64,000 bases of DNA from Pseudomonas shahriarae (lineage in GTDB: Bacteria; Pseudomonadota; Gammaproteobacteria; Pseudomonadales; Pseudomonadaceae), in the NCBI RefSeq assembly GCF_014268455.2, contig NZ_CP077085.1, positions 1,302,001 through 1,366,000 of the forward strand, in the 5' to 3' direction. The translations under genes and the position numbers were made by a program. Under the pieces are notes generated by a model. The model searched no databases. It was not told the DNA's origin and saw nothing but the letters and a program-made list of their open reading frames with translations. Shown piece after piece: positions 1 through 64,000 of the stretch; position 1 is the stretch's first letter; each line of letters begins with the position of its first letter.

Positions 1-60
1 CGCTGTAAGGGCGGAACCAATAGCCGCCATTACAAAAAACGGATATGTACTCAATCAAGA
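1..60 (-). repeat. End of a dispersed intergenic repeat
   Basis: The first 60 bases closely match the repeat at about 15435-15495: both contain a 'gcggaaccaatagccgcc' core followed by an 'acggatatgtac' segment. The same family is present in the opposite orientation at about 14700-14760. The window therefore opens inside a third copy of this element. I see no gene in it. Confidence 0.7.
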
Positions 61-61
61 C

Positions 62-766
62 CTATTGCTGAGCAATGCTATACCCATCAAACGCCGTCTG
101 CTGTTGCAGCGCCGTCACAATACTCTTGCGCGTCAAAGGCTGCTCGGCACCGGAGTTATCCACAAAGCTTTCACTCTCAAGCTCCGCCTCATCCCCTTCA
201 CCCACAAAACTAAAGCCCAAAAACTCCAGCGCCTCGCGGTCAACATTGAGCTTGGAGCGCGGCGTGCGCATCGGCAGGGTCACGCTGATCCCGTCCTTGC
301 TGATCACAAACACCTCAACTTCCTTCTTCGCCCGCGCAGCCTTGCCCTTGCCGGCGCTCGGGTTGCTGATGGCCTGGTGGGTCTGGTTCAACACCTTGAG
401 CGCCAGGCCATACACCAGTTCCTGGAACTCGGGGTCGTCCTTGAAGCTGGAAAGGATTCGGCTGATCGAAAACTTGCTGCTCAGGTCTTCCAGGGCTGCG
501 TTGTCGGCGGCTTCGGCGTCTTTGAGCTGCTTGAGCTGGCCCATCAAGTCATAGGCCTGGTCATCGTCAAAGGCATCGTGGGCCTGGCGGATGGCGACGC
601 GCAATTCGCGGATCTGGTCGCTTTCCTTGGAGGTGTGGAACGCGTCCAGCACCATTTCACTGATGTTCTTGGCCGCTGGCACATGCTGTGAAAGATTGAT
701 GGCGTTTTCGTATTCAGCTTTGGACTGCAAAGTGACTACGGATTCTTCAGTACGGGAATCTGACAT
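62..766 (-). CDS. Hypothetical protein with helical N-terminal half
   Basis: I do not recognise this 234-residue protein. The reading frame extends 34 codons upstream, but the ATG at 766 (MSDSRTEESV) is the likelier start, because the upstream residues look like out-of-frame translation. The first 120 residues are rich in charged and alanine residues and probably helical (LRVAIRQAHDAFDDDQAYDL). A basic linker follows (GKGKAARAKKE), then a short beta-like segment (VEVFVISKDGISVTLPM) and an acidic tail. The linker recalls small nucleoid-associated proteins, but there is no recognisable MvaT or H-NS domain. It lies alone, downstream of the COG0523 gene on the same strand, and borders a dispersed repeat. 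Confidence 0.7.
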   Translation of the reverse strand: MSDSRTEESVVTLQSKAEYENAINLSQHVPAAKNISEMVLDAFHTSKESDQIRELRVAIRQAHDAFDDDQAYDLMGQLKQLKDAEAADNAALEDLSSKFSISRILSSFKDDPEFQELVYGLALKVLNQTHQAISNPSAGKGKAARAKKEVEVFVISKDGISVTLPMRTPRSKLNVDREALEFLGFSFVGEGDEAELESESFVDNSGAEQPLTRKSIVTALQQQTAFDGYSIAQQ

Positions 767-874
767 TGAAATTTCACTACTTCTGTAAGCGGGGAGACGG
801 GAAAAACGTCGGGCATTTTCAAGGGCCGGGGTAGCAAGGTCAAGGCGGCACTCTGCCTTCATCGTCATCCGCGC

Positions 875-1792
875 TTACAGTTCCTGCATCTCCTGCAATT
901 GCGCCTCCAGCGTTTCCCGCAGCCCGCTATCCCGTCGGGCGATAAACACCAGTTGCGCCGAGTCCTGCGCGTGCTCGCCGCTGGCCAGGCTGAACTGGCT
1001 GCGGTTGCCCACATGTTGCAACCAGAAGGGTTGCTCATTGCCCTGTAAATGCACCAGGCCTTTAAGGCGGAACAAGTCCTTGGGCAGTTGCCCCAGCCAA
1101 TCGCGCAGGGCTTTGGCCGGCAGGGCCTGGGTGGCTTGCCAGGTCCAGCTTTCGAACAGTTCGTGGTGCGGCGTCGGCACGGGAGTGAAGCCGTTGCGCG
1201 GGGTGCGCTCGCCCAGCAGCAGGGCATCGGGGATCTGCGCCTGCACGGTGCTGATCACGCGTGTGCGGGCACCGATAGTTGCGCGCAGGCTTTGCAGTTC
1301 GGCGGCGCTGACCAGGTCGGCCTTGTTCAGCAACACCAGGTCGGCACAGGCCACCTGAGCCCGGGACAAGCGTGCGAACTCACCCTCCAGGGCGCCATAG
1401 CCGCTGGCGTCCACCAGGGTGATCACCGTATCCAGATGCAGGTGCGCCTTGAGCTGTGGATAACCCAGGGTTTGCACAATGCGTTGCGGGTCGGACACAC
1501 CGCTGCACTCGATGACGATACGGTCCAGGCGGGGGCGCAGTTGGCTCAGGCTCACCAGCTGCGCCAGCAGGTCCTCTTGCACAGTGCAGCAGATGCAGCC
1601 GTTCTGCAGGCTGAACACGGCGTCGGTGACTTCGGCGATGATCGCCGCATCGATGTTCAGCTCGCCGAAGTCATTGACGATCACCGCCATGCGCCCATGT
1701 TGCGGCTGCTGGGCGATGCGGTTGAGCAGGGTGGTCTTGCCTGCGCCGAGAAAGCCCGAAACTACCGTGACTGCAATGCTCTCGCTATTCAT
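875..1792 (-). CDS. CobW/COG0523-family GTPase (metallochaperone)
   Basis: This is a 305-residue G3E-family P-loop GTPase. Visible motifs are the Walker A GFLGAGKTTLLN near residue 12, the family metal-binding motif CICC (NGCICCT), the switch aspartate region ECSGVSDP, and the NKAD guanine-specificity motif. The C-terminal third matches the CobW_C domain. Members deliver or insert metals (Zn, Co, Ni) into client enzymes. The start at 1792 (MNSESIAVTVVSG) overlaps the stop of the upstream amidohydrolase by ATGA, so the two are translationally coupled. I infer that the amidohydrolase, a probable metalloenzyme, is the client. A histidine-rich metal loop is not obvious. The metal is not predictable from sequence. 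Confidence 0.85.
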   Translation of the reverse strand: MNSESIAVTVVSGFLGAGKTTLLNRIAQQPQHGRMAVIVNDFGELNIDAAIIAEVTDAVFSLQNGCICCTVQEDLLAQLVSLSQLRPRLDRIVIECSGVSDPQRIVQTLGYPQLKAHLHLDTVITLVDASGYGALEGEFARLSRAQVACADLVLLNKADLVSAAELQSLRATIGARTRVISTVQAQIPDALLLGERTPRNGFTPVPTPHHELFESWTWQATQALPAKALRDWLGQLPKDLFRLKGLVHLQGNEQPFWLQHVGNRSQFSLASGEHAQDSAQLVFIARRDSGLRETLEAQLQEMQEL

Positions 1793-3525
1793 TCGATCAC
1801 CGGCGGCAGGCCTTGCCACACGGCTTGCAGCGCCGTGCCTTCAAAGGTGTTGAGGCGGTCGTACACCGGCCGACCATCGACCAGGGTCAGCAGCACCTGG
1901 GTCTGGTGGATGTAGTTGCGCGCCGGCTGGGCGAACAGGTCGCGGTCGATCACGATCAGGTCGGCGCACTTACCCACCTCCAGGCTGCCGGTGGAGTGCT
2001 CCAGGCCCATGGCGTGGGCGCCGTTGAGGGTCGCCACTTGCAGTGCCTGTTCCAGGGTGATCGGCTCGCCGAAGCAGTCCGGTTCCTGGTTCCAGGGGTT
2101 CTGCCGGGTGACCATGGTTTCCAGGGCCAGCCACGGGTCAATCGAGGCCACCGGCCAGTCGGTGCCCATTACCGCCAGGCCGCCTTCGGCCAGCACACCT
2201 TTGAAGTCGTAGATGCGCTTGAGGCGCTCGGCGCCATAACCGGAGCGGGCGCCGCTGGCAAACGGCGTCGGGTACCAGGCCGCCGGGGAGAATTCGGCGA
2301 TCACATTCAGCGCCTTGAAGCGCTTGAGGTTGCCCGGATGCAGCAACGTGCTGTGGGCGCATTGGTGACGAATGCCGCTGTCACCGTTGACCCGCCGCGC
2401 TTCGGCGACCGCATCAAGGAATACATCGGAAGCGCCGTCGCCGGTGCAGTGAGCGATCACCCGCAGGCCACGGCGGTCCATGTCCACCACCATGTCGGTG
2501 ATATGTTCCGGGGTCAGGTTGAGCTTGCCGCGCCAGGTGGAGTCGGCCGCCCAGGGGGTCATCAGGTACGAAGACTTGGGCTCCACGGTGCCGTCGAAGT
2601 GGAATTTCACCGCGTTGGCGTTCAGCCGCGCGCTGCGATAGTAGTGACGCTCGCCGCCGAGCAGTTCCCAGCGCCGGCGCACCGGGAAGATATCGTCCTG
2701 CCAACTGATCGCGGCTTCCACGCGCAGGCTCAATTCGCCCGCATCGTCCAGCTCCTTGAGGGCGTCCAGGCGCCGCTCGCAGACGTGAACATACTTGGTC
2801 GCGGTAACGCCACGCGAGCTCTGGAAATGCACGCCGTCGCGATAGGCCCGGCGCAGCACCGCCACCGGGGTCGGCGGCATGGCCGCATGGATCAGCGCGT
2901 AGGCACCGTCGATCATCAGGCCGTTGGGCTCGCCGCTGAGTTCGTCGCGCTCCATATAGCCGTTGCGCGGGTCGGCGGTGTGGCGGTCGATGCCGGCCAG
3001 TTTCAAGGCGCAGGAGTTGACCATCATGGTCCCCCACATACGGTCCAGCAGCGCCACCGGGCGGTCCGGCATGATGCTGTCGAGCCATTCGCGCCCTGGG
3101 GTCAGCCCGGCTTCGCGGAAGGTGTAGCGCACCCAGTATTGGCCGTAGATCCAGCCATCGCCGGGGTGGGCATCGGCGTAGGCGTGGATCGCCGCCGCCA
3201 GTTGTTCGGGGGTGGGATCTTCGATGCCCACATCCAGGTCATCGCTGTAGCGTGGCGCCAGGGCGAGGTCGGGATGGGTGTGCATATCGTGCAGGCCGGG
3301 CATGCAGAATGCGCCCAGCAGGTCATGTTGGCGGGTCTGCGGGCCGATCAGGTGTTGCAGGTCGGCGAATGTACCGACTGCGATAAAACGTCCCCCGCGA
3401 ATCGCCACCGCGTCGGCCCACGGCTGGGCCGGGTCGAGGGTGTAGAAGCGGCCGTGGTGCAGCACCAGGTCAGCGTGCTCGCCGACAACGGAGTGGGTGG
3501 AAGTGAATTGGTCGGAAGCGGTCAC
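1789..3525 (-). CDS. Amidohydrolase family protein (YtcJ-like)
   Basis: A 578-residue metal-dependent amidohydrolase of the amidohydrolase_3/YtcJ type. It has the N-terminal beta-sandwich start (ADLVLHHGRFYTLDP), the metal-binding HTHPD motif (GLHDMHTHPD), a mid-protein HCTGDGASD segment, and a late GTDWPVASIDP motif carrying the catalytic or metal aspartate. The C-terminal GKCADLIVIDRD is typical. No signal peptide is seen, so it is cytoplasmic. The substrate is unknown for most of the family, which hydrolyses C-N bonds in amides, ureas or guanidino compounds. It sits beside AruH-like and AruI-like genes and an amino-acid importer. A role on a guanidino or N-acyl intermediate is therefore plausible but unproven. 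Confidence 0.85.
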   Translation of the reverse strand: MTASDQFTSTHSVVGEHADLVLHHGRFYTLDPAQPWADAVAIRGGRFIAVGTFADLQHLIGPQTRQHDLLGAFCMPGLHDMHTHPDLALAPRYSDDLDVGIEDPTPEQLAAAIHAYADAHPGDGWIYGQYWVRYTFREAGLTPGREWLDSIMPDRPVALLDRMWGTMMVNSCALKLAGIDRHTADPRNGYMERDELSGEPNGLMIDGAYALIHAAMPPTPVAVLRRAYRDGVHFQSSRGVTATKYVHVCERRLDALKELDDAGELSLRVEAAISWQDDIFPVRRRWELLGGERHYYRSARLNANAVKFHFDGTVEPKSSYLMTPWAADSTWRGKLNLTPEHITDMVVDMDRRGLRVIAHCTGDGASDVFLDAVAEARRVNGDSGIRHQCAHSTLLHPGNLKRFKALNVIAEFSPAAWYPTPFASGARSGYGAERLKRIYDFKGVLAEGGLAVMGTDWPVASIDPWLALETMVTRQNPWNQEPDCFGEPITLEQALQVATLNGAHAMGLEHSTGSLEVGKCADLIVIDRDLFAQPARNYIHQTQVLLTLVDGRPVYDRLNTFEGTALQAVWQGLPPVIE

Positions 3526-3561
3526 GGGGGAAACCTCAATATTCAGAAGCGGCGACGATCA

Positions 3562-3655
3562 AAGGGTGGGAGCTGGCTTGCCTGCGATGGCATCACCGCG
3601 TTGTGCCTGTGGGACCGAGTTGCCCGCATCGCGAGCACGCTCGCTCCCACATAAA
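3562..3655. repeat. REP-type inverted pair (REPIN)
   Basis: Between the amidohydrolase and aminotransferase genes, 'ggtgggagctggcttgcc' on the left faces 'cgagcacgctcgctcccac' on the right, the usual paired Pseudomonas REP arrangement. The arms are imperfect. Confidence 0.65.
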
Positions 3656-3657
3656 GC

Positions 3658-4839
3658 TCAGCGGTTGGCGCGCAGGCCCTCGACAAACCCGGCAATCCGC
3701 TGGCAAGCGTCTTTGAGGGTGTCGTCGGCGACGGTAAAGGAGATGCGCACAAAGCCTTCGGCACTGGCGCCAAACGCCTGGGCATCGAGCACCGACACCC
3801 CGGTGGCGCGGAACAGCTGCCAGGCAAAGTCCATGCTCGACAGCCCGGTGCGGCGCACGTCCACCAGCATAAACATGCCGGCCTGTGGCACCCGGCAATC
3901 AAGGTCGGCGATGCCACCCAGGCCGGCCACCACCAGGTCGCGCCGGCGGCGATACACCGTGCGCGCGTCGCTCACCACCTCGTCATCCAGCTCCAGGGCC
4001 TTGATCGCCGCTTCCTGGATAAACCCGGGCAAGCCATAGAGCATGCACAGCAGCAGGTTATCCAGGTGGCCGACCAACGCGGTCGGCGCCACCACCCAGC
4101 CCACGCGCCAGCCGGTCATGGCGTGGGTTTTCGACAGGCTGTTGAGCACCACGGTGCGCTCGGCCATGCCTGGCAGCGAGGCAATGCTCAGGTGCGGCTG
4201 GTCGTAAGTGATCTGGCCGTAGACCTCATCGGAAATTACCCACAGGTCGTGCTCACGGGCGACTTCGGCCACCCACTCCAGCTCTTCACGGCTGTAGACG
4301 TTCCCGGTGGGGTTGCACGGCGTGGCCAGGGCAATGCCCCGGGTCTTGGCGGTAATGGCTTTTTCCAGGGCCGCGCGGGTCAGGCGAAAGCCGTTGGCTG
4401 CCGGTTGCTCGATGGTCGCGATGCGCGCCCCGGAAGCGTGGATGCACGCCTCATAGGTCAGGTACATCGGCTCCGGCACCAGCACTTCGTCGCCATGGCT
4501 GAACAGGCACAGCGAGGTGGCGAACAGGCCGTTTTGCGCACCGGCCACCAGGGCCACGTTATCGGCGTGTACGGCGATGCCTTGCAGACGGCTTTGCTTG
4601 GCCGCAATCGCCTCGCGCAGGGCCGGTCGGCCGAGGACATGGGTGTAGTGAGTGTCGCCGGCGCGCAGGGCGTCGACGGCGGTTTCGCAAATGGCACTGG
4701 CGGTGGCGAAGTCGGGATCGCCGACGCTCAACACAATCACATCTTCGCCACGGCCACGGGCTTCGACGGCCGCGTAGTGAATATCCCAGGCGCTGACGGA
4801 CTCGCCACTAATGCGCTCGACAAACGGTGAATAACGCAT
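3658..4839 (-). CDS. aruH: Arginine:pyruvate transaminase-like aminotransferase
   Basis: A 393-residue class I/II PLP aminotransferase. From memory it matches P. aeruginosa AruH in length, in its start (MRYSPFVERISGE, then AWDIHYAA), and in the segments VLSVGDPDF, VPEPMYLTYEA and CMLYGLPGFIQEAA. The PLP lysine lies in NSLSKTHAMTGWRVGW. AruH converts L-arginine plus pyruvate to 2-ketoarginine plus alanine, the first step of the arginine transaminase pathway. An AruI-like decarboxylase for the next step lies at 9136-10743, and an amino-acid importer is immediately upstream on the same strand (21-nt gap to the permease). The arginine specificity is an inference from this resemblance and context; a related amino acid cannot be excluded. 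Confidence 0.8.
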   Translation of the reverse strand: MRYSPFVERISGESVSAWDIHYAAVEARGRGEDVIVLSVGDPDFATASAICETAVDALRAGDTHYTHVLGRPALREAIAAKQSRLQGIAVHADNVALVAGAQNGLFATSLCLFSHGDEVLVPEPMYLTYEACIHASGARIATIEQPAANGFRLTRAALEKAITAKTRGIALATPCNPTGNVYSREELEWVAEVAREHDLWVISDEVYGQITYDQPHLSIASLPGMAERTVVLNSLSKTHAMTGWRVGWVVAPTALVGHLDNLLLCMLYGLPGFIQEAAIKALELDDEVVSDARTVYRRRRDLVVAGLGGIADLDCRVPQAGMFMLVDVRRTGLSSMDFAWQLFRATGVSVLDAQAFGASAEGFVRISFTVADDTLKDACQRIAGFVEGLRANR

Positions 4840-4860
4840 CCTTGTTCTCCTAAAATTGAT

Positions 4861-5550
4861 TCAAGCCTGGCGCTGCGGGACTTTGCCCCAGCGCGAGAAG
4901 ACGTGTTCGATCACGAACGCCAGGACAATGTAGATCACCGCCACGGCCAACAGTGGCTCATACACCCGCAGCGTCTGCGCCCGCACCAGGTTGGCGGCGC
5001 CGAGCAGGTCGGTGACGGCCACGGTGGAGGCCAGGGCGGTCGCCTTGAGCAGCAACACGGTCTCGCCCACCAGGGTCGGCTTCACCAGCTCCAGGGCCCG
5101 TGGCAACCAGACCCGGCGCAGCACCATCAGGCGCTTCATGCCAAACGCCCGCGCCGCTTCCAGCTCGCCCCGTGGCACCGCACGCAGGGCGCCGCGCAGC
5201 ACTTCGCCGACATACGCGCCGACACACAGAATCAGGGCCAGGGCCACGTACCAGAAGCCTTCACGCAAATACGGCCAGAGGAAGCTGCCGCGAATCAGCG
5301 GGTAGCTGGCAAACACGCTGCCCACGCCGTAATACAGGATGTAGATCTGCACCAGCAGCGGCGTGCCTCGGAACACCGCGGTATAGGCGCGCAACGGCCC
5401 ACTGATCAGCGGGTTGGACGACAAGCGCCCCAAGGCCACCAGCACCGCCAGCAAAAAGCCAAACACCCCGGACAAGGCCAGCAACTTCAGGGTGATACCC
5501 AGGCCGTGCAGCAGCTCGTTGCCAAAACTGTTGATCCATGAAAAGTCCAT
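4861..5550 (-). CDS. Polar amino-acid ABC transporter permease
   Basis: A 229-residue inner-membrane permease of the HisM/GlnP family with about five hydrophobic segments. The EAA loop that contacts the ATPase is visible (GELEAARAFGMKRLMVLRRVWLP). It probably pairs with the permease 12 nt upstream (5563-6276) to form the membrane heterodimer. The order binding protein, permease, permease, then aminotransferase on one strand suggests uptake of the aminotransferase substrate, perhaps arginine. Residues 1-30 (SWINSFGNELLHGLGITLKL) form the periplasmic entry to the first helix, as is usual for this family. Confidence 0.9.
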   Translation of the reverse strand: MDFSWINSFGNELLHGLGITLKLLALSGVFGFLLAVLVALGRLSSNPLISGPLRAYTAVFRGTPLLVQIYILYYGVGSVFASYPLIRGSFLWPYLREGFWYVALALILCVGAYVGEVLRGALRAVPRGELEAARAFGMKRLMVLRRVWLPRALELVKPTLVGETVLLLKATALASTVAVTDLLGAANLVRAQTLRVYEPLLAVAVIYIVLAFVIEHVFSRWGKVPQRQA

Positions 5551-5562
5551 CGGCTGCGCTCC

Positions 5563-6276
5563 TTAGTGCTGCGGCATCCAGCGGTTGATCCGTCGCTCGA
5601 ACACCCGGAAGGCGCCGTTGGAAATCAGGGTGATGATGAAATACACCGCCGCCACCGCCAGGTAGAACACCAGGTAATGCTTGGTGGAGCCGGCCGCCTG
5701 TTTGCCCACCGAGAGCAACTCGCTGTAGCCGACGATGCTGATCAGTGCGCTGTCCTTGACCAGCACCAGCCACAGGTTCGACAGACCGGCCATGGCAAAC
5801 GGCAACATGCTCGGCAGCAACACCCGGCGCACCAGCAGCCAGCGCTCGATGCCAAAGGCCCGAGCCGCTTCCAGCTGGCCGACGGGAATGGCCTGGATCG
5901 CGCCGCGAATGATCTCCGCGGAGTACGCGCCCTGAACGATGCCCAGCACCAGCACGGCGGCGATAAAACCGTTGACCGTCACGCTGTCGCGGCCCATGGC
6001 GGCCATCGCCATATTCAGCAGGTCGGTGCCGGCGTAATACAGCAGCAAAATCAGCAGCAGCTCCGGCACCGCGCGGTACAGCGTGGTGTACAGGTTGGCC
6101 AGGCGCACCATCCAGCGTGGGCCCTTGAGCTTGATCATGGCCACCAGCAAACCGATGCCCAGGCCCAGCACAAAAGCCCCGGCGGAAATCTGCAAGGTCA
6201 CCACCGCGCCCTGGAGCAGCGCGTTGAGCCAGCCGTCGGCGACGAACAACTGGGTGAGTTCGGACAAAGAAATCAT
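5563..6276 (-). CDS. Polar amino-acid ABC transporter permease
   Basis: A 237-residue HisQ/GlnP-type permease, the second membrane subunit of the importer. It has five or so transmembrane segments and the EAA motif VGQLEAARAFGIERWLLVRRVLLP. The spacing of 18 nt to the binding-protein gene and 12 nt to the next permease points to one transcript. Segments such as AVPELLLILLLYYAGTDLL are typical of the lysine/arginine/ornithine/histidine group. The two permeases are not identical, so the transporter is a heterodimer. Confidence 0.9.
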   Translation of the reverse strand: MISLSELTQLFVADGWLNALLQGAVVTLQISAGAFVLGLGIGLLVAMIKLKGPRWMVRLANLYTTLYRAVPELLLILLLYYAGTDLLNMAMAAMGRDSVTVNGFIAAVLVLGIVQGAYSAEIIRGAIQAIPVGQLEAARAFGIERWLLVRRVLLPSMLPFAMAGLSNLWLVLVKDSALISIVGYSELLSVGKQAAGSTKHYLVFYLAVAAVYFIITLISNGAFRVFERRINRWMPQH

Positions 6277-6294
6277 GGCGCGTTCCGTTGGACG

Positions 6295-7068
6295 TTATTG
6301 CGCGGAAATATCGACGCTGAAATAGCGGCTGCGAATTTTGTCGTAGGTGCCGTCGGCCTTGATTGCCGCCAGCGCGGTGTTGAGCTGCTCGCGCAGGCGG
6401 TCGTCACCCTTGCGCACGGCGGCACCGATACCGGAACCGAACAACGGGTCTTTGGGCGCCAGGCCCTTGTCAGCCAGGCCACTGCCGGCATTGGACTTGA
6501 GCATCGGCTCGATGGTCAGCGCGTCGGCCAGCATCACGTCGATGCGCCCGCTTTGCAGGTCGGCGGTCATGTCGTCCTGGGTGTTGTAGTAGCGCAGGGT
6601 CGAGCCCTTGGCGTAGTAGGTCTTGAGGTAGGTGGCGTTGGAGGTCGAGCCCTGCACACCAATCAACTTGCCCTTTAGACCTTCGGGGGTGGTGACCAGG
6701 TCCAGGCTTTTGTCGGCGACCCACATGGCCGGGGTCTGGTAGTAGGGGGCGGTAAAGGCGATGACCTTTTCGCGCTCTTCGGTGATGCTCAGGGAGTTGA
6801 GGATCACGTCGATCTGGCTCGATTGCAGCGCCGGGATCAAACCGTCCCAGGACACTTCCTTGAGCGGGCATTGGGCTTGCAGGCGTTCGCACAGGGCCTT
6901 GATCAGGTCTGGTTCGAAACCGCTCCAGGCGCCATTGCCGGCTTTTTCGGAGAACGGCGGGTAGGGTTCCAGGGCGATGCCGAACACTATTTTTTCGGCG
7001 GCCACTGCGCTGTGGGAAAGCACGGCGAGCACGCAGCCGGCGGCGAGGGATTTCAGAGAGTTATGCAT
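6295..7068 (-). CDS. Amino-acid ABC transporter substrate-binding protein
   Basis: A 257-residue periplasmic binding protein (SBP family 3). The signal peptide is clear (KSLAAGCVLAVLSHSAVAA, cleavage near residue 24). The mature start KIVFGIALEPYPPF and the segment GFEPDLIKALCERL are those of the ArgT/HisJ/lysine-arginine-ornithine group, and GVQGSTSNATYLKTYY is the usual second-lobe motif. It is encoded first of the three linked importer genes, followed by the two permeases. Cationic amino acids or guanidino compounds are the likely ligands, from the subfamily and the neighbouring AruH/AruI-like genes. Confidence 0.9.
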   Translation of the reverse strand: MHNSLKSLAAGCVLAVLSHSAVAAEKIVFGIALEPYPPFSEKAGNGAWSGFEPDLIKALCERLQAQCPLKEVSWDGLIPALQSSQIDVILNSLSITEEREKVIAFTAPYYQTPAMWVADKSLDLVTTPEGLKGKLIGVQGSTSNATYLKTYYAKGSTLRYYNTQDDMTADLQSGRIDVMLADALTIEPMLKSNAGSGLADKGLAPKDPLFGSGIGAAVRKGDDRLREQLNTALAAIKADGTYDKIRSRYFSVDISAQ

Positions 7069-7115
7069 GGCTTGACCCTTTCGAAGTTATTGTTTTGAAG
7101 GATGGAAGCGGCAGT

Positions 7116-7898
<783 letters not shown>

Positions 7899-7938
7899 GG
7901 GTTATCCCTCTTTATTTTTGTAGATTAGGCAGTTTTCT

Positions 7939-7956
7939 GCAGGAGCCGGCTCCTGC
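7939..7956. repeat. Perfect 18-bp palindrome
   Basis: The sequence gcaggagccggctcctgc reads the same on both strands. It lies between the divergent importer operon and the LysR gene. It resembles half of a 'caggagccggc' intergenic repeat seen also at 28025-28052, so it is more likely a repeat unit than an operator. Confidence 0.6.
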
Positions 7957-8132
7957 GCAAAGCTGCACAGGCATGCAGTGATGAGGATCGAGAATAGCCA
8001 CTGGCCACATGAGGTCAATCGAGCATTTTTCGCTCGATATTGAAATTTAATTCAACTGTCCCGCTCGCCGGTGGCTATGTCTGACGGCTGATTCCGGCTA
8101 TGGTGCGGGTATCTTCGAGCAGGTGAACATCC

Positions 8133-9017
8133 ATGCGTTACCCCTCCATGACCGCCTTGCGGGCGCTGGACGCGGTGGCTCGGCTGGGCAGCGTGTCCGA
8201 GGCAGCCGCCGAGCTGAACCTCACCCCCAGTGCCATCAGCCACCAGATCAAGAGCCTGGAACAGACCCTGGGGTTTGCCCTGACCGAGCGCACCGGGCGC
8301 AATATCCGCATCACCTGGCAGGGCGAGCGCTATGCCCGGGATATCCATGGGCTGCTGGCCAATATCCTTGAAGCCGGGCAGCGTTTCGATGGCCAGCAGG
8401 TCAGCGGGCGCCTGTGTATCAGCAGCCCGGCGGGGTTTGCTACCTATTGGCTGTGCACCCATATCGCCGACTTCCAGGCACTTTATCCACAGGTCGAACT
8501 GCACCTGATATCACCGCGCACCCCGGACGACACCAGCGACCACGGCGCCGACCTGTTTATCGCCTACGGCATGGGCGACTGGCCTAACCAGCATGTGCAG
8601 AAGATCGTCTCGCTGCGTTATTTCCCGGTGTGCAGCCCGCGCCTGGTCAACACCATGGGCGGCCTGAAGAACCCGGAACACCTGGCGGGCGCACCGCTGC
8701 TGCATATGATCGACTACTCCGACTGGCGCGTATGGCTGGCCGCCGCCGGGGCGCCGAATGTGGATGTGCAGCGTGGCATCGTGTTTGCCGATGCGCACTT
8801 TGTGCAGTCGGCGTGCATCGCCGGCCAGGGCATCGCCATGGGCGACAACCTGATCAGCGGCGAGGCCCTGGCCAGGGGCTTGCTGGTGCGGCCGTTCGAG
8901 ACCGAGATCGAATCCAACCGTGGTTATTACCTGGTGGCCGATCACCAGAAAGTCGAGCGCCCGGTGGTGCAGGCGTTTGGCGAGTGGGTGAAGTCGCAGC
9001 TGGGTGGCGGGCTGTAG
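8133..9017 (+). CDS. LysR-family transcriptional regulator
   Basis: A 294-residue LysR regulator of the GcvA-like group. The N-terminal winged helix is visible (TALRALDAVARLGSVSEAAAELNLTPSAISHQIKSLEQTLG), followed by an effector-binding domain (GRLCISSPAGFATYWLCTHIADF). It is divergent from the importer and upstream of the AruI-like gene, 118 nt from it on the same strand. It is therefore the obvious candidate to control both. P. aeruginosa uses the AruRS two-component system for aruHI, so a LysR here would be a different regulatory solution. The effector is unknown. Confidence 0.9.
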   Translation: MRYPSMTALRALDAVARLGSVSEAAAELNLTPSAISHQIKSLEQTLGFALTERTGRNIRITWQGERYARDIHGLLANILEAGQRFDGQQVSGRLCISSPAGFATYWLCTHIADFQALYPQVELHLISPRTPDDTSDHGADLFIAYGMGDWPNQHVQKIVSLRYFPVCSPRLVNTMGGLKNPEHLAGAPLLHMIDYSDWRVWLAAAGAPNVDVQRGIVFADAHFVQSACIAGQGIAMGDNLISGEALARGLLVRPFETEIESNRGYYLVADHQKVERPVVQAFGEWVKSQLGGGL

Positions 9018-9135
9018 TGCGCGGCAATCCGTGAATTTTTTTTGCCAATGGCCGGCAAATTTTTTGCTTGTCCGCCCTCGGAGCGCCCCCTAAGGTCCGA
9101 CCAATCGACACAGAACAATAAGAAGGAAATGAGCA

Positions 9136-10743
9136 ATGACCACCTGTGCCCAGTCCCTGGTTCGCCTGCTGGAAGGTTATGGGGTAGATACCGTGTTCGG
9201 CATCCCCGGTGTGCACACCGTCGAGCTCTATCGCGGCCTGCATGGCAGCCGTCTGCGGCATGTCAGCCCGCGCCATGAGCAGGGCGCCGGGTTTATGGCC
9301 GACGGCTACGCCCGCGCCAGTGGCAAGCCGGGCGTGTGTTTCATCATTACCGGCCCCGGCATGACCAATATTCTGACGGCCATGGGCCAGGCCTATGCCG
9401 ACTCGGTGCCGATGCTGGTGATTTCCACCACCAACCGCCGCGAACATCTGCGCCTGGGCCACGGGCATCTGCACGAGCTGCCGGACCAGCGGGCGATGGT
9501 CGCCGGTGTGTGTGCCTTCAGCCATACCCTGCAATCACCGGAGCAATTGCCGGAACTGCTGGCCCGCGCCTTCGCGGTGTTCAAGTGCGCGCGCCCGCGC
9601 CCGGTGCATCTGGAAATCCCCCTGGATGTGCTGGAGATGCCGGCCATCGACCTCAACCTGATGCCTCGCAGCCTGCCCGGCGCCCCGGCTCCGGCGCCGG
9701 CCTCGCTGCGGGCGGCGCTGAGCCTGCTCAATGAAGCGCGGCGGCCGCTGATCCTCGCCGGCGGCGGTGCCCGTGATTGCGCTGAGGTGTTGCAGCAACT
9801 GGCCGAACGCCTGCAAGCGCCGGTGGCCCTTACCACCAATGCCCGTGGCCTGCTGCCCATGGGGCACCCGCTGTTGCTGGATGGTGTGCAGTCGTCCAGG
9901 CATGGCCGCTCGTTGTTTGACGAGGCCGATGTGATCCTCGCCGTGGGCACTGAATTGGGAGAAACCGACTACGACTTCTTCGGCCTTGGCCCACTGAAAT
10001 TCAAGGCACCGCTGATCCGCCTGGATATCGACCCGATGCAAGTCATGGGCGTGCAACGCGCCCATGTCGGGCTGCTGGGCGATGCCCGCGAAGGCTTGCA
10101 GGCGTTACTGGCTGCGGTCAGCCCGCCAGCGCCGAGCGGGCGTTGGGCACAGGACAGCGTGCAGCGCGTCAACCGTTTGGAACGCGAGAGCTGGAACGCC
10201 AAGCAACAGGGGCTGCAAGGCTTGCTGGACCTGTTGCGCGACAGCCTGGTCGACCCGCTGATCGTCGGCGACTCGACCCAGCCGGTGTACCAGGGCGCGG
10301 TGGGCTACCAAGCGCCGGCGGCCAACAGTTGGTTCAACGCCGGCACCGGCTACGGCACCCTCGGCTACGGATTGCCAGCGGCGATCGGTGCCAAGCTGGC
10401 CAAGCCTGAACGGCCAGTGGTGGCACTGGTCGGCGATGGCGGCCTGCAGTTTGCCAGCAACGAACTGATCGCGGCCCGTGAGGCCGGCATCGGTGTGATC
10501 CTGGTGGTGTGGAATAACCAGTGCTACGGCGAGATCCGGGACTATATGCAGGCCCGGGAAATCGTGCCGCTGGGGGTGGATATCCTGACCCCGGACTTTG
10601 CCGCGATGGCCCGCAGCTGCCACGTCGCCTATCACACGGCCGACACGCCACAGGCCTTGCACGCGCTGTTGCAAACCCTGGTCGATAGCCGTCAACCGGT
10701 GATGATCGAGCTCGACGCCGCGCACTACCTGCAAAACGCCTGA
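9136..10743 (+). CDS. aruI: ThDP-dependent decarboxylase, AruI-like
   Basis: A 535-residue thiamine-diphosphate enzyme of the acetolactate synthase fold. The start GYGVDTVFGIPGVHTVELYR and RHEQGAGFMADGYARASGKP closely follow P. aeruginosa AruI as I recall it. The catalytic glutamate is in RHEQGAG, and the ThDP/Mg2+ motif GDGGLQFASNE appears near residue 433 with the Asn-containing WNNQCYGEI after it. AruI decarboxylates 2-ketoarginine to 4-guanidinobutyraldehyde. An AruH-like transaminase at 3658-4839 would supply the substrate. Unlike in P. aeruginosa the two are not adjacent but flank the transporter and regulator. An acetolactate synthase is unlikely, as no small subunit gene is present. 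Confidence 0.8.
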   Translation: MTTCAQSLVRLLEGYGVDTVFGIPGVHTVELYRGLHGSRLRHVSPRHEQGAGFMADGYARASGKPGVCFIITGPGMTNILTAMGQAYADSVPMLVISTTNRREHLRLGHGHLHELPDQRAMVAGVCAFSHTLQSPEQLPELLARAFAVFKCARPRPVHLEIPLDVLEMPAIDLNLMPRSLPGAPAPAPASLRAALSLLNEARRPLILAGGGARDCAEVLQQLAERLQAPVALTTNARGLLPMGHPLLLDGVQSSRHGRSLFDEADVILAVGTELGETDYDFFGLGPLKFKAPLIRLDIDPMQVMGVQRAHVGLLGDAREGLQALLAAVSPPAPSGRWAQDSVQRVNRLERESWNAKQQGLQGLLDLLRDSLVDPLIVGDSTQPVYQGAVGYQAPAANSWFNAGTGYGTLGYGLPAAIGAKLAKPERPVVALVGDGGLQFASNELIAAREAGIGVILVVWNNQCYGEIRDYMQAREIVPLGVDILTPDFAAMARSCHVAYHTADTPQALHALLQTLVDSRQPVMIELDAAHYLQNA

Positions 10744-10798
10744 ACCGCCCTCGGCCTGATCCATATCAACGGGCTCCCCTCGAAAATCCGCTACAACA

Positions 10799-10823
10799 AA
10801 CCGGGGCTTACAAAGCCCCGGTT
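10799..10823 (+). terminator. Hairpin after the AruI-like gene
   Basis: An 11-bp perfect stem (aaccggggctt/aagccccggtt) with a 3-nt loop lies 55 nt downstream of the decarboxylase stop. There is no strong T-run, so it is a probable but not textbook terminator. Confidence 0.6.
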
Positions 10824-10907
10824 GTCCGCCTGATGACCTCATAAAAACGCAGACAAACCTGTACCCAGGGGCCAACCCCCCGGCCAGGTTATTAAAGGAA
10901 TAATGCG

Positions 10908-12941
10908 ATGGCCCTTTCTCTGTCACGTTTGGCCTGGATGGGGGCGACGCTGTGTCTTGCGCTTCCCCTGCACGCCAACGAACCCGCCAAACCCGATACC
11001 GAACTGATTGCCCAGGGCAAATACGTTGCCCAACTAGGTGACTGCATCGCCTGCCACACCGCCAAGCAAGGCCCCGAGATGGCGGGTGGCCTGGAGCTGA
11101 GCACGCCCATGGGCATCATCTACTCCAGCAACATTACCCCGGACCGCGAGACCGGGATTGGTGCCTATACCTTCGAACAGTTCGACCGTGTGATGCGCGA
11201 AGGCGTGACGCCGGCGGGTATGAACCTGTACCCGGCGATGCCGTATCCGTCTTACGCGAAGATGAGCGAAGAGGACATGCGTGCCTTGTTCGCCTACCTG
11301 ATGCACGCCGTCGAACCGGTGAAACAGGCCAACCTCGAAGCCGACATGGGCTTCCCGTTCAACCAGCGCTGGGGCCTGGCGTTGTGGAATTTCATGTTCC
11401 TCGACAAGCAACCGTTCCAGCCCGACCCGGCCCGGGATGCCGTGCTCAACCGGGGCGCCTATCTGGTCCAGGGCCTCGGCCACTGTGGCTCGTGCCACAC
11501 CCCGCGCGGTATCGCCTTCCAGGAAAAAGCCATGAGCGACGCCGGCAGCAGCGGCGAGCATTACCTGGGCGGGGAAACCGTCGAGCATTGGCGCGCCTTG
11601 AGCCTGCGCAACCTATGGACGGTGCAAGACACCGTGCAACTGCTCAAGACCGGGCAGAACCGCTTTGCCACGGTATCGGGCAACATGGTGGACGTGATCC
11701 GGCACAGCACCCAGCACTTCACGGATGCTGACCTGACGGCCATTGCGACCTATCTCAAATCCCTGCCACCGGGCAAGGATGACCTGCCGATGCCGGCCGT
11801 CGCCAAAGGCCCGGCCGAACTGCCCAAGGACTTGTTCACCAGCCGTGGCGGCCTGGGCTATATGCAGTTCTGCAGCGATTGCCACCGCAGCGATGGCGCG
11901 GGCGTGAAGGGCCTGTTCCCGGCATTGGCCGGCAACACCGGCGTGGTTGCCAGCAACCCGACCTCGTTGCTGCACATCACCCTGACCGGTTGGGAAACCG
12001 CCGAGACCGCCGCCCATCCACGGGTCTACACCATGCCGGGCTTTGCCAGGCTTGCGAACAACGAAGTGGCGGAAATCCTCACCTTTGTGCGCACACGCTG
12101 GGGCAACGAAGGCACGCCGATCAGCACCGCCCAGGTGAAGAAAATGCGTGACCAACTCAACCCGGTGAGCACCGACTCCTCGGCGTTCGAGACGCCGCGC
12201 CTGGCCAACCTGCTGGCAGCATCCAATGCCGATCAAGTGGTCCGCGGCATGCGCCTGCACCTGCAAACCAAGGAACTGCTGCCAGACAATGTCGGCAACG
12301 CGCTGAACTGCACCAGTTGCCATCTCAACGCTGGCACCGTGGCAGATGGCTCGCCGTTTGTGGGCGTGTCGGCCTTCTTCCCCAGCTACGCCCCACGTGC
12401 CGGCAAGGTGGTGAGCCTGGAGGAGCGCATCAACGGCTGCTTCCGCCGCTCGATGAACGGCAAGCCAATACAGCCTCAATCGGCGGATATGCAGGCGATG
12501 GTGGCGTACTTCGACTGGATGAAAAACAACACCAAGCCCGAGGATAAAGTCCCTGGCCGTGGTGTCGGCAAGATCGACCCGGCCATCAAGCCCGACCTGG
12601 CCAATGGCGAGCAGGTCTACGCCAAGCAATGCGCGGTGTGCCACGGCAGCGACGGCGAGGGCCTGGCCCGTGCCGACGGCAGCCTGGTGTACCCACCGTT
12701 GTGGGGCGACCAGTCCTTCAACATCGGCGCTGGCATGGCCCGCACCTACACGGCGGCCGCGTTCGTCAAACGCAATATGCCGATCGGCTTCCACGAGAAA
12801 TTCCCGTTGGGCCAGGGCGGCTTGTCGGACCAGGAAGCGGTAGACGTTGCCGCCTACTTCTCGCAAAAACCACGCCCGGACTTCCCGGACAAGGTGAAGG
12901 ACTGGCCGAACGGCGGTAAGCCGGTGGACGCGCGTTACTGA
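10908..12941 (+). CDS. Pentaheme cytochrome c: ADH-type subunit fused to TsdA-like domain
   Basis: A 677-residue exported cytochrome with a signal peptide (residues 1-23, ending LPLHANE). Five CXXCH motifs are visible: CIACH 46-50, CGSCH 193-197, CSDCH 322-326, CTSCH 468-472 and CAVCH 575-579. The first three, with surroundings such as SSNITPDRETGIG and YLVQGLGHCGSCHTPRG, match the triheme subunit of membrane alcohol/gluconate dehydrogenases. The last two lie in a region like the diheme thiosulfate dehydrogenase TsdA, including a conserved-type cysteine (INGCFRRSMNGK, Cys511) that in TsdA ligates heme 1. No catalytic dehydrogenase gene is adjacent. A periplasmic electron-transfer role is clear; the substrate is not. 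Confidence 0.85.
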   Translation: MALSLSRLAWMGATLCLALPLHANEPAKPDTELIAQGKYVAQLGDCIACHTAKQGPEMAGGLELSTPMGIIYSSNITPDRETGIGAYTFEQFDRVMREGVTPAGMNLYPAMPYPSYAKMSEEDMRALFAYLMHAVEPVKQANLEADMGFPFNQRWGLALWNFMFLDKQPFQPDPARDAVLNRGAYLVQGLGHCGSCHTPRGIAFQEKAMSDAGSSGEHYLGGETVEHWRALSLRNLWTVQDTVQLLKTGQNRFATVSGNMVDVIRHSTQHFTDADLTAIATYLKSLPPGKDDLPMPAVAKGPAELPKDLFTSRGGLGYMQFCSDCHRSDGAGVKGLFPALAGNTGVVASNPTSLLHITLTGWETAETAAHPRVYTMPGFARLANNEVAEILTFVRTRWGNEGTPISTAQVKKMRDQLNPVSTDSSAFETPRLANLLAASNADQVVRGMRLHLQTKELLPDNVGNALNCTSCHLNAGTVADGSPFVGVSAFFPSYAPRAGKVVSLEERINGCFRRSMNGKPIQPQSADMQAMVAYFDWMKNNTKPEDKVPGRGVGKIDPAIKPDLANGEQVYAKQCAVCHGSDGEGLARADGSLVYPPLWGDQSFNIGAGMARTYTAAAFVKRNMPIGFHEKFPLGQGGLSDQEAVDVAAYFSQKPRPDFPDKVKDWPNGGKPVDARY

Positions 12942-12949
12942 CCTCAACC

Positions 12950-12979
12950 CTGTAGGGGCCGACTTGTCGGCTCCTACAG
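12950..12979. terminator. Hairpin after the pentaheme cytochrome gene
   Basis: An imperfect inverted repeat (ctgtagg-ggccga / tcggc-tcctacag) about 10 nt after the stop codon. It is a common Pseudomonas intergenic hairpin that may serve as a terminator. The rest of 12980-13242 shows no convincing gene. Confidence 0.55.
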
Positions 12980-13242
12980 CGCCAGCCTGAATTCCCGGCT
13001 CATCCGATCCTGTTCTTGACGAGATACGTCCATGGCGTTGGCCAATGTCGGCCATTGGCGATCCGCAGGTGGCCGTCGCATTGGACGTGCGCCGCCCAAT
13101 GTTCTGCCTGGAGCAATCAGTATCCGTTGCCAATCGCCACCTTTGGCGGCGATATGGGCTATGTCCTGTCCCAAACCCAGTACCTGCAGCACAGACAGGC
13201 CGAGGGTGACAGCCGCATCGCCTCGCTCCAGAGCCCGCTGGG

Positions 13243-14511
13243 TCATCTGCGACATGCCGGCGCGTCGAGCTGTGCCAGGCATTTCTCCAGAATATCCAAG
13301 CCTTCCTCCAACACCGCCGGCTCGATGGTCAGCGGGGCCAGTAAGCGGATGATATGCCGGGCCTTGCCGCTGGGCATCAGCAGCAATCCTGCGTCGCGGG
13401 CCAGGTTCAGCAGTTGTTGGAGTTGGGCGCTGGCTGGGCTGCCGTCGGGGTTGACCAACTCGATACCGCGCATGGCGCCGACGCCGGTCAGGCGGCCGAG
13501 GTAGGGCGAGATTTTTTTCGCCTGCCAGGCGGCATGGCGCCCGCAGATCGCGGCTTCCTGTTGTTCGCCCCAGGCTTGCAGGTGTTCGTCGCTCATCACA
13601 TCCAGGGTGGCCAGGGCGGCCGCGCAGGCGATCGGGTTGCCGGAATAGGTGCCGCCCAGGCCGCCTTTGGGCAGGTTGTCCAGCAAGGCCTTGCGTCCGA
13701 CCACGGCGCCCAGGGGCACGCCGCCGGCGATGCTTTTGCCCAGCAGGATCAGGTCGGGTTCGATGCCCAGGCGTGAGAAGGCGAAACGCTGGCCAGTGCG
13801 GCCAAAGCCGGATTGGATTTCGTCGGCGATCAACAGAATGCCGTGTTCATCGCACAGGCGCCGCAGGGCTCTGGCGAAGGGAATGTCGAGGGCCAGGAAA
13901 CCGGCTTCGCCCTGCACCGGTTCGAGGATGAAACAGGCCACGTCGGCGATGTCGATTTCGACGCTGAACAGGCGCTCCATGGCTTTGAGTGCATCGTCTG
14001 TGGTCACGCCATTGTCTGCGCTGGGGTAGGGCAGGTGATAAACCGGGCCGGGTAGCACGCCGACTTTTTGCTTGTAGGGCGCCACCTTGCCGTTGAGGTT
14101 GAGGGTGGCCAGGGTGCGCCCGTGGAAGCCGCCGTCAAAAGCAATCACGGCGGTGCGGCCGGTGGCGCCACGGACGATCTTCAGCGCGTTCTCGGCGGCT
14201 TCGGCGCCGCTGTTGGTCAGCATGCCGCTGACCGGGTAAGCCACCGGGATAAAGGCGCTGAGGCGCTCCATCAACTGGATATAGGGCGCGTGCGGCGCGG
14301 CATTGAAGGCGTAATGGGTGAGCCGGGTAGCCTGCTCGCGAATCGCCTCGACCACAGTCGGGTGGCAATGGCCGAGGTTGAGCACGCCAATGCCGCCGAC
14401 AAAGTCGATATAGCGCTTGCCCTCGGTGTCCCAGACTTCGGCGTTGCGCCCGTGGCTCAGGCAGATGGGATGGACGATGGAAATCGACTGGCTGATGGTT
14501 TCGTGGCTCAT
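13243..14511 (-). CDS. Class III aminotransferase (GabT-like)
   Basis: A 422-residue PLP-dependent omega-aminotransferase of the 4-aminobutyrate/ornithine group. Visible are the N-terminal GKRYIDFVGGIGVLNLGHCHP, the cofactor-binding NSGAEAAENALKI, the ADEIQSGFGRTG motif (DE contacts PLP) and the Schiff-base lysine in LILLGKSIAGGVPLGAV. It is convergent with the pentaheme cytochrome gene and has its own promoter region. Next to AruH/AruI-like genes it could remove the amino group of GABA made at the end of the arginine transaminase route, but the genes for 4-guanidinobutyraldehyde dehydrogenase and guanidinobutyrase are not in the window. Substrate remains open. Confidence 0.85.
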   Translation of the reverse strand: MSHETISQSISIVHPICLSHGRNAEVWDTEGKRYIDFVGGIGVLNLGHCHPTVVEAIREQATRLTHYAFNAAPHAPYIQLMERLSAFIPVAYPVSGMLTNSGAEAAENALKIVRGATGRTAVIAFDGGFHGRTLATLNLNGKVAPYKQKVGVLPGPVYHLPYPSADNGVTTDDALKAMERLFSVEIDIADVACFILEPVQGEAGFLALDIPFARALRRLCDEHGILLIADEIQSGFGRTGQRFAFSRLGIEPDLILLGKSIAGGVPLGAVVGRKALLDNLPKGGLGGTYSGNPIACAAALATLDVMSDEHLQAWGEQQEAAICGRHAAWQAKKISPYLGRLTGVGAMRGIELVNPDGSPASAQLQQLLNLARDAGLLLMPSGKARHIIRLLAPLTIEPAVLEEGLDILEKCLAQLDAPACRR

Positions 14512-14624
14512 GGATCACGGGCTCGCAAAGGGGCGGTTTGCGCCTATCTAAGCCGCGAGCGCGGTGGCCCGGCAAACGAAATAAAGTCGCCGGGTCATTC
14601 GCAAAAATCGGGATGTGGCAATGG

Positions 14625-15600
14625 CTTTGCGGTGGGAGTGGGCTTGCCCGCGATGGTGGTGTATCAGTCAGCAGATGGGTTGGTTGATTTGGTTGTTGGG
14701 GATGTGTACATATCCGTTGCTGCGGTCACGGCCACTTAGGGTTCCGCCCTTACGGCGGCTCACTTTGGAAGAGCGCCAAAGTAAGCAAAGCGCTCTTGCC
14801 CCACCACTCGGTGCCTCGCCTAGGCTCGGCATGCCCGCAGTCAGGCATTGCTCCGTGGGCCCGCCGCGATCGGCCATCCCTGGCCGTGTCGCGGCTACCC
14901 CGGCATCCATGCCGGGGTGCCCACTGCGCAATACCTGCCTGCGGCCATCGTGGTTTAACGGGGCGCCTGAGATCAAGATCAAAAGCCAGATCAAAAGCAG
15001 AGCAAAAGCAGAGCAACAGCAGAGCAACAGCAGAGCCAGAGCGCGAAGCTGCATTCCCCCTGTGGGAGCTGGCTTGCCTGCGATGGCGGTGTATCAGTCG
15101 ATAAATGTATTGGCTGATACACCGCCATCGCAGGCAAGCCAGCTCCCACAGGTATATGCGTACATCTCGACGATCAGGTCGGCTGTCAGGCCGCCTCGCT
15201 TTGCTTGTGATTTTGATCTTAGGCGCCCCGTTAAACCACGCTGGCCGTCATCCGACATTGATTTGGGGGTAACCCGGCAGGACGCCGGGTTAGCCGCGCT
15301 GGGCCATGGATGGCCCATCGCGGCGGCCCCCCAAATCAATGTCGGATGACGGGCACACCGAGCCTAGGCGAGGTGCCGAGTGGTGGGGCAAGAGCCCTTT
15401 TGGTTACTTTTGGGGCTCTTTTCCAAAAGTGACCCGCTGTAAGAGCGGAACCAATAGCCGCCGTTACCGAAGCAACGGATATGTACACATACCCAGAAGA
15501 GAGTGTGTAGATACCTATGCCGCGATGGGGGAGCATCAGGCAGCCCATCAGTTGACTGATACACCACCATCGCAGGCAAGCCCGCCCCCACAGTGAGAGT
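14625..15600. repeat. Nested inverted-repeat region, no gene
   Basis: About 1 kb without a credible gene. An outer REP at about 14630-14665 faces another at about 15548-15592. Inside, a repeat of roughly 350 bp at about 14695-15045 has an inverted, diverged copy at about 15150-15500. They share, on opposite strands, blocks such as 'gtgtacatatccgttgct', 'tcttgccccaccactcgg' and 'cctcgcctaggctcgg', and each ends with 'tggtttaacggggcgcct'. A perfect REP palindrome lies at the centre (15060-15151). The family recurs at the left edge of the window. Confidence 0.8.
15060..15151. repeat. REPIN with perfect 38-nt arms
   Basis: The 38-nt arms at 15060-15097 and 15114-15151 are exactly complementary and separated by 16 nt. 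Each begins ctgtgggagctggcttgcc when read inward. This is a REP doublet that forms a long hairpin. Confidence 0.85.
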
Positions 15601-16474
15601 GGGTGTACTCCACCATCCACTGCAAAAACGCCTTCACCTTGGGAATCTCCCCAGCATGCTCGGCATGGGCGATAAAGTGCGCGCCACTGCTGGGCATCGC
15701 ATAGTCCCATGGCACCACCAGGCTGCCCTGGGCCAATTCGTCAGCCACCAGGTAGTGCGGCACCAGTGCCACGCCGTAACCCGATTGCGCCGCGCGTATG
15801 CACATGTAGAACGTGTCGAAGCGCGGTCCGTGGTAGCTGTTCTGTGAATGCAGGCCCTGTTCCAGGAACCACTCGTGCCAGGCCTCGGGCCGTGAGGTGC
15901 ATTGCAGCAAGGTGTGTTGCGATGAAGCGTCGCTGCCCTGGGCGACAAACCCCGGTGCGCACACCGGCACTACCGCTTCGCGAAACAGCTCAATGCAGGT
16001 GGCCCCCGGCCATGACCCCTGGCCGAAGAAGAACGCGATATCGGCCTTGGCCTGCAGCACGTCGAAGGGTTCGAGCTCGTTGCGCACATCCAGGTGGATA
16101 TTCGGATGACGGGCGGCAAAGTCCTTGAGCTTGGGCACCAGCCAGCGGTCGCCGAAGGTCGGTTGGGTGGCGATGCGCAGCACCTCGGTTTCACCACCGT
16201 AGGTGAGGACCTAGCGACTGGAGATATCCACCTGGGTCAGGATCTTGTGCACTTCTGCCAGGTACAGCGAGCCCGCCGGCGACAGGTACAGACGCTGGCG
16301 CACGCGTTCGAAGAGCTTGTGGCAGAGCATTTCCTCCAGTTGCGCCACTTGCTTGCTCACCGCACTTTGGGTCAGGTGCAGTTCTTCGGCGGCACGGGTG
16401 AAGCTCAGGTGCCGGGCAGCGGCTTCGAAGCATTGCAGGGCAGTCATCGAAGGGGTCAAGCGTTTTGAGATCAT
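15548..16474 (-). pseudogene. LysR-family regulator interrupted by an amber codon
   Basis: Two in-frame pieces make one GcvA-like LysR regulator. Residues 1-87 (MISKRLTPSMTALQCFEAAARHL..., helix-turn-helix LTQSAVSKQVAQLEE) end at VDISSR, followed by TAG at 16211-16213. The frame continues without shift through VLTYGGETEVLRIATQPTFG into the effector domain. Only one substitution separates it from an intact gene. The C-terminus reads into a REP sequence (GGGLACDGGVSVN), so the native end has probably also been displaced. It is divergent from the binding-protein gene at 16623, which it may once have regulated. Confidence 0.85.
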
Positions 16475-16622
16475 GGGAGTTCATTCCAAACAGGAAGGAG
16501 CCTTTGCCTAAACGTCATTTGTGACCCAGGTGTAAAGCCGTTGATACTGACCGGCAACACTATAAATAAACTGGCCCGGGTTTGCGGCGCCAAATAATAA
16601 AATCCAACACGGAGAGCCTTGC

Positions 16623-17651
16623 ATGCAGCATCTGAAATCCACCCTGGCAGCACTCACCGCCGCCACTGTCCTGGGCCTGGCCGGCACCGCTCACGCAGGC
16701 GCGACCCTGGACGCGATCCAGAAAAAGGGCTTTATCCAATGTGGGGTCAGCGACGGCTTGCCAGGCTTCGGCGTGCCGGACGCCCAGGGCAAGATGACCG
16801 GCATCGACGTTGATGTGTGCCATGCCGTTGCCGCCGCCGTGTTTGGCGATGCCTCAAAGGTCAAATTCACCCAACTGACCGCCAAGGAGCGCTTCACTGC
16901 GTTGCAATCCGGGGAAATCGACGTGATCTCGCGCAATACCACCTGGACCAGCTCACGGGATTCCGGAATGGGCCTGGTGTTTACCGGCGTGACCTATTAC
17001 GACGGTATCGGGTTTCTGGTGAATACCAAGCTGGGAGTGGCCCACGCCAAGGAGCTGGATGGCGCGACCATCTGTATCCAGGCCGGCACCACCACCGAGT
17101 TGAACGTCTCGGATTACTTCCGTGCCAATGGCATGAAATACACCCCGATCACCTTCGACACCGCCGATGAAAGTGCCAAGGGCCTGGAAGCCGGCCGTTG
17201 CGACGTGCTGACCACCGACCAGTCGGGCCTGTACGCCCAGCGGATCAAGATGGCGCACCCGGATGAGTTTATCGTGCTGCCGGAAGTGATCTCCAAGGAA
17301 CCCCTGGGCCCGCTGGTGCGCAAGGGTGATGACGACTGGTTCAGCATCGTCAAGTGGACGCTGTTTGCCATGCTCAATGCCGAGGAAATGGGCATCACCT
17401 CGAAGAACGTCGAGGAACAGGCCAAGACCACCAAGAACCCCGACATCGCCCGCCTGCTGGGGGCCGATGGGGAGTACGGCAAGGATTTGAAGCTGCGCAA
17501 GGACTGGGTGGTGCAGATCGTCAAGCAAGTAGGCAACTATGGCGAGGTGTTCGAGCGCAACATTGGCCAGGGCAGCGTGCTGAAGATCCCGCGCGGCCTC
17601 AATGCGCTGTGGAACAACGGCGGCATCCAGTACGCGCCGCCGGTGCGCTAA
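16623..17651 (+). CDS. General amino-acid ABC transporter binding protein (AapJ-like)
   Basis: A 342-residue periplasmic binding protein with a clear signal peptide (AALTAATVLGLAGTAHAG). The mature start (ATLDAIQKKGFIQCGVSDGLPGF) and segments ISRNTTWTSSRDSGMG and TTDQSGLYAQRIKM are those of the AapJ/BztA group, which bind a wide range of L-amino acids. The permease and ATPase genes that usually follow are absent: the next gene is a diguanylate cyclase on the other strand. It is therefore an orphan binding protein, perhaps feeding a transporter elsewhere, or it acts in sensing. The upstream neighbour is the broken LysR gene. Confidence 0.88.
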   Translation: MQHLKSTLAALTAATVLGLAGTAHAGATLDAIQKKGFIQCGVSDGLPGFGVPDAQGKMTGIDVDVCHAVAAAVFGDASKVKFTQLTAKERFTALQSGEIDVISRNTTWTSSRDSGMGLVFTGVTYYDGIGFLVNTKLGVAHAKELDGATICIQAGTTTELNVSDYFRANGMKYTPITFDTADESAKGLEAGRCDVLTTDQSGLYAQRIKMAHPDEFIVLPEVISKEPLGPLVRKGDDDWFSIVKWTLFAMLNAEEMGITSKNVEEQAKTTKNPDIARLLGADGEYGKDLKLRKDWVVQIVKQVGNYGEVFERNIGQGSVLKIPRGLNALWNNGGIQYAPPVR

Positions 17652-17654
17652 CGG

Positions 17655-18668
17655 TTATTGCGAAACCCGGTCCTTGCCCGCGGCCTTGGACCGGTACAGC
17701 GCCTGGTCCGCCCGGGCCATCAGGTCGGCGGGTGATTCGCCATCGAGGCGCTGTACCACCCCCAGGCTCAGGGTCACGTTGAAATCGCCCATGGGAGGCA
17801 GGTCGAGCACCGCCCGGCGAATGCGCTCGGCCAGTATCCGGGCGGTTTCCACGGTGCTCTTGGGCATAATCAGCATAAACTCGTCGCCCCCCCAACGTGC
17901 CAGCAGGTCGCCCTGACGCACGCAATGCTCCAGGCATTCGACTACCCGCAGCAAAGTGGCATCGCCCACGGCGTGTCCATGCTGGTCGTTGATCAACTTG
18001 AAGTCATCGACATCCATGGCAATCACCGCCAGCGGCAGACGAAACCGCTGAGCGCGCGCGCACTCTTCGAGCAGGGCTTTTTCCAGGCGATAGCGGTTGG
18101 CGATGCGGGTCAAGGTATCGCGCTCGGCCAGGGAGCGGTTTTCCTCGAGCTGTAACTGCAGTTGCTGGTTGACCCGCGACAATTCGCGGGTGCGTTCGGC
18201 CACCAGCGCTTCAAGGGATTGGTTGCGCCGCTCAAGCTGTTCCAGGGAGCGTTTGCGCTCATGAATGCTGCGGTGGGCGCCGACCATGCGCGACACCGAG
18301 CCATCGGCATTGCGGGCAATGATGTAGCCACGGTCTTCGATCCACAGCCAGGTACCGTCTTTTTTTCGACAGCGGTATTCGGCTTGATAGTGAGGGGTGC
18401 GGCTATTGATGTAGTCATCGAAGACTTTCATCACATGGGGGTAATCGTCGGGGTGGATCACGCTTTCCCAGGTGAAGACGGTGTTTTCCAGGGAATGGTG
18501 ATCGTAGCCCAGCATTTCGTACCAGCCGGGGTTGCGATAGACAAACCCAGTGTTGGCGTTCCAGTCCCAGATTCCATCGCTGACCAGTTCCATGATGGCA
18601 TGGACCAGGTCGGCGTTGACGTCGAAAAGCTCACTGTTCAACGGATCCAAATCGGATGTATCGCCCAT
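17655..18668 (-). CDS. PAS-GGDEF diguanylate cyclase
   Basis: A 337-residue soluble protein. Residues about 20-135 form a PAS domain of the PAS_3/PAC type (GIWDWNANTGFVYRNPGWYEMLGY, then YRCRKKDGTWLWIEDRGYI). A coiled-coil linker follows (RRNQSLEALVAERTRELSRVNQQ). The C-terminal cyclase domain has an intact GGDEF active site (ARWGGDEFMLIM) and an RxxD inhibitory site five residues before it (RQGD). It should make cyclic di-GMP from two GTP with product inhibition. No membrane segment is seen. It ends 4 nt from the convergent binding-protein gene. Confidence 0.93.
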   Translation of the reverse strand: MGDTSDLDPLNSELFDVNADLVHAIMELVSDGIWDWNANTGFVYRNPGWYEMLGYDHHSLENTVFTWESVIHPDDYPHVMKVFDDYINSRTPHYQAEYRCRKKDGTWLWIEDRGYIIARNADGSVSRMVGAHRSIHERKRSLEQLERRNQSLEALVAERTRELSRVNQQLQLQLEENRSLAERDTLTRIANRYRLEKALLEECARAQRFRLPLAVIAMDVDDFKLINDQHGHAVGDATLLRVVECLEHCVRQGDLLARWGGDEFMLIMPKSTVETARILAERIRRAVLDLPPMGDFNVTLSLGVVQRLDGESPADLMARADQALYRSKAAGKDRVSQ

Positions 18669-18806
18669 CTGCGCGCTCCCTGCGAGGATGCCGGCTCATT
18701 GTGGCCAGTCAGGTGTTAACGCCGATACTCCGTGGCTGGGCGTACTGTACAGCGAGGTTTGTCCGGGTAAAATTGTGGCTAAACGCCATTATTGTTGGTG
18801 GCCAAG

Positions 18807-20726
18807 CTAGAGCGGTTCCACCATCCGGGTAGGAGCCGAGCCGTTGGCGTTGTGCTGGTAAATCGCCTCCGGCTGCCCTTGCTCATTGAAAAACACCTGG
18901 CCGATGCCGGCACTGTTCCACAGGCGTTCTCCCGCTTCGGCATGTTCCGGGGTATACGGCACCACTTGCATGCGCCGGCGCCGGGTCAGCCAGTTCAGGG
19001 GCGAGCGTGGTGAGTAGAGCCAGCGGTTAAGGCGGTCGAACCATTCCAGCAGGCGCGGCGGGAATTGGTTCTTGATGCCGCTGCTGGTGATCTGCCAGAT
19101 ATTCGGCCCGCCGTTGCGATGGCGGATCAGCACCTGGTAGACGAACGAGTAGTGCACATCCCCCGACAGAATCACGTAGTTACCTGGGGTGCGCGAGTGG
19201 CGGAAGATATTCAGGATCACCTGCGCGGCGCCACGGTGGGCCATCCAGTTTTCGGCATCGACCAACAGTGGGTAACCGCACCAACTGAAGACTTTCTGCA
19301 CCGTCTCGATCAGCTTGACGCCGAAGATCGGCGCAGGCGACACGATGATTGCCGAAGGGTGGTCGAGCAGTTCTTGTTGCAGCTCACTCAAGGCTTCCCA
19401 GTCCAGCAGGCCGGACGGTTGCTTGAGGGTGAATTCACTGCGCCAGCGCCGCGTACGGGTGTCGATGACCACCAGCGCCGGGGTGGTGGGCAGCACGTAA
19501 TGCCACTGTTGAAACTGCAGGAGTTCTTCAAGCAATTGGTCCTGGGCGGGCGCGGGTAAATGGTTGTCGTGCTGCTGGGCCGTCGCGCTCAGGGCCAGGG
19601 TTTTTTCCACGAGCGTGGCGAAGGCATCGGGGTTGTTGCCCCAGCCCTGGCAGAGCATATAGGCGAGCAAGGCGTTGCCGATGATGCGTTTGGAGAACGG
19701 GTGGCCATAGGCGGTCTGTTCCCACTGGGCGCTGAGGTTCCAGTCATCGGTGATGTCGTGATCATCGAAAATCATCAGGCACGGCACATGGGCGAACACC
19801 CGGGCCACACCGCCCAGACCGTCGCGAAACTTATCCACAGGCACCTGTTCGCGGGCGTAGCGCGCCCGTTCTTCGGCAGTGAGCCGAGTGGGCGGCTGTG
19901 TGGCGATCAGGGTCCAGGGGGTGGGCGACCAGACCAACAGGTACATGGCCATGACTTCGGCGAAAGTCACCAGGTGGTTGTCGGCGGTGCTGCTGGTGAA
20001 GATCGGCTTTTTCACCCCGCCAAAAAAGCGTTCGCGCAGGGTCTCGTTGCTCTCCAGGGCCGGCAACAGATCGGCGCGATGGTAATAGCTGGCAGGGTGG
20101 TCGTAGAGTTTGGCGCTGTCGTCCACCACGGCGCCATCGAGGTGCTCATCGAACAGGCCCAGGCGCGCAATCAGCCCATGGATGGCGCGCAGCATCGGCC
20201 CGGCCACATCGTCGGCGTACACCTGGTCGCCACTCATCATCAACAACGCCGGGCGCTGGGCCAGGCTGCGGTCGGCGGCCAACAGGCGATCAGCGCAGAG
20301 CAGGCCCTCGTCGGCGTAATGGTGGGGTTTGCGGCAAGAGCCGTGCAGCAACTGGCGGATACGGCTGTGCAGGATGAAGTCCGGGGCCTGGGCGCCTGGG
20401 TACAACAGATGCGGGGCCCATTGGGCGATGCCGGCGCCACCCTCGATCAGCAGGTCATAACGGATGGGCACGTCCTGGGGCAGCGGCGTGGCCAGCGACA
20501 CATCAATCAGGTGGATAAACGCCGCGCGGCCCACGGCAATGACCTGGCAGCGTGTGGCGTCGAGGTCGATATCCAGGGACTGTTCGCCCTCGTCCTGACT
20601 GAACTGCAACCGCAAGGTCAATGCCAGCGCGCGACTGCCCACCAGCCACAACACCAGGCGACCCGGCTCCAGGCGACGCAATAGGGGGCCGGCGAGGACG
20701 GAGGGCAATGTGTCGGGTTGCAGCAT
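18807..20726 (-). CDS. PhoD-like metallophosphatase
   Basis: A 639-residue protein of the PhoD-like phosphatase/calcineurin-like superfamily. Metal-site motifs are visible: MSGDQVYADDVAG, then FDDHDITDDWNL, and SGDVHYSFVYQVL. There is no twin-arginine or Sec signal, unlike secreted PhoD, so this is probably a cytoplasmic relative. Its length exceeds the classical PhoD, with an extra N-terminal region (residues 1-110) of beta character. Substrate unknown. It is transcribed alone, divergent from the RAYT gene. Confidence 0.8.
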   Translation of the reverse strand: MLQPDTLPSVLAGPLLRRLEPGRLVLWLVGSRALALTLRLQFSQDEGEQSLDIDLDATRCQVIAVGRAAFIHLIDVSLATPLPQDVPIRYDLLIEGGAGIAQWAPHLLYPGAQAPDFILHSRIRQLLHGSCRKPHHYADEGLLCADRLLAADRSLAQRPALLMMSGDQVYADDVAGPMLRAIHGLIARLGLFDEHLDGAVVDDSAKLYDHPASYYHRADLLPALESNETLRERFFGGVKKPIFTSSTADNHLVTFAEVMAMYLLVWSPTPWTLIATQPPTRLTAEERARYAREQVPVDKFRDGLGGVARVFAHVPCLMIFDDHDITDDWNLSAQWEQTAYGHPFSKRIIGNALLAYMLCQGWGNNPDAFATLVEKTLALSATAQQHDNHLPAPAQDQLLEELLQFQQWHYVLPTTPALVVIDTRTRRWRSEFTLKQPSGLLDWEALSELQQELLDHPSAIIVSPAPIFGVKLIETVQKVFSWCGYPLLVDAENWMAHRGAAQVILNIFRHSRTPGNYVILSGDVHYSFVYQVLIRHRNGGPNIWQITSSGIKNQFPPRLLEWFDRLNRWLYSPRSPLNWLTRRRRMQVVPYTPEHAEAGERLWNSAGIGQVFFNEQGQPEAIYQHNANGSAPTRMVEPL

Positions 20727-20900
20727 GAAAACACGGCTCTGTGCGGGATTGGACTGGGTAGGTTAACGCAGTGGATGTCGGTGTTTTGTCAAAGCAGGCT
20801 CACTGTGGCAAGCGGATACATGTGTTCACCAATCTTACGGTCATTGGCTGATACCCGCTGCTAGCCTCGACATGTACTTATTGTTCAAAGGCGCAAAGGA

Positions 20901-21359
20901 ATGCTTCGTCAGCCAGACTCTCATTTGTTACGCCGTGGCCGGTACTCGGAGCCAGGCCGATCCTATCTGATAACCGCCGTCGTGTATGGGCGACGGCCAT
21001 TGTTCCGTGATCTGCGCCTGGGCCGATTGTTGGTGGCCGAGCTTAAGCGTACCCATGACTCAGGCCAGGTCAACTCGCTGGCCTGGGTCATTATGCCGGA
21101 TCACCTTCATTGGCTGTTTGAGCTGCAAGAGGTGGGGTTGGCGCAAGTCATGGGGCGGACCAAGTCCCGGAGCACGCTGACGATAAACCGTGCTCGCGGT
21201 ACCACGGGGCCGTTTTGGCAGCGTGGTTATCATGACCGTGCGGTGAGGGCTGAAGAGGACCACCGGAAAATCGCTCGCTATATTATTGCCAATCCGCTGA
21301 GGGCAGGGCTGGTGGAGCATATCGGTGACTACCCATTATGGGATGCGGTCTGGCTCTGA
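20901..21359 (+). CDS. REP-associated tyrosine transposase (RAYT)
   Basis: A 152-residue Y1/HUH single-strand DNA transposase of the RAYT (TnpA_REP) group. The HUH motif is in MPDHLHWLFEL, and the catalytic tyrosine in the conserved IARYIIANPLRAGLV. GPFWQRGYHDRAVR is also characteristic. RAYTs recognise REP hairpins and probably spread REPINs; they are usually domesticated single-copy genes. A REPIN lies directly downstream (21375-21508), as expected of a RAYT locus. The GTGGGAGC REPs and the GTGGCGAGCGGGCTTGCC REP next to this gene belong to different groups, and this RAYT probably serves the second. Confidence 0.92.
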   Translation: MLRQPDSHLLRRGRYSEPGRSYLITAVVYGRRPLFRDLRLGRLLVAELKRTHDSGQVNSLAWVIMPDHLHWLFELQEVGLAQVMGRTKSRSTLTINRARGTTGPFWQRGYHDRAVRAEEDHRKIARYIIANPLRAGLVEHIGDYPLWDAVWL

Positions 21360-21374
21360 GTTTTGTGATGTGGT

Positions 21375-21508
21375 TGTGGCGAGCGGGCTTGCCCGCGCTG
21401 GGCTGCGCAGCAGCCCCAAAACCGGGCGCTATGGTATGTCTGACACACCGCAGAGGTCTGAAGGGGGCCGCTGCGCAGCCCAGCGCGGGCAAGCCCGCTC
21501 GCCACAGA
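21375..21508. repeat. REPIN downstream of the RAYT
   Basis: Two inverted REP units (tggcgagcgggcttgcccgc on the left and its complement on the right) flank a spacer that itself contains complementary 'gggctgcgcagc' segments. This is a classical REPIN adjacent to its transposase. Confidence 0.85.
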
Positions 21509-21531
21509 GGTAGGCACAGTGGGCCGCGCGG

Positions 21532-23772
21532 TCAGCATGGGGGCTGCGTGACCTTGGGGACGGTAAAGCGGAATTCACTGCCACGCCCCAGCTCGCTTTC
21601 GGCTTCGATCCGCCCGCCGTGGGCCTTGACGATGCCCTGGGTTATGTACAGCCCAAGGCCGCTGCCCGTGGGGTTGTTTTCGGTCAGGGTCCAGTAGCGA
21701 TCAAACACGTGGGGCAGTTGGTCAGGGGCAATGCCTTCGCCGGAGTCGCGCACCGCAAACACAATCTCCTCGCCATTGCTCATCGCCGAAATCCCGATCT
21801 TGCCCTGGCGCGGGGTGAACTTGATGGCGTTGCCGATCAGGTTCGACAGTACCTGGAACAAACGCTCCGGGTCGGCGTTGATCTGCAGGCCGGGTTCGGC
21901 GTTGAACGACAGGTCAACCCCCTTTTCCTGGGCCAGGGGCGCCAGCAGCGCATAGGCTTCTTCGAGGATCTGGCTGACGTCCAGGGGCACCGGCTTGACG
22001 GTATAGCGGCCCGCCTCGATCTTTGAGGTGTCGAGTAAATCCTCCAGCAATACATTCATGCGCGCGGCGGCCTGCTGCATGGTGTCGATGGCCGAGGAAA
22101 TTCGCCGCGAGGTGTGGGTACCATCAGAGCTGAACGCCTTTTGCATCATGCCGCACAGCATTGAAATCACGGTCATCGGGTTGCGCAGGTCATGGGACAC
22201 CACCGCCACCAGTTCATCCCGGGCGTGCACCGCTTGTTGTTCGCGCAGGACCTGGCGGGCCAGGTCGTTTTCCAGGGCCGAACGGCGCAGGTCGTTGGCG
22301 GCGAAACGGTCGCCAGAGCTCCACTTGGTGGAGATGCCAGCCATTTCCACCTTCCAGATTTCAAACGAGGTGCGTGGGCGAAGGCGCAGGCCCGCGTCGG
22401 ATTTTTCCAGGGCCAGCGGTTTCTGCGGGTCGCCGCTCCACTGGATGTTCTCTTTGACTTCCGGGCGGAACCACAGCACGCCGTTGTCCACCGGCTTGGG
22501 CAGGCTCATGGCCAGGACGCCACTGGCCACTGGCTGATAGTCGGCTGCGGGCGGGTAGACCGCTGACAGGTGGTGGCTGGCAAACACCGGTTGCCCGGTG
22601 TCCTGCAGCCATTTGTGTAAGGCGCGGATCTGCGCCGGTTCCGGGCAGTTGCCATAGCGATGCAGTTGCTGGCCCTCAATGATCGCCACGCCACCGGCCA
22701 GGACCAGGTCCATCAACACCTGCGGGCATTGGGCCAGGCCGTCGAACACCGTGTCCGCTGACGCGCTCATTGCCTGGTTGAGTGTGTCCAGGGCCTCGAC
22801 TTTTTCTTCACGCTGGCGGCTGATATCCAGGGCCTCCATGGCGCTGATCTGCAACGACAGCACCTGGCCGATGGTCTGGCAGGTGGTGCGCAGGTCGTTG
22901 GGCACGTGCAGCGGCTCGCGGTTGCCGCAACTGATCAACCCCCACAATTTGTCGCCTTTCATCAGCGAGATGCTCATGGACGACAGCACGCCCATGTTCT
23001 TCATGTACTGGCAGTGGATCGGCGACACGCTGCGCAGGGTGGCGAAGCTCAAATCCAGCGGTTTCCCGGTGTCCGGGTGCAGCTTGGGTAGCAGCGGCAC
23101 CGGCTCGTAGTCGGCATTGGGGATGATTCGCAGCCAGTTGGTGCGGTACAACTCGCGGGCCTGTTCCGGAATGTCGGACGCCGGGAAGAACAGGCCGTTG
23201 AACAGTTCCATGGACGGCGCGGACGCTTCGGCGATGACCTGGCCGTGGCCTTCCTCTTCGAAGCGATAAATCAGCACACGGTCATAGCCGGTCATGGCCT
23301 GGATTTCGCTCACGCTGATTTCGTACAAGGCTTGCAGGGTTTTCGCCGACTGCAAACGTTGCAACATCTTGCCCAGGTTGCTGGCGCGGCCGTTCACCGA
23401 CTTGGGCTGGAAGTGCTCGTAGCGTGGCTCGAACTCCAGCACCAGCACGCCTTGATGGCGGTGCAGCAGGCCTTCGAACTCGCTCCCGTTGAGGGTGACA
23501 TGCAGCGCCGGGGCGTCGATAAAGTTAAGTTGACTGGCGATCTGCTGCACCGTGCGCGCGTTATCCGCGCCCAACAGCGTATCCAGTGGCTGGCCAAGCA
23601 AGGTCTCAGGCGGGTGATTGAACAGGCTGGACACGTTGGTGCTGACTTGCACGATCTGCAGGTCCGGTTCGCGCAGGGTCAGCAGTGCGCCATGAGGCTG
23701 GATCGCGCCAGGGAAGCGGATCGGCTCGTCGGCACAGTTGGCCAGCAGTTCTTCAAAATCTTCGGGTTTCAT
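21532..23772 (-). CDS. bphP: Bacteriophytochrome histidine kinase
   Basis: A 746-residue red/far-red light sensor kinase. The start MKPEDFEELLANCADEPIRFPG places the bilin-binding cysteine at residue 13, as in P. aeruginosa BphP. A PAS domain (to about 115), a GAF domain with the PASDIPEQARELY motif, and a PHY domain follow. Then come HisKA (phosphoacceptor in VSHDLRNPMTVIS) and HATPase with NLIGNAIKFT, DSGEGIAPDQL and GSGLGLYI boxes. The start at 23772 overlaps the heme oxygenase stop by ATGA. BphP assembles with biliverdin made by that enzyme. A single-domain response regulator gene lies upstream of the pair. Confidence 0.95.
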   Translation of the reverse strand: MKPEDFEELLANCADEPIRFPGAIQPHGALLTLREPDLQIVQVSTNVSSLFNHPPETLLGQPLDTLLGADNARTVQQIASQLNFIDAPALHVTLNGSEFEGLLHRHQGVLVLEFEPRYEHFQPKSVNGRASNLGKMLQRLQSAKTLQALYEISVSEIQAMTGYDRVLIYRFEEEGHGQVIAEASAPSMELFNGLFFPASDIPEQARELYRTNWLRIIPNADYEPVPLLPKLHPDTGKPLDLSFATLRSVSPIHCQYMKNMGVLSSMSISLMKGDKLWGLISCGNREPLHVPNDLRTTCQTIGQVLSLQISAMEALDISRQREEKVEALDTLNQAMSASADTVFDGLAQCPQVLMDLVLAGGVAIIEGQQLHRYGNCPEPAQIRALHKWLQDTGQPVFASHHLSAVYPPAADYQPVASGVLAMSLPKPVDNGVLWFRPEVKENIQWSGDPQKPLALEKSDAGLRLRPRTSFEIWKVEMAGISTKWSSGDRFAANDLRRSALENDLARQVLREQQAVHARDELVAVVSHDLRNPMTVISMLCGMMQKAFSSDGTHTSRRISSAIDTMQQAAARMNVLLEDLLDTSKIEAGRYTVKPVPLDVSQILEEAYALLAPLAQEKGVDLSFNAEPGLQINADPERLFQVLSNLIGNAIKFTPRQGKIGISAMSNGEEIVFAVRDSGEGIAPDQLPHVFDRYWTLTENNPTGSGLGLYITQGIVKAHGGRIEAESELGRGSEFRFTVPKVTQPPC

Positions 23773-24383
23773 AGCAGTACCTCCTGGCTGTCGAGCCATT
23801 GCTCAAAACAGCTGAATGTCGAGCAGGCCGCGTCCTCCGCCTGCTGCCGGCCGAGGTCGTCCAGCGGGACGTGGCCCAAGTAGTCGAGAAAGTCTTTCCA
23901 GCGCCGACCAGTCTCGGTGCCGTATATATCGAGAAAGGCGCCGCCGTTGCTGGCGTCCAGCGCCAGACGCCGGGCCATCTCCCGGCGCAGTACCTGGCCG
24001 CCGAGGGTCGCGCCTTCGAGCACATACAACACGCCCAGGCAGGCGGCCGGGGTGTCGAGGCGTGGCAGGCGAGGGCAGAGGGGCAGGGCGGCAATCGCCT
24101 GGCTGGTGAGGCCCAGGGCAATCAGGTCACTGTGGAGGGTAGGAGTTTTCACCCGCAGCGCCTGGTTGAATCCCACAGGAATCAAGGCGCAGTCGTACAG
24201 TCGTGATTCCAGCGGGTGGTAGAAACCGTAGTAAGCCTCAAACAAACGCCGATACCCGTCGGCATCCAACTGCGGGGAAAAGAATGGCAAGCGTTTTTCC
24301 AGGGCCACATGGAGCAGGGCTGTGCCTGCGCGCAAGGCTTCAAGCAGGGAGGGCGCCGCGACGTCATGGGCCTGTGGATGCAT
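23769..24383 (-). CDS. bphO: Bacteriophytochrome-associated heme oxygenase
   Basis: A biliverdin-producing heme oxygenase of about 204 residues. The proximal-heme histidine is expected in LLHVALEKRLPFF, and GVLYVLEGATLGGQVL is the conserved distal-helix segment with the glycine-rich bend. It supplies the chromophore to BphP, with which it is coupled by a 4-nt overlap. Two starts are possible: ATG at 24419 (12 residues longer) or ATG at 24383 (MHPQAHDVAAPS). Neither has a strong ribosome site. I chose the shorter because the family fold begins after it. Confidence 0.9.
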   Translation of the reverse strand: MHPQAHDVAAPSLLEALRAGTALLHVALEKRLPFFSPQLDADGYRRLFEAYYGFYHPLESRLYDCALIPVGFNQALRVKTPTLHSDLIALGLTSQAIAALPLCPRLPRLDTPAACLGVLYVLEGATLGGQVLRREMARRLALDASNGGAFLDIYGTETGRRWKDFLDYLGHVPLDDLGRQQAEDAACSTFSCFEQWLDSQEVLL

Positions 24384-24585
24384 GCAGTAAGCTCGGACTG
24401 GTCGGCCAGGGCAAACCATGGCTGACGCGTGGGTGAAGGGCGGGCAACGATTCTGTTTGTCCCGTCGTCTCTATCTGAAAAGTTAGGTAAAAAATCTGAC
24501 GTTGTTGTCAGAAAAATAACCCAATATTCAAAAACAGACCCCACACCTTATCGCGAAGTTCGATTGCCGCCGTGTTGTGACGCTA

Positions 24586-24963
24586 TCAGTGCAGGGAGGT
24601 ACCCTGCACCAATGCCGACTGCACACAGTCAAGCAGGCGCTCGGTGCTCCATGGCTTGGGCAGGAATTTCACCGTATTGCCCAGTTGCGCCGCCATCACC
24701 GTATTGCCCGAGGTCAGCACCACCGGCAAGGACGGCCAGCGATGGGCCACGACCTTGCTCAGGTCATACCCGTTGAGCAGGCCGGGCATCTGGATATCGC
24801 TGACAATCAGGTCTACCGGATCACTGGTCCGCTCCAGAAAAATCATCCCTTCATCGGCCGATGGGAACGAGGTCACCACCGCGCCGAACTCCTCCAGCAC
24901 ATCCACCATCAACGAGCGAATTATCTCGTCGTCTTCCAGTACCAATATCGATGGCTGAGCCAT
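24586..24963 (-). CDS. Single-domain response regulator
   Basis: A 125-residue CheY-like receiver without an output domain. The acidic pocket (LVLEDDE), the phosphoacceptor aspartate (IVSDIQMPG), the threonine/serine switch (VLTSGN) and the lysine (FLPKPW) are all present. The ATG at 24963 (MAQPSILVLED) is preferred over an upstream start. It precedes bphO-bphP on the same strand with a gap of about 170-200 nt. It is the likely phospho-partner of BphP, an inference from position and from the usual phytochrome/response-regulator pairing. Confidence 0.85.
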   Translation of the reverse strand: MAQPSILVLEDDEIIRSLMVDVLEEFGAVVTSFPSADEGMIFLERTSDPVDLIVSDIQMPGLLNGYDLSKVVAHRWPSLPVVLTSGNTVMAAQLGNTVKFLPKPWSTERLLDCVQSALVQGTSLH

Positions 24964-25156
24964 GATCCTTACTCCACCATCTGGGTTGAGTAAGGTGGAG
25001 TGGCAGGCCACGGGATAGGTTCTACTGAATATTTTTTATTCGATGGGTGGTCACTTGGGCGTGTCGCCAGCGTGGATAAAACGGCCGCTGCTTGCGAGCC
25101 GCGGGTGGGATAAGCCAGGATGTGGGCCACGTAACTTCACAGCAAGGGATGCGAGT

Positions 25157-26089
25157 GTGAAAGAACTGATTGGGGCGTTGATCGTCGTTGCCACCGTGTT
25201 GTTCGGGTGTACCGGGGTATTGGTCGCCGTCGCGCTTACCACCCAGAAAAGCCGCCTGGAAATACTCAAGACCTTGGGCGGCATGAGCCTTGGCCGCGAC
25301 CGCTTTATCGGGATCGCCCAGTTGTGGGCCAACCTCTTCCAACGGGTGTTCGGGCAAACGTACCTCGCCCGGCGCCAACTGATCAGTATCCCGCTGTACA
25401 CCTTGCTCGTGTCGCTGGTGTTTTTTGTGGTGTGGCTGCTGGATCTCTACCTGTTTAAAAATCCCGAGCACGTGTTCAATGTGCCGCCGCCGCCGAATGT
25501 GCTGCAAGCCATCAAGGACTTCTACGGCAAGGGGCTGCTGGTGGCGATGGTGATCGACTGCGTGACCATCCAGTTGACCAAATGGAGCATCAACGTGGGA
25601 GCGCGTCGCGGGTTTGGTTCGTGGCAGTTCCTGGGGTGCTTTTCGGCGACGATTGCCTTGGCCTACCTGTTGTTCAGTGTGGCGGTCTACTGGTTTCGCT
25701 GGTCGGACATGAACGAGCTGTACGCCATGTTGCCCGCTGACGAAGTGCGGCCGACGATCGCGTTCAACCCGTTGCGCAATGTGCTGTATTCGATCGCGCT
25801 GTTTCAGCCCGTGACGTTTATCTATGCCACCTCCGAAGGCTTTATCTCCAGTTATTTCATGCCCGAGCCGATCCTGTTTTACTGCGCGGCGACCGGAACC
25901 CTCTCGCTGCTCACCATCGGCGTGGTCTATCAATTCGCCCGAGGTGCGGAGCTGTTGCGACGGTTGTGCATGGGCTTTGTCAGCCACGTCGGCACGCCCC
26001 GGACCAACGCCATGAGTGTGGTGTTCATGATGCTGCTGGGGCTGGTGTTGGTGCCGTTGTGCCTGATGGCGCTTTATCTGGCTGTCTGA
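25157..26089 (+). CDS. Integral membrane protein, unknown function
   Basis: A 310-residue protein starting at GTG 25157 (VKELIGALIVVATVLFGC), with 'aaggga' 8-13 nt upstream. A longer frame to 25043 exists, but its residues do not look like protein. About six transmembrane helices can be seen, including LISIPLYTLLVSLVFFVVWLL and VVFMMLLGLVLVPLCLMAL, with a soluble loop between the second and third. I do not recognise the family. It stands alone between the response regulator and the SDR gene. Confidence 0.7.
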   Translation: MKELIGALIVVATVLFGCTGVLVAVALTTQKSRLEILKTLGGMSLGRDRFIGIAQLWANLFQRVFGQTYLARRQLISIPLYTLLVSLVFFVVWLLDLYLFKNPEHVFNVPPPPNVLQAIKDFYGKGLLVAMVIDCVTIQLTKWSINVGARRGFGSWQFLGCFSATIALAYLLFSVAVYWFRWSDMNELYAMLPADEVRPTIAFNPLRNVLYSIALFQPVTFIYATSEGFISSYFMPEPILFYCAATGTLSLLTIGVVYQFARGAELLRRLCMGFVSHVGTPRTNAMSVVFMMLLGLVLVPLCLMALYLAV

Positions 26090-26106
26090 AGATTCGGCCT
26101 GTTCCG

Positions 26107-26826
26107 TCAGAAGCGTTCGTCCAGCAGGGCCGGCAAAGTCAGCTCTTTGACAAAGCTGGCCGATGACAGGCTCAAGGCCATGCGCACCACTTGCACCACG
26201 TCGTGTACCGGGATCAACTGCCCGTCGCCACGCTGCTCGGCCTCGAGGCGGGAGGTGCTCAATGGATCCTCGGTATTCAGGTAGCCCAGGTTCAGGCAGG
26301 TCACGCCCAGGCGCTGGTGCCGATAACCTTCACGCAAGGCATCGGCCATGCCGCGCAAGGCGAACTTCGACGCGCCGAACGTCACCTCCGGGCGCCCACT
26401 CTGTGGCAGGCCTGAGGTGGAGCCGGTAAAGATGATGCGTGGGTTGGGGCTTTTTAACAGCACGGGCAGCAGGCGCTTGATCAGCAGCAGGGGGGCAGTG
26501 ATGTTGCAGCTGACAATGGCTTCCAACTGCGTGTCTTCATCCTTGAGGAAGCTGTAGGCCTCATCGAACGCCTGTTCTTCCCAGATACCCAGGTTATAGA
26601 TCAGCGTATCCAGGCCGTCCTGTGCCACCGCCTGCTCGATGAGCTGCGCGGCTTGCGCCGGCTGGCCAAGGTCGGCTTCGACCCATGACACTTCGGCGCC
26701 GCTGCTGGATACCAAGCCTGTAGGACGGCTACGCGAGACCCCGATCAAGGTATCCCCCACGCCGCCCAAGCCTTCCATAAATGCCCTGCCCAAACCTTTG
26801 CTTGCACCGACCACCATGGTTCTCAT
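26107..26826 (-). CDS. Short-chain dehydrogenase/reductase
   Basis: A 239-residue SDR. The start ATG at 26826 (MRTMVVGASKGLGRAFMEGL) has 'aaggagaga' upstream; the longer frame to 27090 is not credible. The cofactor glycines are in GASKGLG, the NNAG-equivalent is NLG (IYNLGIWEE), and the catalytic residues are in ITFTGSTSG (Ser) and the later F-x3-K segment FGASKFALRG, where the usual catalytic tyrosine is phenylalanine. If the reading is right, the YxxxK motif is F-GASK, so the enzyme may be impaired or atypical. Substrate unknown. Confidence 0.8.
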   Translation of the reverse strand: MRTMVVGASKGLGRAFMEGLGGVGDTLIGVSRSRPTGLVSSSGAEVSWVEADLGQPAQAAQLIEQAVAQDGLDTLIYNLGIWEEQAFDEAYSFLKDEDTQLEAIVSCNITAPLLLIKRLLPVLLKSPNPRIIFTGSTSGLPQSGRPEVTFGASKFALRGMADALREGYRHQRLGVTCLNLGYLNTEDPLSTSRLEAEQRGDGQLIPVHDVVQVVRMALSLSSASFVKELTLPALLDERF

Positions 26827-27004
26827 TGATCTCTCCTTGAACTGACGCGCTGATGGAAAGTGCGCATGCAAACAGAGGGAGGGAGTGATGGCAATTGAAT
26901 GGCTGTGTCCAAATGTTTTGCCAGACAGCGGGAGCGATTTGCCTTCAGTTGATTTAGAGTGATGGCTTTTTGCCATTTGTCCAGTCGACGCTAAGGAAGT
27001 AAAA

Positions 27005-27565
27005 ATGAAACGGATCGAACGCGACTTCATCACCCTGTTCAATTGCCTGTGGTACCAGGATTTTCCGGTGGAGGTGGATGCCGTCACCAACCGTGCCGGG
27101 TGGACGATTCATGTGGGGCTGGTGATGCGCGAGTGCGCGAAATTGCTCGGCGCGCGTGCCTATTTCGAACAGGGCGGGCGTACCGATGCGGTCCTGAAAT
27201 ATCCCGACAAGAGCATCCTGTCCAACGTCGAATGGGAGTGGGTCCAGTCCCATAACGACAAAGTGGATGAAATCAGCAAACTGTTTAAAAACCATGAGCA
27301 GGCGGCGTTCTCCACCTTCGTGTCCTACAGCACCAAAAGCCATTTGCCCGAAGCCATCGAGAAGGCGTCCAAGCTCTGGGCCAAGGCCAGCACACCGCTG
27401 ATTTTCTTTGTCGTAACCTTTGAGTCGGTAGGGCGCGACCGGCACTTCCTGGAACTGCAAACGCACTTTTTCAGCCGTGGCAAACATAAAAAAATCCGTT
27501 CACAGCCAGCCCTGCCTTGGCAGATCAACCGGGCACGCTTCAATAACGTGGACGAGGACAAGTAA
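27005..27565 (+). CDS. Hypothetical protein
   Basis: A 186-residue soluble protein I do not recognise. It begins MKRIERDFITLFNCLWYQDFPVEV after 'taaggaag'. No membrane segment, cysteine cluster or nucleotide-binding motif is visible. Its composition is ordinary for this genome. The stop lies 56 nt before the small cytochrome c gene on the same strand, which may be cotranscribed. Confidence 0.65.
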   Translation: MKRIERDFITLFNCLWYQDFPVEVDAVTNRAGWTIHVGLVMRECAKLLGARAYFEQGGRTDAVLKYPDKSILSNVEWEWVQSHNDKVDEISKLFKNHEQAAFSTFVSYSTKSHLPEAIEKASKLWAKASTPLIFFVVTFESVGRDRHFLELQTHFFSRGKHKKIRSQPALPWQINRARFNNVDEDK

Positions 27566-27620
27566 ACCGCAGGCATAATTGCCGCCTCTACCGCCTGAAG
27601 CCCGTGACCTGGAGCCCCTG

Positions 27621-28004
27621 ATGAAACCCGCTGCCTTACTGACCCTGTTACTCACGGCCATGCTTTTCAACACGTCGGCGGTGGCAGCAGGTGATGCCGA
27701 GGCAGGCGGCCGGCTGTTCGCCAAGACCTGTGGCGGTTGTCACAGTGTCGGGCTGAACGCCCGTGGCGGCTTTGGGCCGCAGCTCAACGGGGTGATCGGG
27801 CGGCTGGCGGGCACCACGGCGGACTATCAGTATTCCGACGCGATGAAAAATTCGGGCGTGGTGTGGACGCGGGAAACCCTCGCGGCCTATATCGAGAACC
27901 CGAAAAAGGTGGTGAGTGGCACCCGCATGATTTTCTGGGGGATCAGTGATCAGCAGAAGATCGAGAATCTGCTGACCTATCTGGAGACCTTTCAGGCGCA
28001 ATAG
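27621..28004 (+). CDS. Small periplasmic cytochrome c (class I)
   Basis: A 127-residue monoheme cytochrome. The start ATG 27621 gives a signal peptide (KPAALLTLLLTAMLFNTSAVA), and the mature part begins AGDAEAGGRLFAKTCGGCHSV with CGGCH as heme site. GTRMIFWGI provides the expected axial methionine. The IGRLAGTTADYQYSDAMK segment is that of cytochrome c2/c550-type electron carriers. The upstream frame to 27579 is out. Redox partners are not evident from the neighbours. Confidence 0.9.
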   Translation: MKPAALLTLLLTAMLFNTSAVAAGDAEAGGRLFAKTCGGCHSVGLNARGGFGPQLNGVIGRLAGTTADYQYSDAMKNSGVVWTRETLAAYIENPKKVVSGTRMIFWGISDQQKIENLLTYLETFQAQ

Positions 28005-28024
28005 CGCGATACACCCAAATCCAT

Positions 28025-28052
28025 TGCAGGAGCCGGCAAACCGGCTCCTGCA
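28025..28052. terminator. Shared hairpin between convergent genes
   Basis: A 12-bp perfect stem (tgcaggagccgg/ccggctcctgca) with a 4-nt loop, located between the small cytochrome gene and phnX. It could terminate both. It lacks a T-run. Confidence 0.6.
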
Positions 28053-28067
28053 GGATTGGCAGCGATT

Positions 28068-28895
28068 TCAACTGCCTTGTGGTGTTTCCCCGCGTGCCAG
28101 TCGCGCATTGATATCGTCGATTACTGCCGGCAGGTCGACGATGGTGTCGATCAGGTAGTGCGGCCGTGACCCTTCAAACATCTGTGTAATACGCTCGCGT
28201 TCCTGCGCCAGTTCTTCGGCCGGCAGCGCCTTGTATTGCGCGTAGGTCCGTCCCAGTGCGTTGCCCGAGCAGGTCAGGGCGACTGTCCACATGCCGGCAC
28301 TGCGTCCTTCCAGGATTCCCGGCCAGGTGTCATCGACCTTGACGCACGCCGCCACATCGCTGATGCCCAGGGCGATCACATTGGCCAGGGCCTGGGCCGG
28401 ATGCGGGCGACCGTTGGGCACTTCGTCGGTGGCCACTACATGATCGGCCACATAGCCATTTTGCCGCGCCAACTCGACTACCTTGGCCATCACCACCGCC
28501 GGGTAGCCCGAGCACGAGCCGATCTTCAAACCCTTGGCGCGCAGGGTTTCAATCGCCTCCAGCGCACCGGGAATCACTGCCGAGTGCAGGGCTATTTTCT
28601 CGATCTGCAACGGCATGAAACGCTCGTACAGGGCGGTGACGTCTGCGTCGGTCGGCTGGCGGTTGAACACCGCACGATAGCGCTCGGCAATCTGCGGCTG
28701 ATTGCACAGGGTGCGGATGTGATCCCACTTGCCCATGCCCATCGGCCCGCGGGCTTCCTCCAGGGACACGGCGACGCCGAACTCGGCAAAGGCCTCGACG
28801 AAAATCTGCGTGGGCGCAAACGAGCCGAAGTCGACGACGGTGCCGGCCCAGTCCAGGACCACGGCTTGCAACGTAGAAGGTTGTTGGTAATGCAT
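28068..28895 (-). CDS. phnX: Phosphonoacetaldehyde hydrolase (phosphonatase)
   Basis: A 275-residue HAD-superfamily enzyme that cleaves the C-P bond of phosphonoacetaldehyde to acetaldehyde and phosphate. The nucleophile motif [15 protein letters not shown] and the Schiff-base lysine segment [12 protein letters not shown] are diagnostic of phosphonatase, with the third HAD motif in [14 protein letters not shown]. The ATG at 28895 has GGAG 7 nt upstream; a TTG two codons earlier is less likely. It is last in a minus-strand cluster with a LysR regulator, an MFS carrier and an iron alcohol dehydrogenase. The usual partner PhnW (2-aminoethylphosphonate aminotransferase) is absent. Confidence 0.95.
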
Positions 28896-28977
28896 GATCA
28901 ATCTCCATTTTCGGGTATGAGCAGGCCGTCCCTCGATTCACGAGGTAAGCCGGTTGAGTGCAAAAGGGTGAAGCGAA

Positions 28978-29850
28978 TCAGGTAGCCGGTATGGGGCTGG
29001 CCTCGAACAGTTCGGCGATCATCGGTCGGTTGCGCCGGATGCCCAGGCAACACAGGTGGTAGTCGATGGAAAACGGGTGGTCGACGAAGGTGATCGGTGT
29101 GGTGCCGGGCGTTTCGGCGTATTCCACCGCCGACACAAAGCCAATGCCGATACCCTTGGCGATGGCATGCACGATGGCTTCGCGGCTGTTGAGCTGCATC
29201 ACGCAGTTGAGGTCCACCCCCAGGCGCTTGCAGCTTTCTTCCACCAGTTGCCGGGTGCGCGAGCTGCGTTCGCGCATGACCCAACGCTCCTGGCTGATCT
29301 GCTCGACGTGTACCTCTTTCTGCGCAGCCCAGGGATGGTCGTCGCGCACCACCGCAATAATCGGGTAACGCCGGTACAGCTGCGTATCGAAGCGTTGGTC
29401 AAACTCCGAGAGGGCCAGGATTGCCACGTCGATATCAAAATTGAACAGGCGGTCGAGGGTCTCCTTCTCCGGGGAAAACGAGGTCTCCAGCGTGATATCC
29501 GGGTGGCGCTGCATCAACTCGTACGTCAGGTTCATGGCAATGGGCGGCGAAACAGCGCCCAGGCGCAACATCCCGGTCTTGCGCTGCTTGAAGCTGTGCA
29601 GCAGTTGCATGGCCTCATCCTCCTGGCCGAACAGGCCCTGGGTGATCCCGTAGAGCGCATGGCCGGCCGAGCTCATCTCGATAAAGCGCCCACGGCGGTG
29701 GAACAACTCCACCGAGAACTGCTTTTCCAGGCCGTTGACCTGTTCGCTGACAGTCGGCTGGCCGACGCTCAAGTACTCGGCGGCGAGGGTGAAACTGCCG
29801 GTCTTCGCCACCGCATGAAAGGACCGTAGCCACTTGTGGTACTGGTACAT
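28978..29850 (-). CDS. LysR-family regulator of the phosphonate locus
   Basis: A 290-residue LysR protein. The helix-turn-helix is visible (GSFTLAAEYLSVGQPTVSEQVNGLEKQF), then a CysB-like effector domain (RLGAVSPPIAMNLTYELM). It lies between the MFS gene (37 nt) and phnX, all on the same strand, so it is probably part of the transcript and regulates it. The ligand may be the phosphonate or an intermediate. It starts MYQYHKWLRSFHAVAKTG, close to LysR proteins associated with other phosphonatase loci as I recall them. Confidence 0.9.
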   Translation of the reverse strand: MYQYHKWLRSFHAVAKTGSFTLAAEYLSVGQPTVSEQVNGLEKQFSVELFHRRGRFIEMSSAGHALYGITQGLFGQEDEAMQLLHSFKQRKTGMLRLGAVSPPIAMNLTYELMQRHPDITLETSFSPEKETLDRLFNFDIDVAILALSEFDQRFDTQLYRRYPIIAVVRDDHPWAAQKEVHVEQISQERWVMRERSSRTRQLVEESCKRLGVDLNCVMQLNSREAIVHAIAKGIGIGFVSAVEYAETPGTTPITFVDHPFSIDYHLCCLGIRRNRPMIAELFEASPIPAT

Positions 29851-29887
29851 AACGCATCCTGTTCCAGGGATCAGCCGAGCCGGGTCA

Positions 29888-31183
29888 TCAACGGCGGATA
29901 AACAGGGCCACCACCGCGCTGCACAGGCAGGCCGAGGTGACGACGATGAAGATCAGCGACGTATTGCCGGTACTGTCGAGCATACTGCCGATCAGCGGTT
30001 CTGCCAGGCCGGCGAACAGATAAGACGAGAAGTTCATCACACCCGTGGCCGTGCCTGCGCGCTTGGCACCCACCAGGTCCGGGCACAAAGCCCAGAAGCT
30101 GGACGCCGGGCCGTAGACAAAGAACCCGCAGAGAAACAGCGCCACCAGGCCGATCGCGCTATGGGGTGGCAGGCTCCACATCCACAGGCTGGTCGCGGCG
30201 CCGAGGAACATATAGAGCATGATCGCCAGGTAGCGCTTGGAGCCGAACAGCTTGTCCGACACCCAGCCATTGCTCAGGGCGCCGACGGCCATGCCCACCG
30301 GCAGGGCGACGGTGATCCACTTTGGATCGATCATGCTGTCGCCGCTTTTCCAGTTGGCGCCGAGGAAATGCACCGGCACCCACACGATCAGGCCGTAGCG
30401 CGCAGCGTTCTGGAAACCCAGGGACACGGCGGCAATGATCAGGCGCGCGTTTTTCAGCACTGCCTTGTAGCGCTGGGCCGAGGTTTCCTCTTCGCCGTGG
30501 GCCACTTCATGGCCCTTGTCCTCGGCGTTGGCCACGCCGGTATCGGCCAGGGGTTCGAAGCCCAGGTCCTGTGGGCGCTCACGGGCCACCAGGTAAAACA
30601 GGATACCCCCGGCCAACATCAACAGGACCGGCAGGCGGAAGATCCAGCGCCATTCCAGTTGCAGCACCTCCAACACCACGATGGAGGTCACATAGGACAG
30701 CACCGACGCGCAGCCGGCGGCGAACACGTAGAAGCCATAGACCCGGCCGCGCTCGCTGGCGCTCCACCAGTTGGAGATCAAGCGACTACCCGGCGCCCAG
30801 CCCAGGGCCTGGAAGTAACCGTTGATGCCCCACGGCAGGATCAACCCGGCAAAACCACTGGCAAAACTGGTGACCCAGTTGGCGCCACAGGACAGCACCG
30901 CGCCCAGGGTCATAATGCGCCGTCCGCCGAACTTATCGGCCAGGTTGCCGTTGATCGCCTGGCCGATGGCATAGGACCAGAGCATGGCGGCCGAGATCCA
31001 GCCCAGCACTTCCTTGGTCAGGCCGAACTCGGCCTGGATTCCCGGGATGGCGAAGCCGAAGGTCTGGCGCCCAGTGTAGAAAAACAGGTAACAAAACATC
31101 GCCGCGAGCAGCATGCGCCACTGGGCAAAACGGAACGACGCCGAGCGAACGGCAGGGGCAGGCAGGGTTTGTGCACGATTCAT
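29888..31183 (-). CDS. MFS transporter, organophosphate-type
   Basis: A 431-residue carrier with about twelve membrane segments. FCYLFFYTGRQTFGFAIPGIQAEFGLTKEVLGWISAA and ADKFGGRRIMTLGAVLSCGANW resemble the organophosphate:phosphate antiporters (GlpT/UhpT/UhpC). A central cytoplasmic loop (about residues 195-220) links the halves. In a phosphonatase locus the likely cargo is a small phosphonate entering intact. No ABC phosphonate importer is present, so this is the only uptake system visible. Confidence 0.88.
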   Translation of the reverse strand: MNRAQTLPAPAVRSASFRFAQWRMLLAAMFCYLFFYTGRQTFGFAIPGIQAEFGLTKEVLGWISAAMLWSYAIGQAINGNLADKFGGRRIMTLGAVLSCGANWVTSFASGFAGLILPWGINGYFQALGWAPGSRLISNWWSASERGRVYGFYVFAAGCASVLSYVTSIVVLEVLQLEWRWIFRLPVLLMLAGGILFYLVARERPQDLGFEPLADTGVANAEDKGHEVAHGEEETSAQRYKAVLKNARLIIAAVSLGFQNAARYGLIVWVPVHFLGANWKSGDSMIDPKWITVALPVGMAVGALSNGWVSDKLFGSKRYLAIMLYMFLGAATSLWMWSLPPHSAIGLVALFLCGFFVYGPASSFWALCPDLVGAKRAGTATGVMNFSSYLFAGLAEPLIGSMLDSTGNTSLIFIVVTSACLCSAVVALFIRR

Positions 31184-31275
31184 GATGTTTTCCTTATTGT
31201 TATTCGCCCCCGAAGCCGCAGCGACGGGGTGGCACCCTTTACAGGTGCAAGAGGAAAGACTGAATTGCGTTGAGC

Positions 31276-32367
31276 CTAGGCGGCTTTCGAACCGATAAAG
31301 TTTTTGCCGCGTGCACCTTGCAGGGCGAAGCGGATCATCGCGGCGGCCTCGGTGGGCGTGACGCCGTAATCGGCAAACTCGGTTTTTACCTCCAGGCTAT
31401 GCAGGAAGTTGCGCAATCGGGTCTGGGCTTTGTCCAGGTCATCACCGAACACCCGTTGCAGGGTGCGATCCCGCGCCGCGTCATGTCCCCACGCCAAGCC
31501 AAGGACCAGCGGCAAGGTAAAGGAGCAGGCGATGCCATGGGGCAGGCCGTGGTGCAGGGTCATCTCGTAGGAAATGGAGTGGGCTAGCGCAGTCTTGGTA
31601 TTGGAAAACGCCAGGCCGGCCTTGAGCGCGGCCAAGGCCATGCGCGAGCGCAACTCCTGATTACCGAGGTCGCGCCGCAGCGGTGGCAGGCATTCCAGGA
31701 TGTCCTCGATGGCCGATACCGCGAACGTGTCCGAAATCGGATTGGCATTGATGTTCCAGATCGCCTCCAGCGCGTGGGACAAGGCGTCCAGCCCCGTCGA
31801 CACCGTGACCCCGGCCGGTACGGTCAGCATCAATTGTGGGTCGACAATCGCCACCTTCGGCCAGGTGCAATCCAGGTGCAGGGAATACTTCTTGTGGCTG
31901 GCCGAATCCCAGATTGTCGCCCAGGGCGTCACCTCACTGCCGGTGCCCGCCGTGGTCGGCGCAGCGATCAAGGTCTTGCAGTGCGCCGGCACAAACGGCT
32001 GGCCGGTCGCCAACAATGCCAGTAATTCATCGAACTGCCCGGACTCAGTGCCGACAATCAGCGCCTTGGCCGTATCAATCGCACTGCCGCCACCGACGGC
32101 CAGCACCACATCGCAATCCCCGGCTTGCAGCCAGAAGCGCTCGTAGGTTTCACGCAATTGCGCGACATCGGGATTGGGCTGCACATCCTCGACGACATAC
32201 ACCAGACGCTCGCCCAGCAATCCCTGGATCCGCTCGACCAAGCCCAGGCCACGGGCCTCCGGGAAGGTGACGAGGGCGACGGTCTGCTGCGCAGTGATAC
32301 TGGCCAGGTCTTGCAGGCAGCCCCAGCCGAAGCGGGTGTCTACCGGGTTATGGAATCGGGCAGTCAT
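31276..32367 (-). CDS. Iron-containing alcohol dehydrogenase, probable phosphonoacetaldehyde reductase/HEP dehydrogenase
   Basis: A 363-residue group III (Fe) alcohol dehydrogenase. The true start is ATG 32367 (MTARFHNPVDTRFGWGC); the frame upstream is not coding. FHNPV-x-x-x-FG is typical of the phosphonoacetaldehyde reductase subgroup as I recall it. NAD(P) binding is shown by AVGGGSAIDTAKA. Metal ligands are expected in HALEAIWN, HSISYEMTLHHGLPHG and a downstream histidine. It is the first gene of the locus. Beside PhnX and without PhnW, it would be expected to oxidise 2-hydroxyethylphosphonate to phosphonoacetaldehyde. Direction and substrate are inferences. Confidence 0.85.
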   Translation of the reverse strand: MTARFHNPVDTRFGWGCLQDLASITAQQTVALVTFPEARGLGLVERIQGLLGERLVYVVEDVQPNPDVAQLRETYERFWLQAGDCDVVLAVGGGSAIDTAKALIVGTESGQFDELLALLATGQPFVPAHCKTLIAAPTTAGTGSEVTPWATIWDSASHKKYSLHLDCTWPKVAIVDPQLMLTVPAGVTVSTGLDALSHALEAIWNINANPISDTFAVSAIEDILECLPPLRRDLGNQELRSRMALAALKAGLAFSNTKTALAHSISYEMTLHHGLPHGIACSFTLPLVLGLAWGHDAARDRTLQRVFGDDLDKAQTRLRNFLHSLEVKTEFADYGVTPTEAAAMIRFALQGARGKNFIGSKAA

Positions 32368-32648
32368 GGCGTGTTCCTGGTTTTTGTTGTTGGAAGTGGC
32401 GCCAATAGTCGGGGAGGGTGGGGGAGAGCTCAAATCGATAGATTGGGGGGATGGATTGGCTGGGCCGATAGTGGGAATTAAATGGTTTCCCTGAAAGGTT
32501 GCGACAGATGTCGTTGCGGGTGAAATGCGGGGTTTGTGCCTGAACTGATTGAACGGGTTTTCAGCGCTCGTCGCCTGGATCGCTATCACCGCGCCATTTA
32601 TGTCGGTTGCTCTGGGGGATTTCTCTAGCGTGCAGGTTTGGTGGCTTG

Positions 32649-32873
32649 TCAATCGTCGCAAGCCAAGTAAATGGATGCGTTTCTTGGAAAAGACTGTGAT
32701 GTGAGCTTTTCAATTTCATCTATCTGTTGGTGTGTAAGTAGGTAGTCATAGATGCATTCGTTCTCGGTTTTCCAGCCCATGATGGGCAGCAAATCCTTGG
32801 CTTGCAGGCGGAGCGGGATTTCAATCGAAACATCGTCGGATCCTACGGGGACTACATAGATCAAATGTTTCAT
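32649..32873 (-). CDS. Probable bacteriocin immunity protein
   Basis: A 74-residue acidic protein whose ATG overlaps the stop of the pyocin gene by ATGA, the position of an immunity gene. The sequence (start MKHLIYVVPVGSDDVSIEI, end SIYLACDD) does not resemble the 85-residue cloacin/ColE3 immunity protein, which is highly acidic and begins differently. It may represent another immunity fold for an E3-type RNase. Function is inferred from position and size only. Confidence 0.7.
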   Translation of the reverse strand: MKHLIYVVPVGSDDVSIEIPLRLQAKDLLPIMGWKTENECIYDYLLTHQQIDEIEKLTSQSFPRNASIYLACDD

Positions 32874-34006
32874 GGCGTTATTCTCCGTTTGTCCTCTGGG
32901 CCTTTGGTGCGTGCACCAGTGATAGGGTCGAACTCTCCCAGATGCCTCCCTCGTTTGTTATATTTTTCCACCTTTCCTCGTTCAAAGTCCCACTCATAAA
33001 GATAGCCGTCCGCATCTTTCCAGCGAGGTCTAAGCCCTCCTCCGCCGTTTATCAGTGTTTTACTTTGTGCGCGGACTGCTTTTGGGAATGCAGTCAGATA
33101 TTTTGGTTTTGGGTGGTATTTGTGGTCTCCCGCACGAACACTCACCACTACATAAAGCGGCCTGAGACCCGACTCTATCGGAAACACCAAAATAAAATCC
33201 CGATACTCCGGCGGGTATATCGGGTTCACCAGAATCTGCCGGGCTCGCTCCGTCGGCGGATAAATCCATATCACCGGTGCTTGTGGCGCAGCTTCCAATG
33301 CGGGGATGCCGAGGGTATCGCCAGGATCAGTGGCGGGCGTCCAGATCAACTCAACGCCATCACCCAGATCTGCCACAAACTGATCGCCACGGCTCTGTGG
33401 TTGCACCACATCAATCATCTGCCAATCGGTATGGTTACCGGTGTAAAACCCATAGCCCTGAAGTGTTCCGTCCTCGCGCTGCTCGATGTGCAAACGCATC
33501 TGCGAACGCGCCTGTTGCAGCGAGCGCAGTTGCTCATCGCTATACAGCGCGCTGTCAGCCAACGCCGATGGCCATGCCAACGCCACCAGACCTGCCAGCA
33601 GCCCACCGGCCGTGGTGCCAACAGCGGTGGCGGCTGATTCCACGACCGCAGAACGCAACGCCAGCTGACCCAAGCCGACGGGCAGCGCACTGCCACTGAT
33701 CTTGCGCAGGGCCACTTCGCCCTGGCTGTCCACCTCGCGCCCACCCAGCAGGCTGAAGTGTCCGTATTCGCTGATCAACTCCAGAGGTACATAGCCGGTG
33801 GGGTTGGAGTAGCGAACGATGCCGTCGGGCAGTTGGCAGGGTTTGGTAAAGACGCAGCCGGGTCGTTTTACAGGTGTCGGTATCGAGGCGGGTACTGGGC
33901 CGAGCAAGTCGATAGGCGCAGGACAGGGCGCTCGCGACGGTTTTGGCGTCAGAATCCGCTGTTTCAGCTGTTCCTCTTCGGTGATGGGATATGCGCGCTC
34001 TGGCAT
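32870..34006 (-). CDS. S-type pyocin-like bacteriocin with colicin E3-type RNase domain
   Basis: A 378-residue protein. The N-terminal part contains GCVFTKPCQLPDGIVRYSN, a Pseudomonas bacteriocin/effector motif, then a small hydrophobic region (AVGTTAGGLLAGLVALAWPSALA). A pyocin_S-type domain follows (about 150-300, ending PPEYRDFILVFPIESGLRPLYV). The C-terminus aligns by eye with the colicin E3/cloacin rRNase: RPRWKDADGYLYEWD, then RGRHLGEFDPITGARTKGP. In E3 the catalytic residues are Asp510, His513 and Glu517 in WDSQHGELE; here the segment is WDFERGKVE, so Asp and Glu are kept but His is Arg. It lacks the long receptor-binding domain of classical pyocins. Confidence 0.85.
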   Translation of the reverse strand: MPERAYPITEEEQLKQRILTPKPSRAPCPAPIDLLGPVPASIPTPVKRPGCVFTKPCQLPDGIVRYSNPTGYVPLELISEYGHFSLLGGREVDSQGEVALRKISGSALPVGLGQLALRSAVVESAATAVGTTAGGLLAGLVALAWPSALADSALYSDEQLRSLQQARSQMRLHIEQREDGTLQGYGFYTGNHTDWQMIDVVQPQSRGDQFVADLGDGVELIWTPATDPGDTLGIPALEAAPQAPVIWIYPPTERARQILVNPIYPPEYRDFILVFPIESGLRPLYVVVSVRAGDHKYHPKPKYLTAFPKAVRAQSKTLINGGGGLRPRWKDADGYLYEWDFERGKVEKYNKRGRHLGEFDPITGARTKGPEDKRRITP

Positions 34007-34270
34007 GACGGGATCACTTCCTTGTGCGAGGGAGTGAGCCTATGGGAGAGCATTGGTGCTGGATATGGGGGGTGTTCGATGGTGTATGTGGGAAAAGTTA
34101 TCTACTAATGACAGGAACTGCTCGTCGGTATGACTCTGGCTGAGTGCAGTATTCAGATGGAAGGCAGTGGGGCGTATATCGGGTATACATCACCAACTCG
34201 ACGATACCTGTTGAACCTGAACGGAGTAACGATCATGAACTACGACGACCAACTGATTGAAGATACCGGG

Positions 34271-34312
34271 AAAAGGGGACGGACCTATTTTCAAACAAGT
34301 CCGTCCCCTTTT
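34271..34312. terminator. Long inverted repeat
   Basis: A 14-bp perfect stem (aaaaggggacggac/gtccgtcccctttt) with a 14-nt loop. It can act as a terminator in both directions. The surrounding 34007-34358 shows no credible gene, only a short open frame starting at 34234 (MNYDDQLIEDTGK) that runs into the repeat. Confidence 0.65.
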
Positions 34313-34358
34313 ACTGCTGGGGCTTTGGGGCGCTAATCAGCGCAAATTCCTGCCACCT

Positions 34359-34601
34359 TCACCCCCTCTGTTCGAACCGCCGCCGCTTCAGGAACAACCC
34401 CACCCCCAGTGCAACGGCAAAGATCGACAGCAGCCCCAGGTCAAACCCAAACAAACGGATTTGGCTTGCAGCCACGCAGCCGACCGCTCCGATCGCTACC
34501 AGCAGCCCCCCTAGCCATTTGCGAAGTGGGTACGGCTTCAGAAACCGATCGAGCAGAAAGAACAGCACCAGGGCAATGACCAACTGGGTTATGTCAGACA
34601 T
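34359..34601 (-). CDS. Small membrane protein
   Basis: An 80-residue protein with three hydrophobic stretches (QLVIALVLFFLLDRFL, WLGGLLVAIGAVGCVAAS, LGLLSIFAVALGVGLFL) and a basic C-terminus (KRRRFEQRG). I do not recognise it. It lies 12 nt downstream of the next gene on the same strand and is probably cotranscribed with it. Confidence 0.7.
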   Translation of the reverse strand: MSDITQLVIALVLFFLLDRFLKPYPLRKWLGGLLVAIGAVGCVAASQIRLFGFDLGLLSIFAVALGVGLFLKRRRFEQRG

Positions 34602-34613
34602 GTGTTTCTCCCA

Positions 34614-35093
34614 TCAGGTCTTGATGATCAGTGTCGAGGCGCTACGTTGTGGGCCGATGCCGCCATTCACCTGCGCCTCGATGCTGACCAGTATGTCGCC
34701 TGCATGATAGGTGGGCAGGGTTTCATTCACATACATGCGCACACCGGCGCCGACAGGGGCACCCACGTAGGGGGAGGCTATATAAGAGGTGGCGCCAGCG
34801 AAGGCCGAGGCCGCGAGGTTAGCGATCTTGGTGCGTTGGGCATTGAGAACATCGCCCTGTTGCCGGGTCAGCGGCTTGGAGATGCCGATCATCATCAGGC
34901 ACGGCAGGTTCTTGGCCAGCATCTTGTCGTACACCTCGACGACCTTGCGGTTGACCTCATAGTGGGCGCTTTTCGCTTCACCAAAATGCAGCTCGCCCAG
35001 GCGTCCGCGCTCGCTGTCGGTGAGGGTGATCTGCGAGACGTTGAACACGATCCCGTGATTGCCCATGTATTGGAAAGTCCCTTCGAACTTCAT
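34614..35093 (-). CDS. Hypothetical protein
   Basis: A 159-residue protein starting at ATG 35093 (MKFEGTFQYMGNHGIVFNVS) with 'aaagga' 8 nt upstream; an ATG three codons earlier overlaps that site and is less likely. The central LPCLMMIGISKPL and the small-residue stretch NLAASAFAGATSYIASPYVGAPVGAGV suggest a hydrophobic, perhaps membrane-associated segment. The family is not recognised. Confidence 0.65.
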   Translation of the reverse strand: MKFEGTFQYMGNHGIVFNVSQITLTDSERGRLGELHFGEAKSAHYEVNRKVVEVYDKMLAKNLPCLMMIGISKPLTRQQGDVLNAQRTKIANLAASAFAGATSYIASPYVGAPVGAGVRMYVNETLPTYHAGDILVSIEAQVNGGIGPQRSASTLIIKT

Positions 35094-35321
35094 TGCACGC
35101 ATCCTTTCGAGCCAAAGGTGGGGATTGTCTAGAAGGCGCGCGCTGGATTCAAATCATTTCACCTGCCTGGCAAGGTGCGTTGCCCGCCGTAAGGTGCTGA
35201 TTGCATGAGCAGGGGGCATCTGTGATCCGGTGAGCCGGAACAAATCGGTATGGTTGACCGAGGAAGGACTGGAGCGCTGGGTGAGAGAGTTGCTGTAGAC
35301 GGGTAGTTCGATGGTGCCGGG

Positions 35322-35357
35322 GTGGGCGCTATCGCAGGCAAGCCAGCTCCCACATTT
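35322..35357 (+). repeat. Single REP unit
   Basis: One REP-type sequence ending 'gcaggcaagccagctcccac', with no inverted partner nearby. It sits in the 35103-35420 gap, in which I see no gene. Confidence 0.6.
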
Positions 35358-35420
35358 GATGGCGTACAGCCGCTGAATCACACGGCTTGCGGTAAAAAGA
35401 CCTTGGTTTTTACCGGCCGA

Positions 35421-35792
35421 TCAACCCAGCAGGTGTTTGGAAATCAGCCTGGAGATTTCCACCATCGAGGTCTTGCCCGTGAACTCGAACTTCACTTTGC
35501 CCAATGACGAGAAGTAGATCTCCAACTCCGAATCCAGGTCGAACGTGCCGGAGGTTTCCACCGAGTACGCGACAATGTTTTTGTACGGCAGGGACGTGAA
35601 GTCCTTCTTGCTGCCGGTGATGCCTTGCACGTTTACGGCGATGATGCGCTTGGTGGTAAACACTACGCCGTCGCGCATGGCTTTGTAGGCATCTACTACC
35701 TGTTCGTCATCGAGCAGCAGGGATGCAACGCGTTCGGCGTATTCATTGTTTTGCTTGAGCTTGAAGAAGCCTTTGTTGTTGAAGTCGATCAT
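35421..35792 (-). CDS. PH-domain protein (bPH_1)
   Basis: A 123-residue single-domain protein. The pattern VVDAYKAMRDGVVFTTKRIIAVNVQGITGSKKDFTSLPYKNIVAYSVETSG and the closing EFTGKTSMVEISRLISKHL match the bacterial pleckstrin-homology domain family PF08000. These form small soluble oligomers of unknown role. The gene is followed by a REP and preceded by another small hypothetical gene on the same strand. Confidence 0.85.
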   Translation of the reverse strand: MIDFNNKGFFKLKQNNEYAERVASLLLDDEQVVDAYKAMRDGVVFTTKRIIAVNVQGITGSKKDFTSLPYKNIVAYSVETSGTFDLDSELEIYFSSLGKVKFEFTGKTSMVEISRLISKHLLG

Positions 35793-35826
35793 TGGGCGGT
35801 CCTTGTGGTGGGGCAGGGAGGGTGCG

Positions 35827-36156
35827 TTACAAGATGGCCTTGAGGTAGTCCATAAGTGCGTCGAGCGGGGTCTTTAGTTCCTCCAGCGTCGAGGCTTGCT
35901 GGACTTCAGCCGCCAGCTTTTGCAGCTCACGGCCCATGACCGTGTTGGCACCCCCCAACGTCTCCAGGGCCAACTTCATGCATTCATCCAACTTGCGTTG
36001 GATAGTTGTCAGGTCGCCAGTGCGCACCAACAACCCAAACACCTCCCGCTCATACCCATCCATGACCAGATCGTCGCGCAGGATCGGGCTGCCATCTTCC
36101 GTCTCATGCACCAGTTTGAGGGCGAACAGAGCAACGGCTTCGAGTGTCAATTCCAT
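35827..36156 (-). CDS. Hypothetical helical protein
   Basis: A 109-residue acidic, mainly helical protein (start MELTLEAVALFALKLVHETED, end LDALMDYLKAIL). No known motif. It is the last chromosomal gene before the left boundary of the integrated element and is transcribed away from it. Confidence 0.65.
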   Translation of the reverse strand: MELTLEAVALFALKLVHETEDGSPILRDDLVMDGYEREVFGLLVRTGDLTTIQRKLDECMKLALETLGGANTVMGRELQKLAAEVQQASTLEELKTPLDALMDYLKAIL

Positions 36157-36212
36157 GGTCCTGGTACCTCTACTGTCTGGTGCGGTGGGCGATGATCACT
36201 TTTCTACAGGCG

Positions 36213-36246
36213 AAAAAAAAGACCTTGAATTTCAAGGTCTTTTTTT
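36213..36246 (-). terminator. Original terminator of tRNA-Leu, left of the element
   Basis: A 9-bp stem (gaccttgaa/ttcaaggtc) flanked by A- and T-runs on both sides, so it can act in both directions. It lies 4 nt from the duplicated tRNA 3' end, just where a tRNA terminator would be before the element inserted. Confidence 0.75.
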
Positions 36247-36250
36247 AAGA

Positions 36251-36268
36251 TGGTGCCCGAGGGAGACT
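36251..36268. other. attL: duplicated 3' end of tRNA-Leu
   Basis: The sequence tggtgcccgagggagact repeats the 3' end of tRNA-Leu(CAA) (52982-53000) except for one missing C. Together they bracket about 16.7 kb with an integrase at the right end. Confidence 0.85.
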
Positions 36269-36368
36269 GTAGGGATCCATATAAATCAAGGCTTGTGGGG
36301 TGATTATACATTCAGGGATACAAGGAGGGATACAGACTGATGCGTCCTGCCCTTGCCATCAAGATACC

Positions 36369-36959
36369 CTACTGCTTTGAGCGCGCAAGCTTATACGTGA
36401 CTAAAGCGGTACTAAACATGGCGATAGAAATCAGTGAGCAAGCAAGAAAAACACCCTTGATACTCAATAAGAATTCAGACGTGCCTTCCAATTTTGGCGT
36501 GTTCCTTTTCGTTCGTTCTATGGCGGTCATACGAAGCCTCTCCGCCATTTCGACCTTCATTGCTCCGTAGGCAGAACGTCTAATGTTCTCTTCAACTCTG
36601 CCGAAGGGAGCGTCCTGCAAAGCGTCCTTATAGAAAGTGACTGCATCATTGCAGTAGTAATCCCTGTTGGGGTCACCGCTTTTTTGAGCATCAATGCATA
36701 TCTCGATGTAGTCCAGGACACGCTTGTCGAGGTTTTCCTTATGTAGCAGTTGGTATTCACTAAAGAAATCGTCTGCTTTTTTCCTGTAGTCAACTACTGA
36801 AAAGGTGAGGTAGGCACAGTAAGACCCCATAAGAAGCGATCCAACCAGTGCCATCAGCAGAACCCTGGTCCAAGCGCGAGTAGCCGCTTTTTGGGCAATT
36901 GATCTTGCAAGGCTGACACCTTCGGTTAGGGTTTCAGTCATTTCTTTGATGCTGCCCAT
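36369..36959 (-). CDS. Membrane protein of the element
   Basis: A 196-residue protein with a helix near the N-terminus (VLLMALVGSLLMGSYCAYLTF) and another near the C-terminus (GVFLACSLISIAMFSTALVTY). Between them is a soluble, probably periplasmic domain of about 110 residues with two cysteines that could bond (ICIDAQ, YYCNDA). I do not recognise it. It is the leftmost gene of the element and is transcribed outward. A role in exclusion or in cargo defence is possible but unsupported. Confidence 0.6.
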   Translation of the reverse strand: MGSIKEMTETLTEGVSLARSIAQKAATRAWTRVLLMALVGSLLMGSYCAYLTFSVVDYRKKADDFFSEYQLLHKENLDKRVLDYIEICIDAQKSGDPNRDYYCNDAVTFYKDALQDAPFGRVEENIRRSAYGAMKVEMAERLRMTAIERTKRNTPKLEGTSEFLLSIKGVFLACSLISIAMFSTALVTYKLARSKQ

Positions 36960-37826
36960 CGATCTCTCCCTTTTTGGATGGTAGCTAATGCTTATCCACC
37001 TGATACCTGTAAAGCATGATTAGCAGGAGCGTATCGGCCGATCGTTTTGGTACTTGATTCGAATGAAAGAGGAAGAAAATGAGCCTCTGGCCTTGGGAAC
37101 ATCGCCGGGGACCCTGTGGCTTTGAAGATGATACGGGGTCAGAAACCCGCGGGATCATGGTAGCGGCAGCCGCACCAGGTTACTGAAATTTCAACGTTGA
37201 AATTGAAAGGATCTTGAAGAGAAAAGGGCATCCTTACCAGATCTGTAACGGTCATGGGTTTCGTTCAGGATAGTGAACGATAGTCCTGGTCAACTCGGTC
37301 AACCAGTCAACTAACTTTGGAGCCCAGCCACTAACGAGATCCGGCGGGTTCTATGCCCCGTACCTAGAAGAATTCTCCAGGGTCCCCACCATCGAACCCA
37401 AGCCAAGAGCATGATCCACCTCGCTTCGCTGAAGGAGCAATACCACAGGGGCTAGGGGGCAGCCCTAATAAAAGCGTGTTACCGGTGTTACGCGTGTTAC
37501 ATGAGTATATAACCATATGATTTTAATAGGTTTATGTGGCGTTACACAGCTGGGTCTGGTTTGCCGATATGCGTGTTACATGGCGAAGAGGTGTTACATC
37601 AATTAATGCCTTGGCAGGAGCTGTTTGTGATGATTGCGGCGGGTGCCATCTCGACCGAGGGGCTTCGTTTAGAAGGGCAGCTACCGGCCAGAAGCAGTCA
37701 TTCAATGCTCTACAAAATCAGGGGCGCTTCAGTCTCCGAGATCGTAAAGCCAAAAAAATGATTTCAATAACCTATGAATGGTAGAGATAATGAAATAACA
37801 AAATCAGCCAAACACAGCGATTTATC
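36960..37826. other. Gene-free stretch with palindrome and iterons
   Basis: No credible coding region. It contains an 18-bp perfect palindrome (aatttcaacgttgaaatt, 37187-37204) and the left iteron cluster (37474-37599). Short frames crossing the iterons look like chance. Confidence 0.6.
37474..37599. other. Left iteron cluster (candidate origin or crr)
   Basis: At least six copies of a GTGTTAC-type motif (gcgtgttacc, ggtgttacgc, gcgtgttaca, ggcgttacac, gcgtgttaca, aggtgttaca) with an AT-rich spacer between the third and fourth. An inverted relative is at 51421-51545. By analogy with phage P4, in which ori and crr both carry iterons bound by the replication protein, these are candidate replication sites. 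Confidence 0.65.
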
Positions 37827-38528
37827 ATGACTAAACAGGTGGCACCCCAACAAGATCATTTCGACAGCGACGCTTTGCTTACCATAAGAGAAAGCGTGAG
37901 AGCCTTTCAAAAACTCGACTTGACATATATCGCGGCCGTTGGAGCAATAGTTACTGCTTTCAAGCTCAGCAGCAGCGACATCATCGAAATGACAGCACAA
38001 CTTTGGATCGCGGTTCTAGCTGTCCTTGTCTTACTTGCATATGACACCATCTTAGAGAAAGTCATATTCTTGGACTGGATCGCCTCCCAACAACAAAGCG
38101 GTAAAAGACTTTCAAGCAAAACAATTATAGGAGCCATCTCGGTACAGCCAGTAATTCATTTAGTGTTTATCTCTACCTTAGTAGCTGGTGGCTTAGGCTA
38201 CGCTCTAGGTTCCAACAGCAGGATGCAAATCTACAAAGGTGAAGCCGCTATTCAAGTCGCCGTCGAACATTTCCTTATAAAAGAAAAGCACCTACCGAAG
38301 AGCATTGAAGAACTTGAGAGCAAGTCCCCATACATAACGAAATATTTTGATCTGATAGGCCGATCAGAAATTCTAATCGAAAGTTCTACTGACGCTGTAG
38401 AAAAATATCGCATAACGTTTCCTGGAAGTGATGGCAAGATTGGCACACCCGATGATGAAATAGTTACTGATGCGATTAATCTTACAAAGATGTACGAAGA
38501 GATGAGGTCGAGTAAAAAAGGAGATTGA
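37827..38528 (+). CDS. Membrane protein with pseudopilin-like C-terminus
   Basis: A 233-residue protein. Two or three helices are visible (TYIAAVGAIVTAF, LWIAVLAVLVLLAYDTI, VIHLVFISTLVAGGLGYALG). After them a soluble tail contains YRITFPGSDGKIGTPDDEIVT, resembling the calcium-loop end of type II pseudopilins, preceded by a KHLPKSIEELESKSPYI segment also typical of that fold. I do not know a family with this arrangement. AT-rich compared with the chromosome, so probably cargo. Confidence 0.6.
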   Translation: MTKQVAPQQDHFDSDALLTIRESVRAFQKLDLTYIAAVGAIVTAFKLSSSDIIEMTAQLWIAVLAVLVLLAYDTILEKVIFLDWIASQQQSGKRLSSKTIIGAISVQPVIHLVFISTLVAGGLGYALGSNSRMQIYKGEAAIQVAVEHFLIKEKHLPKSIEELESKSPYITKYFDLIGRSEILIESSTDAVEKYRITFPGSDGKIGTPDDEIVTDAINLTKMYEEMRSSKKGD

Positions 38529-38672
38529 GCCGCCAGCCACGGCAATGGAGATGGTCGTAGTCAGCACCAATTTACAACCCAATTGCGGAACACATCCAAA
38601 AAGATGCGGGACACTTTACTTTTTTGCGGACATAAAAATCCCTTAGATCATTGAACTACGGGGTTTTAAGAG

Positions 38673-38747
38673 TGGAAGCCGACGTTGGAATCGAACCGGC
38701 ATAGGTGGATTTGAAATCCCCGAACATCCCATCACCTGCTGTCAGCT
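38673..38747 (-). tRNA. tRNA-like sequence with UCA anticodon, degenerate
   Basis: Read on the minus strand, a 75-nt segment can be folded like a tRNA. The acceptor AGCTGAC pairs with GTCGGCT (one G-U pair), followed by T and CCA. An anticodon arm with loop TTTCAAA has anticodon TCA, and the T-loop is TTCGATT. The T stem has two C-A mismatches and the D arm is weak. It could be a decayed tRNA, an old attachment site or a selenocysteine/allo-tRNA-like gene. I favour a remnant. Confidence 0.35.
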
Positions 38748-38890
38748 TCGGGTCGGTTGCAGCCCGTAGCAACAGGCAACAACCGGCCAAAAGCGGACAT
38801 CCCTCCTGGTTCGCTTTGTCCCCATAACTGGCCCTCATAGAACGCAGCAAGCGTGACTGGGACGTTTTGAGGGCTGCAAGGTATGTTGCA

Positions 38891-39544
38891 CTATTTTAAA
38901 TATGCTTTCGTGTGTGTGATATCTTCAAATGTTGAGATTATGTGCTCGCAAAGTAGTGCTATTAAGTTGTAGCGCGCCGTAAGAGTCTCGGAGGAAAATC
39001 GCCTTCCAACACTTGCAGCGGTTTCCCGCCCATGAGCTATGGCGTTGCGATGTTCTCGTAACTCGCTGAGGTGAAAAACTGCTACTCCGGCAGGGAGCGG
39101 GGAACCGGCTAGGTGGAAAATTTTCCAAATATGCTCTAATTGATCGAAAGCTATATTGGTTCCTGTGGCAGGAAAAATCGAATCATCAATTTTGGCAGCA
39201 TCTTGTGAATGAAAGGCTTCAATGATGGACGTTTTTTTGCTCCAAAAGGTTTTGTCGCTACATGCAATTAAAGATTTAAAATTTGCGTCCAATGTTACTG
39301 CTAAATAAAATATCTTTAGTTCATGGTTTTTAACGACTTCTGTTTTGAGGTGAGTAAGAAATTCAGAAACAATTGAGGTTGCGGTATATTCTAATGCAGC
39401 ATATAGCAATATGAAGACTAATCCTTTTTGCGTTTTTACCGCTTCCGCCACTTCGCTCTTGTCTTCGATCATTTTGATAGTATTGATTAGCGCAAAGGCT
39501 TGGCTAAGTCGGTCCGTCGCACCATTGCGCGTAGCCTCAAACAT
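38891..39544 (-). CDS. MAE_28990-type HEPN protein
   Basis: A 217-residue helical protein with a HEPN RNase motif: ELREHRNAIAHGRE contains R166-N-A-I-A-H171 (RX4H). FILLYAALEYTATSIVSEF is the first core helix. The family (MAE_28990/MAE_18760 or RiboL-PSP-HEPN) is typically found next to DUF262 proteins, as here: its ATG overlaps the DUF262 stop by 8 nt (39537-39544). I infer an RNase toxin or effector of a two-gene defence module, with the DUF262 protein as sensor or controller. Confidence 0.8.
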   Translation of the reverse strand: MFEATRNGATDRLSQAFALINTIKMIEDKSEVAEAVKTQKGLVFILLYAALEYTATSIVSEFLTHLKTEVVKNHELKIFYLAVTLDANFKSLIACSDKTFWSKKTSIIEAFHSQDAAKIDDSIFPATGTNIAFDQLEHIWKIFHLAGSPLPAGVAVFHLSELREHRNAIAHGRETAASVGRRFSSETLTARYNLIALLCEHIISTFEDITHTKAYLK

Positions 39545-40577
39545 CGTCGCTGAATCTCTCGTAGCAGTATTGAACTCGTTTAAGTACCCTAACTCTAGAG
39601 TTGCTGGCCTCGGAAGTTAAAGCTGTAAGTTCATCATCATTCATGAAGGTGCTTGGGTCGCTTTGTGAGATGTCCTTGCCTTCGTCGATTGCCTGCGCCG
39701 CTCCGACTGCCACAGCTTCGTAAAGATTCACAGGGGTGAGCTTTCTGTTTCCGCGCCTAATGCCTTCGGGTAAAAGCTTTGAAAGCTCACTGAAGGTCTT
39801 CTCGAACAGCTTGCGATTCTTTTTGTAATTAAAGTTTTTTGATGATTCTGACATGTAGTCATTTAGGAAGCCGACCACGCTATGGTCAAAATTTTCCTTA
39901 TTATGAAAATATGCAAAGAATCGCAGTGCCAGCTCTCCATAAGTTCCGTCATTTTCTTTTGAGGTAGGAACGTTGACAACGGTTCGGAAATCTTCGTTTT
40001 CGGAAAGCTCGCTAAGAAAGTCATTAAACTGGCCTCTGAAGACGCATGTTCTGATCTCTTGATCAGTTAATTTTATTCCTCCTGTATTCAGGCGTTCAAA
40101 AAGATCAAATCTTACTTTTAGGTCGCTTTTATCACTGAGCGTGGTAACTTTTAGAGGGCGAAGCGAAAACTTTAATCGCAGAGTTTGAGGAAGGTCGTTG
40201 AATCGAAGGCCATTGAACTTTGAGAGCACTTCGAGTCCCTGTAAGCGCAGGCCACTGGGGAATCCAAATTTTTCAAGTTGTTCATCGGTGCCTGAGAAAT
40301 GTATAAGGGTGCTAAGTCGTTGCACACCATCAATTAGCTCCCAAGTACCATCTTTGTTGGCTGCCATGAATAGACTTGGGACTGGAATTCCGAGAAATAC
40401 AGACTCAATCAGTTTAGATTGATTCGCTGCAGGCCAACGAAATTGGCGCTGATAGGCCGGAGCAATGTTTATAATGTCTTGCTCAGCCATTGAGGCGAGC
40501 TCTTTTACAGAGATATCAAACGTATCAAAGTCAACTTTTCGCCTTTCTTTCTCGAGCTGCTCTAGATGGTCGGTCAT
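39537..40577 (-). CDS. DUF262-domain protein
   Basis: A 346-residue protein with the DUF262 (ParB/GmrS-like) nucleotidase fold. The hallmark IDGVQRLSTL is at residues 82-91, and APAYQRQFRWPAANQSKLIESVFLGIPVP and RFDLFERLNTGGIKLTDQEIR are the conserved flanking segments. GmrSD and BrxU use this fold with a DUF1524 HNH domain for defence against modified phage DNA; here no HNH domain follows, and a HEPN protein is encoded immediately downstream. First gene of the pair. The upstream 886-bp gap separates it from the divergent reverse transcriptase. Confidence 0.85.
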   Translation of the reverse strand: MTDHLEQLEKERRKVDFDTFDISVKELASMAEQDIINIAPAYQRQFRWPAANQSKLIESVFLGIPVPSLFMAANKDGTWELIDGVQRLSTLIHFSGTDEQLEKFGFPSGLRLQGLEVLSKFNGLRFNDLPQTLRLKFSLRPLKVTTLSDKSDLKVRFDLFERLNTGGIKLTDQEIRTCVFRGQFNDFLSELSENEDFRTVVNVPTSKENDGTYGELALRFFAYFHNKENFDHSVVGFLNDYMSESSKNFNYKKNRKLFEKTFSELSKLLPEGIRRGNRKLTPVNLYEAVAVGAAQAIDEGKDISQSDPSTFMNDDELTALTSEASNSRVRVLKRVQYCYERFSDDV

Positions 40578-41463
40578 GTTATTACCTGGGGACTACGTAG
40601 GAATGGTCTGCTTTCTGCGACAATTCAGAGATAGCGCACGCGCGTGCTGGGTACTTTCATCGTTTGGCAATGCTGGTGTCAAGGTGACATTCTGGAAAAT
40701 CCCAGCAATAGATGATAGCTGCTGATACAAAATTGGCGCGACGCATGTGATGCGTCGTCAGTAGGCGATCCGTGGCATACGTTCCTCGGCATCCTAGTAG
40801 GGCCGTTTGGTGATCTGCGATGGGCTCGTTCGTGTCGAGCGTTCAAAACTGGACGATTTATTGAGAGACATAGAGTCGGATTGGCCCATCCTTGAACGGC
40901 GGCTTCTGGCCGATTTCTGCCTGTCACGAGGGGCAGAAATCGGCCGATTCTGTTGAAAAAGTCGGTTCTTCCAGCCTGCCGTAATATTGACCGCTGAAAA
41001 CGCCTTTCTTGCGCGCAGCTACGCGAAATCCGAGCCCGAGATCCCTCTACTCAAAGTAAAGATTTCAATCTCAAGCGCGTACTTTTCTGCCGTGGAAACC
41101 ATAGCCGACTTTTTCAACAGAATCGGCCAGAAGCAGCCCTTCGCTGTCATACGTTCATACTAATGATGGATTGGGTACATTTCCCCAGTGCATTACATTG
41201 CGGAGCCTTCAAGATACTTCGTATCCCTTTGTACCAATTTTGTACAAACTGGCCCTTGCACCTTGTAGCTGCTAGCCTCAAATTGCCCCTCCTAATCCCT
41301 TTAGATCCGTTAACCTGCTGCCGAGTCAGAAGGCGCCGTTCTGGTCAGTTAGGGCCATGACCGCCCTCAGCACTTAACACGACTCGACGACTCGAGTAGT
41401 CTGTAGCAGAGTGCTATCATGATTTTTTGGCAAATAGTCAAGCAGTTAAATAAGGAGGTTTAA
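40578..41463. other. Divergent intergenic region between the two defence modules
   Basis: No convincing gene. It holds the 24-bp inverted repeat element (40942-41128) and, on its left, a second inverted repeat (ggccgatttctgcc/ggcagaaatcggcc, 40909-40944). About 335 nt between this element and the reverse transcriptase start may contain its promoter (AT-rich 'tatcat' near 41416) or a non-coding RNA. Confidence 0.55.
40942..41128. mobile_element. 187-bp MITE-like element
   Basis: Perfect 24-bp terminal inverted repeats (ggccgattctgttgaaaaag... at 40942-40965 and its complement at 41105-41128) enclose 139 bp with no reading frame of note. The tip resembles IS ends of the 'ctgttgaaaaagtc' type. 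Probably a non-autonomous derivative of an insertion sequence. Confidence 0.75.
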
Positions 41464-43146
41464 TTGAAAGAGTTCACTAGTCCATTCTCTAGCATTCCAC
41501 TAGGTCTTTCTCCTGAGCGACATTTCTCAGAAGCTTTGACAAGATGGAATTACTTCCCGAATCAGAAAGATTCAGCCAGCGAACTGCCTCCTTGTTTTAC
41601 AACAAGGCGTTTTACGCCAGAAATCGCCGAGGAGCTCTCAAAACTTCCTATTCAGGATGCTCGAAGACAGCACTGGTTCGATCTTGTTGAATACCGCGTA
41701 ACTAGATACAATAATATCTCCCGAACTCTAGCTCTATTACACCCACTTTCTTATGCAAGATTGCATGCGAGAATTATGGCCAGCTACGAGGAAATAGCGG
41801 GATTGACGTCCAGCAACCAAAGCGCCATTAAAATAGAAGAGCATATTGATGGACGAATCATCATCATGAACTATGAAAGTCATGATGATCGCACCAGTGC
41901 CGCTCTTGAAGGAACTTTTGGGAAACGATTTCGCGCCCACACAGATATTTCTAACTGCTTTGGCTCCGTTTATACGCACTCCCTGGAATGGGCCATACAA
42001 GGATACGAAGAAGCAAAGAATAATCTTTTTGCAAAACCGAAACATTGGAGCAGTCTTCTAGACGCTGCATTCAGGAACACAAAAAGAAACGAAACCTCTG
42101 GCCTTCCTATTGGGCCAGCAGCCTCCAATATAGCCGTAGAGATAATTTTGTGTCGAATTGACAAGGTGCTTGAAGGGCATAATTTTATCTTTACACGATA
42201 TATAGATGACTACACAGCATACTGCGAAACCCATGACGAAGCACAAAATTTCATCCGATTACTGGGGCAAGAGCTCGCCAGCTATAGACTATCCCTAAAC
42301 TTAAATAAAACCACCATTAAAGAGCTGCCCGAACCCTTACAAGACCCATGGACCTCTTTGCTTAACAATGCTCTACCGAAGCGTACAGATAGCGAAGGAA
42401 TACTTACACTGAGCACTAGCGAGGCAATCAACTTTCTTGACTTTGCCGTCCACCTTAACAAAGAAACTCCAGATGGCAGCGTGCTCAGATATGCTATCGG
42501 CGCTATAGCTTCTCGAGGAACTAGTGACGCCGCGATTGCAATTTTTAACTATACTTTAAATCTTGCATGGCACTTCCCAGCCTTACTTCCACTACTTGAA
42601 AAAATTGATGCTCGCTCAGATGCATACGATGTAGATGCAACACATGACAAACTTAACAAGATCATTAAAATAAATGCCTTGCATAGACGCTCGGACGGAA
42701 TGTGTTGGGCGCTTTATTATTTGAAGCAGTTAAATCGCGAGCCTGGCGAAGATGAAATCAAGGAGGTGATCAAATCAAAGGACTGCGCAGCGATTACCAT
42801 GCTATGCAAATTCAACAACTCTATCGCTCTCGCCAAAGATTATGCACTTAGAGTTATCGAAAACGCAACCCTTTATGAACTAGATCAAAATTGGCTATTG
42901 CTTTACGAACTATTCTTACATAATCACATTAACAACCCCTACCAAACTGAAAGCACATTCGATGTCTTAAAAAAATACGATGTATCCTTTTTTTATCCTG
43001 CTGACAGAACAAGTCACGCAGAACAATTCTGCCACGTCCTTTCAAACCCGTTCCAAATTCCCGGTCAAACGGTGCCTTTCAATCAGTGGATGCAAAGACG
43101 TGTAGCACCACTACCTCCTCCTAAACCTCCATCTCTTTTTGGATGA
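41464..43146 (+). CDS. Defence-type reverse transcriptase (Abi/DRT-like)
   Basis: A 560-residue protein starting at TTG 41464, directly after a strong ribosome site (aaggaggt, 4 nt). The RT core is intact: first catalytic aspartate in HTDISNCFGSVYTHSLEWA (D161), GLPIGPAASNIAVE (213-226) and the YIDD box (246-249 in FTRYIDDYTAYC). The THS segment after the first motif is typical of class 1 unknown-group/Abi reverse transcriptases, not of retrons or group II introns, and no maturase domain is seen. Residues about 360-540 form helical repeats. These proteins are anti-phage. I cannot assign a DRT number. AT-rich. The HNH gene follows by 189 nt. Confidence 0.88.
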   Translation: MKEFTSPFSSIPLGLSPERHFSEALTRWNYFPNQKDSASELPPCFTTRRFTPEIAEELSKLPIQDARRQHWFDLVEYRVTRYNNISRTLALLHPLSYARLHARIMASYEEIAGLTSSNQSAIKIEEHIDGRIIIMNYESHDDRTSAALEGTFGKRFRAHTDISNCFGSVYTHSLEWAIQGYEEAKNNLFAKPKHWSSLLDAAFRNTKRNETSGLPIGPAASNIAVEIILCRIDKVLEGHNFIFTRYIDDYTAYCETHDEAQNFIRLLGQELASYRLSLNLNKTTIKELPEPLQDPWTSLLNNALPKRTDSEGILTLSTSEAINFLDFAVHLNKETPDGSVLRYAIGAIASRGTSDAAIAIFNYTLNLAWHFPALLPLLEKIDARSDAYDVDATHDKLNKIIKINALHRRSDGMCWALYYLKQLNREPGEDEIKEVIKSKDCAAITMLCKFNNSIALAKDYALRVIENATLYELDQNWLLLYELFLHNHINNPYQTESTFDVLKKYDVSFFYPADRTSHAEQFCHVLSNPFQIPGQTVPFNQWMQRRVAPLPPPKPPSLFG

Positions 43147-43335
43147 TGACTACAAAGGGATCGCCCTGACACAGCTTAATTGACTGCCTCTCAAGACTGC
43201 CTTTCAATATGATGGTTAGTTGCTGGAGGGCATCGAAACCTGTTTTGTGATTCGCTGGAATGAGAGCTTTTTTACTAGCAGTCTGGATGAAAAAAGATGC
43301 ACCATCAATTTTTAAATTTATGATATGGAATCACA

Positions 43336-44352
43336 ATGCGCATGCAAAATCAGGGATATTTTAAGTTGATTGAATTCGCGAAAAATTACAGGCCATCCAA
43401 TATCATCATATTAAGAAAAAGGCACTTTGTTGGAGAGGTCGGACAGTGCCGGTACTGTGGGGGGCTGGAACCAGAAGTGAAGTTCAGCAAAGTGGCGCAT
43501 TCTTTGCCTGAGCTTATAGGGAATAAGCTGCTTTTCTCTAGAGATGAATGTAATACGTGCAACGAATACTTTGATAAGCATTTAGAAAATCATCTCGCTA
43601 ATTTTCTGGGGATTTCAAGGACTACTGCTAGAGTCGATAGTAAAAAAGGTACGCCAAAGTTTAAATCCAACTCTGGCGAGCGCGTGGAAATGATCGGGAA
43701 TAGCCTAGTCATTCTAGAAACTCAGGACTCTAACTTGACTGCGCTTGACGAGGGGGCAGGGTTGCTCACTATAAATACAGAAACCAAACCATACATTCCC
43801 GAGCAGGTATATAAGTGTTTTGTGAAAATGGCCCTCTCCATAATGCCTGAAGCAGAATTGAAGGGATACAAGCAATGTATCGAATGGATACGACTCAATA
43901 AGAGGCCGGCAAAATTTAATTCAAGCGCTTTAAAAATAAGTAGAACTTTTGTGCCGGGACACAGGCCATTTCCGGCAATATGGATCAAGCTGTTCAAGAG
44001 AACAGGGGATAAGAAGACATACCCACACATGATTTGTAATATTGCTTTTTATAATTTTATATTTAATTTCATAGTACCTTTTGGTTCAAAAGATAAAATT
44101 GTTGATTGGGGGAACTCAAAATTGTTGACCTTTCCTTTTATTGAAGGGATGTTACCAAGGCAAAAAGGTCGGTCGCAAACGGAGGATCTAGACCTAACTG
44201 GAAAATTAGCAAAGAGGAATCAAGATAAAGCCTATATGCAAACAACGCAAAAATGGACATCCCCTCCTCTCGAGGAGATACCAGTAGAAATTCTTAATAG
44301 AATTAAAGAGCTAGGCTTGGAGTTTGCTCCAGAACCACCAGTCAACGACTGA
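43336..44352 (+). CDS. HNH_5-type endonuclease
   Basis: A 338-residue protein with an N-terminal HNH domain of the HNH_5 type: CRYCGG (residues 38-43), AHSLPELIGNK with His55, and DECNTCNEYFDKHLEN (72-76 CNTCN). The two CxxC pairs would bind a structural zinc. The rest, about 250 residues, is unrecognised and basic. Same strand as the reverse transcriptase and the same AT-rich composition, so the two may form one system; alternatively it is an independent restriction gene. The ATG at 43336 has only a weak ribosome site. Confidence 0.8.
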   Translation: MRMQNQGYFKLIEFAKNYRPSNIIILRKRHFVGEVGQCRYCGGLEPEVKFSKVAHSLPELIGNKLLFSRDECNTCNEYFDKHLENHLANFLGISRTTARVDSKKGTPKFKSNSGERVEMIGNSLVILETQDSNLTALDEGAGLLTINTETKPYIPEQVYKCFVKMALSIMPEAELKGYKQCIEWIRLNKRPAKFNSSALKISRTFVPGHRPFPAIWIKLFKRTGDKKTYPHMICNIAFYNFIFNFIVPFGSKDKIVDWGNSKLLTFPFIEGMLPRQKGRSQTEDLDLTGKLAKRNQDKAYMQTTQKWTSPPLEEIPVEILNRIKELGLEFAPEPPVND

Positions 44353-44552
44353 ATCCAGAACTTATTTTGATTGGAACCACCCAATGGCTAGCTGGACCGG
44401 AACATCTCTTCAACACAATTGGTTGATAAAATCCATAAGTTAGTGTCCGCCTATGGCCGGAAGCGGTCATAAGTTTGCAGCCGCCACAGACCAAAAGCCG
44501 AAAAATCTGGGGTATTTTTTGTAATGGAAGGATATAGCGAGGCGGAAGCTTC

Positions 44553-44780
44553 TTAGGCTTCCGCTTCTTCATCACCCTCCCTTTTTTTGAGTTGGCCGTC
44601 AATGAAATCAAGCTCTGCCTTGATTGCATCAATCGTGAGTGTCTCAACCTTGGTGTCTTTGTTTGCTCTTGCTTTGAGCTTTTTTATGCCCGCCATATCG
44701 GCAATTATTCCGTTCAAATGCAGCTTTCGGGCCTTTAGGTAATCCGGCATCTGAGCGCTGTTCTGTGATGGTTCATTCAT
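44553..44780 (-). CDS. Small charged protein of the element
   Basis: A 75-residue helical protein (MNEPSQNSAQMPDYLKARKL at the start, KKREGDEEAEA at the end). No recognised family. It follows the coiled-coil gene on the same strand. A hairpin (gcggaagc/gcttccgc, about 44541-44563) overlaps its 3' end and is a possible terminator of the core operon. Confidence 0.6.
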   Translation of the reverse strand: MNEPSQNSAQMPDYLKARKLHLNGIIADMAGIKKLKARANKDTKVETLTIDAIKAELDFIDGQLKKREGDEEAEA

Positions 44781-44843
44781 GGTTAGACCGATGGTAGGCC
44801 CAAAGCAATCCGCCTTCGCCGATTGCTTCGGGCAGGGTTGAGG

Positions 44844-45686
44844 TTAGGCCGCCAACAGGTCAAGCAGGCTGTGTTGGTGTGATCGTTCTGCAAGTTCTCG
44901 GAAGGTCCAGCTTCCGAAGCTTTCACCTTGCTCAGGGATGTCCAGATTCAGCAGCGCAACCGGATCACGATTAATCAGTTTGCGGGCAGCCCACAACTTG
45001 CCACCGGTCTCCAGTAGTGCTTTTGCGGCCTCGTTCCATTGCTCTTCCAGCACAGTGTTTGCCAGATGAGCCGCTTGGTTTTCGATCTTGGCGCGTTCTT
45101 TTTGTGCCTCTGTGATGTGCTGATCAATCGTCACGAGCTCCTGCTCCAGCGCCGTGATGAGCAACTGTTGGCGGCGGTGATGCTCAACCGCCGCCGTAAG
45201 GTTTTTTGCTGCCTTTTGAGCTTCGGCGTTAGCGGCTTTCTCGCCTTCCACATCGCCCCAGGCGACAGCCTGCGCATAAGCGGTGGCTGCGTCCGTTTCA
45301 GCTTGTCGAGCCTTTGCCATGTCTTCCTGATCGCTCTGGCGGACTTGCTGCAACCTGGTCTCGATGCTGCTTCGCTTTTCGTTAAGCTCCATCTCGTCGG
45401 CTTTCCAGTTCGCAATGCCGCTCAGGTAACCCGCAGCCAAGCTCTCACGGTTCGCCAGAGCCTCGAGGCGATTGATTTTTTGATTCAGGCGATAGATCTC
45501 ATGATCTCGTGAGTCGATGCGTCTTTTGTGATCGTTGATTTCATCTTGCACTGCCCGTTGACGGCCCTGCTGGATAACCTCCGGGTTTTCCAGCGCTTCT
45601 TCGAACGGCGCCAGGTCGAGCCGAATGCTCTCCATTTCTAGGGTCAGTTCGTCGCGGCGGTCTTTCAGTTCTTGGATAGTGTTCAT
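44844..45686 (-). CDS. Coiled-coil protein of the element core
   Basis: A 280-residue protein, mostly one long coiled coil (residues 1-215, such as EIYRLNQKINRLEALANRES), with a short globular end (SFGSWTFRELAERSHQHSLLDLL). No known motif. It lies downstream of the DUF927 gene on the same strand, about 95 nt away. It could accompany the replication protein. Function unknown. Confidence 0.65.
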   Translation of the reverse strand: MNTIQELKDRRDELTLEMESIRLDLAPFEEALENPEVIQQGRQRAVQDEINDHKRRIDSRDHEIYRLNQKINRLEALANRESLAAGYLSGIANWKADEMELNEKRSSIETRLQQVRQSDQEDMAKARQAETDAATAYAQAVAWGDVEGEKAANAEAQKAAKNLTAAVEHHRRQQLLITALEQELVTIDQHITEAQKERAKIENQAAHLANTVLEEQWNEAAKALLETGGKLWAARKLINRDPVALLNLDIPEQGESFGSWTFRELAERSHQHSLLDLLAA

Positions 45687-45781
45687 CTGTATTGTCTCTG
45701 TGCATTACGATTGATAAGGATGGTTGAACGGCTGGCGAGGCCGGGAATAAGCCGGCGCTACCTCGATCAGCAGGCATGCCA

Positions 45782-48670
45782 TCAGGCGGCCTTGGCCTCG
45801 CTTTCATCCGTTCCTGGAACCGTCTTCACCACGTAGCAGCGTTGAGGTCCTAACCCTGGCAGGCGAATCAAGCTGTAAGCCTTTCCGTCGCTTCCCGGTT
45901 CCAGCACGCCTCGTTGCAGCAACTCCTTGTTCACTGCACTGATGTTCATGCCCTTGAAAATTTCGGCCCTCCAGGCTTCCGGCAGTACGTAGTAGGTGTT
46001 GGTGGTGTGCAGTGCATCGCCCATGCCGTGTTCCATCGTCTTGCGAAAGCCCAGTCGATCAATCGTGCGTGGGCCGTGCTCATCGATCTTGGCGGCGGCA
46101 GATTCCCAGCGGGTAAAGCGGCTTTCTCCGAACCGTTCGATGACCTGGTGTAAACGCGCCAAGATCGCATCGCCCTCAAAGTTACCGGCGCCGCCGCGTT
46201 CGGCCAGCCATGCATGCAGGCACACCCGTGCTGCGGTCGTGGCCGTGCCATCAGGCCAACCGGTGACGCCGAAGGCGGTGGCCAACTCTCCGGCCGCTGC
46301 TGCGAGGCCAAAGCGAAGAGCTGCACGTTGGGCTTGACCACTGGCCGAGGCGGGTAGGTTTTGGGTGATGAACTGCTCCACCGTGCGGCGAATGATCACC
46401 GTCCATCTGAGCATTTCGCCAGGCGCGCACAGTGCATGCAGGAAGGCGGTGAGGGGTGTGCCGTAGTATTTGGATACACGGGCCTTGAGCGCATCGGAGA
46501 GGGCGGCGGCGTCTTCAAAACCGTTCAGCACATCGAACATGCCGAGCCCTTTGCTTGCATCCGCTGGCACAGCCAGCATGCGAACTTCCATACCGGCTTT
46601 CAGCTCCTTGTTGGCATCTGCCATGTGCTGCGCCAACGTCTTCTCGCCGGTCGAGAGAAACAGCAGGCGCCACTCCTGCACCTGTCGGCCCGCTTGTCCT
46701 CGATCATTCGCCCGGGCTTTACCTGTGCCGTTACCGAGCATGTAAACCGTCTCGCCAATAATGCGTGGGTCACACATGCCAATTTCATCCAGCACCAGGA
46801 GGCCGTCTGAATGGGCGGCTGCGATGGACTCCAGGGCGTTATCTGTCGATCGCCATGAACGCACCAGACGTGGCCCGCCATAAACCGAGGCGGCGACTTG
46901 TAGGTGAGTGGTCTTGCCACCGGAACTGTCGCCGTACAGGTGGAAGCCGCCTGACTCATGCCCCAGCAGGTTCAGCAGAGGCCCTGCAAAGGCCACAGAG
47001 ACGACAAACGCCAAGCGATGGTTACCAACGCACAGCGCGCCGATTTGCTGCTGCCACTGCTCCAGAGAGCCCGCCTCGCTGATCGGTGGCAACTGCGCAC
47101 CGGCCTCATAAAAATGCAGGTGTTCGGCGTGCGAGCCGATCTGTTGTTCGGGCAGAAGGAAGGCGTTGCCGTGCCAGCCGAGACGCGTCACCAAGCGGGC
47201 ACGCTGGGCGCTGTCGAAGCCGCCGAGGTAGCTCTGCAAGTCATTACGTGCGTTACGTCCCGAGCGGCTTCCGGCAAGGCGTAGGCCCATGTCTACCAGC
47301 GGTCCGAGGACGTCCTTGCCGAAGTCGCCGGTCATGGTCCTGGCCGGGATATTCCAGCGCTTTTTGGCGCCGTCCGGGTCGTCGAACTCGACCAATAAAC
47401 CCCAGTTGTGGCCCTTGTCGTCGCGAGTGCGAGCGATGATTTCGAGAGGCGAACACACGGGACGCGCCTCACCATCATCGCCGGAATAAAAGACCCCTTC
47501 AGGCGTCAGGCGAAAGCCGCCCGGTAAAAGGTCGTTCTTAGATTTGGCAGGACGTTTTGCAGGTGTCTTAGCCTTCGTTTCTTGGGGCTCAGTGGGCTCC
47601 GCGACAGTGCCGAAAAGCTTACCGTCGCGCACCAGCTCGGCGACGTGGCCTGCGGTCCAGCCTTTGGCTAATGCGTCTGCAGCATCGTCGCCGTCAGCCC
47701 ATTTTCCACCTTTGACGAGTGTCGGCTTGCCGCCTTTGCTGCTGGGCTTGAGCGTGAACACGTCGAGCGCAATTCGTTGTACCGAAGCGGCGCCCAGCTC
47801 AATCAACTTGAGCTCGATGGCGTCCATGCACCTCTTGCCGCTGGCATCGTTATCCGGCCACAGCACCACGGTGCGCCCTTTGAGCGGCGTCAGATCGGCC
47901 TTGTGCCAGGAGTTCGACCCGTTCGGCCAGCAGGTGGCTACGTGGTCGGGCATGAGTTCAGCCGCGGCGTCAGCGGCCTTTTCGCCTTCACACAACACCA
48001 CAGGCGCGTCGGCGCGCTTTGCCAGCTCATCCAGGCGCAGCAATGGCCGAGGCTCCGGCAATCCTTGCCAGCGCCATTGTGTGGTTTGCCCATCGGAGCG
48101 CTTGCACCAGGTCAGCGGTGCAAAGACCTTTCGTGGTTTGCCGTCTTCATCGGGGCCCAAGTCGAAGCGATACAGCGCCATGACCGGCTGGCCCTGAGCG
48201 TCGCGGTAGATCCACACCTTGGACGGAACACCATGTTGCCGGTGTTTGGCTGGGCACTTGTTCATGGCCTCGGCCGGGATTGGCTGAATTGCGATCCACT
48301 CCGGCGTTGCGCTCTTGGCCGGTGCGCTTTTGGTGGTCGCAGAGCCGGCGGAAACACTCAGCAGATCTGCCAGTTTTTTGCAGGCATCAACGTCGGTGCC
48401 GCCGTCGATGTAGCGCACCAGATCGATCATGTCGCCGCCCTTATCGCCAGTGGCAAAATCTGCCCAGGTGCCTTTGCTCAAATTGACCTTGAGCGAGCCA
48501 GCGCGCTTGTCTGTACGCGTCGGATTGGGTGCTGTGTATTCCTTGCCGCCGTCTACGCGTTTGCCGTTCGGCAGCCAGTGAGTAAGGACGCGGTCGATGT
48601 TCTTTAGGGCAGAGCTTTTTACGTCGGCAAAGCTGGGACGTTTTGAGGTATTGCCGGTGCGCTGAGTCAT
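45782..48670 (-). CDS. Replication protein: TOPRIM primase-like plus DUF927 helicase
   Basis: A 962-residue protein. The N-terminal 120 residues (NGKRVDGGKEYTAPNPTRTDK, WADFATGDKGGDMIDLVRYI) are typical of plasmid/phage primase leaders. A TOPRIM domain follows near residues 220-300 (VVLCEGEKAADAAAELM, VLWPDNDASGKRCMDAI). The DUF927 ATPase has Walker A GDSSGGKTT near residue 580 and Walker B LLVLDEIGM. It should prime and unwind the element's DNA, probably at the iterons. The ATG overlaps the stop of the DUF3077 gene by ATGA, making it the last of a coupled chain of four genes. Confidence 0.88.
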   Translation of the reverse strand: MTQRTGNTSKRPSFADVKSSALKNIDRVLTHWLPNGKRVDGGKEYTAPNPTRTDKRAGSLKVNLSKGTWADFATGDKGGDMIDLVRYIDGGTDVDACKKLADLLSVSAGSATTKSAPAKSATPEWIAIQPIPAEAMNKCPAKHRQHGVPSKVWIYRDAQGQPVMALYRFDLGPDEDGKPRKVFAPLTWCKRSDGQTTQWRWQGLPEPRPLLRLDELAKRADAPVVLCEGEKAADAAAELMPDHVATCWPNGSNSWHKADLTPLKGRTVVLWPDNDASGKRCMDAIELKLIELGAASVQRIALDVFTLKPSSKGGKPTLVKGGKWADGDDAADALAKGWTAGHVAELVRDGKLFGTVAEPTEPQETKAKTPAKRPAKSKNDLLPGGFRLTPEGVFYSGDDGEARPVCSPLEIIARTRDDKGHNWGLLVEFDDPDGAKKRWNIPARTMTGDFGKDVLGPLVDMGLRLAGSRSGRNARNDLQSYLGGFDSAQRARLVTRLGWHGNAFLLPEQQIGSHAEHLHFYEAGAQLPPISEAGSLEQWQQQIGALCVGNHRLAFVVSVAFAGPLLNLLGHESGGFHLYGDSSGGKTTHLQVAASVYGGPRLVRSWRSTDNALESIAAAHSDGLLVLDEIGMCDPRIIGETVYMLGNGTGKARANDRGQAGRQVQEWRLLFLSTGEKTLAQHMADANKELKAGMEVRMLAVPADASKGLGMFDVLNGFEDAAALSDALKARVSKYYGTPLTAFLHALCAPGEMLRWTVIIRRTVEQFITQNLPASASGQAQRAALRFGLAAAAGELATAFGVTGWPDGTATTAARVCLHAWLAERGGAGNFEGDAILARLHQVIERFGESRFTRWESAAAKIDEHGPRTIDRLGFRKTMEHGMGDALHTTNTYYVLPEAWRAEIFKGMNISAVNKELLQRGVLEPGSDGKAYSLIRLPGLGPQRCYVVKTVPGTDESEAKAA

Positions 48671-48939
48671 GGCGTTGTCCTCGTTGCATACAGCGCATCG
48701 TTCACGTCATCAATCAGCGCTTTTGCCATCTCGCCCAGGTAGAACGCTGGCCAACTGAACCGCTCACCTTCGTTACTCATGGCGGCGTCGAGGGTCAGTT
48801 GATTGGCGTAGTACTGAAACAGCGATATCGCTTCAAGCGCATCCTCGATTGGCACGCCTGCATTGACCCGGAACAGTTTCTGATTGCTGCTGTTAGCGCA
48901 GGAAAATTCGGTACGCCCGAGAGTGTTGGCAGTGTTCAC
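48667..48939 (-). CDS. DUF3077 family protein
   Basis: A 90-residue protein with the DUF3077 signature as I know it from Pseudomonas elements: LFRVNAGVPIEDALEAISLFQYYANQLTLDA. Function unknown. Both ends are ATGA overlaps, with the 94-residue gene upstream and the DUF927 gene downstream, so its translation is tied to theirs. Confidence 0.8.
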   Translation of the reverse strand: MNTANTLGRTEFSCANSSNQKLFRVNAGVPIEDALEAISLFQYYANQLTLDAAMSNEGERFSWPAFYLGEMAKALIDDVNDALYATRTTP

Positions 48940-49220
48940 AGGGCACCGCCTTTCTGGCCCATTGGCACAGAGGAGGCATCACCGTACATGGTGAGCGTTT
49001 TGATTAGGCCCAAGGTGCCGCGCACGTCCCAAATAACGGACGACAGCACGCGGTTGGAAAGTAGGGGTTTATCGCCGTCTAAGTGATCTTCCAAAAGCAT
49101 GAGAACTGAATCGGCACGGTCGAGCGCGCAGGTGATGGCGTCGATAGGTAGGCCGGCTTCCGCGTCTGGGCTGACGCAGAGCAGATCCTCGGGTAATGAA
49201 AAGCCTGGGAGCATGCTCAT
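48936..49220 (-). CDS. Hypothetical protein of the coupled operon
   Basis: A 94-residue protein starting at ATG 49220 (MSMLPGFSLPEDLLCVSPDA). The frame is open back to 49703, but that extension passes through the C4 RNA and another gene's coding sequence. The short form is preferred because its ATG overlaps the stop of the 52-residue gene by ATGA. Not recognised beyond a likely helical fold (IDAITCALDRADSVLMLLED). Confidence 0.75.
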   Translation of the reverse strand: MSMLPGFSLPEDLLCVSPDAEAGLPIDAITCALDRADSVLMLLEDHLDGDKPLLSNRVLSSVIWDVRGTLGLIKTLTMYGDASSVPMGQKGGAL

Positions 49221-49375
49221 TGGGCACCCCCTGCGGCTTCTAGGGCTCGCGCCTTGGACATATGGGCGTTGTAACGGGAGAGGCGTGTAGCGAGGCTGGA
49301 GTTGGCGTGTAAAGCGGCGAGAGCCATTGCTCGATGAGCGGCGGCGCGAATTCCGAACGGATTGAGGGCGTGCAT
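49217..49375 (-). CDS. 52-residue leader gene controlled by C4 RNA
   Basis: A small gene, MHALNPFGIRAAAHRAMALA to ALEAAGGAQ, with AGGAG 9 nt before its ATG. It heads the chain of ATGA-coupled genes that leads to the replication protein. Its ribosome site is complementary to the loop of the C4 RNA just upstream. It may act mainly as a translated leader. I do not recognise the peptide; it is alanine-rich and probably helical. Confidence 0.75.
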   Translation of the reverse strand: MHALNPFGIRAAAHRAMALAALHANSSLATRLSRYNAHMSKARALEAAGGAQ

Positions 49376-49384
49376 GGGGCGAAA

Positions 49385-49408
49385 CTCCTATTGTTGAGGA
49401 GCTGCCAC
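49385..49408 (-). promoter_or_regulatory. C4 RNA target in the operon leader
   Basis: Two 9-nt segments, GTGGCAGCT (49408-49400) and ACAATAGGA (49394-49386, overlapping the AGGAG ribosome site), are exactly complementary to the 3' flank and hairpin loop of the C4 RNA. Pairing would block initiation at 49375. Confidence 0.8.
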
Positions 49409-49430
49409 ACTTCGTCGCCAAACGAATTAG

Positions 49431-49510
49431 GGTGGCAGCTGTGCGCAGGTTGGCGAACCGGGACAATAGGAACCCGGCAGACCCGAAGGTCTCCCACGCA
49501 CAGCCGCCAT
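49431..49510 (-). ncRNA. C4-type antisense RNA
   Basis: On the minus strand a three-way junction is formed. The outer stem CGCACAGC... is 49438-49445 with 49497-49504 (8 bp). One hairpin, AGACC-TTCG-GGTCT (49479-49492), has a stable UUCG tetraloop. Another, CCGGG/CCCGG (49458-49477), has the loop TTCCTATTGT. The loop and the 3' segment AGCTGCCAC are complementary to the following leader. This matches the C4 antisense RNA of phages P1 and P7, which represses translation of a downstream gene from the same transcript. Confidence 0.85.
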
Positions 49511-49527
49511 AACGCGTGAATGCGGGC

Positions 49528-49566
49528 ACAAAAAAAGCGCCTGCAATCGTAATGGGGGCGCCTGTG
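49528..49566 (-). terminator. Possible terminator upstream of the C4 RNA
   Basis: On the minus strand, GGCGCC and GGCGCT can pair before a run of seven T. It lies between the open frame at 49570-49703 and the C4 RNA and could set the ratio of C4 RNA to full transcript, or end an upstream transcript. Confidence 0.5.
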
Positions 49567-49750
49567 CGCCTATTGTAGATCGGGTCGCCAAACCCGGTCG
49601 CTGAATTTGCAGCGACAGCCAGAGAGTAACGCCCGTTTTTTGAAAGTGCAACTGTGTGGATCGCTTGCGGATTTTTTCGATGCGGCATAAATTGACCAGG
49701 CATGTAGATTCACCTCAACGCCTCCGGTTGCCGCCGGGGGCGTTTTCGTT

Positions 49751-50056
49751 TCAGGCATGGACTTCCCAGCGCAGGGAGACAAAGGGCAGCAGGTCGCCTT
49801 CGAGGCAGGCGCGTGCATCCTCGTAGGCGTCGATTTGTTGGCCTTCGTCGACGATGATTGCTCGCGGGGCTTGGCAGGGAACTGATAGTGCGCACCAGAT
49901 GCCATCTGCCCATCGCATTACCATTACGTCCCGGTTAAGGCGTTTTTGCTCTGTGCGGTGGCGCTCGAAACGCTGCATACCTCGTGATGAGAACCCGACT
50001 TTTCTGAGTACAGAAAAGGGCTGCAAGATGGCCCTGTTGGCGATACGATTTTTCAT
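49751..50056 (-). CDS. Hypothetical protein downstream of AlpA
   Basis: A 101-residue protein starting at ATG 50056 (MKNRIANRAILQPFSVLRKV), which overlaps the AlpA stop by ATGA. Basic N-terminal half, then WADGIWCALSVPCQAPRAIIVD. Not recognised. Translational coupling to AlpA suggests a joint role in early control of the element. Confidence 0.7.
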   Translation of the reverse strand: MKNRIANRAILQPFSVLRKVGFSSRGMQRFERHRTEQKRLNRDVMVMRWADGIWCALSVPCQAPRAIIVDEGQQIDAYEDARACLEGDLLPFVSLRWEVHA

Positions 50057-50307
50057 GCTGCCACCTGATCGCGGGCAGCGATGCGTGCCCGTGTCCATGC
50101 CTGAACTTCCCCCAATACCCACGCAACCGGAGCACTTCGTGCATTGCTGTTACTCAGCTTTACCGGTAACGGGAATCCGCTTTCAGGTTGACGCATCAGC
50201 TTGTAGATAGTCGGGCGTGCGAGCCCTACGATTGAAATGACCTCGGGCATGCGGATGAGGGTCATGGAGGGATCATGCGAGGGAATTGCTTTTAATACGG
50301 TAGTCAT
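50053..50307 (-). CDS. AlpA-family excisionase/regulator
   Basis: An 84-residue DNA-binding protein of the AlpA/MerR-like winged-helix group: LIRMPEVISIVGLARPTIYKLM, then FPLPVKLS and AVAWVLGEVQAWTRARIAAR are typical. In P4-like elements AlpA/Vis proteins regulate the integrase and act in excision. A start 14 codons later (MTLIRMPEV) is also possible. Confidence 0.88.
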   Translation of the reverse strand: MTTVLKAIPSHDPSMTLIRMPEVISIVGLARPTIYKLMRQPESGFPLPVKLSNSNARSAPVAWVLGEVQAWTRARIAARDQVAA

Positions 50308-50362
50308 AGCGAGCTAACCCTTTGTTAATTGAGACAACGGGTCATACGCTACGCAGGGGAGG

Positions 50363-50391
50363 GGGAGTGGACTGTGTCCGCTCCCTTTTTT
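50363..50391 (+). terminator. Terminator on the plus strand
   Basis: A 10-bp stem with one mismatch (gggagtggac/gtccgctccc), a 3-nt loop and six T. It points against the flanking genes and ends at the stop codon of the 50390 gene, so it would stop an antisense transcript; on the minus strand the hairpin has no T-run after it. Confidence 0.55.
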
Positions 50392-51328
50392 ATTTCAGAG
50401 GTCTAAGGCCCAGAGCGACTAAGTGCTCTCGAATGGTTTTTTTCGTGCCGTTGCCGGCTTGGTCGAAAAGTAGATTGGTCAGTTCAGCATCGGACAGACT
50501 TCGTTTTTCACTTTTCCGGCCGTTAATGATTTGCTCTGCGGCTGCCTTAATTTTTGCCCGCCTATCCGTAGCGGAGGTCTGTATCGCTGAGTTGGGATTG
50601 CGGTTCCCATTACCTGCTTCCTGGCCCCTTCTCGTCGCCTTTGTCGAAAAAGCGTCGTCGAGAATTCGATGCATCAGGCTTGATGTGTTGAAGCCTTTTT
50701 TAAACACATCCATCTGCTCCACTTGGCGATAAAGACTCGCCATCAACAACGCCTGGTTCGCCTCTCCTAGCAAAGTAGCGAAGTCTTCTCGTGCTCGGAT
50801 TTCGTTTCCGCTACTGCGGTCCCGCTCTTTTTCAATCAGGGCAAGGTACTGGCGTGGTGAGTCATGTTTCAGCTGTTCTATGAGGTCCGCATCAATGTCG
50901 TAGGTCGCAAGCTCAAGGTCGAATAGCCAATTTGCAAGCTTCTCCACGGCCTGAGTTCCCAGTACCAGGGCAAAGGTGGCTACAAGCTGTGAGTCTGCTG
51001 CGGAATTACTGACTCCAAGAAGCCGTCGAATGACACTGGGCAATGAGCCTGCTTCTGCATAACTGGCATGCTCGCTAATGGCATCGCGAAGTCGATAAAG
51101 AGTTCTTGTTACCGACTCTGCGCACGGAGCGTAGGAGCCGTCCTCAAGCCAGAACGATGTAGCGGTGCTGATCAGATCGAAGGCATCTTTGAAATGTTCG
51201 TTGAACTGCGGAAACAGCACAAGATTGCGAACGGCAATCTCGACGTCGTCCTGATCCCACACCAGGCACGTTACGTCGACTCCTGCAATTTCGAGTTCCT
51301 CTGCATCGATGCCTCGCTCAATGTCCAT
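50390..51328 (-). CDS. Hypothetical protein
   Basis: A 312-residue, mainly helical protein I do not recognise. Segments include AVRNLVLFPQFNEHFKDAFDLISTA and a C-terminal basic, polar part (DRRAKIKAAAEQIINGRKSEKRSLSDAELTNLL) ending in a helix-turn-helix-like GTKKTIREHLVALGL, possibly DNA-binding. It lies between AlpA and the right iteron cluster on the strand of the core genes. Confidence 0.65.
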   Translation of the reverse strand: MDIERGIDAEELEIAGVDVTCLVWDQDDVEIAVRNLVLFPQFNEHFKDAFDLISTATSFWLEDGSYAPCAESVTRTLYRLRDAISEHASYAEAGSLPSVIRRLLGVSNSAADSQLVATFALVLGTQAVEKLANWLFDLELATYDIDADLIEQLKHDSPRQYLALIEKERDRSSGNEIRAREDFATLLGEANQALLMASLYRQVEQMDVFKKGFNTSSLMHRILDDAFSTKATRRGQEAGNGNRNPNSAIQTSATDRRAKIKAAAEQIINGRKSEKRSLSDAELTNLLFDQAGNGTKKTIREHLVALGLRPLK

Positions 51329-51420
51329 TTAGGTCTCCCCGACGCCCCGAGGCCAGTGGGCTAACGCAGCGATTTGCGGATAAAAGCGCCGATGCCAGCA
51401 GGTTCACGGGTGTGGCCGTT

Positions 51421-51545
51421 CTGTAACACGACCCCTCCATGTAACACGTGGTGCTCAGAAGTTTTTCAGTGCGTGTAACGCCTAATATATTCAATAAAAA
51501 CATAAGGTTATCGAGATGTGTAACGCGCGTAACACCCGTAACACC
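51421..51545. other. Right iteron cluster (candidate origin or crr)
   Basis: Copies of the GTAACAC motif at 51422, 51440, 51473 and three at 51518-51545 (gtgtaacgcgcgtaacaccc...). Over about 80 nt the region matches the left cluster in inverted orientation, including the AT-rich spacer with 'cata-ggttat'. It lies directly upstream of the gene at 50390 and downstream of the integrase. Confidence 0.7.
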
Positions 51546-51574
51546 ATTTTTGAAGGGGTATAGGGTTAACGGCT

Positions 51575-52816
51575 TCACACGGCCTTCCCAAATTGACCTT
51601 GCACTACATTTCCGGCCACTAGGGAATCAAGATGATCGGCGTACCATTGCATCATGTTTACACGTTGCTCAAAGTATTGTGCCTTGTTGTATACCCCCGA
51701 GATGCCTTCCTCTTTGTGAGCCAACTGCGCTTCAACGTGTTCCTTCGGCCAGCCATGCTCTCTAAGTAACGTGCTCGCGGTGTGTCGAGTGCCGTGGCCT
51801 ACGAGACGACCTTTGTACCCGATGGTTGCGAAGACTTTGTTGATTGTGTTTTCGCTGATGGTTGGGTTCTTCGCTCCCACACCGGGGAAAAGCCAACGAC
51901 TCCGCCCCGTTAAGCTGTGCAGATCCCTCAAAGCTGTCACTGCTTGATGGGGAAGGGGGCATACAAAATCCCGGCGCATCTTCATCTTGGCAGCAGGCAT
52001 CGTCCAAATTGCCTTCTCAAGGTCGAACTCTTTCCATTCAGCCAAGCGAACCATGCCTGGTCGGGAAGCCGTCCAGATACAAAGCCAAGCGGCGGTGCGT
52101 GCCGTCAGTCTGCTCGGAGTGTTTTGGAGTGCTTGGAGGAATTCAGCCAGTTCAGGCTCCAGCAAATGTGGATGCTGCTGAGTCTTGGGTGCCTGGGCGG
52201 CAATGTCACGAAGGCGGCTGCCCGGATCGTTTTCGGTGAGTCCTAAACCAATGGCTCGACCGAAGATTTGGTTGATCCAGGTGCGGCACTTTTCCGCCAC
52301 GTTGTGAGCGTCTCTAGTTTCGAGGGATGCCTGGAGATCTGCACAGTCGGTGCGGGTGATTTCGTCGAGGGGTTTATCTCCCAATGCAGGGAGTATGTCC
52401 TTGTCGAGGTAGGTCCGGATTTTGTGAAGGGTAGAGGGTGCGAGGCCCTTTTCTTCTTTTGCTTTGAGCCAAGCTTCAGCAGCAGTTCGAAACGTTCGGG
52501 CCTTGGCCGCATCGATTGCAGCTTTGGCGGATCGCTTCTGCTCAAGGGGGTCGGCGCCGCTACTCACTACTTTGCGTAGATCGGCAGCTTTGTCTCTTGC
52601 CAGTGCACCACTGACCTCTGGGTAACCCCCGAGCCCCATCCAAGCCCAATTGCCTGCCGGACGTTTGTAGCGGAGCTGCCAGGATTTACCACCATCAGGT
52701 TTGACCCTGAAGTAGAGGCCGTTTCCGTCTAGCTCCCGGTATTCCTTTGACTCCGGCTCCAGCCCTGCAAGCGTCGTGTCGGCGAGAGGGCGGCGCTTGA
52801 TATCTGCGCGCTTCAT
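51575..52816 (-). CDS. P4-type tyrosine integrase
   Basis: A 413-residue site-specific recombinase with the DUF4102 arm-binding domain (GNGLYFRVKPDGGKSWQLRY, LGGYPEVSGALARDKA), a core-binding domain, and a catalytic domain. Catalytic residues are seen: Arg in WTASRPGMVRLAEW, the HGTRH box (GHGTRHTASTLLREHG) and the tyrosine region VYNKAQYFEQR. It integrates at the tRNA-Leu 3' end 165 nt away. Transcribed away from the tRNA, as usual for this type. Confidence 0.95.
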   Translation of the reverse strand: MKRADIKRRPLADTTLAGLEPESKEYRELDGNGLYFRVKPDGGKSWQLRYKRPAGNWAWMGLGGYPEVSGALARDKAADLRKVVSSGADPLEQKRSAKAAIDAAKARTFRTAAEAWLKAKEEKGLAPSTLHKIRTYLDKDILPALGDKPLDEITRTDCADLQASLETRDAHNVAEKCRTWINQIFGRAIGLGLTENDPGSRLRDIAAQAPKTQQHPHLLEPELAEFLQALQNTPSRLTARTAAWLCIWTASRPGMVRLAEWKEFDLEKAIWTMPAAKMKMRRDFVCPLPHQAVTALRDLHSLTGRSRWLFPGVGAKNPTISENTINKVFATIGYKGRLVGHGTRHTASTLLREHGWPKEHVEAQLAHKEEGISGVYNKAQYFEQRVNMMQWYADHLDSLVAGNVVQGQFGKAV

Positions 52817-52910
52817 CCTTGTATCCCAAAGTTAGGTATTTTTCTCAGGATACAAGCAGGGATACAGGGATACAACGGATAAGGGGATACAGAGGTAGAT
52901 AGCCAGACAC

Positions 52911-52937
52911 AAAAAAACCGGCTCAAGTGGCCGGTTT
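52911..52937 (-). terminator. Terminator downstream of the restored tRNA-Leu
   Basis: Inverted repeat aaccggc/gccggtt followed on the minus strand by seven T. It was brought by the element and replaces the original terminator, now at 36213-36246. Confidence 0.75.
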
Positions 52938-52981
52938 CTCTGCTGCTGAGAGCCTGGTAGAGACTTTCAGATACTGCTATA

Positions 52982-53000
52982 TGGTGCCCCGAGGGAGACT
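52982..53000. other. attR within tRNA-Leu
   Basis: The 19 nt tggtgccccgagggagact, the 3' end of tRNA-Leu, match attL at 36251-36268 except for one C. Confidence 0.85.
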
Positions 53001-53066
53001 CGAACTCCCACTCCTTTCGAAAACGGATTTTGAATCCGCCGCGTCTACCAATTCCGCCATCAGGGC
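52982..53066 (-). tRNA. tRNA-Leu(CAA)
   Basis: An 85-nt class II tRNA with encoded CCA. Acceptor GCCCTGA pairs with TCGGGGC, the D arm contains GGTAGACGC, the anticodon loop TTCAAAA reads CAA, a long variable arm follows, and the T arm is GGGAGTTCGAGTCTCCC. The attachment site of the element. Confidence 0.97.
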
Positions 53067-53174
53067 TCAATGGCGGCGAAGTATAGAGAGGTGATTACCG
53101 TTGGTCAATCACGTTTCATGGTCTATTTTCACTATTTCCGCTAGACTTCCCGGCCCTGCTAGACGAACCCCATC

Positions 53175-55345
<2,171 letters not shown>

Positions 55346-55388
55346 GTTTCCCGACCCTAAGATTCACTATTTGCAACTGGAGTGCTAA

Positions 55389-55727
55389 ATGAGCTTTTTT
55401 ATCTCTAACGCTATGGCTGACGCCGCTGCACCGGCCGCTGCCGGTCCTATGGGCGGTGGTTTCGAGTGGATTTTCCTGGTCGGCTTCCTGGTCATCTTCT
55501 ACCTGATGATCTGGCGCCCACAGGCCAAGCGCGCCAAAGAGCAGAAAAACCTGCTGGGTAGCCTGCAAAAAGGCGACGAAGTGGTCACCACCGGCGGTAT
55601 CGCTGGCAAGATCACCAAGGTTTCCGATGCTTTCGTGGTACTGGAAGTCTCCGACACCGTTGAAATGAAGTTCCAGAAAGGCGCCATCGCCGCCACGCTG
55701 CCAAAAGGCACGCTCAAAGCGATCTGA
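55389..55727 (+). CDS. yajC: Sec translocon accessory protein YajC
   Basis: A 112-residue single-span membrane protein: FEWIFLVGFLVIFYLMIWRPQAKRAKEQKNLL is the membrane helix with the conserved RPQ-basic junction, and LQKGDEVVTTGGIAGKITKV the cytoplasmic part. It is a component of the SecDF-YajC complex whose other genes follow. Confidence 0.96.
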   Translation: MSFFISNAMADAAAPAAAGPMGGGFEWIFLVGFLVIFYLMIWRPQAKRAKEQKNLLGSLQKGDEVVTTGGIAGKITKVSDAFVVLEVSDTVEMKFQKGAIAATLPKGTLKAI

Positions 55728-55786
55728 GTAACAACTTTTACCAATCGACGGGGCGCGCAAGGCGCCCCGCGTCATAAGCGGGCGGC

Positions 55787-57658
55787 GTGATGCTGAACAA
55801 ATACCCTCTGTGGAAATACGTACTGATCCTGGCGGTGCTGGCGATCGGCTTTATTTATTCCGCTCCCAATCTCTATCCTGATGACCCGGCGATCCAGATC
55901 ACCGGTGCCAGCACTTCGCTGCAGGTCAATCAGGCTGACCTGGACCGTGCGAGCAAGGCGCTCATCGACGCGGGTATCCAGGTTAAAGCGGCAACATTGG
56001 CAGCTGATGCGAAGGGCGGTTTGCTGCGCCTGACCAAGCAAGAAGACCAATTGCCGGCCAAGGATGTTGTGCGCAAGGTCATGGGTGATGACTACGTCGT
56101 TGCACTGAACCTGGCTCAGACCACGCCAAAATGGCTGAGCAGCATTGGCGCGCATCCCATGAAGCTGGGTCTGGACTTGTCCGGTGGTGTGCACTTCCTG
56201 TTGGAAGTGGACATGGACAAAGCCCTCGACGCACGCATGAAAGTCTACGAAGGCGATGTGAAGAGCCTGCTGCGTAAAGAGCGCCTGCGTTATCGCAGCC
56301 TGCCGCAGCTCAATGGTGCCATCCAGCTGGGTTTTGCTGACGAAGCAAGCCGCGAACAGGCCCGTGCACTGATCCGCAAAAGCTTCAACGATTTCGACAT
56401 TGTTCCGGCCGACCTCAATGGTCAGGCGGTACTGCGTCTGGCGATGACCCCGGCCAAGCTGGCGGAAATCCGTGAATACTCCATCAAGCAGAACTTGACC
56501 ACGGTACGTAACCGCGTCAACGAGCTGGGTGTGGCCGAGCCTCTGGTTCAGCGCCAGGGTGCCAACCGCATCGTGGTTGAGCTGCCGGGCGTGCAGGATA
56601 CTGCTGAAGCCAAGCGCATCCTCGGCAAGACTGCCAACCTGGAGTTCCGCCTGGCGGCCGAACCGGGTGCTTCCAAGGCCACTTCCGAAACCTTCGAGTT
56701 CCGCGAGGGCAACCGCCCGGCCGCGCAGATCGAGCGTAGCCTGATCATCACCGGTGACCAGGTGACGGATGCCAAGGCTGGTTTCGGCGAGCACGGCACG
56801 CCTGAAGTGAACATCCGTCTGGATGGTCATGGTGGCGAACTGATGAACCGCGCCACGCGCAGCAACGTCGGTCGCAGCATGGCGGTGATCTTCATCGAGC
56901 AACGCCCGGTGACCACCTACACCAAGCAAATGGTCAATGGCGTCGAGAAAGACGTGGCGGTACAGACCTTCAAGGAAGAGAAGAAGATCATCAGCCTGGC
57001 GACCATCCAGTCGCCTCTGGGTGCTCAATTCCGCATCACCGGCCTGAACGGCCAGGGTGAGTCTTCCGAACTGGCGCTGCTGTTGCGTGCCGGTGGCCTG
57101 GCCGCACCGATGTACTTCGCCGAGGAGCGCACCATTGGCCCAAGCCTGGGTGCTGACAACATCACCAAGGGTGTCGATGCGGCGCTGTGGGGCATGCTGT
57201 TCGTTTCGCTGTTCATCATTGCCATCTACCGCTTCTTCGGCGTCATCGCCACCGTAGCCTTGGCGGGCAACATGGTGATGCTGCTGGCCCTGATGTCGCT
57301 GCTGGGGGCTACACTGACCCTGCCGGGTATCGCCGGTATCGTGCTGACCATGGGTATGGCGGTAGACGCCAACGTGCTGATCTTCTCGCGGATTCGTGAA
57401 GAGATCGCGGCGGGCATGAGCGTGCAGCGGGCAATCAACGAAGGCTTCGGCCGGGCATTTACCGCGATTCTCGACTCCAACCTGACCACATTGCTGGTCG
57501 GCGGGATTCTCTTTGCCATGGGCACCGGCCCGGTCAAGGGTTTTGCGGTGACCATGTCCCTCGGTATCTTTACCTCGATGTTCACGGCCATTTTGGTGAC
57601 CCGCGCAATGGTCAACCTGATCTTTGGCGGGCGTGACTTCAAGAAGTTGTGGATTTAA
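55787..57658 (+). CDS. secD: Protein translocase subunit SecD
   Basis: A 623-residue RND-family membrane protein. One N-terminal helix (WKYVLILAVLAIGFIYSAPNLYPDDPA), a large periplasmic domain with LGLDLSGGVHFLLEVD, and five C-terminal helices (GMLFVSLFIIAIYRFFG, MVMLLALMSLLGATLTL...). It uses the proton gradient to aid export with SecF. A GC-rich hairpin lies in the 59-nt gap after yajC. Confidence 0.97.
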   Translation: MMLNKYPLWKYVLILAVLAIGFIYSAPNLYPDDPAIQITGASTSLQVNQADLDRASKALIDAGIQVKAATLAADAKGGLLRLTKQEDQLPAKDVVRKVMGDDYVVALNLAQTTPKWLSSIGAHPMKLGLDLSGGVHFLLEVDMDKALDARMKVYEGDVKSLLRKERLRYRSLPQLNGAIQLGFADEASREQARALIRKSFNDFDIVPADLNGQAVLRLAMTPAKLAEIREYSIKQNLTTVRNRVNELGVAEPLVQRQGANRIVVELPGVQDTAEAKRILGKTANLEFRLAAEPGASKATSETFEFREGNRPAAQIERSLIITGDQVTDAKAGFGEHGTPEVNIRLDGHGGELMNRATRSNVGRSMAVIFIEQRPVTTYTKQMVNGVEKDVAVQTFKEEKKIISLATIQSPLGAQFRITGLNGQGESSELALLLRAGGLAAPMYFAEERTIGPSLGADNITKGVDAALWGMLFVSLFIIAIYRFFGVIATVALAGNMVMLLALMSLLGATLTLPGIAGIVLTMGMAVDANVLIFSRIREEIAAGMSVQRAINEGFGRAFTAILDSNLTTLLVGGILFAMGTGPVKGFAVTMSLGIFTSMFTAILVTRAMVNLIFGGRDFKKLWI

Positions 57659-57667
57659 GGGGCTGCC

Positions 57668-58582
57668 ATGTTACGTACAATCAACTTCATGGGCGTTCGC
57701 AACGTTGCGTTCGGCGTCACTGTGCTCCTTACCGTCCTGGCGCTGTTCAGCTGGTTCCATAAGGGGTTGAACTACGGCCTGGATTTCACCGGCGGTACGC
57801 TCATCGAGCTGACCTACGAGAAACCGGCCGACGTCACCAAGGTGCGTGCCCAGCTGAACGAGGCCGGGTATAACGAGGCGATCGTGCAGAGCTTTGGTGC
57901 GACCACCGACCTGCTGGTGCGGATGCCCGGTGAAGACCCGCAACTGGGTCACCAGGTGGCCGAGGCCTTGCTCAAGGTCGGTGGCGACAACCCGGCTTCG
58001 GTCAAGCGCGTCGAGTTCGTCGGCCCGCAGGTGGGTGAAGAGCTGCGCGACCAGGGCGGCCTCGGCATGCTGATGGCGCTGGCCGGCATCATGGTCTACC
58101 TGGCGTTCCGCTTTCAGTGGAAGTTTGGCGTCGGTGCCATTGTCTCGCTGATCCACGACGTGATCGTGACCGTGGGTATCCTGGCGTACTTCCAGATCAC
58201 CTTCGACCTGACGGTATTGGCGGCGGTGCTGGCGATCATTGGTTACTCTTTGAACGACACCATCGTGGTATTCGACCGGGTTCGCGAGAACTTCCGGGTG
58301 CTGCGCAAGGCGACGTTGATCGAGAACATCAACATCTCCACCACCCAGACCCTGCTGCGTACCATGGCGACGTCGATCTCCACCTTGCTGGCGATTGCCG
58401 CACTGATGATCTTCGGTGGCGACAACCTGTGGGGCTTCTCCCTGGCGCTGTTCATCGGCGTCCTGGCAGGCACCTACTCGTCGATCTACATCGCCAACGT
58501 GGTGCTGATCTGGCTGAACCTCAACAGCGAAGACCTGATTCCTCCTGTTGCGACAGACAAGGAGATCGACGACCGCCCTTGA
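57668..58582 (+). CDS. secF: Protein translocase subunit SecF
   Basis: A 304-residue partner of SecD with six membrane helices. Conserved GLDFTGGTLIEL, LALAGIMVYLAFRFQWKFGVGAIVSL and SLNDTIVVFDRVREN are seen. It starts 9 nt after secD and is last in the transcript, followed by a strong terminator. Confidence 0.97.
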   Translation: MLRTINFMGVRNVAFGVTVLLTVLALFSWFHKGLNYGLDFTGGTLIELTYEKPADVTKVRAQLNEAGYNEAIVQSFGATTDLLVRMPGEDPQLGHQVAEALLKVGGDNPASVKRVEFVGPQVGEELRDQGGLGMLMALAGIMVYLAFRFQWKFGVGAIVSLIHDVIVTVGILAYFQITFDLTVLAAVLAIIGYSLNDTIVVFDRVRENFRVLRKATLIENINISTTQTLLRTMATSISTLLAIAALMIFGGDNLWGFSLALFIGVLAGTYSSIYIANVVLIWLNLNSEDLIPPVATDKEIDDRP

Positions 58583-58611
58583 TGGGTGCTTGTTGATCGG
58601 CTGTTACAAAG

Positions 58612-58645
58612 AAGGCGCGAGTATTGAACTCGCGCCTTTTTTTTT
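58612..58645 (+). terminator. Terminator after secF
   Basis: An 8-bp stem (ggcgcgag/ctcgcgcc), a 7-nt loop and nine T. A textbook intrinsic terminator 30 nt after the stop. Confidence 0.93.
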
Positions 58646-58705
58646 GCTCCAAGGCTGGGTATAGCGCGGACGTTTCAGTCCGCTTGTGATGGTCAGGAGG
58701 TTCAC

Positions 58706-59248
58706 GTGAACAAGTCGTTACTGGTTGGTGCGGTATTGGGTGCTGTCGGTGTGACTGCCGGGGGTGCTGTCGCCACCTACAGCCTGGTAAAAAGCGGCCC
58801 TGAGTATGCGCAAGTGCTGGCAGTGCAGCCGGTCAAGACCCAGATCAAAACCCCGCGTGAGGTCTGCAAGGACGTCACCGTAACCCGGCAGCGTCCGGTG
58901 CAGGATCAGCATCAAATCGCCGGTACCGTGGTCGGCGCCCTGGCAGGTGGCCTGCTGGGTAACCAGATCGGTGGCGGTACAGGCAAGAAGATTGCCACCG
59001 TAGCCGGCGCAGTCGGTGGTGGTTATGCCGGTAACAAGGTTCAGGAAGGCATGCAGAACCGTGATACCTACACCACCACCCAGACGCGCTGTAATACCGT
59101 CAACGACATCAGCGACAAGGTTGTCGGGTATGACGTGCGTTACAACCTGGATGGCAAGGAAGGATCGGTGCGCATGGAGCGTGATCCGGGTAGCCAGATC
59201 CCAGTGGATAAAGAAGGGCGTTTGATCTTGGGCCAAAATCAACAGTAA
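58706..59248 (+). CDS. Glycine-zipper 2TM-domain protein
   Basis: A 180-residue protein starting at GTG 58706 after 'caggagg'. It has an N-terminal hydrophobic segment (LLVGAVLGAVGVTAGGAVATY) and the glycine zipper VVGALAGGLLGNQIGGG. Related to the SlyB/17-kDa surface antigen group but with no lipobox. Probably an envelope protein. Found at this position in other Pseudomonas as I recall. Confidence 0.88.
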   Translation: MNKSLLVGAVLGAVGVTAGGAVATYSLVKSGPEYAQVLAVQPVKTQIKTPREVCKDVTVTRQRPVQDQHQIAGTVVGALAGGLLGNQIGGGTGKKIATVAGAVGGGYAGNKVQEGMQNRDTYTTTQTRCNTVNDISDKVVGYDVRYNLDGKEGSVRMERDPGSQIPVDKEGRLILGQNQQ

Positions 59249-59271
59249 TCCCAAGCCTGGCGCAGCTCAAA

Positions 59272-59301
59272 ATGTGGGAGCGGGCAAGCCCGCTCCCACA
59301 T
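59272..59301. repeat. REP hairpin
   Basis: Palindromic tgtgggagcggg-caag-cccgctcccaca type sequence between convergent genes. Confidence 0.8.
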
Positions 59302-59350
59302 TTGATTTGTGTTGTCGTTGAAAGCGAGGCTTGGCCAAATCCCAGGCATA

Positions 59351-59378
59351 AAAAAAGCACCCCGAGGGGTGCTTTTTT
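59351..59378. terminator. Bidirectional terminator
   Basis: Stem gcacccc/ggggtgc with six A on the left and six T on the right. It serves the glycine-zipper gene and suhB, which converge here. Confidence 0.92.
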
Positions 59379-59390
59379 GTGCTCGCTCGC

Positions 59391-60206
59391 TTAGCGCTTC
59401 AGCGAAGCCGGCAGGTGCGGCTGGATCGCCGTCAGGACTGCCTTGAAGCATTTGGTGTTGCCTGCTACCACGTGACCCTTCTCCAGGAAGTCGTGACCGC
59501 CGGTGAAGTCGCTCACCAGGCCGCCGGCTTCTTGAATCAGCAGGGCGCCTGCGGCCATGTCCCACTCGGACAGGCCCGACTCCCAGAACGCATCAAAACG
59601 ACCGGCGGCAACGTATGCCAGGTCCAGGCTGGCGGCGCCGGCGCGGCGGATGCCGGCGGTCTGGCCAACCAGGGCGCGGAACATGCCCAGGTAGTTTTCC
59701 AGGTTGTCCATCTGGTCGTCACGGAACGGGAAGCCGGTGCCCAGCAGGGCGCCGTCCAGGCTGGTGCGACCGCTGACACGCAGGCGACGACCGTTCAACT
59801 GGGCGCCACGGCCACGGCTGGCGGTGAATTCTTCCTGGCGAACCGGGTCCAGCACGACGGCGTGTTCCAGGCGGCCACGGTATTTGCAGGCAATGCTCAC
59901 GGCAAAGTGTGGGATGCCACGCAGGAAGTTGGTGGTACCGTCCAGTGGGTCGATGATCCACAGGTAGTCTTCGCCTTCGCCGCTACCTTTGTGCAGGCCG
60001 GTTTCTTCACCGAGGATGCCGTGGGTAGGGTAGGCCTTGCGCAGGGCGTCGATGATTTTCTGTTCGGCGGCGCGATCCACCTCGGATACATAATCCTTGG
60101 CGTCTTTTTCGTCGACCTTGATGGTATCCAGGCGCTCGATGGAGCGGAAGATCAATTCACTGGCGCTGCGGGCGGCGCGCAGCGCGATATTCAGCATGGG
60201 CTGCAT
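59391..60206 (-). CDS. suhB: Inositol-1-monophosphatase SuhB
   Basis: A 271-residue Mg2+-dependent phosphatase. Metal-site motifs are ILGEETG, WIIDPLDGTTNFLRG and WDMAAGALLIQEAGG. In Pseudomonas it is also known as a regulator of virulence and ribosome-related antitermination. Divergent from trmJ, with a shared promoter region of 145 nt. Confidence 0.95.
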   Translation of the reverse strand: MQPMLNIALRAARSASELIFRSIERLDTIKVDEKDAKDYVSEVDRAAEQKIIDALRKAYPTHGILGEETGLHKGSGEGEDYLWIIDPLDGTTNFLRGIPHFAVSIACKYRGRLEHAVVLDPVRQEEFTASRGRGAQLNGRRLRVSGRTSLDGALLGTGFPFRDDQMDNLENYLGMFRALVGQTAGIRRAGAASLDLAYVAAGRFDAFWESGLSEWDMAAGALLIQEAGGLVSDFTGGHDFLEKGHVVAGNTKCFKAVLTAIQPHLPASLKR

Positions 60207-60351
60207 GGATGTGTCACCTAAGGTTGTTAAAGAAAGCCGGGCATTCTAGCAGAAACTTTCTTCAGGTGAAGGACGACGTTCGCTTTCATGGCATAACCTT
60301 AGGCTGTTCTGTAATATTTGCCCCCCTTTCCCATGTCCGAGAGCGCCTCCC

Positions 60352-61122
60352 TTGCTGCAAAACATTCGTGTCGTCCTCGTCAATACCAGTCACCCCGGCA
60401 ATATCGGCGGGGTGGCGCGGGCCATGAAAAACATGGGGCTGACGCGCCTGGTGCTGGTGGAGCCACGGGTGTTCCCGCACCACGAAGCCGACGCTCGTGC
60501 CTCAGGCGCCAATGACATCCTGGAAAAAGCCCAGGTTGTCGCCACCCTGGAAGACGCCCTGGTCGGTTGCAACCTGGTGCTCGGCACCAGTGCTCGTGAC
60601 CGGCGCATCCCCTGGCCGCTGCTCGATCCCCGCGAGTGCGGGGCCAAAGTGGTCGAAGAGGCTGCTGGCGGTGCTGAAATCGCTCTGGTATTTGGCCGTG
60701 AAGACTCCGGCCTGACCAATGACGAGCTGCAGCGATGTCATTATCACGTGCACATTCCATCAGACCCTGAATTCAGCTCGCTGAACCTCGGGGCAGCCGT
60801 GCAGGTGTTGAGTTATGAAGTGCGCATGGCCTGGCTGGCAGCACAAGGCCAGCCGAGCAAGATGGAGAAGGACGAGGTCGCATCCACCAAAAGTGGTGAA
60901 TTGGCCACCATGGATGAACTGGAACGGTTCTATGAACACCTGGAGCAGACCCTGGTGGCCATTGAATTCCTTGATCCGGAAAAACCACGGCACTTGATGG
61001 CGCGCCTGCGCCGGCTGTATGGGCGCAGCTCGGTCAGCCGGGCAGAGATGAATATATTGCGTGGCATCCTCACGGAAACCCAGAAAGCGGCCCGTGGCGA
61101 GCTTCTTAAGCGGAAGGATTAA
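60352..61122 (+). CDS. trmJ: tRNA (cytidine/uridine-32-2'-O-)-methyltransferase
   Basis: A 256-residue SPOUT methyltransferase starting at TTG 60352 ([20 protein letters not shown]). The SAM knot is shown by [15 protein letters not shown] and [22 protein letters not shown]. It methylates position 32 of several tRNAs. The TTG start is supported by the conserved N-terminus; no upstream ATG is in frame nearby. Confidence 0.95.
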
Positions 61123-61124
61123 AA

Positions 61125-61910
61125 ATGTTCGAGCGTTTGCGAGAAGATATCCAGAGTGTTTTCCATCGTGACCCGGCGGCGCGCAACGCCTTTGAAGTGC
61201 TGACCTGCTACCCGGGCATGCACGCGATCTGGATTCACCGCTTGTCCGGTGCCTTGTGGGGCATGGGCTGGAAGTGGCTGGCGCGGCTGGTGTCGAACTT
61301 TGGTCGCTGGCTGACCGGGATCGAGATTCATCCGGGGGCCAAGGTCGGTCGTCGCTTCTTCATCGATCACGGCATGGGCATCGTTATTGGTGAGACCGCC
61401 GAAATTGGTGATGACGTGACCTTGTATCAAGGCGTGACGCTGGGCGGTACCACCTGGAACAAGGGTAAACGTCACCCAACCCTGGAAAACGGTGTAGTGG
61501 TAGGGGCGGGCGCCAAGGTGTTGGGGCCGTTTACCGTGGGTGCCGGTGCCAAGGTTGGTTCCAATGCGGTGGTGACCAAGGCGGTGCCACCGGGCGCAAC
61601 CGTGGTGGGCATTCCTGGGCGGATCATCGTCAAGCCGGAAGTCGGCGATGAGCAGGAGGCCAAGCGCAAGGCCATGGCCGAGAAGATCGGCTTCGACGCC
61701 TATGGCGTCAGCGAAGACATGCCGGACCCGGTGGCTCGCGCCATCGGCCAGTTGCTCGACCACCTGCAGGCGGTGGATGGCAAGCTGGATGGCATGTGCG
61801 GCGCGCTGAAGGATCTGGGTAGTCCTTACTGTGCGAAAGATCTCCCTGAGTTGCGCGAAGAGGACTTCGCCGAGATCAAGGATGAGGCCGGTGCCACCAA
61901 GGCTGGTTAG
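61125..61910 (+). CDS. cysE: Serine O-acetyltransferase
   Basis: A 261-residue left-handed beta-helix enzyme that makes O-acetylserine for cysteine synthesis. Hexapeptide repeats run from [20 protein letters not shown] through [15 protein letters not shown]. The DHGMG histidine-containing active-site segment is intact. It starts 2 nt after trmJ and precedes iscR, linking sulfur supply to Fe-S assembly. Confidence 0.95.
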
Positions 61911-61932
61911 GTTTTAAGTCCGATAAAATGCC

Positions 61933-62023
61933 CTGTGGGGGCTGGCTTGCCTGCGATAGCAGTCTGCCAGTCACCCCTTGGGCTGCTGATCCACCCCTAT
62001 CGCAGGCAAGCCAGCTCCCCCAT
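61933..62023. repeat. REPIN between cysE and iscR
   Basis: Inverted REP units (gtgggggctggcttgcctgc on the left; its near-complement ending caagccagctcccccat on the right) with a spacer of about 45 nt. Confidence 0.8.
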
Positions 62024-62121
62024 TTGATCTCCATTGGTCTTGAGATTGAGCCCTGGCCCTGTTCCTGCTGTTCGATCCCACCCCATCCTGCTATGATTCG
62101 CGCGCCCTTTTTACGGGTATT

Positions 62122-62168
62122 CCTGACTAAAGTACTAGGTCTTATAGTTGACTTAAATACTCGGGAAT
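62122..62168 (+). promoter_or_regulatory. Two IscR type-1-like boxes upstream of iscR
   Basis: ATAGTTGACTTAAATACTCGG (62144-62164, written here in part) fits the type-1 IscR consensus with GACT and a TACT/AGTC half. A second, similar unit (cctgactaaagtactaggt) lies at 62122-62140. They overlap the probable promoter, as expected for autorepression by [2Fe-2S]-IscR. Confidence 0.8.
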
Positions 62169-62209
62169 CGCATACTTGCTCCCATTCTGAAACACCTTGG
62201 TACTTGTCC

Positions 62210-62701
62210 ATGAGACTGACTACAAAAGGCCGATATGCGGTGACCGCCATGCTCGATCTGGCCCTGCACGCGCAAAACGGGCCGGTGTCCCTGGCCGATA
62301 TCTCCGAGCGCCAAGGCATTTCCCTGTCTTACCTTGAGCAGCTGTTCGCCAAGCTGCGCCGCAGCAACCTGGTTTCCAGTGTGCGTGGCCCGGGTGGCGG
62401 TTATCAGTTGTCCCGCGATATGCAGGGCATCCAGGTGGCCCAGGTGATCGACGCGGTCAATGAGTCCGTCGATGCTACCAAATGCCAGGGCCTGGGTGAT
62501 TGCCATGCCGGCGACACCTGCCTGACACACCACTTGTGGTGTGACCTGAGCCTGCAGATCCATGAGTTTTTGAGTGGTATCAGCTTGGCTGATCTTGTGA
62601 CTCGCCGTGAGGTGCAGGAAGTAGCCCAGCGTCAGGACCAGCGCCGATGCAACACCAAGGTGCCGCGTCTGGACAAGATTGAAGCGTCCGCCGTCGAGTG
62701 A
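62210..62701 (+). CDS. iscR: Fe-S cluster regulator IscR
   Basis: A 163-residue Rrf2-family regulator starting at ATG 62210 ([19 protein letters not shown]). The winged helix is followed by the three cluster cysteines at 92, 98 and 104 ([14 protein letters not shown]) and the ligand histidine region THHLW. It represses the isc operon when it holds a [2Fe-2S] cluster. The frame upstream to 61928 is not coding. Confidence 0.97.
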
Positions 62702-62751
62702 CAGCCGAAGAGCTAACGGCACGCCAGCCAGCCTGATTTAGGAGAAAGTCC

Positions 62752-63966
62752 ATGAAATTGCCGATTTACCTTGATTACTCAGCGACCACCCCGGTTGATC
62801 CGCGTGTCGCGCAAAAGATGAGCGAATGCCTGCTGGTTGACGGAAACTTCGGCAACCCGGCCTCCCGTTCCCACGTTTTCGGCTGGAAGGCCGAGGAAGC
62901 GGTGGAAAACGCTCGTCGCCAGGTCGCCGACCTGGTCAATGCCGACCCGCGTGAAATCGTCTGGACCTCCGGTGCCACCGAGTCCGACAACCTGGCAATC
63001 AAGGGCGCCGCGCATTTCTACGCGACCAAGGGCAAGCACCTGATCACCACCAAGATTGAGCACAAGGCTGTCCTCGACACCATGCGCCAACTGGAGCGTG
63101 AAGGTTTCGAGGTTACTTACCTCGAGCCCACCACCGACGGTATCGTCACCCCGGCAATGATCGAAGCCGCGATGCGTGAAGACACCATCCTGGTTTCCGT
63201 GATCCACGTGAACAACGAAATCGGCACCATCAACGACATCGCCGCCATCGGCGAGCTGACCCGCTCCAAAGGCGTGTTGCTGCATGTCGATGCTGCCCAG
63301 TCCACCGGCAAGGTCGATATCGACCTGTCCAAGCTGAAAGTCGACCTGATGTCGTTCTCGGCCCACAAGACCTACGGCCCTAAAGGCATTGGCGCGCTGT
63401 ACGTGAGCCGCAAGCCTCGCGTCCGTATCGAAGCCACCATGCACGGCGGCGGTCACGAGCGCGGCATGCGCTCGGGCACCCTGGCGACCCACCAGATCGT
63501 CGGCATGGGCGAAGCCTTCCGTGTAGCCAAAGAAGACATGGCTGCCGAAAATGTGCGCATCAAGGCTCTCAGCGATCGCTTCTACAAGCAGGTCGAGAAC
63601 CTTGAAGAGCTGTACATCAACGGCAGCATGACCGCCCGTGTACCGCACAACCTGAATTTGAGCTTCAACTACGTCGAGGGCGAGTCGCTGATCATGGCGC
63701 TCAAGGATCTGGCGGTTTCGTCCGGTTCGGCCTGCACCTCGGCTTCCCTTGAGCCGTCCTACGTCCTGCGCGCCCTGGGCCGCAACGACGAGTTGGCGCA
63801 CAGCTCGATCCGCTTTACGTTCGGCCGTTTCACCACCGAAGAAGAAGTCGACTACGCAGCGCAGAAAGTCTGCGAAGCGGTCACCAAGCTGCGCACTCTG
63901 TCGCCGCTGTGGGACATGTACAAAGACGGTGTCGATATTTCCAAGATCGAGTGGGCGGCACACTAA
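62752..63966 (+). CDS. iscS: Cysteine desulfurase IscS
   Basis: A 404-residue PLP enzyme that supplies sulfur for Fe-S clusters and tRNA thiolation. The PLP lysine is in [15 protein letters not shown], and the catalytic cysteine in [19 protein letters not shown]. Start ATG 62752 after 'aggaga'. Full length; the rest of the isc operon should continue beyond the window. Confidence 0.98.
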
Positions 63967-64000
63967 ATATAGAAGCCGCCACCCAAGCTCTGTAGGAACG

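Follow-up and report, generated by a model that had tools for sequence, protein, structure and literature searches.

A self-targeting C4 antisense RNA unit as a probable lock on a four-gene operon of a Pseudomonas integrative element

In a window of the Pseudomonas shahriarae genome (the term is used here for the whole stretch of 64,000 nucleotides that was analysed) we found a C4 antisense RNA with complementary targets on both sides of it. This is probably a self-targeting C4 unit within an integrative element, acting as a repressive lock on an operon of four genes. Elsewhere in the genus, many DUF6124/DUF3077 genes that stand alone are preceded by units with the same layout but other loops.

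The C4 RNA, its targets and the operon downstream

A preliminary description of this DNA had reported a C4 antisense RNA on the minus strand, and this observation is confirmed. The covariance search proposed there matched Rfam model RF01695 at 49514-49428 with 87.7 bits (E 5.6e-16, cut-off 45), the match covering the whole model from position 1 to 87. The genome search gave zero C4 matches in 14 named control genomes. In the calculated fold (-49.1 kcal/mol) the RNA contains the three-way junction and the UUCG hairpin that had been described. Two further Rfam matches, a c4-a1b1 element and an isrK-like leader, had been overlooked. The features of the leader region, in the order of transcription, are as follows:

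49577 to 49629, minus strand: c4-a1b1 leader element (Rfam RF03163, 62.8 bits, cut-off 46.7)
49530 to 49616, minus strand: isrK-like leader RNA (Rfam RF01394, 58.1 bits, cut-off 50)
49585 to 49592, minus strand: upstream junction target b1 (pattern search; within both the c4-a1b1 and the isrK match)
49569 to 49576, minus strand: upstream loop target a1 (pattern search; within the isrK match only)
49428 to 49514, minus strand: C4 antisense RNA (RF01695 over its full length; 99.4 bits with our own model R1)
49463 to 49470, minus strand: C4 hairpin loop core CCTATTGT, complementary to ACAATAGG
49450 to 49456, minus strand: C4 junction TCGCCAA, complementary to TTGGCGA
49415 to 49422, minus strand: downstream junction target b2 (pattern search)
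49387 to 49394, minus strand: downstream loop target a2, overlapping the ribosome site (pattern search)
49385 to 49389, minus strand: AGGAG ribosome site

The loop is complementary to the leader of the 52-residue gene over exactly the 9 nt that had been claimed (ACAATAGGA), and its target does lie on the AGGAG ribosome site, with an overlap at 49389-49385. A second segment of 9 nt had also been claimed; there the exact match, formed by the junction, is 7 nt long (TTGGCGA). The upstream sites a1 and b1 are a second copy of both targets, missed in the preliminary description, and stand ahead of a terminator-like stem that is predicted, together with a T run at 49536-49530, at the 3′ end of the isrK-like leader. 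A simple terminator scan, limited to loops of 3-8, did not pick up this stem, and a simple scan for consensus sigma-70 promoters found none at 49350-49900. We searched the 6.05 Mb genome with a joint motif consisting of the 7-nt junction target, a gap of 0-30 nt and the 8-nt loop target. It occurs at three sites, namely the two targets and the complement of the C4 itself; the backwards motif, used as control, occurs at none.

The genes of the operon and of the surrounding element are listed below, with their occurrence among 78 related loci:

49217 to 49375, minus strand: first gene, 52 residues (72/78 loci, median identity 90%)
48936 to 49220, minus strand: 94-residue gene, ATGA overlap (68/78 loci)
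48667 to 48939, minus strand: DUF3077 gene, 90 residues, GTGA overlap (PF11275, E 4.7e-25; 66/78 loci)
45782 to 48670, minus strand: primase/helicase-like DUF927 protein, 962 residues, ATGA overlap (PF06048, E 5.8e-83)
44844 to 45686, minus strand: 280-residue gene, frequent in the element, downstream of DUF927 (65/78 loci)
50053 to 50307, minus strand: AlpA-like regulator (PF05930, E 2.7e-12; 72/78 loci)
51575 to 52816, minus strand: tyrosine integrase (PF00589, E 2.6e-20; 67/78 loci, median identity 46%)
52982 to 53066, minus strand: tRNA-Leu(caa), possible attachment gene

The chain of four genes holds as it had been described, except that the middle one of its three supposed ATGA overlaps is GTGA, and Pfam agrees with the DUF3077 and DUF927 identities given earlier. 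The DUF927 protein also matches phrog_1139, DNA primase (E 1.8e-80). Judged by these family names (DUF927, PHROG DNA primase), the operon may serve replication. Pfam returned no match for the 52- and 94-residue genes and no antirepressor family in the operon. A Q-type family is likewise absent from the upstream reading frames, that is, the 123-residue, AlpA and 312-residue ones (Pfam and PHROG) and the integrase (Pfam only). For the DUF3077 protein a structure with short strands and two long helices was predicted (mean pLDDT 84.4). The model has no match at E ≤0.001 in the PDB and viral structure libraries, the nearest solved sequence is found only at E 0.92, and phages hold no relative at E 0.01. 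The relatives of the DUF927 protein in phages and plasmids are all below 60% identity.

The window contains no direct repeat (14 nt or longer) of the tRNA-Leu end, and no 19-nt match with up to three mismatches was found either, which is why the left end of the element was not placed. Beyond the 280-residue gene, a reverse transcriptase at 41464-43146 (plus strand) matches PADLOC Drt4 (E 8.3e-223), and a 338-residue protein of phrog_26663, of unknown function, adjoins it at 43336-44352 (plus strand). Both genes were found in none of the 78 related loci within their 6 kb flanks. For this reason we read Drt4 as probable defence cargo of the window copy, and its neighbour looks like cargo too. 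Elsewhere in the window two TwoAYGGAY RNAs score above the Rfam cut-off, at 15236-15361 (plus strand) and 14922-14857 (minus strand), about 300 nt apart.

Coordinated variation in related elements and a proposed mechanism

The 78 loci, each with a relative of the DUF927 protein, come from public genomes, all titled Pseudomonas except one Azotobacter. With a C4 model built for this study, a C4 on the same strand was detected upstream of DUF927 in 72 of them; it is missing from L139 and L199, and the four further exceptions are partial loci. Integrase, AlpA, C4 and the primase-like gene co-occur across the loci. Within the genus, 60 of 296 genomes carry the DUF927 protein at E ≤1e-100, some in pieces (two candidates scored per genome).

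We then analysed sequence variation in 73 elements, the 72 loci with a C4 and the window. Among them the loop takes 18 different strings and the junction 11, with 23 combinations of the two. We compared the six bases that follow CC in the loop with the six that precede GG(AG). Over the 16 distinct combinations 93 of 96 pairs are Watson-Crick pairs, as against a mean of 44.0 (sd 5.2, maximum 65) in 10,000 shuffles. Positions 1-4 of the loop pair in all 73 elements, position 5 in 67 (6 mispaired) and position 6 in 58 (15 mispaired). The complement of the junction lies within the first 25 nt after the C4 in 72 of 73 elements. On the upstream side, a run of at least 6 nt complementary to the element's own loop is present in 68 of 73, compared with 36 of 665 for other loops, and the junction target is present in 72. 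The chain of overlapping genes extends to the large gene in 72 elements as well. As far as sequences can tell, there is strong evidence that the pairing of C4 loop and target is maintained by selection. Occlusion of the ribosome site and coupling of the operon, both put forward in the preliminary description, are backed by the coordinated changes of loop and target and by the overlaps conserved across the 73 elements.

We propose a single transcript in which b1-a1 would be followed by the terminator-like stem, then by the C4 RNA and b2-a2, and finally by the four genes of the operon. RNAs of the C4 class are processed by RNase P to about 77 nt. The processed C4 could bind in cis and in trans; it would block translation of the 52-residue gene and, via coupling, also that of DUF3077 and DUF927. 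Pairing with the upstream targets would favour termination ahead of the C4, and in this way the RNA would limit its own synthesis. The expected outcome would be low replication while the element is integrated; an incoming element that shares its loop and junction would be silenced. As had been suggested, the C4 might then serve as an immunity switch for replication. Elements residing in the same genome differ in loop and junction in seven of seven pairs, a result that is only suggestive of immunity. It has a chance probability of 0.064, above 0.05, and we make no claim of heteroimmunity from it. Points that weigh against the lock are the lack of a promoter match, loci L139 and L199 with their missing C4, the mispairs at loop positions 5 and 6, and the weaker among the self-match tests given below.

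The main action could instead be transcription termination at the isrK-like terminator through a1/b1 pairing, with the pairing at the ribosome site being secondary. The c4-a1b1 and isrK matches do lie upstream of the C4, most elements retain the upstream targets, and the layout of P4 as told in the accessible text of PMC4825925 points the same way. On the other hand, the four loop bases that pair in all 73 elements do so just before the GG of the ribosome site, and when units are tested against their own leaders (see below) the loop matches less well at its upstream target. Furthermore, in 50 of 51 units of two genomes the distance from the C4 to the chosen start codon is 45-59 nt (script range 38-89 nt), a spacing that pure termination would not need. 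We consider termination as the main action rather unlikely and favour the mechanism set out above.

Stand-alone C4 units in the genus

The window's own genome holds six C4 RNAs. Of the other five, four precede a DUF6124 gene (three by Pfam, the one at L005 by a DUF6124 match at that place) and one, L006, precedes DUF3077. At four of the five, the neighbouring genes scanned belong to the lipocalin, amidohydrolase, LacI, GST, sigma-70 and AraC families. A C4 above the cut-off is found in 274 of 298 genomes of the genus (14 candidates scored per genome, counts being lower bounds). Of the 274 genomes in a sample of the class, 18 (our own included) have a C4 above the cut-off, with at least one to six each (15 candidates scored, again lower bounds). 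The genus of one such C4-bearing class genome, G569, has 0-2 C4 per genome in 10 genomes. Ten single-contig genomes, hand-chosen among those that reached 14 in the genus scan and so biased to high copy number, hold 14, 15, 17, 24, 27, 29, 30, 42, 43 and 45 C4 at E ≤0.001. The two richest are G111 (45 units) and G097 (43 units, one of them under the cut-off). DUF6124 counts range from 6 to 39 in eleven genomes with at least six C4 and are 0 in four genomes with no or one C4 in the genus scan. A single DUF6124 query found 0 of 72,556 plasmid records and 1 of 50,697 phage records.

In the 51 units whose start codons are given above (six from our own genome and 45 from G111), the gene after the C4 is DUF6124 in 37, DUF3077 in 4 and Bro-N in 2; one protein, such as that at L006, can match DUF6124 and DUF3077 together. 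The script assigning reading frames was rough: it missed a DUF3077 gene just downstream at L069 and gave none at L006, where the frame was supplied by hand. Some individual loci may be mentioned. At L006 (1081-1374) the DUF3077 gene is apparently preceded by a short reading frame resembling the 52-residue gene. The Bro-N genes follow units L037 and L090 of G111, in an antirepressor-like arrangement as in P1. L108, from the 1.5 Mb class genome G558, has four C4 in 1.4 kb (548-633, 903-988, 1501-1586 and 1855-1940); three of them have a common loop and a different junction, and each matches its own leader.

In order to compare units with their own and with other leaders we measured complementary runs and pairing energies. 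In G111 the junction run averages 7.04 nt in the own leader against 3.93 in others, and the loop run 7.29 against 4.50, sums that none of 10,000 permutations reached. Wider leader windows had been used at first (7.49 against 5.59 for the loop and 7.16 against 4.71 for the junction), and the present ones were chosen with that result in view. By summed energy the own leader is strictly best in 31 of 45 units. By run length alone this holds for only 13 of 45 (junction) and 21 of 45 (loop), because 25 junction strings are spread over the 45 units; an exact 7-nt complement of the junction occurs in the first 22 nt of 34. The loop discriminates less well at the upstream target (6.71 against 5.51; z 2.0 by energy, 238 of 10,000 permutations). 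G097 behaves alike, with loop runs of 6.98 against 4.29 and junction runs of 6.74 against 4.00 (sums of 300 and 290, permutation maxima 213 and 201). Among the six units of our own genome the own leader is strictly best in six for the junction and in four for the loop, and the loop test on the upstream side gives a weak signal (z 2.4 from run length and 1.5 from energy). We also examined 27 of 34 model matches from other genera, dropping six duplicates of overlapping loci and one near a contig end. Loop runs were 8.26 against 4.72 and junction runs 7.11 against 3.76, and the self-match therefore extends beyond this genus. A common rule, by which the C4 RNA represses the gene directly downstream, is likely.

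Within a genome all loops are distinct (45 in G111, 43 in G097), which is expected anyway with such a variety of loops. For the comparison with protein identity we used the 85 of 88 G111 and G097 units that have a reading frame (L210, L259 and L269 were dropped; the units of our own genome lie outside the set). Among pairs with identity of at least 0.9 the loop is shared in 0 of 25 within a genome and in 10 of 44 between genomes (Fisher 0.011, the pairs not being independent); the matching pairs between genomes are likely orthologues. Of 21 likely orthologous pairs, hand-picked by protein identity and in part with poor identity in the flanks, 12 differ in the loop by an edit distance of at least 5, and in the other 9 the loop is the same or similar (0 to 3). 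No consistent rule governed the omission of three further high-identity pairs with equal loops (L072/L222, L085/L224 and L067/L063); their inclusion gives 12 of 24 changed. Of 24 comparisons within the changed pairs, 22 favour the own target over that of the other strain and 2 are ties.

Could the stand-alone C4-DUF6124 units be decaying prophage remnants, with functionless loops that merely drift? C4 is known mainly from phages (in the accessible text of PMC2864571 and PMC12197685), and units L210 and L259 of G097 look broken when read by eye. However, the genes of the 21 pairs are under constraint (pooled pN/pS 0.11), and the C4 stems show no difference in 6 of the 9 unswitched pairs. The scarcity of DUF6124 in plasmid and phage records and the ordinary genes flanking four own-genome loci speak against remnants as well, and we regard this explanation as very improbable.

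At one locus, eight orthologues (of 39 genomes with a match) were aligned and four loop types were assigned by eye. One type occurs in G111 and in G055, and both genomes at 80-81% identity have it with a single base altered. G055 is one of five genomes at 91-94% gene identity, and the other four carry three other types. Such scattering of loop types points to recombinational exchange of the leader block. We had considered three separate islands of change and rejected them: in this alignment the stretch between a1 and C4 varies too, which makes block exchange the better reading. In two within-genome pairs, L063/L213 and L067/L076, genes are 97% identical and C4 stems only 66-68%; here the gene parts look homogenised and the leaders kept different.

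Loop diversity might then be a mere by-product of leader-block recombination, with no selection for separate specificities. This is a serious possibility, if on balance a doubtful one. In switched pairs the stem and the stretch from a1 to C4 differ as well, the loop types are scattered over orthologues, and the variety of loops by itself makes distinct loops within one genome expected. Loop sharing within as against between genomes, with the dependence of pairs noted above, and the differences in all seven co-resident element pairs argue against it. In the reading in which it pays to be unlike other units or strains, a genome has many separate antisense locks (14-45 units in the ten fully scored high-copy genomes), each with a loop and targets of its own, guarding small conserved DUF6124/DUF3077 proteins as RNA-silenced effectors; strains swap leader blocks and keep the proteins unchanged. 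We offer it tentatively, as an unlikely but attractive idea. If it were true, effectors would be freed on loss or titration of the C4, for example by an invader with look-alike targets.

Comparison with known systems

C4 in Pseudomonadales was predicted already in 2010, according to the accessible text of PMC5320573. We did not find stand-alone, many-copy, self-matched units with exchanged specificity described in the literature searched. Stand-alone multi-copy C4 units in Pseudomonas are unreported in the titles and abstract openings covered, a set outside which subscription papers and supplements lie; DUF6124 is named in no paper of the literature searched and DUF3077 in one.

The window unit is probably a lock of the P1/P4 type, carried by an integrative element. 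P4 carries an AlpA-type regulator and a primase-helicase. As in the window, the CI RNA of P4 has targets on both sides, a primase-like gene downstream, and AlpA and integrase on the same element; the seqA/CI/seqC layout is described in the accessible part of PMC4825925. The C4 of P1/P7, whose mode of action and processing are described in the accessible part of PMC5320573 (further background in the accessible parts of PMC4603805 and PMC9630843), is likewise a three-way-junction RNA with loop and junction complementary at a downstream ribosome site. It controls an antirepressor gene, whereas the operon of the window leads to a DUF927 primase-like gene. The analogy to P1/P7 drawn in the preliminary description stands for ribosome-site targeting and is incomplete otherwise: the upstream target copy and the isrK-like leader fit the P4 layout, and therefore termination may matter as much as translation.

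The isrK-orf45-anrP region of Gifsy-1 resembles the window in its isrK leader and in a small first gene that overlaps the next. Translational coupling in this case and the model of IsrK activation are both described in the accessible part of PMC4825925. In contrast to the window, where Pfam found neither family among the neighbours scanned, Gifsy-1 has Q-like and antirepressor genes.

The unit of the window extends C4 locks to an integrative replicon beyond the P1 and P4 cases, and the naturally separate loop/target pairs are a possible source of independent RNA switches. The Group 1 sRNAs of Acinetobacter baumannii resemble the Pseudomonas units in the many C4-type RNAs per genome and the variable loop. 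In the accessible text of PMC5320573 this family has 21 members with targets left open, whereas the Pseudomonas units each have a matched target at the next gene. The downstream-gene rule predicts targets for these multi-copy Acinetobacter RNAs, a prediction that is directly testable.
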